This document shows, piece after piece, positions 1-64,000 of a stretch of DNA of 64,000 bases. How positions within the stretch are numbered: the stretch's first letter is position 1; every line of letters begins with the position of its first letter. The notes under the pieces are model-generated. The model was not told the origin of the DNA. It ran no database searches and was given only the letters and a program-made list of their open reading frames with translations. Source of the stretch: Aureimonas sp. Leaf324 (GTDB taxonomy: Bacteria > Pseudomonadota > Alphaproteobacteria > Rhizobiales > Rhizobiaceae); assembly GCF_001423245.1 (NCBI RefSeq), contig NZ_LMOH01000001.1:154563-218562 (forward strand). The letters run 5' to 3'. The position numbers were made by a program, and so were the translations under genes.

Positions 1-1058
1 AGGTGCGCCTGCTCATCCTCGACGAGCCGACCGCCAGCCTCAACGAGCGCGACAGCCAGGCGCTTCTCGACCTCCTCCTGGAGTTCAAGAAGCAGGGCCT
101 GACCTCGATCATGATCAGCCACAAGCTGAACGAGATTTCGCGCGTCGCCGACTCGATCACCGTGATCCGCGACGGCTCCACCGTCTCGACGCTCGACTGC
201 AAGGCCGGCGTCAGCGAGGACCAGATCATCCGCGACATGGTGGGCCGCCAGCTCGACGACCGCTATCCGCCCCGCCATCCGAAGATCGGCGAGGTCCTGT
301 TCGAGGTGAAGGGCTGGAACGCCTTCCACCATCTCAACACGCAGCGTCAGATCGTGAAGGACGTCTCCTTCAACGTCCGCAAGGGCGAGATCGTCGGCAT
401 CGCCGGCTTGATGGGCGCGGGCCGCACCGAGCTCGCGATGAGCGTGTTCGGCAAGTCCTACGGTCGGCACATCTCGGGCGAGGCGTTCCTGCATGGCAAG
501 CCGGTGGACGTGTCCACGATCCCGAAGGCCATCGAGGCGGGGCTCGCCTACGTCACCGAGGACCGCAAGCACTACGGTCTGCTGCTCGAGGACGACATCC
601 GGCAGAACATCTCGCTCGCCAATCTTCCGGGCATCGCCAAGGGCGGCGTGATCGACGAGGACCGCGAACGCAAGGTCGCGGAAGACTACCGAACGAGCCT
701 GCGCATCCGTTCGGCCAACATCTTCCACAAGACGCTGAACCTCTCGGGCGGCAACCAGCAGAAGGTGGTGCTGTCCAAGTGGCTCTTCTCGAACCCGGAG
801 CTCCTGATCCTCGACGAGCCGACGCGCGGCATCGACGTCGGCGCCAAGTTCGAGATCTACTCCATCATCGAGCGGCTCGCATCCGAGGGTAAGGGCATTC
901 TGATGATCTCGTCGGAAATGCCCGAACTCCTCGGCATGTGCGACCGCATCTACGTCATGAACGAAGGGCGCTTCGTGGCCGAGCTGCCGCGCGGCGAGGC
1001 GACACAGGAAAGCATCATGCGCGCCATCATTCGTACCGCAGGGAGAGACGCGGCATGA
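1..1058 (+). CDS. mmsA: Sugar ABC transporter ATP-binding protein (MmsA/GguA/XylG type), 5' end missing
   Basis: This is the ATPase of a monosaccharide importer of the ribose/xylose (CUT2) type, which binds the cytoplasmic face of the permease encoded next. The reading frame is open at the window edge and begins inside the first ABC domain at its Walker B ([12 protein letters not shown]), so about 150 residues carrying the first Walker A and signature lie outside. The second ABC domain is complete: a Walker A-like [11 protein letters not shown] in which arginine replaces lysine (usual in the C-terminal half of this family), signature LSGGNQQKV and Walker [13 protein letters not shown]. The stop overlaps the permease start as ATGA, so the two are translationally coupled. 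The permease resembles GguB more than E. coli XylH, so the pair is probably GguAB/MmsAB. The sugar-binding protein should lie upstream, outside the window. Confidence 0.9.
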
Positions 1059-2275
1059 GCATCAAGACCGTGGAAGCCCCGGGCGGGCAGGGAAGCGGGG
1101 CCAGCCTCGACTACTTCAAGAACAACCTGCGCGAATACGGCATGCTCGTCGCGCTGGTCGCGATCATCCTGTTCTTCGCCGCCTATTCTGCCGCGACGGG
1201 TCGCCCGACCTTCGTGTCGGCGTCGAACCTCACCAACCTGTTCCTCCAGAACAGCTACGTCATCATCATGGCGATCGGCATGTTGCTGATCATCATCACC
1301 GGCCACATCGACCTGTCGGTCGGCTCCCTCGTGGGCTTTGTCGGCGCGGTCGGCGCAGTGCTGATGGTGCTCTATGACATACCCGTGCCCATCGCGGTGG
1401 CGATGTGTCTCGTGGTCGGCGCGGTGATCGGCGCGATCCAGGGTTATTTCGTCGCCTTCCTGCGCATTCCGTCCTTCATCGTGACGCTCGCCGGCATGCT
1501 CGTCTTCCGCGGCCTGACGTTCATGACGCTCGGCTCCTCGTCGTCGATCTCGCCGATCCCCGCATCGCTGCGCGCGATCTCGACGGGCACGATCCCCGAC
1601 GTCCTGCCGGTCCTGGGTCTCGCGAACTCCACGACGCTGATCCTGGCGATCGTGCTCGCGGTCGGCTTCGCGCTGTTCGCCGTCTCCAAGCGTTCGGCCC
1701 GCAGCCGCATCGGCCCGGTCGCCGAGCCGCAGGCGTTCTTCTACGGTCGCGTCGCGCTCGTCACCGTCGCGATCCTCTTCATGGGCTACCTGCTCGCCAC
1801 CAATCGCGGCCTGCCGAACGTCCTGATCCTCATGGCGGTGCTGATCGCGATCTACGCCTTCGTCACCTCGCGCACCACGATCGGTCGCCGCGTCTATGCG
1901 GTCGGCGGCAACGAGAAGGCGGCGAAGCTTTCCGGCGTGAAGACCGAGCGGATCGTCTTCCTCGCCTTCGTCAACATGGGCGTCCTCGCCGCCATCGCCG
2001 GCCTCGTCTTCTTCGCCCGCGTCGGTTCGGCGACGGCGAAGAACGGCACCGGCCTCGAACTCGACGTCATCGCGGCCTGCTTCATCGGCGGCGCCTCGGC
2101 CTACGGCGGCGTCGGCAAGGTGACCGGTGCGGTGATCGGCGCCTTCATCATGGGGGCGCTGAACATGGGCATGCAGACGTCCATGCAGCTGTCGATCGAC
2201 TACCAGCAGCTGGTGAAGGGCCTCGTCCTTCTCGCCGCCGTCTGCTTCGACGTCTACAACCGCAACAAGGCCTGA
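1055..2275 (+). CDS. mmsB: Monosaccharide ABC transporter permease (MmsB/GguB/XylH type)
   Basis: This 406-residue inner-membrane permease forms the sugar pathway of the CUT2 importer with the preceding ATPase. I chose the ATG at 1055 because it overlaps the ATPase stop (ATGA) and leads directly into a [17 protein letters not shown] first helix. About ten hydrophobic helices follow. The conserved [16 protein letters not shown] and [19 protein letters not shown] stretches and the late [18 protein letters not shown] segment are family hallmarks. The wording of the N-terminal half matches the Agrobacterium GguB/MmsB branch, which handles several monosaccharides, so the substrate cannot be assigned to xylose alone. 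A strong terminator follows, making this the last gene of the operon. Confidence 0.9.
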
Positions 2276-2297
2276 CGACCCGTCATCCGGCATCACA

Positions 2298-2334
2298 GGG
2301 CGCGGCGCCGGGGATCCGGCACCGCGCCCTTTTT
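2298..2334 (+). terminator. Rho-independent terminator of the sugar transporter operon
   Basis: An 8-bp GC stem (GGGCGCGG at 2298-2305 with CCGCGCCC at 2322-2329) is followed at once by five T residues (2330-2334). It sits 22 bases after the permease stop and fits a factor-independent terminator. Confidence 0.82.
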
Positions 2335-2411
2335 CGTTCGGAGAAACCGGACTTGATTGCCGGGCGGCGTTGGACGTCACTAGGGACCAAAGCTCGAACC
2401 CGGAGGATCCG

Positions 2412-2699
2412 ATGCCGACCACACGCGCTGCCGTGCCGACCGCGCACGCCAGCCGCTATCTGCAGCAGCTGTGCAAACACTGGTCGCACAAGTTCGCCGT
2501 GACCTTCGATCCACGAGAGGGCACGATCGAGATGCCGTCTGCTGTTGTCTCCATGACGGCCGACGACGATCGGCTCGTGATCACCGTTGCCGCCGACGAC
2601 CCGGCAACCCTCGACCGCATGGAGGGCGTCGTCGCGGATCACGTTCGCCGCTTCGCCTTCCGTGAGGAACTCGCGTTCGAGTGGACGCGCGAAGCCTGA
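2412..2699 (+). CDS. DUF2218 domain-containing protein
   Basis: A 95-residue soluble protein with no signal peptide or membrane segment. The HASRYLQQLCKHWSHKF start followed by an acidic, valine-rich second half and a closing RFAFREEL segment is the pattern of the DUF2218 family. These are small proteins of unknown function, sometimes found near metal or siderophore genes; no such context is seen here. The start at 2412 has a CGGAGGA Shine-Dalgarno at 2401-2407; in-frame codons upstream lack one. The gene stands alone between the sugar-transporter terminator and a long spacer, so nothing in the context points to a role. Confidence 0.8.
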   Translation: MPTTRAAVPTAHASRYLQQLCKHWSHKFAVTFDPREGTIEMPSAVVSMTADDDRLVITVAADDPATLDRMEGVVADHVRRFAFREELAFEWTREA

Positions 2700-3132
2700 T
2701 CACTTCGACCGGCTGGCTGCTTGCCTGACCGGTGAATTGACGCGGGCCGCGGATCGCAGTCCTCCGACAGCAGCTTGGCAGTGCTTTTGAAGCGCTTCCC
2801 GACCAGAGTGAATGGTTGTGATCGTCCTTCCGACGCTCGCTGCGCGGCGGGCGCCTTCGATCCGCGCCGGCGTGGCTCGCCGGTCACGATTCGATAGCAT
2901 CGCCCCTTCCTCGCGCCTTGCCACGAGACGAAATCTCTCCCGTGCCGACCATCCGACCCGGTCCGAAGACGCTCTCGCTCGCCTGAAACGAGGAACCGCA
3001 GCGGCGGGCCTGGAGACCTGCCTTCCACTTCGCCGTCCCGCTCGCGCGACTTTTGTGCTGCAAGCTGCGCCGCCTTCGCCTATCCCGGGTGAGACCACAA
3101 TCCGGAGAGATTCGAAGCCGAGGGGCGCGACG
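2700..3132 (+). other. Non-coding spacer between DUF2218 and the antiporter gene
   Basis: I found no convincing gene in these 433 bases. The frames open here are GC-driven and start without ribosome binding sites, including an in-frame extension of the antiporter from 2812 whose predicted product is Arg/Ala-rich and unlike the family. One short hairpin is visible (CCGGCG at 2867-2872 with CGCCGG at 2878-2883, loop TGGCT), with no T-tract. The stretch probably holds the antiporter promoter and a long leader, but no -35/-10 pair is clear. Confidence 0.5.
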
Positions 3133-5001
3133 ATGCTGCACGACATGCCGTTGATCGAGACGATCGTGGCCGGACTGGGCCTCGCCTTCGTCTTCGGCAC
3201 GCTCGTGAACCGCTTCGGTATCTCCCCGATCGTCGGGTATCTCCTGGCGGGCATCAGCGTCGGCCCGTTCACGCCCGGCTTCGTCGCCGATCAGGGGCTG
3301 GCGACGGAACTTGCCGAACTCGGCGTAATCCTGCTGATGTTCGGCGTCGGCCTGCACTTCTCGCTGGCCGATCTCATGTCCGTTCGCGCGATCGCCGTTC
3401 CGGGCGCCGTCGTCCAGATCGCCTGCGCGACGCTGCTCGGCATGGGCCTCGCCTGGCTCCTCGGCTGGTCGGCCGGGGCAGGGCTCGTGTTCGGCCTTGC
3501 ACTCTCGGTGGCGTCCACCGTGGTGCTCCTGCGCGCGATGCAGGAGCGGCGACTGATCGAGACCGGCAAAGGGCGCATCGCGGTCGGCTGGCTGATCGTC
3601 GAGGATCTGGCGATGGTCCTCGCGCTGGTGCTGCTGCCGGCGTTCGCGACGGCACTCGGCGGGACCGCGCCGAGCGGCGGGAGCGGCATCTTCCACGACC
3701 TCGGGCTCGGCGTCTCCGGCGTCCTCCTGATGACCGTCTTCAAGCTCTGCCTCTTCGTCGTCCTGATGCTGCTGGTCGGACGGCGGATCATTCCCTGGGC
3801 CCTGCAGATGACGGCCAGTTCCGGGTCGCGGGAGCTTTTTCGCCTGGCGGTCCTGGCGATCACGTTGGGCGTCGCCTTCGGCGCGGCCTCGCTGTTCGGC
3901 GTGTCGCTAGCATTAGGCGCCTTCTTCGCCGGCATGATCATGGCCGAGTCCGACCTCAGCCATCGCGCCGCCGAAGACACGCTTCCGCTGCGCGATGCCT
4001 TTGCGGTCCTGTTCTTCGTCTCGGTCGGCATGCTGTTCGATCCGCGCAGCCTGATCGAGGATCCGCTGCCGATCCTCGCGACGGTGCTGATCATCGTCTT
4101 CGGCAAGTCGCTCGCCGCCTTCGTCATCGTGCGCGCCTTCGGCCATCCCGTCTCGACCGCCCTTACGATCTCCGTCTCGCTGGCCCAGATTGGCGAGTTC
4201 TCGTTCATCCTCGCCGAACTCGGCGGACGGTTGAACATCCTTCCACCCGAGGCCCGCGACCTGATCCTGGCGGGCGCGATCCTCTCGATCATGCTCAACC
4301 CGATCCTGTTCTCCTCGATCGACCGCCTCCGGCAGCGTCTGGAGCGAGGGGCGGTCGACGAAGTCGGAGCGTCGACCTCGATGACGATGCCCCGTGCTGG
4401 ACGCGGGCACGAGCCGCAGATCCAGCCGGCCGGCACGGTGCCCACGCACATCCCGGCCGGCAGCGTCGCGATCGAATCGGGAGACCTGAAGCCGACCGTC
4501 CTCGTCGATCACCTCGTCCTTGTCGGCTATGGCCGGGTCGGTTCGCGAATCGCCCAGCGGCTGACGGATGCCGGGCGATCCTTCGTCGTCATCGAGGACG
4601 CGGACAAGCGCGTCGCCCGCATCCGATCAGCGGGACTGGAGGCGGTCGTCGGGAACGCCGTGAAGCCGGAGGTGCTCGCGGCGGCCAATGTCGCCAAGGC
4701 GCGCGACATCGTCCTCGCGTTCCCCAACAGCTTCGAGGCCGTCGCGATCATCAATGCGGCGCGCGCGGCCAACCCGTCGGTCCGCATCACCGCGCGCGTC
4801 CATTCGGGCGAACAGCGCGAGCGGCTGATCCAGGCCGGAGCGGACACGGTGATCAACGGCGACGAGGTCACCGCGCAGGCCATCGCGGAACACCTCCTCG
4901 ATGCCGGATCGGATCGGCCGCTCGGTGACGGTCCGGTCCTGCAGGCGGACGAACCGATGGACGGCGCGGCATTGACAGTCGGGTCGGATCGCTTACCCTG
5001 A
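3133..5001 (+). CDS. ybaL: YbaL-family cation:proton antiporter (CPA2) with RCK domain
   Basis: A 622-residue inner-membrane protein of the KefB/KefC/YbaL group, which exchanges K+ (or another monovalent cation) for protons. The N-terminal ~400 residues hold about twelve helices with the family text ISPIVGYLLAGISVGPFTPG and ELGVILLMFGVGLHFSL, closest to YbaL. A low-complexity linker follows, then from about residue 458 a TrkA-N/RCK nucleotide-binding domain (HLVLVGYGRVGSRIA), expected to bind NAD(H)-type ligands and gate transport. The ATG at 3133 was chosen because GAGGGG lies 8 bases upstream and homology starts there. E. coli YbaL is about 60 residues shorter, mostly in the linker. A TPP riboswitch begins only a few bases after the stop, so the gene is transcriptionally separate from the thi operon. 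Confidence 0.9.
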   Translation: MLHDMPLIETIVAGLGLAFVFGTLVNRFGISPIVGYLLAGISVGPFTPGFVADQGLATELAELGVILLMFGVGLHFSLADLMSVRAIAVPGAVVQIACATLLGMGLAWLLGWSAGAGLVFGLALSVASTVVLLRAMQERRLIETGKGRIAVGWLIVEDLAMVLALVLLPAFATALGGTAPSGGSGIFHDLGLGVSGVLLMTVFKLCLFVVLMLLVGRRIIPWALQMTASSGSRELFRLAVLAITLGVAFGAASLFGVSLALGAFFAGMIMAESDLSHRAAEDTLPLRDAFAVLFFVSVGMLFDPRSLIEDPLPILATVLIIVFGKSLAAFVIVRAFGHPVSTALTISVSLAQIGEFSFILAELGGRLNILPPEARDLILAGAILSIMLNPILFSSIDRLRQRLERGAVDEVGASTSMTMPRAGRGHEPQIQPAGTVPTHIPAGSVAIESGDLKPTVLVDHLVLVGYGRVGSRIAQRLTDAGRSFVVIEDADKRVARIRSAGLEAVVGNAVKPEVLAAANVAKARDIVLAFPNSFEAVAIINAARAANPSVRITARVHSGEQRERLIQAGADTVINGDEVTAQAIAEHLLDAGSDRPLGDGPVLQADEPMDGAALTVGSDRLP

Positions 5002-5004
5002 AGG

Positions 5005-5100
5005 CTTCCAGGGGGAGTTCCGACAGGGAACTGAGAGGCCGGCTCGAACGCCCGGCGACCCCACGAACCTGATCCAGTTCGCACTGGCGTAGGGATGGAG
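5005..5100 (+). promoter_or_regulatory. TPP riboswitch (THI element)
   Basis: The conserved blocks are present in order: GGGGGAG (5011-5017), AACTGAGAGG (about 5029-5038), GACCCCACGAACCTGATC (from about 5057) and the closing GCACTGGCGTAGGGATGG (5081-5098). This is the thiamine pyrophosphate aptamer, expected to shut off the thi genes when TPP is plentiful. Downstream, GAAGGGC (5113-5119) can pair with GCCCTTC (5146-5152), and CGGCGG (5157-5162) with CCGCCG (5179-5184). Neither hairpin is followed by a T-tract, so whether control is transcriptional or by masking the thiO ribosome site cannot be decided by eye. Confidence 0.93.
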
Positions 5101-5213
5101 TGACCCGCTCCTGAAGGGCCTGTCGGACGCCATTGAGCGCGTCGTGCCCTTCGCCGCGGCGGGCGATTTCCCTTCCGGCCGCCGTTGCGATGGATCGCGG
5201 CTGGGGAGCGGCG

Positions 5214-6173
5214 ATGACCATCCACGTGCTGGGAGCCGGTGTGGCCGGGCTGACAACGGCGCTTCGCCTCGTCGAGGCGGGGGGCGACGTCGTCGTTCAC
5301 GAAAAGGGTGCCGATCTCGGCGCGTCGGCCTCGTGGCTGGCCGGTGGGATGCTCGCACCCTACTGCGAGGCGAGCGTCGCGGATCGCAGCGTCATTGCGC
5401 CGGGGCTTGAGGGCATGGCATTCTGGAAGGGCGTGACGGATGTCCAGACGAACGGCACGTTAGTGGTCGCCTCGGGCCGAGACGCCGCCGATCTCAACCA
5501 GTTCGCCGCGCGGACGCAGGCACACCGCTGGCTGGACGCGGAGGGGTTGTCCGCGCTGGAGCCCGATCTCGGCGGCCGTTTCGCGCGGGCGCTCTTCTTC
5601 GAAGGCGAGGCCCATCTCGACCCGCGGCGGGCGCTGGGCGATCTCCTGCGCCGGATCGAGGCGGCCGGAGGACGCGTTTGCTTTCGGTCCGCCGTCGACC
5701 CTTCCGATCTTGCAGGCGAGCGGGTCGCGGACTGTCGTGGGCTTGCGGCCTCCATGCCGCGTCTTCGCTCCGTGCGTGGAGAGATGGCGGTCGTCCGTTG
5801 CCCGGATGTCCAGCTCAAGCGGCCGATCCGGCTGCTTCATCCGCGCTGGCCGATCTACGTCGTGCCGCGCGACGACCATGTCTTCATGATCGGCGCGACG
5901 ATGGTCGAGAGCGAGGCAGCCGGCGGCATCACGCTTCGCTCCGCCGTCGAGCTTCTGACGGCCGCCTTTGCGCTGCACCCGGCGTTTGCGGAGGCGGAGG
6001 TGCTGGAGGTCGGCAGCGGACGCCGCCCGGCCCTATCGGACAATCTGCCGCGTGTTGATAGGACTGAACAGGGCGTCGCGTTCTCCGGCCTCTATCGTCA
6101 CGGCTTCCTCCTCTCCCCCGCCTTCTCGAAGATCGCCGCCGACATGCTGGTCGGCGCCAAGGAGCCCGCATGA
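5214..6173 (+). CDS. thiO: Glycine oxidase ThiO
   Basis: An FAD-dependent amine oxidase of 319 residues that oxidises glycine to the imine (dehydroglycine) used in building the thiazole ring of thiamine. The N-terminal dinucleotide fold IHVLGAGVAGLTTALRLVEAGG is followed by SWLAGGMLAPYCE, both typical of ThiO/DAO proteins; the closing GLYRHGFLLSPAFSKIAADML is the C-terminal FAD contact region. The ATG at 5214 is preceded by GGGGAG and starts the fold directly, whereas the upstream in-frame codon at 5133 lies in the riboswitch expression region. It is the first gene after the TPP riboswitch, and its stop overlaps thiS (ATGA). Confidence 0.93.
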   Translation: MTIHVLGAGVAGLTTALRLVEAGGDVVVHEKGADLGASASWLAGGMLAPYCEASVADRSVIAPGLEGMAFWKGVTDVQTNGTLVVASGRDAADLNQFAARTQAHRWLDAEGLSALEPDLGGRFARALFFEGEAHLDPRRALGDLLRRIEAAGGRVCFRSAVDPSDLAGERVADCRGLAASMPRLRSVRGEMAVVRCPDVQLKRPIRLLHPRWPIYVVPRDDHVFMIGATMVESEAAGGITLRSAVELLTAAFALHPAFAEAEVLEVGSGRRPALSDNLPRVDRTEQGVAFSGLYRHGFLLSPAFSKIAADMLVGAKEPA

Positions 6174-6367
6174 AGATCCTGTTGAATGGCGAGCCTAGCG
6201 AGACTGCGGCCCGTGACCTCGACGCGCTGCTCGCCGAACTCGACGTCCGGCCAGAGGCGGTGGCGACGGCGTTGAACCGCGAGTTCGTGCCGCGGGGCGC
6301 TCGTGGGAGCGCGACGATCGCGGAAGGTGACGCGGTCGAAATCCTCTCACCGATGAAGGGGGGCTGA
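6170..6367 (+). CDS. thiS: Sulfur carrier protein ThiS
   Basis: A 65-residue ubiquitin-fold protein that carries sulfur as a C-terminal thiocarboxylate to ThiG. The sequence begins [11 protein letters not shown] and ends SPMKGG; the terminal Gly-Gly is the site adenylated and thiolated in the family. The start overlaps the thiO stop and the gene ends one base before thiG, so expression is tightly coupled. Confidence 0.95.
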
Positions 6368-6368
6368 G

Positions 6369-7142
6369 ATGCGCCTGTACGACCGGACGTTCTCCTCGCG
6401 TCTGATGCTCGGCACGGCGCTCTACCCCTCGCCGGCTGTGATGCGCGGGGCGATCATCGCGTCGGGCGCCGAGATCGTCACCGTCTCGCTGCGCCGGGAA
6501 GCTGCGGGGATCGGGAAGGGCGGACCAGGCTTCTGGGACGAGATCCGCGATCTCGGTGTCGCGCTTCTTCCGAACACCGCCGGCTGCCACACCGTGAAGG
6601 AAGCAGTCACGACGGCGCAGATGGCCCGCGAACTCCTCGGCACGGACCTCGTGAAGCTTGAGGTGATCGGCCATGCCGACACGCTGCAGCCCGACGTGTT
6701 CGGTCTGGTCGAGGCGGCTCGGATCCTCGTCGGCGAGGGGTTCAAGGTGCTCCCCTATACGACCGAGGATCTCGTCGTGGCCGAGCGGTTGCTGTCCGCC
6801 GGTTGCGAGGTGCTGATGCCGTGGGGCTCGCCCATCGGCTCGGGGCTCGGCCTCAACAACCGATACGGGTTGCGGTCGCTGCGGGCGCAGTTTCCCGACG
6901 TGACGCTAATCGTCGACGCCGGCCTCGGACGCCCTTCCCAGGCGGCCGATGCGCTGGAACTCGGCTACGACGGCGTTCTTCTGAACACGGCCGTCGCCAG
7001 CGCCGCGGACCCGGTGGCGATGGCCCGAGCCTTCCGTCTCGCCGTCGAGGCGGGACGCATCGCGTTCGAGGCCGGCGGGATGGAGCCCCGCGACATGGCG
7101 GCCCCGTCGACGCCCGTCTTCGGAAGGGCGGTGCTGGCATGA
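6369..7142 (+). CDS. thiG: Thiazole synthase ThiG
   Basis: A 257-residue TIM-barrel enzyme that condenses 1-deoxy-D-xylulose 5-phosphate, the glycine-derived imine and ThiS thiocarboxylate into the thiazole moiety of thiamine. The Schiff-base lysine is K96 in DLVKLEVIG. The phosphate-binding region [10 protein letters not shown] and the C-terminal [12 protein letters not shown] are conserved. Length is normal. The stop overlaps the thiE start (ATGA). Its substrate DXP is made by the Dxs enzyme encoded later in this window (44966-46888), although the two genes are not linked. Confidence 0.95.
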
Positions 7143-7759
7143 TCGCGCTCGATCCGTTCTATCCCGTGCTTCCCGACGCGGACTGGATCGAGCGGTTGGT
7201 GCCGCTCGGCATCCGTCTCGTGCAACTGCGGGCGAAGGAGATGGCGGCTCCCGAACTTCGCTCGCAGATCCGCCGATGCCGGACGGTCTGCGCGGCGCAC
7301 GACTGCGTGCTCGTCGTCAACGACCACTGGCGGCTGGCGATCGAGGAGGGGGCGGACTTCGTCCATCTCGGGCAGGAGGATCTGGCGGAGGCGGATCTCG
7401 CCGCCATCCGCGCGGCGGGGCTCCGCCTCGGGCTCTCGACGCATGACGAAGCGGAGCTCGCAACGGCCCTGAAGGCCGAGCCCGACTACGTCGCGCTCGG
7501 ACCGATCTGGCCGACTGTCCTCAAGGAGATGAAATGGGCGCCCCAGACGCCCGAGAGGCTGCGGGCATGGCGCGAGGCGATCGGAGCGCTGCCGCTCGTG
7601 GCCATCGGCGGCATCACGGTGGAGCGGTTGCCGCCGGTCTGGCTAGCGGGGGCCGACAGCGCGGCCGTGGTAACGGACATCGTCCGGCATTCCGACCCGG
7701 AAGCACGAACCGTGGAGTGGATCAAGGCGACGCGACGCCGGTTGCAGCCGACCGCGTGA
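7139..7759 (+). CDS. thiE: Thiamine phosphate synthase ThiE
   Basis: A 206-residue TIM barrel that joins the thiazole phosphate and HMP pyrophosphate to thiamine phosphate. Conserved elements are [44 protein letters not shown] and the phosphate site VAIGGIT. The start is fixed by the ATGA overlap with thiG. It is the last gene of the riboswitch-controlled thiOSGE unit. The HMP-forming enzyme ThiC, often first in this operon in related bacteria, is not in the window. No T-tract terminator is visible after it. Confidence 0.93.
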
Positions 7760-7805
7760 TCGCACCCGGAACACGCAGGAGAAATTTTCTGCGCGAGACC
7801 ACTCT

Positions 7806-7834
7806 CATAGGTTGCATTCTCGCATAGGTTGCAT
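7806..7834 (+). promoter_or_regulatory. Pair of 12-base direct repeats upstream of the GntR gene
   Basis: The sequence CATAGGTTGCAT occurs twice, at 7806-7817 and 7823-7834, separated by 5 bases, so the copies are 17 bases apart start to start. The pair lies 45 bases before the chosen GntR start, where a promoter or operator is expected. An autoregulatory site is the simplest reading; that is inference. Confidence 0.5.
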
Positions 7835-7879
7835 CTACAGTGTGCCGTCTTCCGAAGGATAGTGGATAGGAAACGGCCG

Positions 7880-8596
7880 GTGTCGCTCGCAAAACCCTTC
7901 AATACCCGCCCGCTCTACCAGCAGGTCGCGGACGAGTTCATCTCGCGGATCGTGTCCAAGACCTGGGCACCGGGCCAGGCTATCGAGAACGAGGCGGAGA
8001 TCGCCCGCTCGCTCGGAATCAGCCTCGGCACGGTGCGCAAGGCCTTCGATATCCTGACCGAGCACAAGCTGCTCGAGCGTCACCAGGGCAAGGGCACCAT
8101 CGTCGCCGATTTCGAAGGCGGCAAGATGCGCAGCCGCTTCTCCAACGTCTTCGACCGGTCCGGCAACCGGATTTCGGGCGAGGTCTCGGTCGCCAAGGTC
8201 GTCCTCGCCACGGCGCCGCCGGAGGCTGCCGATATTCTCGGCGTCAACGGGCGGACGCCCGTCCTCCAGTTCGAGCGACGCCGCACGCATCTGGGCCGCC
8301 TGTTCATGACCGAAGAGGTGTTCCTGCGGGTCGACGCCTCGGCGAAGACCATGTCGCAGGAGGGCCTCGAGAGCATGGCGACGGCGCGCTGGACCGGCCA
8401 GGATCTGGCCACCCACAAGCGCGAGAAGGCGACCGCGGAAGCCGCCACGGCGGCCGACAAGCGCAACTTCAAGTTGACAGGCGACGCCGCGATTCTGCGC
8501 TTGCAGCGCGTCATCTGCTCTTATCAGGACCGGCCGCTCGAGTTGCGCTTCGCGCGCTGTCACCTCGGCAACGATCTCGTCTACGCGACCAGCTGA
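7880..8596 (+). CDS. GntR-family transcriptional regulator with UTRA domain (HutC type)
   Basis: A 238-residue DNA-binding regulator. The winged helix-turn-helix spans about residues 8-75 (RPLYQQVADEFISRI ... LGISLGTVRKAFDILTEHKLL, then RHQGKGTIVAD), followed by a UTRA effector domain that normally binds a small metabolite. I chose the GTG at 7880 because AGGAAA lies 6 bases upstream; longer in-frame starts (TTG 7829, GTG 7862) have poorly placed sites, and the first falls inside the direct repeats. Neighbours are the thi operon and an unrecognised membrane pair, so the target and ligand are unknown. The twin repeats upstream suggest autoregulation. Confidence 0.85.
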   Translation: MSLAKPFNTRPLYQQVADEFISRIVSKTWAPGQAIENEAEIARSLGISLGTVRKAFDILTEHKLLERHQGKGTIVADFEGGKMRSRFSNVFDRSGNRISGEVSVAKVVLATAPPEAADILGVNGRTPVLQFERRRTHLGRLFMTEEVFLRVDASAKTMSQEGLESMATARWTGQDLATHKREKATAEAATAADKRNFKLTGDAAILRLQRVICSYQDRPLELRFARCHLGNDLVYATS

Positions 8597-8688
8597 GGCG
8601 GGGAGGTGCCGGCTCGCCAGCGCCTTAATTTTCCCTTAACGGTCGATGGGCGGCATGTTGGTCCGCGCTTCGACCGTCGAGGAGCCGC

Positions 8689-9975
8689 ATGGCCGCGTCC
8701 CATTCCTATACGCTGCGAGGGCAGGTCGCCCGGCTCGAACTGACCACGCGCATGACGCTGGCGATCCTCGCGACGGCCAGCGGCATCTTCACCTATCTCG
8801 GCGTGCGCGAGCTCCTCGACGGTGACGCGACGACGGTCTTCTTCGGCGCGGTGATCTATTCCGTGTCCGTGTCCGTCGGCATCTACGCGTTCTGGTCCTA
8901 CCTGATCCGCATCATGCCGCATGTCCGCCGGCCCTCCGGCCGCCGCATGCTCTATCTCGCCATGGCAATCGGCTCCTGCATGATCATGGCGATGTCGGCG
9001 TGGCTGAACGCCGCCGCGCTGGCGGGCGCGGCCGCGCTCGAGCAGCACATGTCGATCACGACGGAAGAGTATCAGAGCAAGCTGAACGAGGCGCACGAGA
9101 ACGCGCTTGCGGCCCAGAGCCTTCTCCCGGACATCCAGCTCGCGGCACAGCGTTTCGCCCGCCTGTCCGACGAGGAGCGCTCGTCCGGGGCGCTGACCGG
9201 CACGTCGGGTTCGGGCACCGTGGTGCAGCTCCTCAGCCAGATGTCGACGCAGCTCGTGAACCTCGCGCAGGAGATCGAGGCCTCGCGCGACGACGTCAGC
9301 GCCCTGTTCAAGGAGGGCGGCGACAGGCTCGGCGAGATGCGTCGGCTCGTGGCCGCCGACGGCAGCGTCAAGGAGCGCGGTACCGATTACGCGGCGCAGG
9401 CCACCGAGCTTGCCGGCATCATCGGCTCGCTGCAGCAGACCTCGGTCGCGCCGTCGGTGAAGCGCGCGGCGGAAGACCTCGGGCGGACCTTCATCGCTCC
9501 CGCGGCCGACGGCGGAAATGCCGGGCTGCAGGACCGTCAGACGGCGGTCGTCGGACAGGTCGAGACGGCGGTGCGCCAGCAGAGCCTCGCGCTCGCCTCG
9601 GCGGCCGACGCCATTCTGGAACGGCCGCGCGTCGAGACCGTGCGCTTCACGCCCCTGTCGGCGCCCGATGCCGTCGTGATGTATGCGCGCGACTTCCTGC
9701 CGTCCTGGGCCGGTGCGATCGCGATCGATCTCCTGCCAGCCGTCCTCGTCTTCATCCTCTGCATCGTTCAGGAGCAGATCCGCCGCGAGGAAGGCGAGGA
9801 AGACGCCGAGATCGGCGACATGAGCGCGGTCGACATGATGCGCGCGATGCGCATCCAGCGCCGGTTGATGAGCGAGGCGGCGGCGACGCCGATCGAGGCG
9901 CCGTCCGTCGATGCGGCCGACGATATCGTGCAGCAGAACGACCCGGCGCCCTTCGCCAAGTCGGCGAGGCTCTAG
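8689..9975 (+). CDS. Unrecognised membrane protein with long central helical domain
   Basis: I do not recognise this 428-residue protein. Hydrophobic segments lie at about 23-40, 50-72, 87-112 and 340-361. Between the third and fourth is a ~225-residue hydrophilic stretch rich in Ala, Gln, Glu and Leu (for example MSTQLVNLAQEIEASRDDVS), likely helical or coiled-coil. With four segments that region would face the periplasm if both termini are cytoplasmic. The C-terminal ~65 residues are acidic (REEGEEDAEIGDM). It starts at an ATG 92 bases after the GntR gene, and the next gene, a ClpP-like protease, begins 6 bases after its stop, so the two form an operon. The arrangement suggests a membrane scaffold or partner for that protease; this is inference. 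Confidence 0.8.
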   Translation: MAASHSYTLRGQVARLELTTRMTLAILATASGIFTYLGVRELLDGDATTVFFGAVIYSVSVSVGIYAFWSYLIRIMPHVRRPSGRRMLYLAMAIGSCMIMAMSAWLNAAALAGAAALEQHMSITTEEYQSKLNEAHENALAAQSLLPDIQLAAQRFARLSDEERSSGALTGTSGSGTVVQLLSQMSTQLVNLAQEIEASRDDVSALFKEGGDRLGEMRRLVAADGSVKERGTDYAAQATELAGIIGSLQQTSVAPSVKRAAEDLGRTFIAPAADGGNAGLQDRQTAVVGQVETAVRQQSLALASAADAILERPRVETVRFTPLSAPDAVVMYARDFLPSWAGAIAIDLLPAVLVFILCIVQEQIRREEGEEDAEIGDMSAVDMMRAMRIQRRLMSEAAATPIEAPSVDAADDIVQQNDPAPFAKSARL

Positions 9976-9981
9976 GCCGTC

Positions 9982-10833
9982 GTGAGCGATCATCAGGCGT
10001 CGCCGGGCTGGATCGAGCGTCGGCTCCTGTCGCTGCCGGACGGCGCGCTGCTGCGCCTCGTCTTCTTTGGTGTCCTTGCGATGGGGGCTTCGATGCTGGC
10101 GCAGGACGTCCTGAACGTCGTCGGCGATGCGGGCGACCGGGATCGGCTGACGCGGACCGAACCGCTTCGCCTGCCTCGCCCGCAGCCGGGCGACCAGATC
10201 CGGCCCTATCTCCCGCTTGCGGTTCCCGTCGCGCCCGATCGCGGCGAGCCCGTGCTCCCCGGCTACGACGCGCCTGCGACCGGCGACGCGATGGCAAAGG
10301 CGATGTCGTTCCACCTCGGCGCTGACGGCGCGGCTTCGGCGGTCGGGCGGATCGACGCGGGTACGGCGGGGGCCTTCCGGCAATTTCTGGACGGCGAGGG
10401 TCAGGGCGTTCGCCGCCTTGCCCTGCATTCGCCGGGCGGCTCGGTGCGCGACGCGATCGAGATGGCGACGCTGATCCGCGACCGGAAGCTTGAGACCGAG
10501 GTGCCCGCCGATGGCTATTGCGCATCGGCGTGTCCGCTCGTCCTCGCCGGCGGCGTTGCGCGGCAGGCGGGTGAATCCGCATGGGTCGGCGTGCATCAGG
10601 TCTATGCGGTGCCGGGCGGCGATCGCGGCCGGGTTCGCGACCTCGACCGGTCCGTCGCCCAGATCCAGGCGACGATCGCCGAATGCCAGAACCTGCTGGT
10701 CGCGATGGACGTCGATCCGCGGCTCTGGATCCACGCCATGCAGACCCCGGCCGACGAACTCTACGTTCTGACGCCTGCCGAGCTCCGAGAGTTTCGCCTG
10801 GTGACGACGCCGGAGCCCGCGCCAGCCAGCTGA
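9982..10833 (+). CDS. Membrane-anchored ClpP/SppA-like serine protease homolog
   Basis: A 283-residue protein with one N-terminal membrane segment (about 24-42), a proline-rich linker and a ClpP-crotonase fold. The visible catalytic pattern is LHSPGGSVRDA (149-157), GYCASACPLVLAGG (candidate nucleophile S182) and GVHQVYAVPGG (candidate H205), which mirrors the nucleophile and MIHQP histidine motif of ClpP. Such proteins are usually described as predicted periplasmic proteins (COG3904-like) of unknown substrate. The start is a GTG at 9982, 6 bases after the preceding stop. No ATPase partner is encoded nearby. Its partner is probably the preceding membrane protein. The fold is fairly clear; activity is not demonstrated. 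Confidence 0.8.
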   Translation: MSDHQASPGWIERRLLSLPDGALLRLVFFGVLAMGASMLAQDVLNVVGDAGDRDRLTRTEPLRLPRPQPGDQIRPYLPLAVPVAPDRGEPVLPGYDAPATGDAMAKAMSFHLGADGAASAVGRIDAGTAGAFRQFLDGEGQGVRRLALHSPGGSVRDAIEMATLIRDRKLETEVPADGYCASACPLVLAGGVARQAGESAWVGVHQVYAVPGGDRGRVRDLDRSVAQIQATIAECQNLLVAMDVDPRLWIHAMQTPADELYVLTPAELREFRLVTTPEPAPAS

Positions 10834-10837
10834 CGGT

Positions 10838-11821
10838 TCAGTCCGGCTCGACCGTCGTCGGGCGGGCCGGCGGCGTGTCGAGATGCCGCTCGACGAAGGC
10901 TTCGAGCGCGTCCAGCGCCGGTGTGCGAAAGGGGTCGATCTCGTTCAGCGTCTCGTGTCGCGCGCCCTCGACGATGGTAAGCTCGACCTCGCGCGAGCCG
11001 GACTCGCGCAGCCGTTCGGCCAGTCGCCTGACCTCGGCGCCGCCCTCGGTGGCGGGATCGAGCGTGCCGCCGAGGCAATGGATCGGGAGATCGTGCGGGA
11101 TCTGCGACAGGGCTTCGTGGCTGGCGTTCTCGCGAATGAGCGCGAGGATGTCCTCGGCCATCGAGACGGTGGGCGTCCATCCGCAGAGCGGATCGCGGAC
11201 ATAGGCGTCGGCAATGGCCGGGTCGTGGGTGAGCCAGTCCGCATCGGTCCGGCGGTTCGGCACGGTGCGAGCCCAGGCCTCGAAGGCCGCGCGGGCGAAG
11301 ACGAGGCTGGCGACGTCCGACCCCTTCAGCATCTTCTCGACCTTCAGCGCCCCGCTGCCGAGGCGCGCCTGCCAGCCGAAGCGCATGCCGGCGTTCCAGA
11401 CGAGGCAACCGGAGAGACCGCCGCCGTAGCGGCGCGCATAATGCAGCGCGATGGCGCCGCCCAGCGAATGGCCCAGCACGAAGACGGGGAGGCCGGTAAA
11501 GTCGCGCTGCGCCCGTTCGCGCACGGCGTGGCAATCGCGCACGATCTTGCGGACCCCATCGCGCGTGGCGAAGCGGCGGAGCGGGGCGTCGTGCGCCGTC
11601 GTCGACCCATGCCCGCGGTGATCGTGAACATAGGTCGCGATGCCCATCGCCGCGAGATCGCGCGCCGTCCGCTCGTAGCGCGCGCTGTGCTCGGCAAGAC
11701 CATGGAACAGCAGCAGCACGGCCGCCGGTTCGCCGGTCGGGGCGAAGGCGCGAACGTTCAGCGCCGCGCCGCTCGGGCTGTCGATCACGAAGCGCGCTGG
11801 GGGATTGATGGTTCGGGACAT
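10838..11821 (-). CDS. Alpha/beta hydrolase, monoacylglycerol lipase-like
   Basis: A 327-residue hydrolase of the serine aminopeptidase S33/lysophospholipase group. The order is typical: LLLFHGLAEHSARY (oxyanion region), HDHRGHGST, nucleophile elbow VLGHSLGGAIAL, a lid region, LGGTLDPATEG around the acid residue and GARHETLNE for the catalytic histidine. There is no signal peptide, so it acts in the cytoplasm or at the membrane face, probably on monoacylglycerols or related esters. An in-frame ATG at 11857 would add 12 residues; neither start has a strong ribosome site, and homology begins after 11821. It converges with the protease gene (4-base gap) and diverges from the RNase T2 gene. Confidence 0.85.
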   Translation of the reverse strand: MSRTINPPARFVIDSPSGAALNVRAFAPTGEPAAVLLLFHGLAEHSARYERTARDLAAMGIATYVHDHRGHGSTTAHDAPLRRFATRDGVRKIVRDCHAVRERAQRDFTGLPVFVLGHSLGGAIALHYARRYGGGLSGCLVWNAGMRFGWQARLGSGALKVEKMLKGSDVASLVFARAAFEAWARTVPNRRTDADWLTHDPAIADAYVRDPLCGWTPTVSMAEDILALIRENASHEALSQIPHDLPIHCLGGTLDPATEGGAEVRRLAERLRESGSREVELTIVEGARHETLNEIDPFRTPALDALEAFVERHLDTPPARPTTVEPD

Positions 11822-11887
11822 CGATGGAAATAGCTCGCGACGGGTCGGGCTCGGCATCCGAAGATGCCACGGAAAGGAACATCAGAC

Positions 11888-12898
11888 ATGTCGCTCAGGA
11901 CAGTTCCGGCGATGATCGCAACAGTGGCGGCCCTTCTCGCTGTCCTGCCTGTGGCCGCGAGGGCACAGGTTCCGATGGTCGGCGTCTTCACCGCGGAGGC
12001 CAGTTGCTTCGCGACGCCGAGCATCCGTTCGGACGACAATCCGGGGCGGATCGTCACCGAGCCGGGGCGGACTTACGACCTGATCGGGCGCAACGCCTCG
12101 CCGGGCAGTCACTACCTCATCCGCGTGCCCGGCGCCGAGCCGGAGCGGCGCTGGGTCGCGTTCGGTTGCGGACGGGTCGAGGATGACAGCCAATCCGCTG
12201 AAGCTCCTCGGCCGTCCTCACCTGCGAAGCCGACCACCGGACAGGGCGGAATCGACCGCTATGTCCTGGCGGCCAACTGGCAGCCGGCGTTCTGCGAGAC
12301 GCGGCCGTCCGTGCGCGAATGCCGAGGCGGAGGCGGTGCTGGCGACGGCTTCTCGCTCCACGGTCTCTGGCCCCAGCCGCGGGGACGCGAGTATTGCGGC
12401 GTTCCCGACGACGTGCGCCGAACGGACGAGCGGGGCGAATGGCGCCGCCTGCCGGACTACGACGCGTCGGCACGCACGCGCCGAGCGCTGGCGGAGGTGA
12501 TGCCCGGCGTCCAGTCGGGTCTCGACCGGCACGAATGGTGGGTGCACGGCACCTGCTTCAAGGGCGATGCCGACGCGTACTTCATGCACGCGGTTCGGCT
12601 TCTGGAAGAGCTGAACCGATCGCCGGTGCGGCGGCTGTTCGAGGCGTCGATCGGCCAGACGCTGACGGCCGACGACGTGCGGGCAAGCTTCGACGAAGCC
12701 TTCGGCCGGGGTGCCGGCCGCCGCGTCCTGATCGACTGCGTCGACGACGCAGACGGCGAACCGATGATCCGGGAATTGCGCGTCGAGATCGAGGGAGATC
12801 TGGCGGCGAACCCGGATCTCTCCGATCTCATCGCGGCGGCGGACGAGACCGGACGCGGGTGCCGGAGTGGGCGGGTCGACGCGCCGGGTTTCGGCTGA
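11888..12898 (+). CDS. Secreted ribonuclease T2 family protein
   Basis: A 336-residue exported RNase. A signal peptide (about 1-26, ending VAARAQ) is followed by a ~75-residue cysteine-containing domain without a recognised family, a Pro/Ser linker and the T2 catalytic domain from about residue 123. Both active-site blocks are present: FSLHGLWP (155-162, H158) and HEWWVHGTC (215-223, H215, E216, H220). T2 enzymes cut single-stranded RNA through a 2',3'-cyclic phosphate, with little base preference. In this setting it likely scavenges RNA in the periplasm or outside. The ATG at 11888 has AAAGGA nine bases upstream, better than an ATG at 11864. Confidence 0.87.
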   Translation: MSLRTVPAMIATVAALLAVLPVAARAQVPMVGVFTAEASCFATPSIRSDDNPGRIVTEPGRTYDLIGRNASPGSHYLIRVPGAEPERRWVAFGCGRVEDDSQSAEAPRPSSPAKPTTGQGGIDRYVLAANWQPAFCETRPSVRECRGGGGAGDGFSLHGLWPQPRGREYCGVPDDVRRTDERGEWRRLPDYDASARTRRALAEVMPGVQSGLDRHEWWVHGTCFKGDADAYFMHAVRLLEELNRSPVRRLFEASIGQTLTADDVRASFDEAFGRGAGRRVLIDCVDDADGEPMIRELRVEIEGDLAANPDLSDLIAAADETGRGCRSGRVDAPGFG

Positions 12899-12906
12899 AC
12901 GGCGGT

Positions 12907-13203
12907 TCAGTCGCGGTCGGGTACCTCGTAGTCGGCGGAATAGCGAATGTCGCGCAAGGGGCGCACCCGCTGCGTCGAGGCCTGGTAGATCGGATCCGCC
13001 TTGTAGGCGTCGAGCGCGGCGCGGTTGCGGAACTCGGCATAGACCACGACGTCGACGTCGTTGCCCATCGGATCGACGCGCGCGTTCTCGACGACCTCGA
13101 AGTAGTCGTGATGCCGGATGCCGGCGAGCGTTCCGAGGCCCTCGAGGATCTCCGGAAGGTCGGCCTTGTCCTTGGCGCTGAAGAAGACGATGTGACGGAT
13201 CAT
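12907..13203 (-). CDS. Dabb family (stress-responsive A/B barrel) protein
   Basis: A 98-residue ferredoxin-like dimeric barrel protein. The opening MIRHIVFFSAKDKAD, the HHDYFEVVENARVDPMGNDVD segment and VVVYAEFRNRAALDAYKADP match the Dabb family, whose bacterial members have mostly undefined roles. I chose the ATG at 13203, where family similarity begins; a longer frame from 13269 adds an arginine-rich, GC-driven extension. It converges with the RNase T2 gene (8-base gap) and is divergent from ettA. No partner gene indicates its role. Confidence 0.82.
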   Translation of the reverse strand: MIRHIVFFSAKDKADLPEILEGLGTLAGIRHHDYFEVVENARVDPMGNDVDVVVYAEFRNRAALDAYKADPIYQASTQRVRPLRDIRYSADYEVPDRD

Positions 13204-13373
13204 GGCGCGGGGTCTCGTGGTCGCTGCGTTGGCGCCTCTTCGACCGCGACGGCGGGAAAAGCAAGCCACGGCGGGGCGGCGCTTTTTCGCGCCCGTTGTT
13301 GCTCATCGAAGGCGCATGCCTTACCTGTGCGCCAACTCAAATCCTGACTGAACAACCCGGAGACGCGCGCGCG

Positions 13374-15023
<1,650 letters not shown>

Positions 15024-15031
15024 CCCGTGGC

Positions 15032-15058
15032 AGCGCGCGGGACATCTTCCCGCGCGCT
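15032..15058 (+). terminator. Hairpin after ettA, possible terminator
   Basis: A perfect 11-bp GC stem (AGCGCGCGGGA 15032-15042 with TCCCGCGCGCT 15048-15058) and a 5-base loop sits 8 bases after the ettA stop. The bases after it are C-rich and lack a T-tract, so it may act with Rho or protect the mRNA end. Confidence 0.45.
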
Positions 15059-15148
15059 ACCCCGCCCCTATCTGGGCCGTCAGTGTGATCCGGCGCACGT
15101 CGCGGCCGGGGTCGATTTGGGCAACGGCGCTGCGGCGGAACGCATTTC

Positions 15149-16618
15149 ATGAACAGACTGAGTTTCCATCAACTGTTCGACGCCTTGCCCAGCCCCCACA
15201 TGATCGTCGACCGCGATCTCCTGTTCGTCGCCGCAAACCCGGCCTACGAGAGCGTGACGGGCCGCAAGCGCGACGAGTTGATCGGCCGCTACCTTTTCGA
15301 CTGCTTCCCGAGCGAGGGACCTGAGCAAAAGCGCCTGGAAGCCTCGATGACCCGCGTCTTCGAGACCGGCAAGCCCGACACGCTGGCGTTCATCGAGTAC
15401 GAAATCCCGATTTCCTCCGACCCGGCAGACGGTTTCGAGAAGCGATACTGGTCCGCGATCCACTCGCCGCTCTGCGACGACGGCGGGCAGGTGATCTTCA
15501 TCCTCCAGAACACGGTGGACATTACCGAGCTCGTCCGGCTTCGCACGGTCGCCGGAAGTTCGGGATCGGTGCCGATGGAGGAGACGGCGCTTCTGCAGCG
15601 AACGCGCGAAATCGAGGAGGCCTACCGGACGTCGCGAAGCCAGCTGGACCGGTTCCGCCACCTGTTCGAGCAGGCGCCCGGTCTCGTTGCGCTTCTGCGC
15701 GGCCCCGATCACGTCTTCACCTTCGCCAATCGAGCCTATCGGCTGCTCGCTGGAGACCGCGAACTGCGCGGACTGCCGACGCGCGACGTCTTTCCGGAGG
15801 CCGAGGCGAGGGGCCTCCTGGAACTGCTCGATCGCGTCTACGCGACCGGCGAGGCGTTCGAAGGGACCGGGCTTCGGGTGCTCGCGAGCTACCCGAACGG
15901 CGGCCGGCGCGAGCTGTTTCTCGATGTGTCGTTTCATCCGGTCCGCGACGACCAGGGGGCGGTCGAGGGCATCTTCGTGCAAGGGTACGACCGAACGGAA
16001 AGCGTGCGGGCCCATCATCGCCAGAGGCTTCTGATCGACGAGTTGAACCATCGCGTGAAGAACACGCTGTCGACGATCCAGTCGCTCGCGCGGCCGAGCT
16101 TCCGTGCCGACCGCGACCGCGAGGAAGCGCGCCAGGCGTTCGAGGCGCGCATCGTTGCCCTGTCCAACGCCCACAACCTACTCAGTGAACGCCATTGGGA
16201 ATCGGCCGATCTGGAGACCATTCTCCTTGCCGAACTGCGGGCGCTCGACCTCGACCGCGTGGACGTGAACGGTCAGCCGCTTCGGCTGAATTCGAAGGCC
16301 GCCATCGCGATGGCGATGATCTTCCACGAACTGGCGTCGAACGCGTTGAAATACGGCGCGCTGAATTCACCAGCCGGTCGACTGTCCGTCCGCTGGAGAA
16401 GGCTCGGCGAAGCGGTCGTCCTCGAATGGCGCGAGCACTGGCACAGCGACGATCGCATCGCGATCCAGCCGGGTTTCGGGATGCGGATGCTGGAGCGAAT
16501 CGTGACCGGCGAACTGGAGGGCGAGTTGGCGTCGACGACCGAGAACGGCGGTCTCCTCTGGACCCTGAAACTGCCTGCCGTCGAAATCGAGGAAATCCCC
16601 CACCTTGCCCTCAGCTGA
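15149..16618 (+). CDS. PAS-domain sensor histidine kinase of the HWE family
   Basis: A 489-residue soluble sensor kinase with two PAS domains (about 5-125 and 165-290) and an HWE-type kinase core. The phospho-acceptor is H301 in DELNHRVKNTLSTIQS. The ATP-binding part shows FHELASNALKYGAL and the shortened G-rich motif QPGFGMRMLERIV, both characteristic of HWE kinases common in Hyphomicrobiales. There are no membrane segments, so it senses a cytoplasmic cue; no cofactor-binding cysteine typical of LOV domains is evident. The following response regulator overlaps its end by 14 bases, marking it as the probable partner. Confidence 0.88.
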   Translation: MNRLSFHQLFDALPSPHMIVDRDLLFVAANPAYESVTGRKRDELIGRYLFDCFPSEGPEQKRLEASMTRVFETGKPDTLAFIEYEIPISSDPADGFEKRYWSAIHSPLCDDGGQVIFILQNTVDITELVRLRTVAGSSGSVPMEETALLQRTREIEEAYRTSRSQLDRFRHLFEQAPGLVALLRGPDHVFTFANRAYRLLAGDRELRGLPTRDVFPEAEARGLLELLDRVYATGEAFEGTGLRVLASYPNGGRRELFLDVSFHPVRDDQGAVEGIFVQGYDRTESVRAHHRQRLLIDELNHRVKNTLSTIQSLARPSFRADRDREEARQAFEARIVALSNAHNLLSERHWESADLETILLAELRALDLDRVDVNGQPLRLNSKAAIAMAMIFHELASNALKYGALNSPAGRLSVRWRRLGEAVVLEWREHWHSDDRIAIQPGFGMRMLERIVTGELEGELASTTENGGLLWTLKLPAVEIEEIPHLALS

Positions 16619-16994
16619 TCGAACCCAACTGGCCGGTTTGCGGGTTTTCGCCGTCGAGGACGAGAGCCTCGTCGCGATGCAACTCGAGGACATGCTGGAC
16701 GAGCTCGGATGCGTGGTCGTCGGGCTCGCCATGCGCGTCCGCAAGGCGCTCGAGATACTGGATCGCGAAGAGGTGATCGACGTCGCCGTGCTCGATGTGA
16801 ACATCGCCGGAGAGAAGGTCTTTCCCGTGGCGGAGCGCCTTCACGCGATCGGCGTGCCCTTCCTGTTCGCCACCGGATACGGGCGCCCTGGGCTCGAGGG
16901 CCTCTGGCCGGACCATCCCGTGGTCCAGAAGCCCTACACGTCGGACCAGATCGCGGAGGCGATCGTCATGGCGCGCGCGGTCGCCAGCGTCTGA
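16605..16994 (+). CDS. Single-domain response regulator
   Basis: A 129-residue receiver domain without an output domain. Conserved features are the acidic pair E18/D19 (FAVEDESLV), phospho-acceptor D64 (AVLDVNIAGE), the ATGYG segment and K109 (VVQKPYT). The only plausible start is a TTG at 16605, inside the upstream kinase gene, with a GAGG about 12 bases before it; the frame has no ATG before the conserved region. The overlap implies translational coupling to the HWE kinase. Stand-alone receivers after HWE kinases often act as phosphate sinks or relay proteins, and this fits, but the downstream target is not visible. Confidence 0.82.
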   Translation: MPSADRTQLAGLRVFAVEDESLVAMQLEDMLDELGCVVVGLAMRVRKALEILDREEVIDVAVLDVNIAGEKVFPVAERLHAIGVPFLFATGYGRPGLEGLWPDHPVVQKPYTSDQIAEAIVMARAVASV

Positions 16995-17096
16995 CCCGGC
17001 TCGCAGCGACGCGTTTCCCCGGACTGGATCCCGTGCTACCCGATCGCCGAACCGGATTCCCGCCGGCATGACCATGTGAAAGAGGCCAAGCCGCCG

Positions 17097-17744
17097 ATGG
17101 ATACCTTCGTTCAGAACCTGATGCAGGACTACGGCGTCCTCGGCATCGGCTTCCTCATGTTCCTCGAGAACATCTTCCCGCCGATCCCGTCCGAGATCAT
17201 CATGCCGCTTGCGGGCTATCAGGCCGCGACGGGCGATCACTCGTTCCTGTCGGTGGTGATCGCCGGCACGATCGGATCGATCCTCGGAATCCTGCCTTGG
17301 TACTATCTCGGCCTCTGGTTCGGCGAGGAGCGGATCATCCGGTTGGCCGACCGTTACGGCCGCTGGATGACGATGACCGCTGAAGACGTCGAGTCCGCCG
17401 ATCACTGGTTCCGCCGATATGGTCTCTGGGCCGTGCTGTTCGGGCGCCTCATTCCGACCGTGCGCACGCTGATCTCGGTGCCGGCCGGGCTGTCGCGCAT
17501 GCCCATGCCGACCTTTCTCCTCTTCTCGGCGATCGGCACTCTGGTCTGGACCACCGGCCTGGCGCTCGCCGGCTATCTTCTGGCGCAGCAGTACGAGCTC
17601 GTCGACCAGTACATTGGCCCTGTCTCGAACGGCGTCATCGCGATCGTGGTGCTGATCTACGTCTACCGTGTCATCACCTTCAAACCGTCCAAGCGCAGCC
17701 GCCCGATCGATCTGAAGGCCGGCGACGACAACCGTCCCGCGTGA
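17097..17744 (+). CDS. DedA family membrane protein
   Basis: A 215-residue integral membrane protein of the DedA/SNARE-associated family, linked in other bacteria to phospholipid or undecaprenyl-phosphate flipping and membrane-potential homeostasis. The signature FLMFLENIFPPIPSEIIMPLAG is followed by GSILGILPWYYLGLWFGEE and the basic FGRLIPTVRTLISVPAG helix, then two C-terminal helices. I prefer the ATG at 17097, which has AAGAGG upstream, over a GTG at 17076. A second DedA member lies at 42366-42977. The MOSC gene starts 12 bases downstream, so the two may be co-transcribed. Confidence 0.88.
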   Translation: MDTFVQNLMQDYGVLGIGFLMFLENIFPPIPSEIIMPLAGYQAATGDHSFLSVVIAGTIGSILGILPWYYLGLWFGEERIIRLADRYGRWMTMTAEDVESADHWFRRYGLWAVLFGRLIPTVRTLISVPAGLSRMPMPTFLLFSAIGTLVWTTGLALAGYLLAQQYELVDQYIGPVSNGVIAIVVLIYVYRVITFKPSKRSRPIDLKAGDDNRPA

Positions 17745-17755
17745 CGGAGGACGTC

Positions 17756-18331
17756 ATGAGCCGTCGACCCGCACGCACGCTCGTCGCGCGGGTCGACGGA
17801 TTGTTCGCCGGTGCCGGGTCCTCGTTCGAGACCGAGCCGCGGGACGCGCTGGAGTTGACCTTCGAGGGGCTGACGGGCGACCGCCACGGCGGAACGACGC
17901 GCCGGACCGGCGGGCGCGAGCCTTGGTATCCTCGGCGCACCGAGATCCGGAACGAGCGTCAGATCTCGATCGTCGCGCCGGATGAGCTTGCAGCGATCGC
18001 CCGCGACATGGAACTCGATCGGATCGCGCCGGAATGGATCGGCGCGAACCTGAGTCTGGCAGGCGTGCCGAACCTCAGCTGGCTTCCCGCGCGCACGCTG
18101 ATGTTCTTCGACGGCGGTGCGACGCTGAAGGTCGACGGCGACAACGCGCCGTGCCGCGCGTCCGGCCGTTCGATCGCCCGTCGGTTCGAGGATCGGCCGG
18201 AGATCGAGCGCGGCTTCGTGCGGCATGGGCGGCATCGGCGCGGGCTGGTCGCCTGGGTGGAGAAGCCCGGCCGGATCGAGCTCGGCGCCAGCGTCGAACT
18301 TCGACTGCCGAAGCAATGGATCTACCCTTAG
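17756..18331 (+). CDS. MOSC domain-containing protein
   Basis: A 191-residue protein of the MOSC (molybdenum cofactor sulfurase C-terminal) superfamily. The order LTGDRHGG, NERQISIVAPDEL, EWIGANLSLAGVP and DNAPCRASG (conserved C133, the presumed sulfur or molybdenum ligand) is that of small bacterial MOSC proteins of the YiiM type, some of which reduce N-hydroxylated compounds with molybdenum cofactor. The ATG at 17756 has CGGAGG five bases upstream; a GTG at 17741 would place that site inside the coding frame. No other molybdenum genes are nearby. Confidence 0.83.
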   Translation: MSRRPARTLVARVDGLFAGAGSSFETEPRDALELTFEGLTGDRHGGTTRRTGGREPWYPRRTEIRNERQISIVAPDELAAIARDMELDRIAPEWIGANLSLAGVPNLSWLPARTLMFFDGGATLKVDGDNAPCRASGRSIARRFEDRPEIERGFVRHGRHRRGLVAWVEKPGRIELGASVELRLPKQWIYP

Positions 18332-18338
18332 GCGCGTG

Positions 18339-18719
18339 TCAGTCCGCGTCGGGGCGCGGGCGCTGCTTCGGAGCGAGACGGCCCTTGCCATCCTCCGCCG
18401 GCATGTCCTCGTCGTCGTCGCCCGGCTCCGATGTCAGCTGGCGGGTCGAGCCCCAACGGTCGAGAACCGCGTTGACGTCGTCGATCACGAAGAACAGGGC
18501 CTCGTCGCGGTCGTATCCCTCGTCCCGCAACGCGTCGTAGTCGGTGTGCTGGTGGCGGATATGCGCCAGCGTCGCCAGCCAGAGAGCGCTCGCCGTCGGC
18601 AGGTCGCGCATATGCCGCGAGCCGGCCGCATCGCGAATCGCCTCGGCGTCGATGTAGGGCACGCGCGGGATCAACTGCGTCAGCTGCCGCGCGATGGATT
18701 TCTGCCGCTCCGTCGGCAT
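18339..18719 (-). CDS. DUF2293 domain-containing protein
   Basis: A 126-residue basic/acidic protein beginning MPTERQKSIARQLTQLIPRVPYIDAE, with the HIRHQHTDYDALRDEGYDRDEA and VDDVNAVLDRWG segments of DUF2293; the family has no defined function. The last 25 residues are low-complexity and charged. The start codon overlaps the trmO stop by one base, so it is the second gene of a trmO-DUF2293 operon. The longer frame to 18983 runs inside trmO and is a shadow. Confidence 0.78.
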   Translation of the reverse strand: MPTERQKSIARQLTQLIPRVPYIDAEAIRDAAGSRHMRDLPTASALWLATLAHIRHQHTDYDALRDEGYDRDEALFFVIDDVNAVLDRWGSTRQLTSEPGDDDEDMPAEDGKGRLAPKQRPRPDAD

Positions 18720-19207
18720 CAGACCTCGGCCGGGCGATCGACGGAGGGCAGGTAGGGCTTGATGTCGAGGAGCGGCGTTCCGTCGAGAACGTCGATCGCA
18801 TCGATCCGAAGCACACCCGCCGCGACGTCGATGTCGACGATCCGCACGAGATGGAGGCCGATCGGATTGGGACGCACCGGCGAGCGGAGCGAGAAGGTGC
18901 CCCTCGGGCGGTCGGCGTGACGCGGCATCTGCAAGGCGAGATCGCGTCGGCTGTGCTGGAGCCAGGTGAGGAGATGCACCCAACCTCCCGCAACGAGCCC
19001 TTCGAGCGCCGGACGGTACACCTGCTCGATATGAACCTCCGCCGCGCCGCCGCGTTCACGCGCTTCGCGAAGATTGCGAGGGCAGTGGGCCCGGTCGGTC
19101 CAGAGCGAACGAACCTCTCCGATGAAGGCGAGGGTGGCATCGTTCGCCTGTGCGGGGTCGAGATCGAACGCGATTTCCCCCACGCGGTGGACGGACGAAT
19201 GGCTCAT
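18719..19207 (-). CDS. tsaA: tRNA(Thr) m6t6A methyltransferase, TrmO/TsaA family
   Basis: A 162-residue beta-barrel SAM-dependent methyltransferase (UPF0066/TsaA) expected to N6-methylate t6A37 of threonine tRNAs. Conserved pieces include IGEVRSLWTDRAHCPRN, RPALEGLVAGGWVHLLTWL, the SAM-binding RSPVRPNPIGLHLVRIVDID and LLDIKPYLPSVD. It is shorter than E. coli TrmO (235), lacking the C-terminal extension, as many homologs do. The ATG at 19207 has GAGGG eight bases upstream. It is divergent from the SahR-like regulator, and the palindrome between them could affect both directions. The t6A precursor enzyme Sua5/TsaC is also encoded in this window (28412-29377). Confidence 0.85.
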   Translation of the reverse strand: MSHSSVHRVGEIAFDLDPAQANDATLAFIGEVRSLWTDRAHCPRNLREARERGGAAEVHIEQVYRPALEGLVAGGWVHLLTWLQHSRRDLALQMPRHADRPRGTFSLRSPVRPNPIGLHLVRIVDIDVAAGVLRIDAIDVLDGTPLLDIKPYLPSVDRPAEV

Positions 19208-19253
19208 GCTGCGAACCCTCGGGCAGTTCGGCCTTGCAGCCCTTGGCCTTCAC

Positions 19254-19273
19254 ATATAAACATATCTTTATAT
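19254..19273. promoter_or_regulatory. Palindromic operator, probable SahR site
   Basis: ATATAAA (19254-19260) and TTTATAT (19267-19273) form perfect inverted 7-base arms around CATATC, so 18 of 20 positions are symmetric. It is a striking AT-rich island in a GC-rich region and lies 27 bases before the regulator start, between it and the divergent trmO. ArsR-family regulators bind such inverted repeats; SahR proteins are known to control metF-type genes from AT-rich palindromes. Confidence 0.7.
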
Positions 19274-19300
19274 CGTTTGGGCGTCGCGAAAGGAGACCGC

Positions 19301-20308
19301 ATGCCTGCCTCCTTCGACGATGCCGTTGAGATGTTGAAGGCCCTGGCCGAGCCGACGCGCTTCCGCCTCGTCCTCCTCGTTTCGGAACAGGACCTGACCG
19401 TTTCGGACTTGACCGCCATTCTCGGTCAGTCGCAACCCCGCATCTCCCGACACCTCAAGCTTCTGGTCGAAGCGGGCATGGTCGAGCGGCATCAGGAAGG
19501 GTCGTGGGCCTATTTCCGCCTCTCGGATCGCCCGCTGGCGGCCCGGCTGGTGCAGTCGCTGAAGGCGAGCGTCGGAGACGACGACGGTGCGTTGTCGCGC
19601 GACGCCGAGCGCCTGACCGAGGTGCGGCGCGAGCGAGCGGAGCGGGCCGCGAGCTACTTCGCGCGGAACGCCGAACACTGGGACCGCATCCGTTCACTGC
19701 ATGTGCCGGACGTCGATGTCGAGCGGGCGCTGATGGGGGCGCTGGCGACGGCCGGACGCTTCGAAGCGCATCTCGACGTCGGAACCGGCACCGGCCGCAT
19801 GCTCGAGCTCCTTGCGCCGTTCAGCGAGCGCGCGATCGGCGTCGATGCCTCGCGCGAAATGCTGGCGATCGCCCGCGCCAAACTCGACGCGGCCGGCGTG
19901 ACGCAGGCGACGGTGCGGCAGGGGGACGTCTATCGCCTGCCCGGTCCGCGGGGCGGCTTCGATCTCGTGACCCTGCATCAGGTTCTGCATTACCTCGACG
20001 ATCCGGCGGCGGCGATCCGGGAGTGCGCGAACGCACTCAGCCCCGGAGGACGGCTCGCGGTGGTCGACTTCGCGCCGCACGATCTCGAATTCCTGCGCGC
20101 CGACCACGCGCACCTGCGCCTCGGCTTCAGCGAGGCGACGCTGCGCCAGTGGATGCGCGGGGCGGGACTGGCGGTCGAATCATTACAGACTTTACCGCCG
20201 CACGACGACGAGGCCGGGCGCCTGACGGTGACCGTCATCGTCGGACGGCGCCTGCCCGAAACCATTAACGAACTGGCGGACGCTCCGTCCGCATTGGCCG
20301 TCGCCTGA
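19301..20308 (+). CDS. sahR: SahR-like regulator: ArsR HTH fused to methyltransferase-like domain
   Basis: A 335-residue protein with an ArsR winged helix (about 5-85: LKALAEPTRFRLVLLVSEQDLTVSDL, then SQPRISRHLKLLVEAGMV) and a class I methyltransferase-like domain with LDVGTGTGRMLELL (158-171) and LHQVLHYLDDPAAAI. This architecture, next to metF, is that of SahR, a repressor of the S-adenosylmethionine cycle whose methyltransferase-like domain senses S-adenosylhomocysteine. The ATG at 19301 has AAAGGAG six bases upstream; longer frames to 18851 run through the divergent trmO gene. It probably represses itself and metF from the 19254-19273 palindrome and is relieved by SAH. Whether the domain keeps catalytic activity cannot be told. 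Confidence 0.85.
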   Translation: MPASFDDAVEMLKALAEPTRFRLVLLVSEQDLTVSDLTAILGQSQPRISRHLKLLVEAGMVERHQEGSWAYFRLSDRPLAARLVQSLKASVGDDDGALSRDAERLTEVRRERAERAASYFARNAEHWDRIRSLHVPDVDVERALMGALATAGRFEAHLDVGTGTGRMLELLAPFSERAIGVDASREMLAIARAKLDAAGVTQATVRQGDVYRLPGPRGGFDLVTLHQVLHYLDDPAAAIRECANALSPGGRLAVVDFAPHDLEFLRADHAHLRLGFSEATLRQWMRGAGLAVESLQTLPPHDDEAGRLTVTVIVGRRLPETINELADAPSALAVA

Positions 20309-20318
20309 GGAGGACACC

Positions 20319-21221
20319 ATGATTCAACGCCGCGACACGCGTCCTCCCATCCGGGTCTCGTTCGAGTTCTTCCCGCCGAAGACGCCGGCCATGGAGGAAT
20401 CGCTGTGGTCGGCGATCCAGCGGCTTGCGCCCCTGCAGCCCGACTTCGTTTCGGTGACCTACGGCGCCGGCGGATCGACGCGGGAGCGAACCCATCACAC
20501 GGTCGAGCGCATCCTGAAGGAAACCGATCTCGCGCCGGCCGCGCACCTGACCTGCGTCGACGCCAGCCGCGCCGAGGTGGACGACGTGGTGCGCCAGTAT
20601 CGCACGACGGGCGTGAAGCACTTCGTGGCGCTGCGCGGCGACGGGCAGGGCGGGGCGGGTAGCGCCTACGTGCCGCACCCCGAAGGCTATCGCAACGGGG
20701 CGGAACTCGCGGCCGGCATCAAGGCGATCGATCCGGAGATCGAGGTGTCGGTCTCGGCCTATCCCGAGAAGCACCCGGAGAGCCCGGATTTCGCGACCGA
20801 TATCGATCTCTTGAAGCGCAAGGTCGACAACGGGGCGACGCGAGCGATCACTCAGTTCTTCTTCGACAACGATCTCTACGAGCGCTACGTCGAACGTGCG
20901 CGCCGCGCCGGCATCTACGTGCCGATCGTGCCGGGCATCGTGCCGATCCACGACTTCGGCAAGGTCGCCCGCTTCTCGGCCGCAACCGGAACGTCGATCC
21001 CGCTGTGGCTGGCGGAGCGCTTCGAGGGGCTTGAGAACGATCCCCAGACGCGCAGCCATGTCGCGGCAGCCGTGTGCGCCGAACAGGTGCTCGACCTCGT
21101 CGATCGCGGGATTTCGGACTTCCACTTCTACACGATGAACCGTGCGGATCTCGTCTACTCGATCTGCCACATTCTCGGCCTGCGCGAGACGGCGCCGGTG
21201 CGCGAGGCGGCGGCGGCCTGA
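20319..21221 (+). CDS. metF: Methylenetetrahydrofolate reductase MetF
   Basis: A 300-residue FAD enzyme that reduces 5,10-methylene-THF to 5-methyl-THF, the methyl donor for methionine synthesis. Family text includes RVSFEFFPPKTP, FVSVTYGAGGSTRERT, HLTCVD, AITQFFFDNDLYERYV and the C-terminal FHFYTMNRADLVY. A strong GAGGAGG site lies just before the ATG, 10 bases after the regulator gene, so the two are co-transcribed. A bidirectional terminator follows. Confidence 0.95.
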   Translation: MIQRRDTRPPIRVSFEFFPPKTPAMEESLWSAIQRLAPLQPDFVSVTYGAGGSTRERTHHTVERILKETDLAPAAHLTCVDASRAEVDDVVRQYRTTGVKHFVALRGDGQGGAGSAYVPHPEGYRNGAELAAGIKAIDPEIEVSVSAYPEKHPESPDFATDIDLLKRKVDNGATRAITQFFFDNDLYERYVERARRAGIYVPIVPGIVPIHDFGKVARFSAATGTSIPLWLAERFEGLENDPQTRSHVAAAVCAEQVLDLVDRGISDFHFYTMNRADLVYSICHILGLRETAPVREAAAA

Positions 21222-21245
21222 ACCTCAAGCAGGAGCGGGAAACGA

Positions 21246-21274
21246 AAAAGGCCGGGTTCGGAACCCGGCCTTTT
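21246..21274. terminator. Bidirectional terminator between metF and the small membrane peptide gene
   Basis: AAAAGGCCGGGTTC (21246-21259) and GAACCCGGCCTTTT (21261-21274) are perfectly complementary. The plus strand ends in TTTT and the minus strand in five Ts, so the hairpin can stop transcription from both converging genes. Confidence 0.87.
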
Positions 21275-21300
21275 CAGAATGTCGCATCGCGTTTCCGGCG

Positions 21301-21387
21301 TCAGGAGATGACGCCCGTCACCATGGCGGCGATGAAGACGAAGGCCGCGCAGATCATCAGGAAATTCACGGACCGGGTGAGTTCCAA
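21301..21387 (-). CDS. Candidate 28-residue single-pass membrane peptide
   Basis: On the minus strand, a perfect AGGAGG (complement of 21394-21399) is followed after six bases by a TTG start at 21387 and an open frame ending in TGA at 21301. The product is 28 residues: a short charged start (MELTRSVNF) and one hydrophobic stretch (LMICAAFVFIAAMVTGVIS), enough for one membrane helix. A GTG at 21405 would give 34 residues but has no ribosome site. The frame ends 27 bases before the bidirectional terminator, so it has its own site, stop and terminator. It resembles small inner-membrane peptides that modulate larger partners; function unknown. Confidence 0.55.
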   Translation of the reverse strand: MELTRSVNFLMICAAFVFIAAMVTGVIS

Positions 21388-21560
21388 ATTCAGCCTCCTG
21401 CTCACGAGTTGTTACGGATGTTAATCAAACCTTCAACTTGGTAAAAGCCGTTTCGTTGCGGGGATCGGTGGGCGGCGGAGCAAAAACGTCTTCCGATTGT
21501 CGCATTCGTGAAAAAATGGCGGCGGTCGCGTTTCGGAATCGGTCTTCCTCCTGACATGCA

Positions 21561-21601
21561 GGCGGATTATCTCCCGCCCTTCATCGCCGCGGAGAGTTCC
21601 A
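21561..21601 (+). promoter_or_regulatory. Possible translational leader of the decarboxylase gene
   Basis: Two short, mutually exclusive hairpins can be drawn before the TTG start at 21602. GGCGG (21561-21565) can pair with CCGCC (21574-21578). Alternatively TCTCC (21570-21574) can pair with GGAGA (21591-21595), which is the ribosome site. Leaders upstream of ornithine decarboxylase genes (the speF element) are known in Alphaproteobacteria; I cannot confirm that this is one. Confidence 0.3.
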
Positions 21602-22822
21602 TTGCAACGATTCGAGACCGCCAAGGACGCCGCGCTGGCCCTACGCCCCGACGTGCCGGTCTACTGCTTCAGGCCCGACGTTCTCGTGGCCGACGCTCGC
21701 CAGTTCATGCAGGCCTTTCCCGGCGAGACCGCCTATGCGGTGAAGACCAACGGCGAACCCCTCGTTCTCGAAACGCTGGCGAAGGCGGGCGTGAAGACCT
21801 TCGACGTCGCATCGCCCGGCGAGTTCGAGGTCGTGCGCGCCGTCGCGCCCGATGCCGAGATGCTCTACATGCATCCGATCAAGGCGCAGTCCGACATCCG
21901 CCTCGCGCTGGAGCGTTACGGCATCCGCGTGATGGCGCTCGACCACGAGGACGAGATCGCCAAGATCCTGCGCATCGTTCGCGCGCTCGATCTCGATCCC
22001 GGCAGCATCACCATCTTCGTGCGCCTGCAGACGAAGGGGCATGCAGCGTATGAGTTGTCGAAGAAGTTCGGCGCGGCGCCCGCCCATGCCGTCGAGCTTT
22101 TGCAGCGGTGCCACAAGATCGGTTTCAAGGTCGGCCTCTGCTTCCACGTCGGTTCGCAGATCGAGGACCCGGAGACCTATGAGCGCGCGCTCGCATCGGC
22201 CGACTGGGTGCGCAACCGCGCGGACGTTCCGCTTGCCGGGCTCGATGTCGGCGGCGGCTTCCCGGCGGAGTATGGCCACGACCCGCGTCGCAAGAAGCGC
22301 GACATGCCGGGCCTCGACGAGATCATGACGCGGCTTCGCGCCGACATGGAGGAGTGGGGCTTCTCCGACATGCCGCTGGTCGCCGAACCGGGGCGCGTCG
22401 TGGTGGCGCGCGCCTTCTCGCTGATCGTGCGGGTGCTCCTGCGAAAGGGGCGGCGGCTCTACATCAACGACGGCATTTGGGCGTCCTTGTCGGACTCCTG
22501 GACCGGCAAGATCACGCTGCCGGCCCGCTTCATTCCCGATCCCGCGCGCACCTCGCGCAACGGCAATCCGGAATCGATCAGCGCCTTCCGCGTCTGCGGG
22601 GCGACCTGCGATTCGGTCGACATCCTGTCCCGGCCGTTCTGGCTGCCGGAAACCGTGGATACGGGCGACTGGATCGAGATCGGCCATATCGGCGCCTACT
22701 CGCTGTCGCTTCGCACGCGCTTCAACGGCTTCTACCCCGACACGTTCGTCGAGGTGGCGACCCCCTTCGACGCGGGCGAGCGCGCCGAAGGGTTTGCCAG
22801 TCTCGAGACGATGGCCGACTAG
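21602..22822 (+). CDS. Type III PLP-dependent decarboxylase (ornithine/lysine decarboxylase-like)
   Basis: A 406-residue alanine-racemase-fold decarboxylase that should convert ornithine (putrescine) and perhaps lysine (cadaverine) or related amino acids. PLP-binding K48 lies in AYAVKTNGEP. Further family motifs are FDVASPGEFEVV, GLCFHVGSQ, GLDVGGGFPAEY, EPGRVVV and CGATCDSVDIL, whose cysteine matches the catalytic cysteine region of ODCs (usually CGPTCDS). The length fits bacterial ornithine/lysine decarboxylases of this fold. The start is TTG at 21602 with GGAGAG five bases upstream. It is monocistronic, diverges from the small peptide gene and converges with DUF4112. Confidence 0.87.
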   Translation: MQRFETAKDAALALRPDVPVYCFRPDVLVADARQFMQAFPGETAYAVKTNGEPLVLETLAKAGVKTFDVASPGEFEVVRAVAPDAEMLYMHPIKAQSDIRLALERYGIRVMALDHEDEIAKILRIVRALDLDPGSITIFVRLQTKGHAAYELSKKFGAAPAHAVELLQRCHKIGFKVGLCFHVGSQIEDPETYERALASADWVRNRADVPLAGLDVGGGFPAEYGHDPRRKKRDMPGLDEIMTRLRADMEEWGFSDMPLVAEPGRVVVARAFSLIVRVLLRKGRRLYINDGIWASLSDSWTGKITLPARFIPDPARTSRNGNPESISAFRVCGATCDSVDILSRPFWLPETVDTGDWIEIGHIGAYSLSLRTRFNGFYPDTFVEVATPFDAGERAEGFASLETMAD

Positions 22823-22825
22823 GGC

Positions 22826-23236
22826 TTACCGCCGATCGGGCGTGACGTCCCGGATGTCCGCGCGCGTCATGTCGAAATGGTCGAGAATGATCCCGATATT
22901 GCGCTTGTGGGCCTTGAAGTAGACGTCGAACACGTCGCCAGCGAGGGGCACGGCGCCGAACATGGCGTCGACGCCGAGATTGCCGACCATGCGCGCGAGC
23001 TTGCGCTTCGGCAGGCCGAGGCGCCGGGCCTCGTTGACGATGAACAGGCCGATCAGCGCGCCGCCGGCATCGCCGATGCCCGGCACGAGGCCGAGGAGCG
23101 CGTCGGCACCGAAGCGGATGTCGGTGCCGGGGACGCGAATGGCCGTATCCATCAGGCGGGCGAGTGCGTTGAGCCGTGCGATGCGGCGCTCGCGGTCCTC
23201 GACCCACACGGTTCCGGTGTCGGCATAGGCGGTCAT
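22826..23236 (-). CDS. DUF4112 domain-containing membrane protein
   Basis: A 136-residue protein with the DUF4112 pattern: RIARLNALARLMDTAIRVPGT, FGADALLGLVPGIGDAGGALIGLFIVNEARRLG and FGAVPLAGDVFDVYFKAHKRN. Two hydrophobic segments suggest membrane insertion; the family has no known function. The ATG at 23236 has AAGGAG 12 bases upstream; an ATG at 23284 is possible but lacks a site. It converges with the decarboxylase gene (3-base gap). Confidence 0.78.
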   Translation of the reverse strand: MTAYADTGTVWVEDRERRIARLNALARLMDTAIRVPGTDIRFGADALLGLVPGIGDAGGALIGLFIVNEARRLGLPKRKLARMVGNLGVDAMFGAVPLAGDVFDVYFKAHKRNIGIILDHFDMTRADIRDVTPDRR

Positions 23237-23387
23237 GGCGACTTCGATCTCCTTGTCAAACGTCCAACGACGTCGTCCGCTCATGTGGCGAGGGTGCGTT
23301 CGCGATGCGAGCACGTTTTCGTCATTCCCTCACGGGCCGTCGCGCCTATCTCCCGACCGTAAGGGACACTTGCCGGGAGTGCGGGAC

Positions 23388-24281
23388 ATGGAATGGCGCG
23401 GCCGACGCGAGAGCAGCAACATCGAGGACGTGCGGGGGACCGGCGGGGGAGGCGGCGGCTTCGGTGGCGGGGGCATGCGCATCCCGATCCGTGCCGGCGG
23501 AGGCGGCATCGGCCTTCTCGTGATCCTCGCCATCCTTTGGATCGGCTTCGGCATCAACCCCATGTCGGTGATCGGCATGGATGACGGCTCGACCACCACG
23601 ACGCAGACGGCATCGCGCCAGGGTCCCGGCGTTTCGGGCACCGCCGACGAGACCGACAACTTCGTCGCGGTAGTGCTGGGCGATACCGAGGACGTCTGGA
23701 ACGCCCGCTTCTCGCAGATGGGCCAGACCTATCGGGAGCCGACCCTCGTCCTGTTCGACCGGCAAGTGGGCTCGGCCTGCGGCAACGCCACGTCGGCGAC
23801 CGGCCCGTTCTACTGCCCGAACGACCAGAAACTCTACATCGACTTGGCCTTCTTCCGGCAGCTCCAGGGCCAGCTGAATTCGCCGGGCGACTTCGCGCAG
23901 GCCTATGTCGTGGCTCACGAGGTCGGGCATCACGTGCAGAACCTTCTCGGCACTCTGCAGCGCACCACCGAATTGCGCCAGCAGTCGTCCGAGGCCGACG
24001 CCAACGCCATCTCGGTGCGGGTCGAGCTGCAGGCGGACTGCTACGCCGGCATCTGGGCGCACGACACGCAGCAGGCCGGCTACGTCGAGAACGGCGACGT
24101 CGAGGAGGCCCTGAACGCCGCCAGCCAGATCGGCGACGACACGCTGCAGCAGCGCAGCCAGGGGACCGTCGTCCCCGACAGCTTCACCCACGGCACCTCG
24201 GCGCAGCGGGTCGAGTGGTTCCGGCGGGGCCTGACCTCGGGCGACATGAAGCAGTGCGACACGTTCGAGGGCCGCCTCTGA
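23388..24281 (+). CDS. ypfJ: YpfJ-family neutral zinc metallopeptidase
   Basis: A 297-residue membrane-anchored protein of the predicted neutral zinc metallopeptidase family. It begins MEWRGRRESSNIEDVRG, followed by a striking glycine tract (about 18-42), one membrane helix (about 41-62) and a periplasmic domain with the zinc motif in VVAHEVGHHVQN (H177, E178, H181), plus the conserved ELQADCYAGIWAHD. Two conserved cysteines lie before the motif. The ATG at 23388 matches the family start and has GGGAG upstream; the frame to 23235 is a GC-driven extension. Substrate unknown. Confidence 0.88.
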   Translation: MEWRGRRESSNIEDVRGTGGGGGGFGGGGMRIPIRAGGGGIGLLVILAILWIGFGINPMSVIGMDDGSTTTTQTASRQGPGVSGTADETDNFVAVVLGDTEDVWNARFSQMGQTYREPTLVLFDRQVGSACGNATSATGPFYCPNDQKLYIDLAFFRQLQGQLNSPGDFAQAYVVAHEVGHHVQNLLGTLQRTTELRQQSSEADANAISVRVELQADCYAGIWAHDTQQAGYVENGDVEEALNAASQIGDDTLQQRSQGTVVPDSFTHGTSAQRVEWFRRGLTSGDMKQCDTFEGRL

Positions 24282-24295
24282 CGCAAGCGCCCACG

Positions 24296-24323
24296 GCCGG
24301 CCGGAGCTTGCAATCCGGCCGGC
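24296..24323 (+). terminator. GC hairpin after ypfJ, possible terminator
   Basis: GCCGGCCGGA (24296-24305) pairs perfectly with TCCGGCCGGC (24314-24323) around an 8-base loop. There is no T-tract, so factor-independent termination is doubtful. Confidence 0.35.
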
Positions 24324-24374
24324 GGCATGGTGTGACCCCACGCGATTGCCTCCAGACGCGACGTGTGACAGCCC

Positions 24375-26498
24375 ATGCCCGACCTCCTTCTCGAGCTTCG
24401 TTCCGAAGAGATCCCCGCCCGCATGCAGCGCAAGGCGGCGGGCGACCTGAAGAAGGCGGTGACCGACGCCCTCGTCGCGGCCGGGCTCACCTACGAGGGG
24501 GCCCGCGAATACTGGACGCCGCGGCGCATCACGCTCGACATCCGTGGCCTCGACGCCCGCTCCAAGGACACCCGCGAAGAGCGCAAGGGGCCGCGCACCG
24601 ACGCGCCCGAGAAGGCCATCGAAGGCTTCCTGAAGGGGGCCGGGCTCGCCTCGATCGATCAGGCCGAGCGGCGCAGCGACGGAAAGAAGGGCGAGTTCTT
24701 CGTCGCCGTGATCGAGAAGCCGGGGCGGCTGGCCGAGGAGATCGTGGCGGAGGCGATGCCCGGCATCATCCGCGACTTCCCGTGGCCGAAGTCCATGCGC
24801 TGGGGGGCCGCTTCGCGCGAGCCGGGCTCCTTGCGTTGGGTCCGCCCGCTCCAGTCGATCCTCTGCGTCTTCGGCCCGGAGAACGGCGAGACGGCGGTGA
24901 TCGATTTCGAGGTGGCCGGCATCCGCTCCGGCGACCGGACGGTCGGGCATCGCTTTCATGCGCCGGCCGAGTTCAAGGTTCGTCGGTTCGAGGACTATAT
25001 CGGCCAGCTCGAGAAGGCCTATGTCGTGCTCGACGCCGAGCGCCGGAAGGAGATCATCCGCACCGACGCCGACAATCTCGCCTTCGCGCAGGGGCTGGAG
25101 GTGGTCGCGGACGAGGGGCTGCTGGAGGAGGTGTCGGGCCTCGTCGAATGGCCCGTCGTGCTGGTCGGCACGTTCGAGGAGACGTTCCTCCAGATTCCCG
25201 CCGAGATGATCCAGCTGACCATCCGCACCAACCAGAAGTGCTTCGTCACCCGACGCCGCGGACAGGACGGCCTGTCGAACCACTTCCTGATGGTTGCCAA
25301 CATCGAGGCGGCCGACCATGGCGCCGAGATCGCGCGCGGCAACGGCAAGGTGGTGCGTGCGCGCCTGTCGGACGCGCTCTATTTCTGGAACACCGACCAG
25401 GGCGCCCTGCCGGATTTCGAAGGCCTCGCCGCGTCCGCGGAGCGCTTCGGCCTCGACCTCGCCAAGCCGCTTGACCAGCGCATGGCCAAGCTCGATGCGC
25501 TCGGCGTCACCTTCCATGCCAAGCTCGGAACGCAGGGACAGCGCGTCGGCCGCATCGCGGATCTCGCTGCCGTCCTCGCGCCGATGGTCGGCGCCGACGC
25601 CGGCGAGGCGCGTCGGGCGGCCGTGCTGGCGAAGGCCGATCTCACCACCGAGGTCGTCGGCGAGTTCCCGGAACTCCAGGGGCTGATGGGCCAGAAATAC
25701 GCAGCGCTGCAGAACGAGCCGGCATCGGTCCAGCGCGCGCTGGTCGATCACTACAAGCCGCAAGGGCCGGGCGACAGCGTCCCCACCGACCCGGTCGCGA
25801 TCGCGGTGGCCCTTGCGGACAAGCTCGATACGCTGGTCGGGTTCTGGTCGATCGACGAGAAGCCGACGGGTTCGAAGGACCCCTATGCGCTCCGCCGCGC
25901 CGCGCTCGGCGTCATCCGCATCATTCTCGACAACCAGCTTCGGCTGCGGCTGGGATCGCTACTGACGTCGGGCGACCTCCTGTCCTTCTTCCACGATCGC
26001 CTGAAGGTGCAGCTGCGCGAGCAGGGCGCGCGACACGATCTGGTGGATGCGGTTCTGGGCGGCGCGGGCGAGGGCAAGGACGATCTTCTCGACGTGTCGC
26101 GTCGGGTGGCTGAACTCGGCCGCCTGCTCGAGACGGACGACGGTGCGAACCTTCTGGCCGCCTATCGCCGGGCCGCCAATATTCTCGCCGCCGAAGAGAA
26201 GAAGGGCACGCAGGTCGCCGCGTCGGTCGATCCCGCACGGTTCGTCGAACCCGAAGAGCGCGCGCTGCTTGATGCGATCGTCGAGGCGGAAGCGGAACTC
26301 GAGGCGGCGATGCTGGTCGAGGACTACACCCGCGCGACGGCGGCTCTGGCCCGGCTCCGGGCCCCGGCCGACGCCTTCTTCGAGAAGGTGCTCGTGAACG
26401 CCGAGGACGAGAGCGTTCGTGCCAACCGTCTGGCCCTTCTCGCGCGCATTCGTTCGGCGGCCGGCCGGCTCGCCGATCTCTCCCGCGTCGCCGGCTGA
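24375..26498 (+). CDS. glyS: Glycyl-tRNA synthetase beta subunit GlyS
   Basis: A 707-residue beta chain of the heterotetrameric bacterial glycyl-tRNA synthetase; it binds tRNA(Gly) while the alpha chain (GlyQ) activates glycine. The N-terminus [18 protein letters not shown], the [10 protein letters not shown] block and the C-terminal anticodon-binding region ending [25 protein letters not shown] are family hallmarks, and the length is normal. The alpha-subunit gene, often directly upstream, is not adjacent: the preceding gene is ypfJ. The product cannot charge tRNA without GlyQ, so glyQ must be elsewhere in the genome. Confidence 0.95.
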
Positions 26499-26655
26499 TT
26501 CGCCGGCGGACGATTCTCCCCAAGGGCTCTCAGGCCTGCGCAAGCCTTGCGCGCGAGGATCGGTGGCTGGCGAAGCTCACCGATCGCGCTTTCGTGAAAC
26601 AAATTGTGATCGCGTCGCCTGCAACCCGCCGAATTGGCGGTAGAAGGATCGCCGC

Positions 26656-26690
26656 GATCGAAGCCGCCTGCGGGCTCTTCGATCTTCTTA
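26656..26690 (+). terminator. Possible terminator after glyS
   Basis: GATCGAAG (26656-26663) pairs with CTTCGATC (26677-26684), with an inner CCGC/GCGG pairing and a small bulge, followed by TTCTTA. It lies in the 295-base glyS to GH25 spacer, which otherwise shows no gene. Confidence 0.45.
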
Positions 26691-26793
26691 TGGAGGGGTG
26701 GGGCCAGCCGTAGTCGGCTGGGCTTCGTTTCGACTGACCTGATCTCGCTTGGCGCGCCCCTTGGGTCCGCCGGCCCGACGAGGGGATGCCCGA

Positions 26794-28302
26794 ATGCCGA
26801 GAATGCGCGCCGCCTGTGCGGTTGCCATGCGCTGGGTTTGCGCCATCGCAGCAGGAACGATAATGGCCGGCCTGAGCCCCGCGAAAGCGGAATTCGACCG
26901 ACCCTGGCGCGACGACACCCGGGCCCTCGTGATCGACGCCTACGAGTTCAATCCGATCAACTGGCGAGAGATGACCGGCGACAAGCGGATCGCCGCCTTC
27001 ATCAACAAGGCGTCCGACGGTCTGGCGCCCGCTTGGTCGTGCCGCGGCATGTCGGGCGACGACGAGAAGCTCTGCAAGAACCGGTGGTGGAAGTATTCCG
27101 TCACGCAGGAACTCTACATGACCCGCCGCGAGATGGCGAAGACGCTGGGTCTGAAGTGGGGTGCCTACCATCTCGGCCGCCCCGGCAACCCGCGCGAGCA
27201 GGCCGACCATTTCATCGATTTCGCCAAGCCCGAAGCCGACGAGCTGATCGCCCTCGATATCGAGGACAACGATCCGACGCAGTGGATGTCGCTCGCTGAG
27301 GCCGAGGAGTTCGCGCGCCAGATCAAGATCCGCCTCGACCGCTATCCGATGCTCTACACCAACGGTTCGACGGCCGCGTACATCGCTCAGAACAAGGAGA
27401 CCTATCCGCTCCTGTCGCGTCTTCAGCTCTGGTACGCGCGCTACCGCGACGATCTGACGGGCGTCTTCCCGGAGGGCCACTGGGACAAGTACGCCCTGTG
27501 GCAGTTCTCCTCCATGCACAACTGCAGCAAGCGCGCCTGCCCCTATCGCGTCGCGGGCGCGAAGGAAGACATCGACGTGAACGTCGCCTCGATGAATGTC
27601 GAGGATCTCCGGAAGGCCTGGCCGTTCGACGGTCTCGTGGCGCCCGAGCCGGAGCCGCTTCCCGATGCCGGGGCGCTCATCGCCAAGGTTGGCGAGGAGG
27701 CGCGCGGCGCCGTGGCCGCGATCGGCCAGGACGTGGCGGCGCTTGTGAAGCCGAACGGGGCGCAGGCCGGCGGCGAGACCGTGCCCGGAACGCTGGCGGC
27801 CGCCTACGGTCCTGCGACCCATGCGCTGATCGATCCGCTGAAGCTCCTCACCGAAACCGCGCTAGAGGAGAAGAAGACGGCCGAGCATCCCGCGCCGATT
27901 CTTTCGGCGGTGACGCAAGGGGCGAAGACCGAGCCGGCGCCCCCCGCCGATCGCCCTGTGGCGGGGCCGGCGCAGGCGATCGGAACGATCGGCCAGCTCC
28001 GCGAGGAGATGCAGGCCGTTCGCGAGATCCTCAGCGACGAGAAGGTCGAAGGCGACACCACGATGACGACGCCGGCCGCTTCCACGGCACCGGTCAAGGG
28101 CGCCGAGCTGAAGTCCCGGATCCTGGAGCTGATGAAGGCCGCGGAGACGGCGGTGGAAGGCGTGCCGGGCGACAAGCCGGTCGAGGAGAAGAAACCGGAG
28201 GAGCGGGCCGAGCTTTCGGCCCCTCGCGGCGGCTGGACCATCCTGTCCAGCTTCGCCGCGTCCGAGCGGCGCGTGGCGACGGCGTTCCGGGCGACCCGCT
28301 GA
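26794..28302 (+). CDS. Secreted GH25-family muramidase with long low-complexity tail
   Basis: A 502-residue exported protein. A signal peptide (about 1-32, ending GLSPAKAE) precedes a glycoside hydrolase family 25 lysozyme domain (about 43-275): VIDAYEFNPINWREM, INKASDG, WGAYHLGRPGNPREQADHF, the acidic LALDIED pair (D155, E157), MLYTNG, LWYARY and YALWQFSS. Such enzymes cleave peptidoglycan between MurNAc and GlcNAc. The remaining ~225 residues are Ala/Pro/Glu/Lys-rich without recognised domains and are probably disordered or a wall-contacting stalk. The ATG at 26794 has GAGGGGA upstream and starts a proper signal peptide; the frame from 26749 does not. It is monocistronic. It may take part in envelope remodelling or attack other cells. 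Confidence 0.85.
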   Translation: MPRMRAACAVAMRWVCAIAAGTIMAGLSPAKAEFDRPWRDDTRALVIDAYEFNPINWREMTGDKRIAAFINKASDGLAPAWSCRGMSGDDEKLCKNRWWKYSVTQELYMTRREMAKTLGLKWGAYHLGRPGNPREQADHFIDFAKPEADELIALDIEDNDPTQWMSLAEAEEFARQIKIRLDRYPMLYTNGSTAAYIAQNKETYPLLSRLQLWYARYRDDLTGVFPEGHWDKYALWQFSSMHNCSKRACPYRVAGAKEDIDVNVASMNVEDLRKAWPFDGLVAPEPEPLPDAGALIAKVGEEARGAVAAIGQDVAALVKPNGAQAGGETVPGTLAAAYGPATHALIDPLKLLTETALEEKKTAEHPAPILSAVTQGAKTEPAPPADRPVAGPAQAIGTIGQLREEMQAVREILSDEKVEGDTTMTTPAASTAPVKGAELKSRILELMKAAETAVEGVPGDKPVEEKKPEERAELSAPRGGWTILSSFAASERRVATAFRATR

Positions 28303-28411
28303 CGCCTGCCACCCTTGTCGATCTCACCCATCCGATTCTCCGACCGCGACCTTGCCTGAAAATGGCGTGCGGGTGCTTTTCGATGGGGCCGCCTGCCTCT
28401 AAACCCGCCGC

Positions 28412-29377
28412 ATGATGGAAACCCGAACCATTCCGCTCCTCGGCGAAGCGGCCGAACGAGATGTGGCCGATCGGTTGGCGCGCGGCGAGCTTGTGGCGGT
28501 GCCGACGGAGACGGTCTACGGGCTCGCGGCCGACGCGTCGAACGGCGAAGCCGTGGCGCGCATCTTCGAAGCGAAGGGGCGGCCCCGTTTCAACCCGCTG
28601 ATCGCTCACGTCACGGGGCGTTCGATGGCCGAACGCTACGCGGTGCCCGACGCGCTGGCGCATCGGCTGATGGACGCCTTCTGGCCGGGCCCGCTGACGA
28701 TCGTCCTGCCGCTGCGGCCCGGTGCGCCGCTTCATCCGCTCGTGACAGCCGATCTGCCGACCGTCGCCCTTCGCTCGCCGCAAGGCGGGTTATCGCGCAT
28801 CCTCGCGTTTCTGGGCCGGGCCGTCGCCGCTCCGAGCGCCAACCGGTCGGGCCGCGTCAGCCCGACCTCGGCCGCGCATGTCCTACGCACGTTGGACGGA
28901 CGCATCGAGGCGGTGGCCGATGCCGGCACGGCCGCGCACGGCATCGAATCGACGATCGTGCAGCCGCGGGGCGACCACGTCGTGCTTCTGCGACCGGGAG
29001 CGGTGACGGCCGCCGAGATCGAGGCGGCCACCGGGCTTGCCGTCAGGCGGCACGACGGCCACACGATCGTCGCCCCGGGCCAGATGCGCTCGCATTACGC
29101 GCCGCACGGCCGGGTGCGGCTGGACGCGCCCGAACCGGCGCCCGGCGAGCACTTCATCGCCTTCGGTCCTTTGTCGGAAGCCGCCACCGCGCGCGCGACC
29201 GCCGTCTTCCAGTTGAGCGAGACGGGCGATCTGCGCGAGGCCGCAAGCCGCCTGTTCGACGCGCTGTCGACCTTCGACGCGCCCGAGATCGAGCGGATCG
29301 CGGTGGCGCCGATCCCGCGCGAGGGCCTCGGTGAGGCGATCAACGACCGTCTCTCACGCGCCGCCGCCGATCGCTGA
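28412..29377 (+). CDS. tsaC: L-threonylcarbamoyladenylate synthase (Sua5/TsaC family)
   Basis: A 321-residue enzyme that makes threonylcarbamoyl-AMP from threonine, bicarbonate and ATP, the first step of t6A37 tRNA modification. The YrdC domain shows VPTETVYGLAADA, KGRPRFNPLIAHV, FWPGPLTIVLP and APSANRSGRVSPTSA; a C-terminal Sua5 domain (from about residue 210, after SHYAPHG) makes it a two-domain Sua5 protein rather than short TsaC. Two adjacent ATGs (28412, 28415) are equivalent. The TrmO homolog that further methylates t6A is also in the window. Confidence 0.93.
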   Translation: MMETRTIPLLGEAAERDVADRLARGELVAVPTETVYGLAADASNGEAVARIFEAKGRPRFNPLIAHVTGRSMAERYAVPDALAHRLMDAFWPGPLTIVLPLRPGAPLHPLVTADLPTVALRSPQGGLSRILAFLGRAVAAPSANRSGRVSPTSAAHVLRTLDGRIEAVADAGTAAHGIESTIVQPRGDHVVLLRPGAVTAAEIEAATGLAVRRHDGHTIVAPGQMRSHYAPHGRVRLDAPEPAPGEHFIAFGPLSEAATARATAVFQLSETGDLREAASRLFDALSTFDAPEIERIAVAPIPREGLGEAINDRLSRAAADR

Positions 29378-29414
29378 TCTCGACGCGCGGCGGGCAGAGG
29401 CCTAAACCTCGCTC

Positions 29415-30845
29415 ATGACCGAACTCGCTCCCCGCCCGCTTCCCGACGCCCTTCGCGACCGCTTCGCCGCGCTCGTGCCGCCCGGCCGCGCGCTGACCGA
29501 AGCGGCGGATCTGGCCCCCTATCTGAAGGAGACGCGCGACCTCTTTCCCGGACGCTCCCGGCTCGTCCTGCGACCCGGAACGGTGGATGAGGTCTCGGCA
29601 ATCCTCAAGCTCGCCTCCGAAACGCGGACGCCGGTCGTGCCGCAGGGCGGGAACACCGGTCATGTCGGCGGTCAGATGCCGCGCTCCGACGCCGAGATCG
29701 TTCTGTCCCTGTCGCGCCTCGACCGAATCCGCGACCTCGACGCCGCCGGTCATACGATCACGGTGGATTCGGGCGTCGTCCTTCAGCGAGTGCAGGAGGC
29801 GGCCGACGAGGCGGGGCTGCTCTTCCCACTGTCGCTCGGATCGGAAGGGTCTTGCCAGATCGGCGGCAACCTGGCGTCCAATGCGGGCGGGACCGGGGTC
29901 ATCGCCTACGGCAACAGCCGTGAGCTCTGCCTCGGGATCGAGGCGGTTCTCGCCTCGGGCGAGGTCTTCCATGGGCTCCGCCGGCTCAAGAAGGACAATC
30001 GCGGCTACGATCTCCGGCAGCTTCTGATCGGCTCGGAGGGCACGCTCGGCGTCATCACCGGCGCCGTGCTGCGGCTGTTCCCGAAGCCGAAGGGGCGCGA
30101 GGTCGCCTATGCCGGCCTCGGCTCGCCGGAAGCGATGCTCTCGCTGTTGGCACGCGCGCAGGGGGCGGCCGGGACGCAACTCACCGCCTTCGAGATCATG
30201 CCGCGGCTGGCGATGGAGTTCACCGTGCGCCACACACGCGGCGCGCGCGATCCCTTGGCCGGCCCGCACGCCTGGTACGTGCTTCTCGAAGTCTCGTCCA
30301 ACCGGTCCGGCGAGGATGCGCAAGCGACGATGGAAGGCATTCTCTCCGGCGCCCTCGAAGCGGGGGAGATCGAGGATGCGACGATCGCGCAGTCGGGGGC
30401 CGATGCCACCCTCTTCTGGCGCATGCGCGAGGAGATGAGCTGGGCGCAGAAGCCCGAAGGCGGCTCGATCAAGCACGACGTGTCGGTGCCGGTGGCGAGG
30501 GTCCCCGAGTTCCTGCGCCGAGCGGATGCGGCGGTGAGCGCGGCGATCCCAGGGGTCCGGATCGTCTCGTTCGGGCACCTCGGCGACGGCAACATCCATT
30601 ACAACCTGTCGCAGCCCATCGGGGCCGACAAGCAGGCCTTCCTCGACCGCTGGGGCGAGATCAACGCGCTCGTGCACGGCATCGTCGCGGACCTGAACGG
30701 CAGCTTCGCCGCGGAGCACGGCATCGGCCAGCTGAAGCGCGACGAGCTGGCCCGGACCAAGCCTGCGCTGGAGATGGACCTGATGCGCGGCATCAAGCAG
30801 CTCTTCGATCCTTTCGGAATCCTGAACCCCGGAAAGGTCGTTTAA
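29415..30845 (+). CDS. FAD-linked oxidase, D-2-hydroxyacid dehydrogenase type
   Basis: A 476-residue flavoprotein of the VAO/GlcD family. The FAD-binding half includes VVPQGGNTGHVGGQMP, DSGVVLQRVQEAADEAGLLFPLSLGSEGSC and GGNLASNAGGTGVIAYGN; the cap half has SFGHLGDGNIHYN and ends AAEHGIGQLKRDELARTK and DPFGILNPGKV. This pattern fits D-2-hydroxyglutarate or D-lactate dehydrogenases that pass electrons to a quinone or electron-transfer flavoprotein. It starts at an ATG 37 bases after tsaC and may share its transcript. The exact substrate cannot be read from sequence. Confidence 0.87.
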   Translation: MTELAPRPLPDALRDRFAALVPPGRALTEAADLAPYLKETRDLFPGRSRLVLRPGTVDEVSAILKLASETRTPVVPQGGNTGHVGGQMPRSDAEIVLSLSRLDRIRDLDAAGHTITVDSGVVLQRVQEAADEAGLLFPLSLGSEGSCQIGGNLASNAGGTGVIAYGNSRELCLGIEAVLASGEVFHGLRRLKKDNRGYDLRQLLIGSEGTLGVITGAVLRLFPKPKGREVAYAGLGSPEAMLSLLARAQGAAGTQLTAFEIMPRLAMEFTVRHTRGARDPLAGPHAWYVLLEVSSNRSGEDAQATMEGILSGALEAGEIEDATIAQSGADATLFWRMREEMSWAQKPEGGSIKHDVSVPVARVPEFLRRADAAVSAAIPGVRIVSFGHLGDGNIHYNLSQPIGADKQAFLDRWGEINALVHGIVADLNGSFAAEHGIGQLKRDELARTKPALEMDLMRGIKQLFDPFGILNPGKVV

Positions 30846-30889
30846 AGTTCTCTTCAAAGTTACGGTTTGGACACCCTGATGTTGGTCAG

Positions 30890-30905
30890 GTTCACTTAAC
30901 TGAAC
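30890..30905. promoter_or_regulatory. Inverted repeat upstream of DUF6101 gene
   Basis: GTTCACTTAACTGAAC is symmetric at 14 of 16 positions and lies about 115 bases before the DUF6101 start. A short hairpin CCTGA (30875-30879) with TCAGG (30886-30890) touches its left edge. It could be an operator. Confidence 0.35.
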
Positions 30906-31020
30906 TTCTTAGCCCAAGCGCAACTCGCTCTCGTTAGTCTGCAAGCATCGAAGGCCGGGATACATCGGCCGAATGAGCAAGACCTCTCAAGGTCTGCGGA
31001 TCAACAGACGAGGACACGAC

Positions 31021-31596
31021 ATGAGCGTGGTTCACCATCAGACGTCCGTGAAGCCCGAGTGGGCGAGCACGCCGATCCGCCTCGATCCCGCGCTTGCCGA
31101 CCGCAAGCAGAGCTTCGAATTGATGCAGGACGGCGAACTCGTCTCCTACCGGATCGATCGCCGCGGTGCGGTGATCCGGCGCACGCTGCAGAAGAGCGGC
31201 CTGCCGGTGTCGATCGCTCTCGCCGCCCGCTCGTTCCGGGGGATCGCGGCCCGCGCGATGGAGAACGGCGAAGGCGAGATCACCGTCACGCTCGAACTGC
31301 ATCACGAGGACCCGACGATGTCGGTGCCGCTTCTCGTCGCCTCCGACCTCTACGACGTCGCGGCCGACTGGCGCGGGTGGTCGGAACTCTTCCGCCTGCC
31401 GATGCTGATGGTCGAGGCCGACGGTTCGGTGACGGCGCTCGAGGATTCGCTCGGCCAAGTCCGTCGCAACGAGCCGATCGAGCGCCGCGGCAACGCCCAT
31501 CGCGGCCGCCGTCCGCGCTTCCTCGCCCGCCGGAAGCCGGGCGGTCTCGGCGTGCGCCTGATGGTTCAGGGCGAGGAGATCATCGCCCGCGGCTGA
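31021..31596 (+). CDS. DUF6101 family protein
   Basis: A 191-residue soluble protein that I assign tentatively to the DUF6101 family of Alphaproteobacteria from its layout: PIRLDPALADRKQSFELMQDGE, the basic DRRGAVIRRTL segment, SFRGIAARAM, a LELHHEDPTMSVPLLVASDLYDVAADWRGWSELF core, and a basic C-terminal tail. No catalytic motif is evident. The ATG at 31021 has GAGGA six bases upstream; an upstream in-frame ATG at 30973 lacks a site. The 175-base region before it carries an inverted repeat, suggesting its own regulated promoter. It converges with ubiA (4-base gap). Confidence 0.72.
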   Translation: MSVVHHQTSVKPEWASTPIRLDPALADRKQSFELMQDGELVSYRIDRRGAVIRRTLQKSGLPVSIALAARSFRGIAARAMENGEGEITVTLELHHEDPTMSVPLLVASDLYDVAADWRGWSELFRLPMLMVEADGSVTALEDSLGQVRRNEPIERRGNAHRGRRPRFLARRKPGGLGVRLMVQGEEIIARG

Positions 31597-31600
31597 GCCG

Positions 31601-32602
31601 TCAGTAGAAGCGGGGGAACGAGAGCATCCACAGGCTGGAGAAGACCAGCCCGAGGAAGATGATCCAGCCGAACAGCCCGTTCGACTTGAAGAGCTTCAGA
31701 CACTCGTCGGCATTGTCGATGTCGAGGCTGCGGATCTGCCACCCCATCTGCACGGCCCCGAGGAGCAGCCCGGCATAGGCCGGCCACGCGGGACCGGCGC
31801 TGCCCACGCCTGCCTGCCGGAAGGCCAGCGCGAAGAGAACGAGCGCGCCGCCGTAGAGGAGAACGAGCGCGGTCTTGGTCCGGCGACCGAACAGCCGTGC
31901 CGTCGAGCGCACGCCGACGAGGGCGTCGTCCTCGCGGTCCTGATGGGCGTAGATCGTGTCGTAACCGACCGTCCAGAGCACCGCGCCGAAATAGAGTAGC
32001 AGCGGGCTCAGCGAGAGCGTGCCCCAGAAGGTCGCCCAGCCCATCAGCGCGCCCCACGAGAATGCGAAGCCGAGGCCGAGCTGCGGCCAGTCCGTTACCC
32101 GTTTCAGGAACGGGTAGACCGCGACGACCCCGAGCGACGCGATGCCGAGCACGATCGCGAAGAGATTGAACTGCACGAGGACGAGAAGGCCGACCAGCGC
32201 CTGCGCCACCAGGAACGCCTTCGCGCGTCCGGGCGTGACCCGGCCCGACGGCAGCGGGCGCGAGCGGGTGCGCGCGACCATCGCGTCGATCTTCTGGTCC
32301 ACGAGGTCGTTGTAGGTGCAGCCGGCCCCCCGCATGGCGATGGAGCCGATCAGGAACAGGATGAGGTGCCAGAGGTCCGGCAGCCCGGTGTGCACGGCCG
32401 AGGGTGCCGCCCATTGCGGCGCCAGCGCCGCCGACCACCAGCACGGCCAGAGGAGGAGCTGCCAGCCGATCGGCCGGTCCCAGCGCGCGAGCTGCGCATA
32501 GGGCCAGAGCGCCCGCGGCAGAAGGCGGTAGACCCAGTTCTCGGACGGGGCATCCACCACCCGGTCGACCGGGCTTCCCGTTGAATCATCCTGAAAACGC
32601 AT
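31601..32602 (-). CDS. ubiA: 4-hydroxybenzoate polyprenyltransferase UbiA
   Basis: A 333-residue inner-membrane prenyltransferase with eight to nine helices that attaches the polyprenyl tail to 4-hydroxybenzoate in ubiquinone synthesis. The two aspartate-rich motifs that hold Mg-diphosphate are visible: [10 protein letters not shown] with [10 protein letters not shown] after it, and YAHQDREDD. The N-terminal [18 protein letters not shown] is typical. It is divergent from purD with 136 bases between the starts. Confidence 0.93.
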
Positions 32603-32738
32603 GGGACAGGCAAAAGCCCGCCGAGGTCCATCGCGTCAAGCCCCGGCCGGCGGCGTGGGTAAATCACTTGACCCCCCGCGCACCGAGCCTCTATCGCCGC
32701 CCCATGGTCGCTCTTCGCGCAACGGGCATGGAAACAAG

Positions 32739-34016
32739 ATGGCTATCGACGTCCTTCTGATCGGCTCCGGTGGCCGCGAACATGCGCTGGCCTGGAAGCT
32801 CAAGCAGTCCGGCGAACTCGGCCGCCTGTTCGCCGCACCTGGCAATCCCGGCATCGCAACCGTCGCCGAACTCGCCGTCGTCGATCCGGCCGATCACGCC
32901 GCCGTCGTCGCGTTCTGCCGGCAGGCGGCGATCGGCCTCGTCGTCGTCGGCCCGGAAGTGCCGCTGGTCGCGGGGCTCGCCGACGCGCTGCGCGAGGCGG
33001 ACATTCCCGTCTTCGGTCCGAGCGCCGCCGCCGCGCGGCTCGAAGGCTCCAAGGGCTTCACCAAGGACCTATGCTCCCGGAAGGGCATCCCGACTGCGCG
33101 ATACCGCCGCTTCTCGGATGCCGAGAACGCGAAGGCCTACGTGACGGCGGAAGGCGCGCCGATCGTGATCAAGGCGGACGGGCTGGCCGCCGGCAAGGGC
33201 GTGACAGTCGCCACGACCGTCGACGAAGCGTGCCGGGCCGTTGACGACTGCTTCACTGATGCTGCGGGCGGCGTCGAGGTGGTGGTCGAGGAATGCATGG
33301 TCGGCCCGGAGGCCTCGCTCTTCTGCCTGTGCGACGGCGAGAACGCCATCGCCTTCGGAACGGCGGAAGACCACAAGCGCGCCTATGACGGCGACCGGGG
33401 GCCGAACACCGGCGGAATGGGCGCCTACTCGCCCTCCGGCCTGGTGACCCCGGAAATGACCGAGCGGGCAATGCGCGAGATCGTGCGCCCGACCCTCGAA
33501 GGGATGCGGGAACTCGGCGCGCCGTTCCGCGGCGTTCTCTATGCCGGCCTGATGCTGACCGCCGAAGGGCCGAAGCTCATCGAGTACAACGTCCGCTTCG
33601 GCGATCCGGAAGCGCAGGTGCTGATGATGCGCCTCGAAAGCGATCTTCTGCCGATCCTTCTCACCGCGGCCACCGGTTCGCTCACGGGCGTCGAGCCGCG
33701 CTGGTCGCCGGAGCCGGCGGTCACGGTCGTGCTCGCCGCCAAGGGCTATCCCGGCGCGGTGGAGAAGGGGACGGTCATCGGTTCCGTGCCCGAGGACGGC
33801 GAGGGAGAGATCGTCTTCCACGCCGGAACGGCCGTGAAGGACGGACGGCTCGTCGCCAGCGGCGGTCGCGTCCTCAACGCCACGGCACGCGATGCCGACA
33901 TCGGCCGGGCGATCGAGCGCGCCTACGCGCTCGTCGACGCCATCGACTGGCCGGACGGCTTCTGCCGTCGCGACATCGCCCACCGCGCGCGGGTGAGACG
34001 AGCGACATTGACGTGA
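32739..34016 (+). CDS. purD: Phosphoribosylamine-glycine ligase PurD
   Basis: A 425-residue ATP-grasp enzyme of purine synthesis that joins glycine to phosphoribosylamine. Family segments are [67 protein letters not shown] and [16 protein letters not shown] chose the ATG at 32739, where the family sequence starts; the frame from 32601 adds a Pro/Arg-rich extension overlapping the ubiA leader. A partial copy of the fatty-acid operator palindrome overlaps its stop codon. Confidence 0.95.
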
Positions 34017-34057
34017 ACGGCATGGCATTGACCGTTCGCCACCATATGTGACGAACG
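34008..34057. promoter_or_regulatory. Candidate operator region of the fadE operon
   Basis: TTGACGTGAACG (34008-34019) is an exact 12-base match to the lower strand of the perfect palindrome at 39783-39804 that precedes the second acyl-CoA dehydrogenase operon. Here the other half is degenerate. A second symmetric element, CGTTCG (34033-34038) with CGAACG (34052-34057), follows. The position 40-90 bases before fadE fits operator or promoter sequence. Confidence 0.5.
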
Positions 34058-34095
34058 AGCGCATCGCGCGGCCGACGACCCATGGGAGGAGAACC

Positions 34096-36372
34096 ATGTC
34101 GTTTCGAAAAGAGCGTCTGACCCGTCCGATCTTCCGGTGGGCCCAAACCGCCATGCCGCCGATCTCGGACACCGAAGCCAAGGCGATCGACGCCGGCACG
34201 GTCTGGTGGGACGGCGAGCTCTTCAGCGGCGCACCGGACTGGGACAGGCTTCTCGCGATGCCCCCGGCGCGGCTGACGGACGAGGAACAGGCCTTCCTCG
34301 ACGGTCCCGTCACCGAACTCTGCGCGATGATCGACGAATGGAAGATCGTCTGGGAAGATCATGATCTACCTCCGGAAATCTGGGATTTCCTGAAGCGCGA
34401 AAAGTTCTTCGGGATGATTATTCCGAAGGAATACGGCGGCCTCGGCTTTTCCAACACGGCCCATTCCGAGGTGGTGCGGAAGGTGTCGTCGGCGAGCGTC
34501 GCGGTCGGTGTGACGGTCATGGTGCCGAACTCGCTCGGCCCCGGCGAACTCATGCTGCATTTCGGCACGCAGGCGCAGCGCGACCACTGGCTGCCGCGCC
34601 TTGCCGACGGGCGCGAAATCCCGTGCTTCGGCCTCACCTCCGATCGCGCCGGCTCGGACGCGGCGGCGATGACGGATCGCGGCGTCGTGGCATATGGCGA
34701 GTTCGACGGGCAGCGGACGCTCGGCATCCGTCTGAACTTCGCCAAGCGCTACATCACGCTTGCCCCGGTTGCGACCGTGATGGGTCTCGCCTTCAAGCTG
34801 TTCGACCCCGAGGGCCATCTCGGCCGCGGCGAAGAACTCGGCATCACGGTCGCCCTGATTCCGACTTCGACGCCGGGCGTACGCCACGGCGACCGCCACA
34901 TCCCGCAGTTCACATTCTTCCAGAACGGCCCGCTTTACGGCGAGGACGTCTTCATCCCGATGGACTGGATCCTCGGCGGCGAAGCGCAGATCGGCGAGGG
35001 CTGGACCATGCTGATGAAGGCGCTGGCGACCGGTCGCGGCATCTCGCTGCCCTCGCAGGCTGCCTCCGCCACGGCGATGACGGCGCGCATGGCCGGCGCC
35101 TATGCGCGCGTGCGCCAGCAGTTCGGCCTGCCGATCGGCATGTTCGAGGGCATTCAGGAGCCGCTCGCGGAACTCGCCGCCACCGCCTACCAGGTGGACG
35201 CGGCACGACGCCTGACGGTCGCCGCGCTCGACGAAGGGCATCGGCCCTCGGTCGTCTCGGCCATCATGAAGCAGAACGCGACCGAGCTGATGCGCAAGTC
35301 CGTCGCCCACGCGATGGATATCCTCGGCGGCAAGGCGATCATCGACGGCCCGTCCAACCCGATCGGCGCCTCGCATCGATCGGTGCCGATCGGCATCACG
35401 GTCGAGGGCGCCAACATCCTGACGCGCAACCTGATGATCTTCGGGCAGGGCGCGATTCGCGCCCATCCTCACATGCTCGACGAGATGCGGGCACTGTCCA
35501 ACCCCGATCGCGAACAGGGGCTGGCCGAGTTCGACCGCCACTTCTGGAAGCATGTCGGCCATTCCACGACGAACCTCCTGCGCACTCTTCTGTTCGGGTG
35601 GACCGGCGGTCTGGCCGCGCCGGCGCCGCGCGGCGCCGCCTTCACCAGCCATTGGCGGCAGCTTTCGCGCTATGCCGCGACCTTCTCGATGCTGGCCGAC
35701 CTCGCTCTCCTCACCCTCGGCGGAAACCTCAAGCGGCGCGAAATGATCTCCGCGCGCCTCGGCGACATCCTGTCGGAACTCTATCTCCTCGGCGCAACGC
35801 TGAAGCGCTTCGAGACGGACGGCCGCCCCGAGGTGGACAAGCCGATCGTCGAGTTCGTGATGCAGCGCGGCTTCAACCGGATGGGCCTCGCCTTCGCCGG
35901 CGTCTTCGCCAACCTGCCGGCGCGCTGGGCCGCGATGGGGGCCCGGATCATCGCCTTTCCGCTCGGCGTCCCGCTCCGCCCGCCGGCCGACGAACTGGTG
36001 ACGGAAGTGGCCGAAATCCTGATGCGTCCGTCGTCGCAGCGGGACCGTCTGACGCCGGATCTCTATCTCGGCGAGGGACGCCCCGACCATCCCATCGCCG
36101 TTCTCGAAGAGGCCTTCGCGAAGGTCACCGAAACGGCCGCGATCGCCAAGCGGATGCGCGCGGCCAAGCTGCGCGACCCGCAAGCGGCGCTGGACGGCGG
36201 CGTCATCACGCCGGAAGAGTTCGAGGAGCTGGCCGTTGCCGAGGCGGCGGTCGCGCGCGCGGTCGCGGTGGACAGTTTTCCGATGGAGATGGTCTCGCCG
36301 CTGGCCGCCCAGCATCGTCGCCCGGACGACGGGCGCGAGGACGACGGCGCGCGCGCCGAGGCCGCCGAATGA
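34096..36372 (+). CDS. fadE: FadE-type acyl-CoA dehydrogenase
   Basis: A 758-residue flavoprotein that makes the first double bond in fatty-acid beta-oxidation. The dehydrogenase core has PKEYGGLGFSN, LTSDRAGSDAAA, GRGISLPSQAAS, QFGLPIGMFEGIQEPLAELA and DILGGKAIIDGPSNPIG; a large C-terminal region (DUF1974, from about residue 450) is found in FadE proteins. E. coli FadE (814) is longer by an N-terminal membrane part; only a short segment precedes the core here. The ATG at 34096 has GGGAGGAG just upstream. The stop overlaps the thiolase start (ATGA), giving a fadE-thiolase-FadB/J operon. Confidence 0.92.
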   Translation: MSFRKERLTRPIFRWAQTAMPPISDTEAKAIDAGTVWWDGELFSGAPDWDRLLAMPPARLTDEEQAFLDGPVTELCAMIDEWKIVWEDHDLPPEIWDFLKREKFFGMIIPKEYGGLGFSNTAHSEVVRKVSSASVAVGVTVMVPNSLGPGELMLHFGTQAQRDHWLPRLADGREIPCFGLTSDRAGSDAAAMTDRGVVAYGEFDGQRTLGIRLNFAKRYITLAPVATVMGLAFKLFDPEGHLGRGEELGITVALIPTSTPGVRHGDRHIPQFTFFQNGPLYGEDVFIPMDWILGGEAQIGEGWTMLMKALATGRGISLPSQAASATAMTARMAGAYARVRQQFGLPIGMFEGIQEPLAELAATAYQVDAARRLTVAALDEGHRPSVVSAIMKQNATELMRKSVAHAMDILGGKAIIDGPSNPIGASHRSVPIGITVEGANILTRNLMIFGQGAIRAHPHMLDEMRALSNPDREQGLAEFDRHFWKHVGHSTTNLLRTLLFGWTGGLAAPAPRGAAFTSHWRQLSRYAATFSMLADLALLTLGGNLKRREMISARLGDILSELYLLGATLKRFETDGRPEVDKPIVEFVMQRGFNRMGLAFAGVFANLPARWAAMGARIIAFPLGVPLRPPADELVTEVAEILMRPSSQRDRLTPDLYLGEGRPDHPIAVLEEAFAKVTETAAIAKRMRAAKLRDPQAALDGGVITPEEFEELAVAEAAVARAVAVDSFPMEMVSPLAAQHRRPDDGREDDGARAEAAE

Positions 36373-37652
36373 CGAGGGCCGTCTATCTCGTCGATGGCGC
36401 CCGCACGCCCTTCATCAAGGCGCGGGGCAAGCCGGGACCGTTCACGCCGGTCGATCTTGCGGTCCAGTGCGGCCGACCGCTGCTGATGCGCCAGAGGTTC
36501 GATCCGTCCCTGATCGACCGCGTGGTGCTCGGCTGCGTCAACGTCATCGCCGACGAGATGAACCCGGCGCGCGTCGCGGCGCTGCGCCTCGGACTGCCCG
36601 ACACCGTCCCGGCGCACACCGTCCAGATCAACTGCGGGTCAGGCATGCTCGCGATCGACGACGCGATGCGCGCCGTGGCGGACGGTCGCTCGGAGATCGC
36701 GCTGGCGGGCGGCGCGGAAGCGCTCAGCCATTCGCCGCTCGTCCTCAGCGGCGATGCGGTCCAGTGGTTCGCGCGCCTCAACGGCGCTCGCTCGACGGGC
36801 GCACGGCTCAAGGTGCTCGCCGGGCTGAAGCCCGGGTTCCTCAAACCCGTGATCGGACTGGAGCGCGGCCTGACCGACCCGATCACCGACCTGAACATGG
36901 GCCAGACCGCCGAGAAGGTCGGTCATCTCTTCGGCATCACGCGCCGCGAGGCGGACGAGTACGCGGCCGAAAGCCATCGCCGGCTTGCCGCCGCGCAAGT
37001 GGACGGCTCCCTGGCGGGCGAAGTCGTTCCGGCCTTCTCGCGCGACGGGCGCGTGTTCGACCGCGACGACGGCGTGCGGCCGGACTCCACCGCCCGCAGC
37101 CTCGGCGGCTTGAAACCAGTGTTCGAGCGGCCCTACGGCAACGTCACCGCCGGCAATTCCTCGCAGATCACCGACGGCGCGAGCTGGACGCTTCTCGCCT
37201 CGGAGGAGGCGGTCGCTCGGCACGGACTGACACCTCTCGCGCGGATCGTCGATTGCCGCTGGAGCGCACTCGACCCGTCGATCATGGGCCTCGGTCCGGT
37301 GATCGCGATCGCGGCGCTTCTGAAGCACAACAGGCTCTCGCTTTCCGAGGTCGGGCTCTTCGAGATCAACGAGGCCTTCGCCGCTCAGGTCCTCGCCTGC
37401 ATCCGGGCGCTCGGCGACGAGCGCGTCGGGCGCGAGGTGCTCGGGTTCGACGGCGCCGTCGGCGAGATCGCGGCCGACCGGTTGAATGTCGACGGCGGTG
37501 CGATTGCACTTGGTCATCCCGTCGGCACGTCCGGCAACCGCATCACGCTCCACCTCGCCAACGCCACGCGCCGCCGCGGCGTCCGCTACGGCATCGCCAG
37601 CCAGTGCGTCGGCGGCGGACAGGGCGGCGCGCTGCTTCTGGAGGCCGCATGA
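36369..37652 (+). CDS. Acetyl-CoA C-acyltransferase (thiolase, FadA/FadI type)
   Basis: A 427-residue thiolase that releases acetyl-CoA from 3-ketoacyl-CoA. The nucleophile is C89 in QINCGSGML, the histidine lies in GHPVGTSG (about 382), and the second cysteine is in SQCVGGGQGG (about 412). The loop text NMGQTAEKVG and the extra insert before it are closer to FadI-type trifunctional partner thiolases than to PhaA. The start and end are set by ATGA overlaps with fadE and the next gene, so the three beta-oxidation genes are translated together. The product probably associates with the following multifunctional protein. Confidence 0.92.
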   Translation: MTRAVYLVDGARTPFIKARGKPGPFTPVDLAVQCGRPLLMRQRFDPSLIDRVVLGCVNVIADEMNPARVAALRLGLPDTVPAHTVQINCGSGMLAIDDAMRAVADGRSEIALAGGAEALSHSPLVLSGDAVQWFARLNGARSTGARLKVLAGLKPGFLKPVIGLERGLTDPITDLNMGQTAEKVGHLFGITRREADEYAAESHRRLAAAQVDGSLAGEVVPAFSRDGRVFDRDDGVRPDSTARSLGGLKPVFERPYGNVTAGNSSQITDGASWTLLASEEAVARHGLTPLARIVDCRWSALDPSIMGLGPVIAIAALLKHNRLSLSEVGLFEINEAFAAQVLACIRALGDERVGREVLGFDGAVGEIAADRLNVDGGAIALGHPVGTSGNRITLHLANATRRRGVRYGIASQCVGGGQGGALLLEAA

Positions 37653-39769
37653 CGGTCGATGACCCTCGGATGACCGGCACGAGCCTTCTTGGAGCGCTGG
37701 CGGATCGCGCGCTCGAACTCTCGGCCGCCGCCGATGTCGAGCGCCGGGGCAACTGGCGCCAGGCGGTGGACGAGGATGGGGTGGCCTGGTGGGTCCTCGA
37801 TCGTCCGGGCAAATCGGTGAATACGATCGATCGAAGCGTCCTCGAAGACCTCGACGCCTTGATCGACGGCGCGGAAGCCGCCCCGCCGCGAGGCATCGTG
37901 ATCCGGTCCGCCAAGCCGTCCGGCTTTGCCGCCGGCGCCGACATCGCGCAGTTCGTCGGGGCGGGAAGCGCCGAGATCGCCGCGATGCTCGAGGAAGGGC
38001 ACCGCGTTCTCGACCGCCTGGCCGCCATGCCGATGCCGACCGTCGCCGTGATCCACGGTCATTGCCTCGGGGCGGGGCTGGAGATCGCGCTCGCCTGCCG
38101 CCTTCGCATCGCCGTGTCCGACGCCTCGCTCGGTTTCCCGGAGGTCATGCTGGGCCTGCATCCGGGGCTCGGCGGAACGTTCCGCTCGCTGGCGGTGGCC
38201 GATCCGCTGGAAGCGATGACGATGATGCTCACCGGCAAGAGTGCGCCGGCGCGACGCGCGCGGCGGATCGGGCTGGTCGATGCCGTGGTGGAAGAACGCC
38301 ATGTCCTCAACGCCGTGCGCGCGGCGGTCGGCGGCGAGCTTCATCCGGCCGGCGCCGGCTGGAAGGGCAAGGCTTTCACGCTGCGCCCGGCCCGGAGCCT
38401 TGCCGCTCGGCGCATGCGCGCCGAAGCGGCGAAGGCGGCGCGACCGGAAAATTACCCCGCGCCCTTCCGGCTGATCGATCTGTGGGAAGCGCACGGCCGC
38501 AGCCCGGACCGCATGCGCGCGGCCGAACTCGACAGCTTCTCGCAGCTCGTCGAGACACCGACGTCGCGCAACCTCGTTCGCGTGTTCTTCCTGCGCGAGG
38601 CGATGCGCGGCCTGAAGGACGGCCCGTCGGACATCCGGCGGGTTCACGTCATCGGTGCGGGCGCGATGGGCGGCGATATCGCAGCTTGGGCGGCGCGGGA
38701 AGACTTTCGCGTTTCCCTGTCCGACATCGATGCGAAGCCGATCGGCGAGGCGTTGCGCAAGGCGACGTCCATGCTGGAAAAGTCGCTGAAGGACAAGCTC
38801 AGGGTCCGCGACGCGCTGGATCGGCTGGTGCCCGATCCCGCCGGCTTCGGCATCGCGGGCGCCGACCTCGTGATCGAGGCGGCGCCGGAGCGGCTGGACC
38901 TCAAGCAGTCGATCCTGCGAGACGCCGAGTCGCGGATGAAGCCGGGCGCGATCCTCGCGACGAACACGTCCGCGCTGCCGCTGCCCGACCTCGCCGCCGG
39001 GCTCGCCGATCCGTCGCGGTTCGTCGGCCTGCACTTCTTCAATCCCGTCTCGCGCATGCAACTGGTCGAAGTGGTCCAGCACGATGGGCTCTCGCCCGAG
39101 ACACTGCGCCGGGCGACGAGCTTCGTCGCGGAGGTTTCGCGCCTACCGGCGCCCGTGAGGCCGACCGCCGGCTTCCTCGTGAACCGCGCGCTGACGCCTT
39201 ATATCGCGGAGGCGATCCTCCTGATGGGCGAGGGCATCCCCAAGGAGCGGATCGACGCGCGAGCCGAGGCGTTCGGCATGCCGATGGGACCGGTGGAACT
39301 TGCCGATCGCGTCGGGCTCGACATCGCGGTCGAGGTCGCACAGACCCTGGCCGAGCGCCTCGGCATGCCGCTGCCGGAAATGCCGGGCTGGCTTCACCAG
39401 ATGGTGCGCGAAGGTCGGCTTGGCGTAAAGACCGGCGCGGGGCTCTACGACTACGACGCGGAAGGCAAACCGAAGAAGATACACCTGGACGCCCTGCCGG
39501 ACGGTTCCGCCGACGATCCGAATCTCGAGGATCGGCTCATCCTGCCGATGATCAACACCGTCGTCGCGTGCCTGCGGGAAGGCGTCGTGAAGAGCGAGGA
39601 GATTGCCGACGGGGCTATGGTCTTCGGTACCGGCTTCGCTCCGTTCCGCGGTGGTCCGATCCGATATGCAAGGGAGCGCGGCGTCGATACCGTGATCGCT
39701 CGGTTGCGTGAACTCGAAATGGCGCATGGGCCCCGGTTTCGGCCGGATGCCGGTTGGGATCGTCTTTGA
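37649..39769 (+). CDS. Beta-oxidation multifunctional protein (FadB/FadJ type)
   Basis: A 706-residue fusion of enoyl-CoA hydratase and 3-hydroxyacyl-CoA dehydrogenase. The hydratase part (about 20-310) has the oxyanion segment GFAAGADIAQF and both catalytic glutamates in GAGLEIALAC and GFPEVMLGLHPGLGG. The dehydrogenase part starts at about 325 with the NAD fold VHVIGAGAMGGDIA, continues with HFFNPVSRMQLVEV (catalytic His) and ends with two C-terminal helical domains (VGLDIAVEV; GFAPFRGGPIRYA). It overlaps the thiolase stop (ATGA). With fadE and the thiolase it provides a complete beta-oxidation round. Confidence 0.93.
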   Translation: MTVDDPRMTGTSLLGALADRALELSAAADVERRGNWRQAVDEDGVAWWVLDRPGKSVNTIDRSVLEDLDALIDGAEAAPPRGIVIRSAKPSGFAAGADIAQFVGAGSAEIAAMLEEGHRVLDRLAAMPMPTVAVIHGHCLGAGLEIALACRLRIAVSDASLGFPEVMLGLHPGLGGTFRSLAVADPLEAMTMMLTGKSAPARRARRIGLVDAVVEERHVLNAVRAAVGGELHPAGAGWKGKAFTLRPARSLAARRMRAEAAKAARPENYPAPFRLIDLWEAHGRSPDRMRAAELDSFSQLVETPTSRNLVRVFFLREAMRGLKDGPSDIRRVHVIGAGAMGGDIAAWAAREDFRVSLSDIDAKPIGEALRKATSMLEKSLKDKLRVRDALDRLVPDPAGFGIAGADLVIEAAPERLDLKQSILRDAESRMKPGAILATNTSALPLPDLAAGLADPSRFVGLHFFNPVSRMQLVEVVQHDGLSPETLRRATSFVAEVSRLPAPVRPTAGFLVNRALTPYIAEAILLMGEGIPKERIDARAEAFGMPMGPVELADRVGLDIAVEVAQTLAERLGMPLPEMPGWLHQMVREGRLGVKTGAGLYDYDAEGKPKKIHLDALPDGSADDPNLEDRLILPMINTVVACLREGVVKSEEIADGAMVFGTGFAPFRGGPIRYARERGVDTVIARLRELEMAHGPRFRPDAGWDRL

Positions 39770-39782
39770 CGCGACAGTCTAA

Positions 39783-39804
39783 ACTTTGACGTTCACGTCA
39801 AAGT
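39783..39804. promoter_or_regulatory. Perfect palindrome before the second acyl-CoA dehydrogenase operon
   Basis: ACTTTGACGT (39783-39792) and ACGTCAAAGT (39795-39804) are exact reverse complements around TC. The element is centred about 54 bases before the start codon at 39848. A further TGACGTTC half-copy lies at 39827-39834. Regulators of fatty-acid and branched-chain acid use (PsrA, FadP and LiuR types) act at such palindromes; which one binds here is not known. Confidence 0.65.
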
Positions 39805-39847
39805 CCGATAGCCATAGGCCAAGCTATGACGTTCGGGAGGAAGACGG

Positions 39848-41620
39848 ATGTATCGGGCACCGGTGGGCGAGATCGGCTTCACGCTTCGGCATGTCGCGGG
39901 GCTCGAGGAGGCGATGGCGCGAGGCGCGACGGGCGACCTGACGCCCGATCTCCTTGATGCGATCCTGGACGAAGCCGGGCGGTTTGCCGATAGCGAGATC
40001 GCCCCGTTGGCCGCAGGCGGTGACAAGACCGGCGCCGTCTGGCGCGACGGTACGGTGACCATGCCGCCCGGCTGGCGCGACCTCTACCATCGCTGGATCG
40101 ACGGCGGCTGGAACGGACTGACCGGGCCGGTGGACCATGGCGGGCAGGGCCTGCCGACCTCGCTGTCGGCCGCGATCTACGAGATGTGGAACGGCGCGTC
40201 GATGGCCTTCGGCATCGGGCCGACCCTGACGCTCGGTGCGGTTGACGCGCTCGAGGCGCACGGGACGGACGCGCTCCGCGCGATCTACCTCGACAAGCTC
40301 GTGTCCGGCGAATGGATGGGCACGATGAACCTCACCGAGCCGCAGGCCGGCTCGGACCTTTCGGCGCTGCGCACACGAGCCGAGCGGCGGGACGACGGCA
40401 CCTATCGCATCTTCGGCTCGAAGATCTTCATCACCTTCGGCGAGCACGACCTGACCGACAACATCGTGCACCTCGTCCTCGCGCGGCTGCCCGACGCCCC
40501 GGCGGGGGTGAAGGGCATCTCGCTGTTCCTGGTGCCCAAGCGCCTCGTCAACCCTAACGGCTCGCTCGGGGCCCGCAACGACGTGTTGTGCCAGTCGATC
40601 GAGCACAAGCTCGGCATCCACGCCTCGCCGACCTGCACCATGGTCTACGGCGACGGCATCGGGGAGACGGGGGAGGCGGGTGCTGTCGGCTGGCTCGTCG
40701 GCGACGAGAACAAGGGTCTCGCCTGCATGTTCACGATGATGAACTCGGCGCGCCTATATGTCGGGATCCAAGGGCTCGGCGTCGCCCAGGCCGCCTTCCA
40801 GAAGGCGCTGGACTTCGCCCGCGAGCGCCGACAGGGCCGCTCGGCGGTTCCCGGCGCGACGGACATGGCGCCGATCGTCGAGCATGCCGACGTCGTGCGC
40901 ATGCTTCTCACGATGAAGGCGCTCGTCGGCTCGGCGCGGGCGATCGCCTACTCCTGCGGTCACGCGATCGACCGGTCGCGGCAGGACGGCGACGACAAGC
41001 GCTTCTGGGCGGAGCGGGCGAGCCTTCTGACGCCGATGGCAAAGAGCTTCCCCACCGATGTCGGCGTCGAGGTCGCTTCGCTCGGCATCCAGGTGCATGG
41101 CGGCATGGGCTTCGTGGAGGAGACGGGCGCCGCGCGCCTCCTGCGCGACGCGCGCATCGCGCCGATCTACGAGGGCACCAACGGTATCCAGGCGATCGAC
41201 CTCGTGACGCGCAAGCTGCCGCTGTCCGGCGGCGAGACCGTGCGCACCTACATCGCGGAACTCGAGGAGATCGTGACGAGCGTCGAGCAAAGCAACCGGC
41301 CCGACTTCGGTCGGTCGGCGGAGCGTCTGCGCGCCGCCATCGCCGCGCTGCGCGAGACGACCGAGCGCCTGCTTGAGTGGATGGCGCAGGGCGAAACCGG
41401 CGCGGCGCTGGCCGGCGCCACCGCCTACCAGCGTCTGTTCTCGCTGACGGCCGGCAACTGCTATCTCGCCAAGGGCGCGCTGGCGGACGCCGACACGCCG
41501 TCGCGCGCGGCATTGGCCCGCTTCATGTCCGAGACGCTGCTGCCCGACGTCCACGCCCTGTCGGCCGAGGTGATGGACGGGGGCGAAAGCCTGCGCGCCG
41601 CCACCGCAGCCCTGAACTGA
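39848..41620 (+). CDS. Acyl-CoA dehydrogenase, large (DmdC/AcdB-like) type
   Basis: A 590-residue acyl-CoA dehydrogenase with the extended C-terminal region of the group that includes 3-methylmercaptopropionyl-CoA dehydrogenase DmdC. Key segments are WNGLTGPVDHGGQGLP, MNLTEPQAGSDLSALRT, IEHKLGIHASPTCTM, IQVHGGMGFVEETGAARLLRDARI and the YEGTNGIQAIDL region holding the catalytic glutamate. GGGAGG lies seven bases before the ATG. It heads a two-gene operon with the crotonase, preceded by a perfect palindrome. Given the neighbouring fad operon it likely acts on fatty acyl-CoAs, but a methylmercaptopropionate or branched substrate is possible. Confidence 0.88.
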   Translation: MYRAPVGEIGFTLRHVAGLEEAMARGATGDLTPDLLDAILDEAGRFADSEIAPLAAGGDKTGAVWRDGTVTMPPGWRDLYHRWIDGGWNGLTGPVDHGGQGLPTSLSAAIYEMWNGASMAFGIGPTLTLGAVDALEAHGTDALRAIYLDKLVSGEWMGTMNLTEPQAGSDLSALRTRAERRDDGTYRIFGSKIFITFGEHDLTDNIVHLVLARLPDAPAGVKGISLFLVPKRLVNPNGSLGARNDVLCQSIEHKLGIHASPTCTMVYGDGIGETGEAGAVGWLVGDENKGLACMFTMMNSARLYVGIQGLGVAQAAFQKALDFARERRQGRSAVPGATDMAPIVEHADVVRMLLTMKALVGSARAIAYSCGHAIDRSRQDGDDKRFWAERASLLTPMAKSFPTDVGVEVASLGIQVHGGMGFVEETGAARLLRDARIAPIYEGTNGIQAIDLVTRKLPLSGGETVRTYIAELEEIVTSVEQSNRPDFGRSAERLRAAIAALRETTERLLEWMAQGETGAALAGATAYQRLFSLTAGNCYLAKGALADADTPSRAALARFMSETLLPDVHALSAEVMDGGESLRAATAALN

Positions 41621-41628
41621 GGACCGAC

Positions 41629-42369
41629 ATGAGCCAGCACATCCGCGTCGAGACCCGCGACGGCGTCTGCCGCATCCGCGTCGACCGCGCCGAAAAGAAG
41701 AATGCCCTCGACCGCGCGATGTACCGCGCGCTGGATGAGGCGCTGACGCGCGCCGATGCCGACCCGTCCGTCGGCTGCATCCTCTTCTGCGGGTCTCCGG
41801 GCGCGTTCTCCGCCGGCAACGACATCGCCGACTTCGTCGCCTTTGCCGGCTCCGACCGCCCGATGGGCGAGCTGATGGATTTCCTCCACACGCTGGCCGG
41901 TATGGGAAAGCCGATGATCGCGGCGGTGGATGGGCTGGCGATCGGGATCGGCACGACGCTGCTTCTCCACTGCGATCTCGTCTACGCCACGCCGCGTTCG
42001 CTTTTTCGCACCCCGTTCTCCGATCTCGGCATCGTGCCGGAGGCAGCCTCGAGTCTCCTCGGACCCTCGGCGATGGGGCACCAGCGCGCCTTCGCCCTTC
42101 TGGTGATGGGCGAGACCTGGGATGCGGAGAAGGCGCGCGAGGCCGGTCTCGTCCTTTCGATCGTGGCCGACGCGGAAGCCGACGGCGAAGCGGCAGCGCG
42201 CCGCCTGGCGGCAAAACCGCGCGAGGCGGTGCGGATCGGCCGCGATCTCCTGCGGGCGACGCCGGACGCCGTGCGCGAGCGCATCGCCTTGGAGGCGGAC
42301 CATTTCCAGGAGCGTCTTCGTTCCCCGGAGGCGCAGGCGGCCTTCGCCGCCTTCCTGACGCGCGGTTAG
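41629..42369 (+). CDS. Crotonase-family enoyl-CoA hydratase/isomerase
   Basis: A 246-residue crotonase. The oxyanion segment GAFSAGNDIADF is normal, but the first hydratase glutamate is replaced: the motif reads GLAIGIGTTLLLHCD with threonines at 109-110. The second glutamate is kept (E138, IVPEAASS). One remaining glutamate at this place is typical of delta3-delta2-enoyl-CoA isomerases, so isomerisation of unsaturated acyl-CoAs is more likely than hydration. The ATG at 41629 lies 8 bases after the dehydrogenase stop. The 3' end overlaps the convergent DedA gene by four bases. Confidence 0.87.
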   Translation: MSQHIRVETRDGVCRIRVDRAEKKNALDRAMYRALDEALTRADADPSVGCILFCGSPGAFSAGNDIADFVAFAGSDRPMGELMDFLHTLAGMGKPMIAAVDGLAIGIGTTLLLHCDLVYATPRSLFRTPFSDLGIVPEAASSLLGPSAMGHQRAFALLVMGETWDAEKAREAGLVLSIVADAEADGEAAARRLAAKPREAVRIGRDLLRATPDAVRERIALEADHFQERLRSPEAQAAFAAFLTRG

Positions 42370-42977
42370 GACGACTTCTCGCGCTGGGCCTTCAGCTTGC
42401 GGCGGAACTGCAGCACGGTCCCGCCGCTGAGGATCAGGAACACGACCGCGATCGCCGCGTAGGCCCAGGGGCTGCCGTGGAGATAGGTGTCGATGCGGTC
42501 TCCGAGGATATACGCCCCGAAGCCGTAGGCGCCCGACCAGAGCGCGGCGCCGAGCGCGTTGTAGAAAAGGAAGGACCACCAGGGGAAGTGCAGCGTCCCG
42601 GCCGCGAAGCCGCAGACCTGGCGGAGGATCAGGATAAATCGCGCGATCAGGACGATCGGCGGCCCGACCGTGCGGAACCGTTCCTCGACATAGCGATACT
42701 TTTCCGGGGTCAGCCCGATGCGATGGCCATGCAGCGCGACGAGCTGGCTGCCGTAGCGATGGCCGAGCCAGTAGCCGAGATTGTCGCCGAGCGTGCCGCC
42801 GAGCCAGGCGGAGACGAACACGCCCCAGACGTTCAACTGACCGTGCCCAGCCATGATGCCGGCCGCGATCAGGATGCTCTCGCCGGGAAATGGCAGTCCT
42901 GTGGATTCGAGGAAGATCGACAGGAACAGGATGCCGTAGCCATAGTCCTGCAGAAAGCCGGTGATCCAGTCCAGCAT
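42366..42977 (-). CDS. DedA family membrane protein
   Basis: A 203-residue DedA-family protein with the motif SIFLESTGLPFPGESILIAAG, then LGGTLGDNLGYWLGHRYG, the basic helix region ARFILILRQVCGFAAGTLHFPWW and two C-terminal helices. The ATG at 42977 begins the family sequence MLDWITGFLQDYG; the longer frame is Ser/Arg-rich and lies inside the neighbouring methyltransferase gene. It starts 7 bases after that gene, so it is the last member of the minus-strand cluster. It differs clearly from the other DedA protein at 17097-17744. Confidence 0.88.
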   Translation of the reverse strand: MLDWITGFLQDYGYGILFLSIFLESTGLPFPGESILIAAGIMAGHGQLNVWGVFVSAWLGGTLGDNLGYWLGHRYGSQLVALHGHRIGLTPEKYRYVEERFRTVGPPIVLIARFILILRQVCGFAAGTLHFPWWSFLFYNALGAALWSGAYGFGAYILGDRIDTYLHGSPWAYAAIAVVFLILSGGTVLQFRRKLKAQREKSS

Positions 42978-42984
42978 CGCACCC

Positions 42985-44211
42985 TCAACGCTCGAAGAGA
43001 GCGACCGCCTCGACGTGGTGCGACCAGAGGAACTGGTCGATCGGCGTGACGGACAGCAGCCTGTAGCCGCCGCCGACCAGGATCGCGGCATCGCGCGCCA
43101 GCGTCACCGGATTGCAGGACACGGCGGCGATCCGCTTGACGCTGGAGGCCGCCAGTTCGCGAGACTGCGCTTCCGCGCCGGCGCGCGGTGGGTCGAACAG
43201 GACGCCGTCGAACTTCGAGAGTTCCTTCAACGTCAGCGGACGGCGATAGAGATCGCGCCGCTCGATGGCGATCGGCTTCAGTCCGGTGGCGCCGCGTTTG
43301 GCCTTTTCCAGCGCGGCCAGCGCCGGGGCGTCGAATTCGGCCGCGTGCACCGCGTGCCGCCGGGCAAGCCGCAGCGAGAACGCGCCGAAGCCAGAGAAGA
43401 GATCGGCGACCGACTTCGACGGCGCGAGATGCGCCAGCGCGATGTCGGCCATGTGCTCCTCGGCCCGGCCGACCGCCTGCAGAAACGCGCCGGGCGGGAA
43501 GGGGACGGCGATGCCGGCCACGTCGATCACCGGTACGCGATTCTCGATCAGCGTCTCGCCGTCGACGGAGAGGCGTGCGACCGCGCCATCCTCCGCACCC
43601 CAGGCGATCGTGGCCTGTCGCAGGTCGCCGGTGAGCTTGGCGGTCTGCTCGATGGCGACGTCGAGCCCGGTGGTGGTGCGCGTGACTGTCATCCGCAGCT
43701 CGCGCTTGCGGTCGATCAGGAGCGTCGCCAGCCGTTCGAAGCGTTTCAGCCGCGCGACGATCTCCGGCACCACGACAAGGCAGGTCTCGATCGGCGCGAT
43801 GCGGTGGCTGAGCGCCTCGTGGAAGCCGAAGAGAACCTTCGGACCGGCGCGCACGGCCGTGAAGACGGCTCGGCGGCGCGAGGCGGGGGCGCAGGGCACG
43901 AGCGGCGCGATGTCCGGCGACAAGCCCTCGCGCGACAGGGCGTCGACCACGAGATCGCGCTTGAAGGTCGCATAGAGGTCGTCGCTGAGATGCTGCAGGT
44001 CGCAGCCCCCGCAGCGGCCGAAATGCGGGCAGGGCGCCTCGCGCCGGTCGGGCGAGGGCGCGTCGACCGACAGAAGCTGGCCCCGGCCCCCTTGGCGCTC
44101 GATCGTCACGCGCTCGCCCGGCAGCGCGAACGGCACGAAGACCATGGTCGGCTGGCGCGCGATGCCGTCGCCGCGCGTACCCAGCGCATCGATCGCAACC
44201 TGCTCGCTCAC
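42985..44211 (-). CDS. TrmA/RlmD-type class I RNA (uracil-5-)methyltransferase
   Basis: A 408-residue SAM-dependent 5-methyluridine RNA methyltransferase. An iron-sulfur cysteine cluster near the N-terminus (CPHFGRCGGCDLQHL; C61, C67, C70) is RlmD-like, and an N-terminal OB/TRAM-like region precedes it. The catalytic half has VADLFSGFGAFSLRLA, VLFDPPRAGAE and the nucleophile loop VSCNPVTLARD, ending in a short HVEAVALFER. The start is a GTG at 44211 that overlaps the tlyA stop (GTGA), so both rRNA-modifying genes are coupled. The target is probably 23S rRNA, but the exact uridine cannot be assigned. Confidence 0.88.
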   Translation of the reverse strand: MSEQVAIDALGTRGDGIARQPTMVFVPFALPGERVTIERQGGRGQLLSVDAPSPDRREAPCPHFGRCGGCDLQHLSDDLYATFKRDLVVDALSREGLSPDIAPLVPCAPASRRRAVFTAVRAGPKVLFGFHEALSHRIAPIETCLVVVPEIVARLKRFERLATLLIDRKRELRMTVTRTTTGLDVAIEQTAKLTGDLRQATIAWGAEDGAVARLSVDGETLIENRVPVIDVAGIAVPFPPGAFLQAVGRAEEHMADIALAHLAPSKSVADLFSGFGAFSLRLARRHAVHAAEFDAPALAALEKAKRGATGLKPIAIERRDLYRRPLTLKELSKFDGVLFDPPRAGAEAQSRELAASSVKRIAAVSCNPVTLARDAAILVGGGYRLLSVTPIDQFLWSHHVEAVALFER

Positions 44212-44954
44212 GCCTTCACTCCACCCAACAGAAATTCCGTGTTGCCGTCGCCGCCCGTGATCGGCGACGGCTCGATCCCGAGCGACCGCCAATTGGGCTG
44301 CTCGTTCAGCCAGTCCGCCAGCTCGGCCGCGATCGAGGGCGCCGTGGTCGGGTCCCGCAACAGGCCGCCCTTGCCGATCGCCTCGCGCCCGGCCTCGAAC
44401 TGCGGCTTGACGAGAAGCACAGCCTTCGCGCCGCTTTCTGCGAGCGCGAGGGCCGGCGGGAGCGCCAGCCGCAGCGAGATGAAGCTCACGTCGGACACGA
44501 CGAGACCGATCCGGCGACCGCCGAGATGCTCGGCTGATAGATCGCGCGCGTTCAGCGCTTCGAGGCAGGTGACACGCGCATCCTCGCGCAATGTCGTGTG
44601 CAACTGCCCGTGGCCGACGTCAACGGCGATCACATGCGCGGCGCCTCGCTCCAGGAGAACCTGCGTGAAACCGCCGGTCGAGGCGCCGACATCGAGCGCG
44701 TCGAGCCTGTCCGGACGAATGTCGAAGGCGTCGAGGCCGGCGAGGAGCTTCAGCGCCGCGCGCGACACGTAGGCCGCGGCCGGGTCGTCGAGTTCGACCT
44801 GCGCGTTTTCGTCGACTGTCTGGCCGGGCTTCGAGACCACGACGCCCTCGACGCGGACACGGCCGCGCAGGATCGCATCGCGCGCCCGCGCGCGCGAATC
44901 GAGAAGGCGACGCTCGGCGACGAGCTGGTCCAGGCGGATGCGCTGTGCGTTCAT
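44208..44954 (-). CDS. tlyA: TlyA family rRNA 2'-O-methyltransferase/hemolysin homolog
   Basis: A 248-residue protein with an S4 RNA-binding domain (about 1-65: RLDQLVAERRLLDSRARARDAILRG) and an FtsJ-like methyltransferase domain: SRAALKLLAGLDAF, LDVGASTGGFTQVLLERGA, AVDVGHGQL, SDVSFISL and LVKPQFEAGREAIGKGG. The family 2'-O-methylates cytidines in 16S and 23S rRNA in mycobacteria and is also reported as a hemolysin. It lies 11 bases after dxs, as in many Alphaproteobacteria. Confidence 0.9.
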   Translation of the reverse strand: MNAQRIRLDQLVAERRLLDSRARARDAILRGRVRVEGVVVSKPGQTVDENAQVELDDPAAAYVSRAALKLLAGLDAFDIRPDRLDALDVGASTGGFTQVLLERGAAHVIAVDVGHGQLHTTLREDARVTCLEALNARDLSAEHLGGRRIGLVVSDVSFISLRLALPPALALAESGAKAVLLVKPQFEAGREAIGKGGLLRDPTTAPSIAAELADWLNEQPNWRSLGIEPSPITGGDGNTEFLLGGVKA

Positions 44955-44965
44955 TCCGACCCGTC

Positions 44966-46888
44966 TCAGGCGCGCATGACGCGCTGCGCCGTGTCGCCGA
45001 ACGCGCGGAACACGGTCTCGACGATCGCGGCGCGGTCGAGGCCGGAGACCTTGATCATCGCCTCGGGCGCGGCATGGTCGACGAAGCGGTCGGGCATCGT
45101 CATCGGCCGGATCTTGATGCCGCGATCCATGAGGCCGTGGCGCGCCATATGCTCCAGAACCTGCGCGGCGAAGCCGCCAGAGGCGCCTTCCTCGATGAGG
45201 ATCAGCACCTCGTGGTTTGCGGCGAGGCGCCGGATCAGGTCCGTGTCGAGCGGCTTGGCGAAGCGCGCATCGGCAACCGTCGTCGACAGGCCGAAGCCTT
45301 CGAGTTCCTCGGCCGCGGCAACCGCTTGGGCGAGACGCGAGCCGAAGGACAGGATGGCGACCTTCGAGCCCTCGCGGACGATCCGGCCGCGGCCGATCTC
45401 CAGCGCGCGCCCGCGCTCGGGCATCTCGACGCCCGTGCCGTTGCCGCGCGGGTAGCGGAACGAGATCGGACCGTCCTCGTGCTCCACGGCTGTACGGACC
45501 ATGTGGCGCAGCTCCGCTTCGTCGGCCGCCGCCATCACCACCATGCCGGGAAGCGGGCACAGGAACCCGGTATCGAAGGAGCCGGCATGGGTCGGCCCGT
45601 CGGCGCCGACGAAACCGGCGCGGTCGATCGCGAACCGCACGGGAAGGTGCTGGATCGCGACGTCATGCACGATCTGGTCGTAGGCCCGCTGCAGAAAGGT
45701 CGAGTAGATCGCAACGAAGGGCTTGTATCCCTCGGTGGCGAGCCCCGCCGCGAAGGTCACCGCATGCTGCTCGGCGATACCGACGTCGAACGTCCGCTTC
45801 GGGAAAGCCTGTCCGAAGAAGTCGAGGCCGGTGCCGTCCGGCATCGCCGCGTTGATCGCGACGATCTTCTCGTCCTCGCGCGCTTCCTGGATCAGCGTCT
45901 CGGCGAAGACCTTCGTGTAGCTCGGCGCGTTCGACTTCGGCTTCGACTGCGCCCCGGTGATCACGTCGAACTTCGACACGCCGTGATACTTGTCGGCGCT
46001 GGCCTCGGCCGGGGCATAACCCTTGCCCTTGCGGGTGACGACGTGGATCAGCACCGGACCGTCGCCGTTGTCGCGCACGTTCTTAAGAACGGGCAGGAGA
46101 TGGTCGAGGTCGTGCCCGTCGATCGGTCCGACGTAGTAGAAGCCGAGCTCCTCGAACATCGTGCCGCCGGTCAGGAAGCCGCGCGTGTATTCCTCGGTCT
46201 TGCGCGCACCCTCGCGCACAAACTCGGGCAGATGGCTCGTCACGGTCTTCGCGCGGTTGCGCAGCGTGCGGTACGTCTTGCCGGATACCAGACGCGCCAG
46301 ATAGGCGCTCAGCGCGCCTGTCGGCGGCGCGATCGACATGTCGTTGTCGTTGAGGATCACGATCAGCCGGGCGTCGAGCGAACCGGCGTTGTTCATCGCC
46401 TCGTAGGCCATGCCCGCCGTCATCGCGCCGTCGCCGATCACGGCGATCACGTTGTTGCGGCGACCGTCCATCTCGGCGGCGACCGCCATGCCGAGGCCGG
46501 CGGAGATCGAGGTCGAAGAGTGGCCGGCGCCGAAGGGGTCGTACTCGCTCTCCGTCCGCTTGGCGAAGCCGGAGACGCCGCCCTCCTGGCGAACGGTGCG
46601 CATCGCCTCGCGGCGGCCGGTCAGGATCTTATGCGGATAGGCCTGATGGCCGACGTCCCAGATCAGCCGGTCGGCGGGCGTGTCGAACACGGCATGGATC
46701 GCGACGGTGAGCTCCACGACGCCGAGGCCGGCTCCAAGGTGCCCGCCGGTGCGCGACACCGCATCGATCAGATCCAGGCGCAGCTCGTCGGCCACCTGCC
46801 GCAGCGACGTCTCGGGCAGGGCCCGAAGATCGGCGGGCGAGGCGATGCGATCGAGAAGCGGCGTGGACGGACGCTGGGACAAGGACAT
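44966..46888 (-). CDS. dxs: 1-deoxy-D-xylulose-5-phosphate synthase Dxs
   Basis: A 640-residue thiamine-diphosphate enzyme that condenses pyruvate and glyceraldehyde 3-phosphate to DXP, the entry to the MEP isoprenoid pathway and a precursor of thiamine thiazole and pyridoxal. Family text: [33 protein letters not shown] (in part), [32 protein letters not shown], the TPP motif [37 protein letters not shown] and [16 protein letters not shown]. Full length. The final MEP enzyme IspH is encoded at 62111-63142, and ThiG, which uses DXP, at 6369-7142. Confidence 0.96.
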
Positions 46889-46981
46889 CTCCTGATGCGA
46901 AGGCCGACGCGAACGCGCGCTCCGAAGGTCGGGCTTGTTAGACTGCTTTCAACCCTGGTTGTCCACCAGCGGCCCAGGCGG

Positions 46982-47251
46982 TCAAACCGGATCGAGCGGC
47001 TCGACGTCGACGGCCTTGCCGCCGCGCGAGAGCTTGATCTTCTCGACCTTGTCCTCAGCGGCGGACAACAGACGGTCGCAATGCGACTTCAGCTTCTCGC
47101 CGCGCTCATAGATGCGGATCGAGTGCTCCAGCGCCACGTCGCCGCGCTCGAGATCCGAGACGATCCGCTCGAGAGCCGACAGCGCTTCCTCGAAGCTCAT
47201 GCGGCGGATGTCGCTGTCGTCGGCGGGCAGGGGGGCGATCGTGTCGGACAT
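46982..47251 (-). CDS. xseB: Exodeoxyribonuclease VII small subunit XseB
   Basis: An 89-residue helical protein that binds XseA to form exonuclease VII, which degrades single-stranded DNA from both ends. The core [41 protein letters not shown] pattern is unmistakable. The usual Rhizobiales order xseB-dxs is kept, with 93 bases between. The large subunit gene xseA is not in the window. Confidence 0.93.
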
Positions 47252-47275
47252 GGTGAACCTTTGTGATGCTCGCGG

Positions 47276-48199
47276 TCAGCCGACCATCAGGCGCTGCACG
47301 TGGGCTGCGACCGATCGTTCCAGGCCGACGAGGTCGTAGCCGCCCTCCAGCACGCTCACGAGACGGTTGCCGGAAAAGCGGGACGCGATCTCGAGAAGCT
47401 TGCCCGTCGCCCAGTCGAAGTCGGCCTCGACGAGGTTGAGACCGGCGAGCGGATCGCGGTGATGCGCGTCGAATCCGGCGGAAATGATGACGAGGTCCGG
47501 CCGGAAGCGGATCAGCGCCGGAAGGACGCGCTCGGCGAAGGCGGCCCGGAACTCGTCGGTGCCGTCGCCCTCGCTCAAGGGGACGTTGACGATGTTGCCG
47601 GCGCCCGTCTCGGCTTCCGCACCGGTGCCGGGATAGAGCGGCGCCTGATGCGTCGAGACGTACATCACAGACGGGTCGGACCAGAAGATGTCCTGCGTCC
47701 CGTTTCCATGATGCACGTCCCAGTCGATGATCGCGACCTTTTCCAGGCCGTGGACGGCCTGCGCGTGGCGGGCGGCGATGGCGGCCTGGTTGAACAGGCA
47801 GAAGCCCATCGCCGTCTCGCGCTCGGCATGGTGGCCGGGCGGCCGGGCGGCGACGAAGACGTTGCGCGCCTCGCCCGAGACCACGTCGTCCACCGCGGCG
47901 CAGGCCGCCCCCACGGCATGAAGCGCTGCGGAAAAGCTCTTCGGGCTGACGACGGTGTCGCCATCGATGCGCGTCATCCCCTCGGCCGGGGTCGCGCGCG
48001 CGATCTTGCGGACATGATCGACGGAATGGCAGCGATAGACCGCCTCCACCGAGCCTTCGGGTGCGAGCACCCGGTCGAGGTTCTGGAAGGCTTCCGCCTC
48101 CAGCGCGGCGGCGACCGCCGCCATGCGTTCGGGGCGTTCGGGATGGCCGGGGCCGGTGAGGTGTTCGGCGAAGATCGGATGGTGGTAGAGACGTGTCAT
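47276..48199 (-). CDS. Histone deacetylase family protein
   Basis: A 307-residue zinc amidohydrolase of the histone-deacetylase/acetoin-utilisation family. Diagnostic motifs are HPERPERMAAV, RPPGHHAERETAMGFCLFNQAAIAA, IDWDVHHGNGTQDIF, THQAPLYPGTG, SAGFDAHHRDPLAG and VLEGGYDLVGL, containing the His pair and the zinc-binding Asp/His residues. Bacterial members act on acetylpolyamines or acetylated proteins; the substrate here is unknown. The start is uncertain: an ATG at 48199, a GTG at 48202 or a TTG at 48208 all follow a GGAG at slightly different distances. It lies between aroC and xseB on the same strand. Confidence 0.88.
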   Translation of the reverse strand: MTRLYHHPIFAEHLTGPGHPERPERMAAVAAALEAEAFQNLDRVLAPEGSVEAVYRCHSVDHVRKIARATPAEGMTRIDGDTVVSPKSFSAALHAVGAACAAVDDVVSGEARNVFVAARPPGHHAERETAMGFCLFNQAAIAARHAQAVHGLEKVAIIDWDVHHGNGTQDIFWSDPSVMYVSTHQAPLYPGTGAEAETGAGNIVNVPLSEGDGTDEFRAAFAERVLPALIRFRPDLVIISAGFDAHHRDPLAGLNLVEADFDWATGKLLEIASRFSGNRLVSVLEGGYDLVGLERSVAAHVQRLMVG

Positions 48200-48254
48200 C
48201 ACCGGCAAACGTCTCCGATTGGAAGGACGGGCATCCGAACGCTCCAGACCGGTT

Positions 48255-49346
48255 TCATCGCCCGGTCTGCGCCCGATGCCTCAGATAGTGATCCGCGATC
48301 GCGCAGGCCACCATGGCTTCGCCGATCGGCACCGCGCGGATGCCGACGCACGGGTCGTGCCGGCCCTTCGTCATCACATCGACCTCTTGCCCGTCGGCGT
48401 CGACCGAGCGTCGCGGGGTGAGGATCGAGGATGTCGGCTTCACCGCGAAGCGCGCGACGATGGGCTGGCCCGTCGCGATGCCGCCGAGGATGCCGCCGGC
48501 GTGGTTCGACAGGAACTGCGGCCGTCCGTCGTTGCCCATGCGGATTTCGTCGGCATTGTCTTCGCCCGACAAGGCTGCCGACGCGAAACCGTCGCCGATC
48601 TCGACACCCTTCACCGCATTGATCGACATGAGGCCCGCGGCGATGTCGGCGTCCAGCTTGCCGTAGAGCGGGGCGCCCAGGCCGGCCGGCACGCCTTCCG
48701 CGACGACCTCGACCACGGCCCCGATCGACGAGCCGCGCTTGCGCACGCTGTCGAGAAGATCGGCCCAGCGTTCGGCCGTCTGCGCGTCGGGACAGAAGAA
48801 CGGGTTGCGCCGCGTTTCGTCCCAGTCGAAGCGCGAGCGGTCGATCGCGACATCGCCGATCTGGACGAGCGCGCCGCGCACGACAAGGCCGGGCACAACC
48901 AGGCGGGCAATCGCGCCGGCGGCGACACGCGTCGCCGTCTCGCGGGCCGACGAACGCCCGCCGCCGCGATAGTCGCGGACGCCGTACTTCATGTCGTAGG
49001 AGATGTCGGCGTGACCCGGGCGATACCGCCGCGCGATCTCGGAATAGTCCTTCGAGCGCTGGTCGACGTTGTCGATATGGAGGGCGATCGGCGTACCGGT
49101 CGACCAGAGTTCGCCGTCCGCCTCGCCGGGCATCACGCCGGAAAGCACGCGCACCTGATCGGGCTCCTGCCGCTGCGTCGTGTAGCGCGACTGGCCGGGG
49201 CGGCGCTCGTCGAGATAGCGCTGGATCTGCGCTTCCGAGAAGCGCAGGCCCGGCGGCGTTCCGTCCACGACGCAGCCGATGGCGGCGCCGTGGCTCTCGC
49301 CCCAGGTCGTCACGCGGAAGAGGTGGCCGAAGCTGTTATGCGACAT
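48255..49346 (-). CDS. aroC: Chorismate synthase AroC
   Basis: A 363-residue FMN-dependent enzyme that converts 5-enolpyruvylshikimate 3-phosphate to chorismate, the last step of the shikimate pathway. The start [20 protein letters not shown], the [18 protein letters not shown] and [23 protein letters not shown] patterns and [14 protein letters not shown] are signature regions. The ATG at 49346 is the family start; the extended frame to 49781 is a shadow. It shares a 191-base divergent region with the DUF1344 gene. Confidence 0.95.
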
Positions 49347-49537
49347 GAGTGGTCCGCCGATCCCGTTGGCGCGCGCTCCGTAGCGCGACGGCCGTCTGGG
49401 CGGGGTTGATGCAGCGAATTCGTCGGCGCGGCAAGTCGCCGGGCGCCCGAAAAAACCATAATCATCCCCGAACCTCCCCTTGGTCAGAATCGAGCCGGGG
49501 CCCAACTTCACCCCCGTGCCCCAGCCGGAGCCACCGG

Positions 49538-49762
49538 ATGACGAGACGGGTCGTCGCCTTCTTCGCCTGTTCCTTCCTGAGCGTTTCCGCCAGCTACCCG
49601 GCGGCAGCGCGCGAGGTCGACGGAACGATCGAACGGATCGACCGCGACGACGCCTCGCTGGAACTCTCGGACGGTGCGACCTACCAGCTGCCCGAGACCT
49701 TCGACTATACGGCCGTGCGGCCGGGCATGCAGGTCGTCGTGGTCTACGAGGCGGCGGCTTAG
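49538..49762 (+). CDS. DUF1344 domain-containing exported protein
   Basis: A 74-residue protein with a signal peptide (about 1-24, ending SYPAAA) and a small beta-rich domain, [29 protein letters not shown], ending [11 protein letters not shown], the pattern of DUF1344. These small periplasmic proteins occur widely in Rhizobiales and have no known function. The ATG at 49538 has GGAG seven bases upstream. Its stop overlaps that of the convergent phosphatase gene. Confidence 0.78.
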
Positions 49763-50355
49763 ACCCAGTCGATCCGGCCACCTTCCGCGCGCAGGATGCG
49801 ATCCTGCGGAATGTCGGCGTGCGAGGCTTCCTGCGCTGACATGCCGGCGAACACGTTCAGGAACGCGCGCGTGATGCCGCCATGGGCGACCACGATCGTC
49901 GGTCGGTCGAGTTCGTGGAACACGGGTGCGACACGCTCGGCGAGACCCTCATAGGTCTCGGCGCCCGCACCCGGCGGCTGGAAATGCCACTTGTCGGCGT
50001 CGCGCCGGGCGGACTCGGCGGGAAACCGGTCGGCGAGCTCGGAGACGGTGTATCCCTGCCAATCACCGAAGTGAATTTCTTTCAGACGCTCGTCCGTGCG
50101 GAAGCCGTCGGCGTCGAGTCCCATCTCACGACGAATCGATCGCATGGTCGCCGCAGCCCGCAGCATCGGGCTGGAGACGAACGCGAACGTCTGCCCCTCG
50201 GCGCCGAGGACGTTGGCGAGGTATCGCCCGTTCCGCTGCGCCTGCGCCTCGCCGGTCCGGTTCAGCGGAATGTCGCTCTGGCCCTGCAGGCGTGCAGCCG
50301 CGTTCCAGTCCGTCTGCCCGTGACGGCAGAGGTAGATCAAGGGAAGGCTAGTCAC
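49759..50355 (-). CDS. Histidine phosphatase family protein (phosphoglycerate mutase-like)
   Basis: A 198-residue phosphatase. The phospho-histidine motif [18 protein letters not shown] (H12), [24 protein letters not shown] and the second histidine in [13 protein letters not shown] are all present. These proteins dephosphorylate small metabolites or act as phosphoglycerate mutases; the length and sequence suit a general phosphatase. It starts 13 bases after fabI, so they probably form an operon. Confidence 0.88.
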
Positions 50356-50368
50356 CGGATGGGGCCCG

Positions 50369-51187
50369 TCAGTCCTTGACGACGGAGATGTCGGGCGCGT
50401 CCACCGCCTTCATGCCGACAACGTGGTAGCCAGAATCGGCGTGATGCACTTCGCCGGTGACCGAGCGCGACAGGTCGGACAGGAGGTACAGGCCGACGTC
50501 GCCGACCTCCTCGATCGTCACCGTCCGGCGGAGAGGCGCGTTGTACTCGTTCCACTTGAGGATATAGCGGAAGTCGCCGATTCCGGACGCCGCCAGAGTC
50601 TTGATCGGACCGGCGGAGATCGCGTTGACGCGGATGTTCTTCGGGCCGAGGTCGACCGCCAGATACTTCACGCTCGCCTCGAGCGCGGCCTTGGCGACGC
50701 CCATGACGTTGTAGTTCGGCATTACCTTTTCGGCGCCGTAGTAGGTCAGGGTCAGCATCGACCCGCCATCGGTCATCAGCTTCTCGGCGCGCTGCGCGAC
50801 TGCCGTGAAGGAATAGACCGAGATGTTCATGGTCTTGGTGAAGTTGCCTTCCGTCGTGTCGACGTAACGGCCGGTCAGTTCGTCCTTGTCGGAGAAGCCG
50901 ATCGCATGGACGAGGAAGTCGAGCTTGCCCCACTTCTCTTCGAGAGCCTTGAAGCAGGCGTCGATCGTGGCCGGATCACCCACGTCGCAGTGACCGCAGA
51001 CGAAGGCGCCGAGTTCGGCGGCCAGCGGTTCGACTCGCTTGCGCAGCGCGTCGCCCTGATACGTGAAGGCGATTTCGGCGCCCTGGGCAGCCAGGGCCTT
51101 GGCGATTCCGAAGGCGATGGAGCGGTTGTTGGCGACGCCCAGGATGACGCCGCGCTTTCCCTTCATCAGGCCCAACGAATCTACCAT
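50369..51187 (-). CDS. fabI: Enoyl-[acyl-carrier-protein] reductase FabI
   Basis: A 272-residue NADH-dependent short-chain dehydrogenase that makes the last reduction of each fatty-acid elongation cycle and is the triclosan target. It has the FabI cofactor segment GVANNRSIAFGIAKALAAQGAEIAFTY (in part), VHAIGFSDKDEL and the catalytic Y159-x6-K166 pair in PNYNVMGVAKAALE. The ATG at 51187 has AGGAG eight bases upstream. The phosphatase gene follows. Its fatty-acid building role contrasts with the beta-oxidation block at 34096-42369. Confidence 0.95.
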   Translation of the reverse strand: MVDSLGLMKGKRGVILGVANNRSIAFGIAKALAAQGAEIAFTYQGDALRKRVEPLAAELGAFVCGHCDVGDPATIDACFKALEEKWGKLDFLVHAIGFSDKDELTGRYVDTTEGNFTKTMNISVYSFTAVAQRAEKLMTDGGSMLTLTYYGAEKVMPNYNVMGVAKAALEASVKYLAVDLGPKNIRVNAISAGPIKTLAASGIGDFRYILKWNEYNAPLRRTVTIEEVGDVGLYLLSDLSRSVTGEVHHADSGYHVVGMKAVDAPDISVVKD

Positions 51188-51289
51188 GGCCTGAACTCCT
51201 TCGTTTCGTTTTGCATTTTCCCGCTGGGGCGGCGGTATGGCATAGCCACCCGCGGCCAGCAAGCGGTGGGAACAGTTGGTTGGCTGTGT

Positions 51290-52243
51290 TCAGGCGTCGC
51301 CCAGACCGTCCCGCCGCTTCTCGAACATCGCGACGAGTTCCGGCATCGGTTCGGCGGGGAGGGCGATCGACAACGTCACGAGAATGTCGCCGCGTCCGCC
51401 GTCCTTGCGGGTCAATCCCTTGCCGCGCAGGCGCAGCGTGCGCCCCGATGTCGTCCAGGGCTGGATCTTCGTCGCAACGCGTCCGTCCAGCGTCTCGATC
51501 GTCACGCGTCCGCCGAGCACCGCCGTCTCCAGATCGACGTCCTGTTCGAGAAGAAGATCGCGCCCCGATACGGAGAATCGGGAATGGTCTGCGAAGGAGA
51601 TCGTCACCAGCGCGTCGCCGGCCGGACCGCCGGCGAACACCGCGGGCTGGCCCTGACCCCGCAGCCGGATCACCTGCCCGTCCTCGACGCCCTCCGGCAG
51701 GCGAATGGCCAGACGCTTGCCGTTGGGGAAGATGGCCTCGACCTTGGCATCGGAGACGACGTCTTCCAGGCGCACCTTCAGGGTCGCGTTGATGTCCTCG
51801 CCCTTGGCAGGCGTATTGCGCGCGGCGTTGAAGCCGGATCGGGCACCGCGCTTGCCGCCGAACGTCTGATCGAAGAAGTCGCCGAAGATGCTGTCGGCAC
51901 CCGCGAAATCGGCTCCGTTGCGGAAGTCGAACGATCCGCCGCTGCTCGTGCCCGAGCCGAACGGGCTGGAACCGCCGGCACCGCTGCCGCCTCCGAAGCC
52001 GGAAAATCCCTGGAATTTCGGCTTGCCGTCCGCGTCGATCTCGCCGCGATCGAACTGCCCGCGCTTCTCCTTGTCGCCCAGGATCTCGTACGCCTGATTG
52101 GCCTCGTTGAAACGGGCGCTCGCGCCCGCATCGTCGCCGTTGGCGTCCGGGTGATACTTCTTGGCGAGTTTACGGAAGGCGGACTTGATCTCCGCCTCGC
52201 TGGCGGAGCGGGCCACGCCGAGAACGGTATAGGGGTCGCGCAT
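51290..52243 (-). CDS. DnaJ C-terminal domain protein (CbpA-like co-chaperone)
   Basis: A 317-residue Hsp40 with a J domain (about 3-68, HPD at 31-33 in [11 protein letters not shown]), a Gly/Phe/Ser-rich linker (about 78-140) and the two beta-barrel peptide-binding domains; no cysteine zinc-finger is present, so it is a class II (CbpA-type) protein. It should stimulate DnaK ATPase and deliver substrates. The ATG at 52243 begins the J domain directly ([12 protein letters not shown]). The location near fabI and pdxH is conserved in Rhizobiales. Confidence 0.9.
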
Positions 52244-52378
52244 GCGGGGTGGGGTTCCTGATCGTCTTGGATGAGTCTCCCGTGGGCATCATCGGGAATC
52301 GCCCAGCGTTTGGGCGATGGGGCAGTATATGGCGAGCCGTCGCCCGAAATTGAAGGGCTTCGTATCCGGCTTTGGCGC

Positions 52379-52801
52379 TTAGCGATCCTCCGAGAACCGT
52401 GTCAGGGTCCATTCCCCCTGGCCCGTCGTGCAGGCCTCGCCGGCGTAGAGGGCGACGCCGTCGAAGCGCTGGCGCGAGGTGGTGAACTGCCGGCAGACCG
52501 CGTCGCCCGCGCGCGTCTCCTTGATGGCGGTGATCGTGCCGCTGGCGCCCGTGTCCGAGTTCGACCAGGCGAGCGGCGCCGTGTCGACCGCCGCGATGTT
52601 GGCGGCCGACACGGCGTTGCGCACGGTGCGGCTGTCGGACAGCGTTTCAGCGGCGACGGCAGGGTCGATCGGCGGGATCGAGGCGGTCGTCAGCGACTTG
52701 TCGACTGCCGCTTCTTCCAGACCCTTGCCGCTGATCACGGTGCAGCCGGACAGGCCTGCGGCAATGAGGCAGAGGAGAACGAGGCGCGTTCCTTCCATCA
52801 T
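52379..52801 (-). CDS. Putative outer-membrane lipoprotein, surface-antigen-like
   Basis: A 140-residue lipoprotein. The signal peptide ends in a lipobox (AAGLSGC, lipidated Cys about residue 20), and the mature part has LAWSNSDTGASGTITAI, CRQFTTSRQRFDGVALYAGEAC and a closing GEWTLTRF, which resembles RT0821/Lpp0805-type surface proteins. Cysteines in the mature part could form a disulfide. Two adjacent ATGs (52801, 52798) are possible and neither has a strong ribosome site. It is divergent from pdxH, with 76 bases between the starts. Confidence 0.78.
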   Translation of the reverse strand: MMEGTRLVLLCLIAAGLSGCTVISGKGLEEAAVDKSLTTASIPPIDPAVAAETLSDSRTVRNAVSAANIAAVDTAPLAWSNSDTGASGTITAIKETRAGDAVCRQFTTSRQRFDGVALYAGEACTTGQGEWTLTRFSEDR

Positions 52802-52877
52802 CGAAACTCGGCCTTTGCCACCGGCCACGTCTGACGTAGGAACCGGTGGATCATCATTCGAACAATTGGATTCAAGA

Positions 52878-53495
52878 ATGAGCAAGTCGACCTTAATGTT
52901 CGGTGAAGGCGGACTCCCCCTCGACCCGTACGAGGCTTTGAGGGTCTGGCTTCACGAGGCGGAGGAGACGGAGATCAACGACCCGACGGCGATGGCTCTG
53001 GCCAGCGTCGATTCAGACGGGCTGCCGGATGTTCGGATGGTTCTCCTCAAGGCCTTCGACGAGCGCGGACTCGTGTTCTACACCAATTTCGAGAGCCGGA
53101 AAGGGGAGCAGATCCTCGGGGCGCGCAAGGCCGCGCTCTGCATGCACTGGAAGAGCCGGCGGCGGCAGTTTCGCGCCCGCGGGCCGGTGGAGGTGGTGAC
53201 CGAGGCGGAAGCCGACGCCTATTTCGAGGGCCGCCCGCACGGTAGCCAGGTCGGTGCGTGGGCGTCGCAGCAGAGCCGCCCGCTCGCCAGCCGCGAGGTG
53301 CTGCAAGGTCAGGTCGCCGGGGTCGAGGCGAAATACGGAAACGCCGTTCCGCGTCCGCCGCACTGGTCGGGTTTCCGGATCATGCCGGTCGAGATCGAGT
53401 TCTGGCAGGACGGCGAGTTCCGCCTCCACGACCGCTTCCGCTTCGTGAAGGCGGCAGGCGACCGCGAATGGGCGATCGAGCGGCTTTATCCTTGA
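52878..53495 (+). CDS. pdxH: Pyridoxamine 5'-phosphate oxidase PdxH
   Basis: A 205-residue FMN enzyme that makes pyridoxal 5'-phosphate from pyridoxine or pyridoxamine phosphate. It shows PLDPYEALRVWLHEAEETE, DVRMVLLKAFDERGLVFYTNFESRKG, AALCMHWKSRRRQFRARGPVE, SQVGAWASQQSRPL and the C-terminal PPHWSGFRI and RLHDRFRF elements. The ATG at 52878 is the family start; the frame from 52479 overlaps the divergent lipoprotein gene. PLP made here serves, among others, the decarboxylase at 21602-22822. Confidence 0.95.
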   Translation: MSKSTLMFGEGGLPLDPYEALRVWLHEAEETEINDPTAMALASVDSDGLPDVRMVLLKAFDERGLVFYTNFESRKGEQILGARKAALCMHWKSRRRQFRARGPVEVVTEAEADAYFEGRPHGSQVGAWASQQSRPLASREVLQGQVAGVEAKYGNAVPRPPHWSGFRIMPVEIEFWQDGEFRLHDRFRFVKAAGDREWAIERLYP

Positions 53496-53511
53496 TGGAG
53501 AGGGCGCGGCG

Positions 53512-54927
53512 TCACGCCTCCGTGCCGCCCACCGTCATCTGATCCATCCGCAGATGGGGCTGGCCGACGCCGACCGGCACCCATTGGCCGGCCTTGCCGC
53601 AGTTGCCGATGCCGAGGTCGAGAGCCGCGTCGTTGCCTACCATCGAAACGCGGTGCATGGCGTCCGGTCCATTGCCGATGAGCATCACGCCCTTCAGCGG
53701 CTCGCAGACCTTCCCCTCCCGGATGCGGTAGGCCTCCGTGCAGTTGAAGACGAACTTGCCGGAGGTGATGTCGACCTGCCCGCCGTTGAAGGAGACGGCG
53801 TAGATGCCATCCTTCACGGAAGCGAGGATTTCCTCCGGCGTGTGCGGACCGTCCAGCATCATCGTGTTGGTCATGCGCGGCATCGGCGCATGGGCGAAAG
53901 ACTGTCGCCGCCCGTTGCCGGTGGGCTGCATGCCCATCAGGCGTGCGTTCTGGCGATCCTGCATGTAGTTCACGAGCTTGCCGTCCTCGATGAGGACGGT
54001 GCGGTTCGTCGGCGTTCCCTCGTCGTCGACCGATAGGGAGCCGCGTCGCTCCGAGATCGTGCCGTCGTCCACCACCGTGACGCCGCGCGCGGCGACCTGT
54101 TGGCCGAGGAGGCCTGAGAAGGCCGAGGTCTTCTTGCGATTGTAGTCGCCCTCGAGGCCGTGGCCGACGGCTTCGTGCAACATGACGCCCGGCCAGCCCG
54201 AGGCCAGCACCGTATCGAAGGTTCCGGCAGGGGCGGGGAGGGCCTCGAGATTCAGTCGCGCCTGGCGCAGGGCCTCGTCGGCGAGCGAGCGCCAGTTGCC
54301 GCCTTCCATCAGCCGAAGGAAGTCGTGACGCCCGCCGGCGCCGCCTGAGCCGGTCTCCTGGCGCTCGCCGCGCCCGGCCACGACCGAGACATTGAGGCGA
54401 ACCAAGGGCCGCACGTCGCGCACGAGGCGACCGTCCGCGCGCAAAATTTCCACCACCTGCCATTGCGAGGCGAGGGACACGCTGACCTGCCGCACCGCTT
54501 CATCCGCGTTCCGAAGATAGGCGTCGATCTCCCCGAGCAACTTCACCTTTTCGGCGAACGTGGGTTCGGGGATCGGGTTCTCGTCGCCGTAGAGTCGGCG
54601 GTTCGTGCCCGCCGGTCCTTCGGCGGCCACGCCGGAATGGCCGGACCGAACCGCGCCGACCGATGCCGCGGCGCGGCGCAGGGCGCTTGCAGACAGGTCG
54701 CCGGAATGCGCGTAGCCGATCGCCTCGCCCGCGACGCAGCGCAGGCCGAACCCTTGTTCGGTCGAGAAGTCACCGGTCTTCAGTCGCCTGTTGTCGAACA
54801 GAAGCGATTCCTGCTCGCGATATTCCATGAAGAGTTCGCCGTCGTCGGCGTCGTGCAGCGTCTGTGCGACGACGCCCTCGACCTCCGCGCGCGACAGGTC
54901 GAAGAGGTCGATCAGGGAAGAAGCCAT
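53512..54927 (-). CDS. tldD: Metalloprotease TldD
   Basis: A 471-residue zinc protease subunit that works with TldE (PmbA) in trimming modified peptides and, in E. coli, CcdA antitoxin and microcin B17 precursor. The zinc motif HEAVGHGLEGD (H251, E252, H256) is intact, and the C-terminal half carries RRQSFAHAPMPRMTNTMM. It lies in the conserved Rhizobiales order tldD-ialB next to the cox genes. The partner pmbA is not in this window. Confidence 0.93.
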   Translation of the reverse strand: MASSLIDLFDLSRAEVEGVVAQTLHDADDGELFMEYREQESLLFDNRRLKTGDFSTEQGFGLRCVAGEAIGYAHSGDLSASALRRAAASVGAVRSGHSGVAAEGPAGTNRRLYGDENPIPEPTFAEKVKLLGEIDAYLRNADEAVRQVSVSLASQWQVVEILRADGRLVRDVRPLVRLNVSVVAGRGERQETGSGGAGGRHDFLRLMEGGNWRSLADEALRQARLNLEALPAPAGTFDTVLASGWPGVMLHEAVGHGLEGDYNRKKTSAFSGLLGQQVAARGVTVVDDGTISERRGSLSVDDEGTPTNRTVLIEDGKLVNYMQDRQNARLMGMQPTGNGRRQSFAHAPMPRMTNTMMLDGPHTPEEILASVKDGIYAVSFNGGQVDITSGKFVFNCTEAYRIREGKVCEPLKGVMLIGNGPDAMHRVSMVGNDAALDLGIGNCGKAGQWVPVGVGQPHLRMDQMTVGGTEA

Positions 54928-54996
54928 CTTACGCTCCGCTGGCCTACATTGTGCCCGGCACAGATAGGCAGGCGGCAGCGCCTTGTCACGCGGCGC

Positions 54997-55494
54997 TCAA
55001 GGGAGCGCGTCGAAGCCTTCGCGAAAGCCGGCGAGGTCAACGGGAATGCCGATTCCCTCTTCCGGCGTCTGGAAGACGATGAAGGTTGCAGACTTGCCGG
55101 TGGACAGTGTGTCGCGCAGGGTATCCTCAAGGATCACCTCGGCATAGCAGCCGTCCTCGAAGCAGCGCACGAACTGGGCGCGACCGATGTCCTTGCCGTC
55201 GACATAGAGCCCCAGCCCGTTGGGCAGGAGAATGCCGAGCGGCGCCAGCACGCGCAGGATTCGCGCCTTGCCGTCGGCCGTCTTCAGAGCCAGAACCGAC
55301 AGGCCGACCTCGGGGCGATCCTCGGCCACCACGTTCTGCAGCAGGGCGCACTGTTCTCCTGCCGCACCCGCAGGCTGGTCGCAGACCACAGCCCAGGCCC
55401 CGTGCTGCGACTTGACCGTGCCGGTTTGCGCCTGCGCCGGAGCGGCCAAGAGGAAGGGGAGGGCGGCCAGGGCCGTGGCGAGTGCTAGCTTCAT
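54997..55494 (-). CDS. Invasion-associated locus B (IalB) family periplasmic protein
   Basis: A 165-residue exported protein with a signal peptide (about 1-23, ending APAQAQ) and an IalB-type domain: HGAWAVVCDQ, EQCALLQNV, ILLPNGLGLYVDG, FVRCFEDGCYAEVIL. Four cysteines probably form disulfides. IalB is known from Bartonella erythrocyte invasion, but homologs occur in many free-living relatives, so the name does not imply pathogenicity. The ATG at 55494 has AAGGA five bases upstream. It is divergent from ctaC and followed by tldD. Confidence 0.88.
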   Translation of the reverse strand: MKLALATALAALPFLLAAPAQAQTGTVKSQHGAWAVVCDQPAGAAGEQCALLQNVVAEDRPEVGLSVLALKTADGKARILRVLAPLGILLPNGLGLYVDGKDIGRAQFVRCFEDGCYAEVILEDTLRDTLSTGKSATFIVFQTPEEGIGIPVDLAGFREGFDALP

Positions 55495-55811
55495 TGTATC
55501 CTTCCAGGCACCGGGCGGCGACAAGGCTCGGGTTTCGCGCGCGAAATTACCCGTGCGCCCCCGCGCCGTCGAGCCTGCCCGGACAGGTTCGCGCAACGCT
55601 CGCTGCCGGCGCGGACGGGCTGCAACATTCGCACTTTGTCGCAAGCACTCGTGTCGGCCGCTTGTTGCGAAATGGGCGGTTTCATGGTTGAAGCGCAGGA
55701 GGCACCTGCACATTAGCGGCATTCGAGTTTTGCGGCCCCAAGAGCCCCGATCCGATCCGCAACCAGAGCGCAGACCGTGGGACGTAAAGCCTGCCACGAG
55801 GGAGAGCATTC
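55495..55811. promoter_or_regulatory. Divergent promoter region between ialB and ctaC
   Basis: No gene is seen in these 317 bases. It must hold the promoters for the IalB-family gene and for the cytochrome oxidase cluster. Inverted hexamers TCGCAA (55639-55644) and TTGCGA (55665-55670) sit near its middle, which could be a regulator site or chance. GAGGGAGAG (about 55798-55806) is the ctaC ribosome site. No convincing sigma-70 -35/-10 pair stands out. Confidence 0.5.
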
Positions 55812-58378
<2,567 letters not shown>

Positions 58379-58396
58379 CCGGCGGCTTCGAAGATC

Positions 58397-58418
58397 GATC
58401 CCGGCTCCGGCCGGGATC
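58397..58418 (+). other. Intercistronic hairpin between ctaD and ctaB
   Basis: GATCCCGGC (58397-58405) pairs perfectly with GCCGGGATC (58410-58418) around a 4-base TCCG loop. No T-tract follows. Lying between highly expressed structural and lower-expressed assembly genes, it may stabilise the upstream mRNA or reduce read-through. Confidence 0.45.
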
Positions 58419-58492
58419 ACCCGTCTGAACGCCCGGCTTGGCGCCGCGCCCCGTGTGCGGGCACTGCATCGACCGGGCGGACTGCAAGAGGC

Positions 58493-59443
58493 ATGACGTT
58501 GAGCGCCATCGATTTTCCCGCCGTCAGCGAAGCTCGTCCCGGCATCAGCCTGGCGGAGCCGGGCGACTACTTCGCCCTTCTGAAGCCGCGCGTCATGTCG
58601 CTCGTGGTGCTGACCGCCGCGACCGGCTTGCTCGCTGCGCCCGGCGCGCTGAACCCCGTGCTTGCCTTCGTCTCGCTCCTCGCCATCGCGCTCGGCGCCG
58701 GCGCGTCCGGCGCTCTCAACATGTGGTACGATCGAGACATCGATCGCATCATGACGCGCACCGCCGGGCGCCCGATCCCGTCGGGTCGCATCGCGCCCGA
58801 GAACGCCTTGTCCTTCGGCCTGGCGCTCTCGATCTTTTCGGTGATGCTGCTGGGGCTGGCCGCGAACTGGTTCGCCGCCGCCTTCCTCGCCTTCACCATC
58901 GCCTTCTACGCCGTGGTCTACACGATGTGGCTGAAGCGCTCGACGGCGCAGAACATCGTCATCGGCGGCGCGGCGGGTTCGTTCCCCCCGATGGTCGCCT
59001 GGGCGGCCGTGACCGGTGGCGTCTCCTGGGAGGGCTTCGTCCTCTTCCTCATCATCTTCCTGTGGACGCCACCGCATTTCTGGGCGCTCGCTCTCTTCAA
59101 GATGAAGGATTACGGCGCGGCCGGCATCCCGATGCTGCCGAATGTCGCCGGCGAGCGCTCCACCCGCCGCCATATCTTCGCCTACTCGCTGATCCTGGCG
59201 CCGATCGGCGTCCTGCCCGCCGTCATGGGCTTCGCCAGCCTAGCCTACGGGCTCATCGCCGCGGCTCTCGGGCTGACCTTCCTGCGCCTCGCCTACAACG
59301 TCCTGCGGATGGAAGACGGTGACGCGACGATGGCGCCGGCCAAGAAGCTGTTCGCCTTCTCGATCTTCTACCTCTTCGCCCTGTTTGCCTGGCTTCTCGT
59401 CGAGGGCTTCCTCGTTCACGGCTGGATGACCCATGTCGCCTGA
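58493..59443 (+). CDS. ctaB: Protoheme IX farnesyltransferase (heme O synthase) CtaB
   Basis: A 316-residue UbiA-superfamily membrane enzyme that adds a farnesyl group to heme b, giving heme O, the precursor of heme A for this oxidase. It has about nine helices, the first aspartate motif in [23 protein letters not shown], the [11 protein letters not shown] region and the second motif [26 protein letters not shown] lies just before the ATG. The 3' end overlaps the small coxF gene by 11 bases. Confidence 0.95.
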
Positions 59444-59588
59444 GCCGAGGGACGAACTCGTGCAACTGACCCCGGCCGAGCAGCGGGCGCGTCGTCGGCG
59501 GTCCGTCGCGATCGGTCTGGTGTTGGCGGGGCTCGTCGTGCTCTTCTACGTCGTCAGCCTGTTTCGCATCGGAGGAGGGCTCGGATGA
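59433..59588 (+). CDS. coxF: CoxF-like small membrane protein
   Basis: A 51-residue protein beginning [23 protein letters not shown], followed by one membrane helix (about 25-44, [19 protein letters not shown]) and a short RIGGG tail. The position between ctaB and ctaG, the overlaps on both sides (11 bases with ctaB, ATGA with ctaG) and the basic-helix layout match the small CoxF-type proteins of alphaproteobacterial cox clusters. Its role is uncertain; it probably helps oxidase assembly or tunes the CtaG level through translational coupling. Confidence 0.75.
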
Positions 59589-60193
59589 CCGCCACACCCC
59601 GACGCACGCCGGCCGAAGCCGCGCGTCATGCACGCACCATCGCGCTCGGCTGCGGCCTCTTCGTTTTCGGCATGGTTGGGGCGGCCTACGCGTCCGTCCC
59701 GCTCTACAAGCTGTTCTGCCAGGTCACCGGCTACGGCGGCACCACGCAGCGCGCTGAAACAGCCTCGAGCACGGTCGTCGAACGGCCTGTCACGGTCCGC
59801 TTCGATGCCAACGCCTCCGGCCATGTGCCTTGGTCGTTCCAGCCGGTCGAACGGCAGATCACGCTGAACCTCGGCGAGACGCGGCAGACCGCGTACCGGG
59901 TGCGCAACAACTCGGACGCGCCGGTCACCGCGCAGGCGACATTCAACGTCACGCCGCTGACGGCCGGCATCTACTTCAACAAGGTACAGTGCTTCTGCTT
60001 CACCGAACAGACGCTGAAGCCGGGCGAGGAGGTCGACATGCCGGTCGTCTTCTTCGTCGATCCGGCCATCCAGGACGATCCGGACCTCAAGGAGGTTCCA
60101 ACCATCACCCTGTCCTATACGTTCTTCCCGGTGGCCGACCCGAAGACGCCGGTTGCCTCTGCGAAGAACGAGGGGGCGGCTCAGGGGCTTTAG
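59585..60193 (+). CDS. ctaG: Cytochrome c oxidase assembly protein CtaG (Cox11 type)
   Basis: A 202-residue membrane-anchored copper chaperone that delivers copper to the CuB site of CtaD. One N-terminal helix (about 17-38) is followed by SVPLYKLFCQVTGYGG, a periplasmic immunoglobulin-like domain and the copper motif NKVQCFCFTEQTLKPGEEVDMPV (in part; the CFCF cysteines). The start overlaps the coxF stop (ATGA) with GGAGGA upstream. Confidence 0.94.
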   Translation: MTATPRRTPAEAARHARTIALGCGLFVFGMVGAAYASVPLYKLFCQVTGYGGTTQRAETASSTVVERPVTVRFDANASGHVPWSFQPVERQITLNLGETRQTAYRVRNNSDAPVTAQATFNVTPLTAGIYFNKVQCFCFTEQTLKPGEEVDMPVVFFVDPAIQDDPDLKEVPTITLSYTFFPVADPKTPVASAKNEGAAQGL

Positions 60194-60304
60194 ACTTCGT
60201 GGCATCGTCGTCGGGGGACGGCGAGGCCGGCGACAACAGGACTTCGACATCCAGCCGCATCGGCCGCCCATGGGCGGGGCCATGCGGGACAAGCGGGACG
60301 GACC

Positions 60305-61180
60305 ATGGCTGACACGCATATCAAGCATCACGACTACCACGTCATCGAGCCCAGCCCGTGGCCGTTCGTCGCCTCCGTCGGCGCATTCTTCATGCTGTTC
60401 GGCGCGGTCGGCCTGTTCCGCTGGGTCGCGGCAACGCCGTTCAACGTCTTCGGTATGAACCTCGCGACGCCGTGGATCTTCGCGTTCGGCCTCGCGATCG
60501 TCCTTTATACGATGTTTGCCTGGTGGTCCGACGCCATCAAGGAGAGCCACGAGGGGTACCATACGCCGGTCGTGTCGATGCATCTTCGCTACGGCATGAT
60601 CATGTTCATCGCCTCCGAGGTGATGTTCTTCGTCGCCTGGTTCTGGGCCTTCTTCGACGCCAGCCTGTTCCCGCACGAGGCCGTGCAGGCGGCCCGCGTT
60701 CAGGCGCTGGGCGGACAGTGGCCGCCGGTCGGGATCGAGGTGATCGATCCGCTGCACCTGCCGCTGTTCAACACGATCACGCTGCTCCTGTCGGGCACCA
60801 CCGCCACCTGGGCCCACCATGCGATGCTGGAGAACGACCGCAAGTCGCTGATCACCGGCCTCGCACTGACCGTCGGTCTCGGCGCGATCTTCTCCTACGT
60901 CCAGTTCTATGAATATGCCCACGCCCCGTTCGCCTTCTCCGGGTCGATCTACGGCGCGACGTTCTTCATGGCGACGGGCTTCCACGGCTTCCACGTGTTC
61001 GTCGGCGTGATCTTCCTCGCCGTCTGCCTGCTTCGCGCCATTCGCGGCCACTTCACCCCGGCCAAGCATTTCGGCTTCGAGGCGGCGGCCTGGTACTGGC
61101 ACTTCGTCGACGTCGTGTGGCTTTTCCTCTTCTTCGCCGTCTACGTCTGGGGCGGCTGGGGCGCCGAGATCCACGGCTGA
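60305..61180 (+). CDS. ctaE: Cytochrome c oxidase subunit III CtaE
   Basis: A 291-residue seven-helix subunit that stabilises the catalytic core. The N-terminus KHHDYHVIEPSPWPFVAS, the GMIMFIASEVMFFVAWFWAFFDASLFP region, the HHAMLEN segment and the C-terminal GFHGFHVFVGVIFLAVCLLR and AAWYWHFVDVVWLFLFFAVYVWG are all conserved. A 111-base spacer separates it from ctaG, and a strong terminator follows the stop. Confidence 0.96.
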   Translation: MADTHIKHHDYHVIEPSPWPFVASVGAFFMLFGAVGLFRWVAATPFNVFGMNLATPWIFAFGLAIVLYTMFAWWSDAIKESHEGYHTPVVSMHLRYGMIMFIASEVMFFVAWFWAFFDASLFPHEAVQAARVQALGGQWPPVGIEVIDPLHLPLFNTITLLLSGTTATWAHHAMLENDRKSLITGLALTVGLGAIFSYVQFYEYAHAPFAFSGSIYGATFFMATGFHGFHVFVGVIFLAVCLLRAIRGHFTPAKHFGFEAAAWYWHFVDVVWLFLFFAVYVWGGWGAEIHG

Positions 61181-61205
61181 GCCGCCGACATTTCACGAGC
61201 GACAG

Positions 61206-61232
61206 AAGCGGCCGTCACCCGGCCGCTTTTTT
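61206..61232 (+). terminator. Rho-independent terminator after ctaE
   Basis: AAGCGGCCG (61206-61214) pairs with CGGCCGCTT (61220-61228) around TCACC, with a run of six Ts at 61227-61232. It would stop or reduce transcription between the oxidase genes and SURF1. Confidence 0.82.
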
Positions 61233-61255
61233 CGTTCAGACGACAGCCTATCGAA

Positions 61256-62062
61256 ATGGACGATCCAGCCATGGATACGACGCAAGCCGCGGAAAGCGAC
61301 GCGCACGAAGGTCGACCGCTGACGCGCGCGCGGATCGCGGCCATCCTGATCATCGGGTTCGCCGCGCTCGGTGTCCTCGTGTCGCTGGGCGCGTGGCAGG
61401 TGGAGCGGTTGCGATGGAAGGAGGGCCTGATCGCCACGATCGACGCCCGCATCCATGCCCCCCCGATCGACGTTGCCGAGGTCGCCCGGCGGGCCGCGGG
61501 CGGCGAGGACATCGACTACGTCCCTGTCGAGGCGAAGGGGCGTTTCCTGTATGACGGGGAGCGATACTTCCTCGCGACCCGCGAAGGGGCGGCCGGATGG
61601 CATGTGCTGACCCCGATGCAGCTTGCGGACAATGCCGTGGTCTTCGTCAACCGGGGGTTCGTACCATACGAGAGCAAGGATCCGGCGACGCGGGCGGCGG
61701 GCAATGCGCCCGGCAACACGGCGATCACCGGGCTCGCCCGGACGGCGCCCACCGAGAAGCCGAACATGTTCGTGCCGGACAACGACCCAGCCCAGAACGC
61801 GTTCTTCTGGCGCAGCGTGCCGGACATGGCCGAGGGGCTCTCCTTGCCGGCCGGGATCCGGTTGCTGCCGTTCCTGATCGATGCCGGGCCCGGCCAGGTG
61901 TCGCCGGATGCCCCGATCGGCGGGACGACCGTGATCGAGATCCCGAACAGTCACCTCGCATATGCCATCACCTGGTTCAGCCTGGCGGCAGCGCTGGCCG
62001 TGATCCTCGGCATGTTCCTCCTGCACCTGCGGAGGCGTGGCCGGGTGGCGTCCGAGGGTTGA
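61256..62062 (+). CDS. SURF1 family cytochrome oxidase assembly protein
   Basis: A 268-residue membrane protein with one helix near each end (about 27-46 and 233-256) and a periplasmic domain, the usual SURF1 layout. Conserved pieces are LGAWQVERLRWKEGLIATIDAR, YVPVEAKGRFLYDGE, GWHVLTPM, VFVNRGFVP and NSHLAYAITWFSLAAAL. It helps insert heme A into subunit I. A second in-frame ATG at 61271 is also possible. It follows a terminator, so it may depend on read-through or its own promoter. Confidence 0.92.
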   Translation: MDDPAMDTTQAAESDAHEGRPLTRARIAAILIIGFAALGVLVSLGAWQVERLRWKEGLIATIDARIHAPPIDVAEVARRAAGGEDIDYVPVEAKGRFLYDGERYFLATREGAAGWHVLTPMQLADNAVVFVNRGFVPYESKDPATRAAGNAPGNTAITGLARTAPTEKPNMFVPDNDPAQNAFFWRSVPDMAEGLSLPAGIRLLPFLIDAGPGQVSPDAPIGGTTVIEIPNSHLAYAITWFSLAAALAVILGMFLLHLRRRGRVASEG

Positions 62063-62110
62063 CAGGACGGGGCCCGATCCCTTCATTCGCGCCGAACAGA
62101 CCCGGAGACG

Positions 62111-63142
62111 ATGTTGACTGCGATCGAGGACAAGCCGCCTCTCACGATCCGCCTGTGCGAGCCGCGCGGCTTCTGCGCCGGTGTCGACCGGGCGATTCAG
62201 ATCGTCGTCCTGGCACTGAAGCGCTACGGCGCGCCGGTCTACGTTCGGCATGAGATCGTTCACAACAAGTACGTCGTCGACGGGCTGCGCCAGATGGGGG
62301 CCGTCTTCGTCAAGGAACTCGACGCCATTCCCGACGACGGTCAGCCGGTCGTCTTCTCCGCGCACGGGGTTCCGAAGTCGGTGCCCGCCGAGGCCGAACG
62401 CCGCGAACTTCTCTATCTCGATGCCACCTGTCCGCTGGTCTCCAAGGTCCACAAGCAGGCGATGCGCCACATGCGGCTCGGACGACAGGTGCTGCTGATC
62501 GGTCACCGCGGCCACCCGGAGGTCGTCGGCACGATGGGCCAGCTTCCCGACGGTGCGGTGACGCTGATCGAGACCGAGGAGGACGTCGCGGCCTACGCTC
62601 CCGCCGATCCCGCCGCGCTCGGCTTCGTCACACAGACGACGCTTTCCGTCGAGGATACGGCCGGCATCATCGAAGCCTTGCAGAGCAAATTTCCCGAGAT
62701 GCAGGCGCCTTCGTCGGAATCGATCTGCTATGCCACGACCAACCGACAGGATGCGGTGAAGGCGTCCGCCGCCGGAGCCGACCTATTCCTTATCGTCGGG
62801 GCGCCGAATTCCTCGAATTCGCGCCGTCTGGTGGAAGTCGCCGAACGGGCCGGGGCGAAGCGCGCACTGCTGGTGCAGGGTAAGAAGGACGTTCCCGTCG
62901 AGACGATCGCGCCGGGCTCGATCATCGGCATGTCGGCCGGCGCGTCGGCGCCGGAAGTGCTGACCGATGAGATCATCGCCGCCCTTCGCGATCGGTTCGA
63001 CGTGCGGATCGAACTGGTGCAGACCGCAGTCGAAAACGAGAACTTCCCCGTCATGCGCTCGTTGCGGGACGTTCCATTGACGGCCGCCGACATGGCGTTC
63101 GTCAATGGCGACCGTCCGTTGCCCGCCGTCCGGCAGGTCTGA
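62111..63142 (+). CDS. ispH: 4-hydroxy-3-methylbut-2-enyl diphosphate reductase IspH
   Basis: A 343-residue iron-sulfur enzyme, the last step of the MEP pathway, giving IPP and DMAPP. The three cluster cysteines lie in [13 protein letters not shown] (C22), [12 protein letters not shown] and [31 protein letters not shown] and the [11 protein letters not shown] loop are also present. CGGAG precedes the ATG at 62111. The SURF1-ispH-thrB order is typical of Rhizobiales. Confidence 0.96.
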
Positions 63143-63143
63143 C

Positions 63144-64000
63144 ATGGCCGTCTATACCGAAGTCGCCGAGGGCGATCTCGCCGCCTTCCTGTCGCGTTAC
63201 GACGTGGGCCGGCTCCTCAGCTACAAGGGTATCGCCGAGGGGGTCGAGAACTCCAACTTCCTCGTGCGCACCGAGGGCGGCACCTACATCCTGACGCTTT
63301 ACGAGAAGCGCGTCGATCGCAACGATCTGCCGTTCTTCATCGGGCTGCTACAGCATCTGGCCGCTTGCGGCTTGTCCTGCCCCCTGCCTGTCGAGCCACG
63401 CGACGGCGGAACACTCGGGGAACTCGCAGGCCGCCCCGCCGCACTCTTCACGTTCCTCGAAGGCATGTGGACGCGGCGGCCGACCGCCGAGCATTGCCGC
63501 GATGTCGGACGGGCCCTGGCCGACCTCCATGCGAAATCGGCGGACTTCGCGCTGCATCGCCCGAACGCCTTGTCGGTGTCGGGCTGGCGTCCGCTGTTCG
63601 AGGGATGCGGCGAGGGGGCCGATCGGGTCGCCGATGGCCTGCGTGAGGAAATCGCAATGGAACTCGCCGATCTCGAGGCGAGATGGCCGTCGAACCTGCC
63701 GCGCGGTGTGATCCATGCCGATCTCTTTCCGGACAACGTGTTCTTCCTGTCCGGAGAGCTCTCGGGCCTGATCGACTTCTACTTCGCCTGCAACGATATC
63801 CTCGCCTACGACCTCGCCATCTGCCTCTGCGCCTGGTGTTTCGAGGTCGACGGCGCGTTCAACGTGACGAAGGGTCGGGCGATGATCGAGGGCTATGACG
63901 CGGTGCGTCCGCTCACCAATGAGGAGCTCGACGCTCTTCCGCTTCTGGCTCGCGGCGCGGCCCTCCGCTTCCTGCTCACTCGCCTGTATGATTGGATCCA
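63144..64000 (+). CDS. thrB: Homoserine kinase ThrB (aminoglycoside-phosphotransferase fold), 3' end missing
   Basis: The open frame begins at ATG 63144, one base after the ispH stop, and runs off the window. The visible ~285 residues show the type II homoserine kinase pattern: [22 protein letters not shown] (in part), [42 protein letters not shown], the catalytic loop [13 protein letters not shown] and the Mg-binding [10 protein letters not shown]. It phosphorylates homoserine on the path to threonine. Family members are about 320 residues, so only a short piece is missing. Confidence 0.93.

Follow-up and report, generated by a model that had tools for sequence, protein, structure and literature searches.

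A palindrome upstream of an acyl-CoA dehydrogenase gene in Aureimonas sp. Leaf324 as a probable operator of a LiuR-like MerR-family repressor of beta-oxidation genes

Introduction

Kazakov et al. 2009 (J Bacteriol 191:52-64) reportedly predicted that genes of fatty-acid degradation are under the control of LiuR orthologs in 22 alphaproteobacterial species. LiuR is established, in the passages of PMC5343134 and PMC7238569 that describe it, as a MerR-family protein that regulates the use of branched-chain amino acids, and a passage of the latter paper also links the LiuR box of Rhodospirillum rubrum to butyrate assimilation (PMC7238569).

Here we analyse a 64,000-nucleotide stretch of the Aureimonas sp. 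Leaf324 genome (the window, part of contig C1) that carries two adjacent plus-strand beta-oxidation operons at 34096-39769 and 39848-42369. A first-pass annotation had noticed a palindrome before the second operon and a partial copy of it before the first, and had proposed that a single regulator, encoded outside the window, controls both. We conclude that a LiuR-like MerR-family repressor, here called MerR-A, probably uses the palindrome as its operator and would control a beta-oxidation regulon. Computation shows that the sites are present and rare, that they are conserved upstream of orthologs and co-occur with the regulator, and that TTGAC and TA stand a fixed 17 bases apart at two unrelated promoters; from these results we infer binding by a MerR-A dimer and repression. 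Among open-licence papers, as represented by their titles and the opening lines of their abstracts, we recognised no experimental study of MerR-A in Aureimonas or other Hyphomicrobiales.

Methods

Upstream regions of orthologs were scanned for the best match within 250 nt on the correct strand, and matches with at most two mismatches were counted. The core motif, TTKACGTNNACGTMAA, contains G/T and A/C choices that were made after viewing near-matches and from the LiuR motif; because the relaxed positions were chosen after the near-matches, own-genome counts with this core are partly post hoc, and the relatives provide the independent test. Places with three mismatches (277 versus 77 for the reversed pattern) were set aside, being dominated by TCGACGTCGA-like matches in a GC-rich genome. 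Named MerR-A ortholog loci (80) were drawn from Aureimonas, Aurantimonas, Mesorhizobium, Phyllobacterium, Rhizobium, and others. The regulator tree comprised 52 rows, of which 17 belong to no group, and its 'Liu' group was set by the sizes of genes next to the regulator. Tree rooting and deeper group order are left unclaimed because very long outgroup branches were placed within the neighbourhoods of LiuR and of MerR-A.

Results and discussion

The two operons and the palindrome

The division of the region into two operons, as originally annotated, holds. The first consists of a fadE-type acyl-CoA dehydrogenase (34096..36372, plus strand; NCBIfam PRK09463, 1040.8 bits, profile run on 34093-36369), an acetyl-CoA C-acetyltransferase (thiolase) (36369..37652, plus strand; NCBIfam PRK08170, 659.5 bits, above cut-off), and a FadJ/FadB-like enoyl-CoA hydratase / 3-hydroxyacyl-CoA dehydrogenase (37649..39769, plus strand; NCBIfam FadJ model PRK11154, 476.7 bits, under the equivalog cut-off of 869). 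The second consists of an acyl-CoA dehydrogenase of 590 aa (acd; 39848..41620, plus strand), which is the predicted target of the palindrome and is matched by acyl-CoA dehydrogenase models, none of them above cut-off, and an enoyl-CoA hydratase (41629..42369, plus strand; NCBIfam PRK06023, 320.5 bits, above cut-off, run on 41617-42366). Orthologs of the window acd were found in 36 of 41 genomes.

The predicted operator, ACTTTGACGT-TC-ACGTCAAAGT at 39783-39804 (no strand assigned), is an exact palindrome in the window sequence, with the two 10-base arms around TC that had first been reported, and it is kept upstream of acd orthologs. When its two middle bases are left free and up to three mismatches are allowed, it has one place in the window and none in 100 dinucleotide shuffles. 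The core TTKACGTNNACGTMAA likewise has a single exact place in the 4.4-Mb genome, namely the window palindrome, where 0.07 would be expected at equal base frequencies. The palindrome is very probably a LiuR-like MerR-family operator; as a genetic switch it is genuine, though of a familiar type and not particularly unusual.

The 12-mer TTGACGTGAACG occurs exactly at 34008-34019 on the plus strand, upstream of fadE, and at 39790-39801 on the minus strand, so that the reported 12-base match to the lower strand of the palindrome is exact. The accompanying figure of 0.008 chance matches is correct for one preset 12-mer, but it was applied post hoc, and the main weight rests on conservation. With up to one mismatch, the 12-mer has four places in the window versus 0.26 expected. 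The fadE copy shares 17 of 22 bases with the palindrome; read as a site it is TTGACGTGAACGGCAT (34008..34023, plus strand), a degenerate version two mismatches away from TTGACGTNNACGTCAA. The earlier annotation had missed that these positions overlap the stop codon (34014-34016) of an ORF upstream that is purD-like by a reading of its translation alone, and part of the copy may therefore be under coding constraint.

Distribution of the core motif in the genome and the genus

At one mismatch, TTKACGTNNACGTMAA has six more places in the genome besides the exact one, lying before the MerR gene, etfB-etfA-hbd, fadD, a third acyl-CoA dehydrogenase gene, a nitronate monooxygenase gene, and a DUF2147 gene. 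Since approximately 2.6 places at up to one mismatch are expected by chance, this set may contain one or two accidental matches, most likely the one at DUF2147. Up to two mismatches yield 36 places versus 14 for the reversed pattern, many of them inside genes, and most two-mismatch places are thus probably due to chance. They include the window fadE site and one that precedes ETF-quinone oxidoreductase (Pfam-identified), as well as two places (C7:68081 and C25:245544) that precede genes with no evident lipid link. The 26 of these 36 places that fall within the window or a fetched region were examined, and genes were named for nine (window acd, fadE, merR, etf, fadD, the third acd, ETF-quinone oxidoreductase, nitronate monooxygenase, and DUF2147).

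Across 21 Aureimonas genomes, exact TTKACGTNNACGTMAA has 30 places versus one for the reversed pattern, with zero to four per genome and none in three genomes. Thirteen of these lie at the window-type acyl-CoA dehydrogenase (assigned by coordinates) and 11 at etfBA-hbd, one of the latter being deduced from the same neighbour gene at a contig end; the others lie at nitronate monooxygenase genes (four places, Pfam-confirmed in four congeners), ETF-quinone oxidoreductase (one), and malate dehydrogenase (one). The link to lipid metabolism anticipated for genome-wide matches is supported, although for nitronate monooxygenase it is not evident.

Several individual sites merit description. That of the nitronate monooxygenase gene (PF03060), at C1:76591-76606, has one mismatch and lies approximately 15 nt before the start, and genes of the same family carry the exact sites in the four congeners. 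The DUF2147 site (C12:318115-318130, one mismatch) precedes a gene for a small protein and may be a chance match. In one congener, the exact site upstream of malate dehydrogenase (G005:C1:402006-402021) adjoins a succinyl-CoA-synthetase-like gene (ATP-grasp_2, Ligase_CoA), which hints that the regulon may extend into the TCA cycle in that congener. The third acyl-CoA dehydrogenase gene is preceded, at C26:58104-58125, by overlapping half-sites (TGACGTTTACGCAAACGTCAA in the genome studied here), which may accommodate two dimers or an alternative register.

Conservation upstream of orthologous genes

Comparison of the regions upstream of acd orthologs, which had been suggested as a check, recovered the motif in 24 of 30 loci (17 exact), while 0.07% of the shuffled acd upstreams reached two mismatches and none did better. 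Sites with at most two mismatches are also present upstream of the regulator gene merR (24/30), fadD (18/21), and ETF-quinone oxidoreductase (11/23, two genomes each contributing a second copy, L329 and L330), and the third acyl-CoA dehydrogenase gene has a site with one or two mismatches in all 21 Aureimonas upstreams. Dinucleotide shuffles of these upstream sets reach two or fewer mismatches in at most 0.2% of cases.

Taken with the genome matches, this conservation supports the earlier proposal of one regulator for both operons, although the fadE side is degenerate and the weakest part of the regulon reading. The regulon would comprise the acyl-CoA dehydrogenase-enoyl-CoA hydratase operon, the third acyl-CoA dehydrogenase, fadD, etfBA-hbd, ETF-quinone oxidoreductase, and merR-A itself, and more weakly the fadE-thiolase-fadJ operon.

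The candidate regulator MerR-A

A profile search of the genome yielded seven MerR_1 matches, none inside the window, in agreement with the earlier statement that the regulator gene lies elsewhere. The best candidate regulator of the palindrome sites, judged from sequence, is MerR-A, a predicted protein of 130 aa encoded at C3:26502-26891, whose gene lies 33 bases after a one-mismatch site. Each of the 20 congeners searched has it, at 88-100% identity, and its closest named orthologs are those of Aureimonas flava (95%) and Aureimonas ureilytica (93%). Among the 80 named ortholog loci, 71 have an own-gene site (at most two mismatches, within 200 nt upstream) versus 3 of 2400 shuffles, and 46 of these 71 sites read TTGACTTTTACGTAAA.

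Presence of the motif also follows that of the regulator. Among 101 genomes of the order, 33 of the 76 that have a MerR homolog contain the exact core, versus 2 of the 25 that lack one (Fisher p=0.001, kinship uncorrected), and the two core-bearing genomes without a homolog are 67% and 76% complete; the remaining 43 of the 76 genomes with a homolog have no exact core. In total, the core has 54 exact places in these genomes versus four for the reversed pattern.

MerR-A belongs to the MerR family by its Pfam domains (PF13411, 62.7 bits; PF09278, 55.7; PF00376, 40.5; all above cut-off), and it matches CueR and others in the PDB by sequence. Identity as a metal-sensing MerR protein was considered and rejected, all equivalog scores being far under their cut-offs (ZntR models 58.3 against 143 and 50.5 against 167.95, CueR 50.2 against 147.4, CadR-PbrR 44.9 against 151.45, and MerR 42.4 against 150.85). 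A pair of metal-binding cysteines is typical of metal-sensing MerR proteins (CueR, ZntR, MerR, CadR); a single cysteine is found in 21 of 21 Aureimonas MerR-A orthologs.

Kinship with LiuR-type proteins

Twenty LiuR-type homologs were fetched, 18 of them from other classes; these 18 are 42-53% identical to MerR-A, and the lowest identity listed, that of an unfetched homolog, is 37%. The core with at most one mismatch lies within 250 nt upstream in 19 of the 20. The operon of one homolog (L341), the sole one so confirmed, is a leucine degradation operon by Pfam. It encodes the regulator, an acyl-CoA dehydrogenase, a carboxyltransferase, an enoyl-CoA hydratase, a biotin carboxylase with a methylcrotonyl-CoA carboxylase domain, and an HMG-CoA-lyase-like protein, which corresponds to the gene order typical of LiuR. 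To judge by gene sizes, many other fetched homologs probably have a similar arrangement. In the tree, MerR-A forms a supported separate clade (98/91), but support is weak both for its sister group and for the grouping of the liu-type proteins.

Promoter geometry and mode of action

The left arm of the palindrome contains TTGACG (39786..39791, plus strand), a probable -35 element that ends 17 bases before a conserved TA, and this TA begins TAGCCA (39809..39814, plus strand), a probable -10 element. Of the 22 acd upstreams tallied, 18 have TA at offset 23 from the arm, as do 11 of the 12 etf upstreams; these rows represent related species. The corresponding counts are zero to two of 22 (acd) and zero to two of 12 (etf) at other offsets, and one (acd) and none (etf) in the reversed direction. 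The tally covers 22 of the 30 acd upstreams, L092 (site at -234), L093, L095, and L098-L102 having been dropped, and the etf rows are 11 congener places plus that of the genome itself. Because the acd and etf promoters belong to unrelated genes, the shared spacing points to a real promoter, which in the window reads TTGACG, 17 bases, TAGCCA. The TTGAC arm is thus probably the -35 element, and the protein therefore probably represses by covering it.

The promoter of merR itself has TA at offset 23 in none of 71 rows, and in all 71 the base at core position 6 of its site is T, where most other targets have G. This promoter accordingly differs in geometry, and the specificity of MerR-A may differ too. 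Outside the tally of acd, etf, and merR, the fadD, third acd, and fadE upstreams show no obvious fit to the acd/etf geometry.

In the mechanism that we propose, a MerR-A dimer would bind the palindrome and, once bound, would cover the -35 element and block RNA polymerase. An acyl-CoA or related intermediate, the ligand suggested by the target set, would then bind MerR-A and cause it to leave the DNA, so that the substrates would induce the pathway.

Alternative explanations

The proposal can be set against several other readings of the same data. The sites might constitute a branched-chain amino acid (LiuR) regulon in which beta-oxidation genes are secondary members: a LiuR-type homolog of another class lies in a leucine operon bearing the same motif, Table 1 of PMC5343134 lists LiuR as a branched-chain amino acid regulator, and a passage of PMC7238569 places the LiuR box at isoleucine/leucine genes of Rhodospirillum rubrum, an alphaproteobacterium. 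We nevertheless regard this as improbable, given that a leucine operon is found at none of the 30 exact places in the genus and at none of the seven own-genome places with at most one mismatch, counts that refer to motif places. Of the 'fatty-acid or branched-chain regulator' first envisaged, the fatty-acid half is thus favoured, none of the 30 exact places being a leucine-degradation operon, and the branched-chain half is not. It is also quite improbable that the palindromes are bound by, or shared with, the LiuR-like paralog MerR-B (C12:501599-501940, 39% identical to MerR-A). MerR-B-like homologs outside Aureimonas do have the motif upstream in all six fetched loci, several of which adjoin acyl-CoA dehydrogenase genes, and in two congeners (G003 and G007) MerR-B directly precedes the third acyl-CoA dehydrogenase, with the site of the latter between them. 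However, none of 16 Aureimonas MerR-B genes has an upstream site, and five congeners with no MerR-B at E<=1e-15 (G005, G011, G013, G014, and G017) retain acd or etf sites, exact in four and with one mismatch in G014; MerR-A is on these grounds the likelier protein. The MerR-B genes of Aureimonas look as if autoregulation had been lost (0/16 versus 6/6 outside the genus).

For the fadE operon, the copy at 34008 could be a chance resemblance, leaving the acd palindrome as the sole operator, and its degeneracy (two mismatches), its overlap with a stop codon, and the occurrence of matches with up to three mismatches in only 10 of 21 Aureimonas genomes (the other 11 having no match even at three) are in keeping with this. 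We consider it rather unlikely, since eight of the 21 Aureimonas upstreams have a site with at most two mismatches versus 0.2% of shuffles, and several of these sites differ in position and version. The eight are the only matches at this level among 27 usable fadE upstreams (within 250 nt, correct strand), and the six from outside Aureimonas have none even at three mismatches; two of 29 upstreams (L127 and L131), too short at contig ends, were left out. As to mode of action, classical MerR operators are central in spacers of 19-20 bases, and classical activation, in which a spacer-bound protein untwists the DNA once it has bound its effector, would suit the MerR-family Pfam domains of MerR-A and its PDB sequence matches to CueR and others. 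For the sites described here it appears improbable: at acd and etf the spacer of 17 bases is already optimal, the dyad centre is displaced upstream from the middle of the spacer by approximately 6.5 bases and so lies over the -35 element, and the part of PMC3223726 concerned with Shewanella LiuR describes it as a repressor. Repression by MerR-A, relieved by a ligand, is the likelier mode because the spacer is already optimal.

Comparison with known regulators

The analysis provides a candidate master switch for fatty-acid use that can be tested, complete with regulator gene, operator, and target list, in an order that includes plant symbionts, and it offers a clean natural example for asking how a MerR-family protein can be a simple repressor. 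We tentatively suggest, while holding it somewhat short of probable, that in a large part of the Hyphomicrobiales MerR-A is a dedicated fatty-acid regulator split from LiuR, which would control, besides beta-oxidation enzymes, their whole electron route through ETF and ETF-quinone oxidoreductase, and that it acts as a plain repressor where the promoter spacer has the optimal length of 17 bases and one operator arm serves as the -35 hexamer, without the DNA untwisting typical of the family.

The LiuR regulon reportedly predicted by Kazakov et al. 2009 has, compared by description alone, the same kind of targets as the MerR-A regulon, namely fatty-acid degradation genes. If the prediction is as reported, the Aureimonas case is a further member, and what the present work adds is the list of targets in Aureimonas and the geometry of the promoter. 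FadR, PsrA, and FadP, compared by family alone, differ from MerR-A in belonging to the GntR and TetR families and not to MerR; they are its functional counterparts in that they control fatty-acid degradation, as a passage of PMC5343134 describes. With LiuR and its 'ILV box', MerR-A shares membership of the MerR family, a similar size, and a TTTACGTTAACGTAAA-type motif upstream of the regulator gene, and the Shewanella LiuR is called a repressor in the relevant passage of PMC3223726, the role that we propose for MerR-A. In contrast to LiuR, MerR-A stands in its own clade, apart from the liu-operon-type proteins, and its sites lie at fatty-acid and ETF genes, with no leucine operon at the exact sites.
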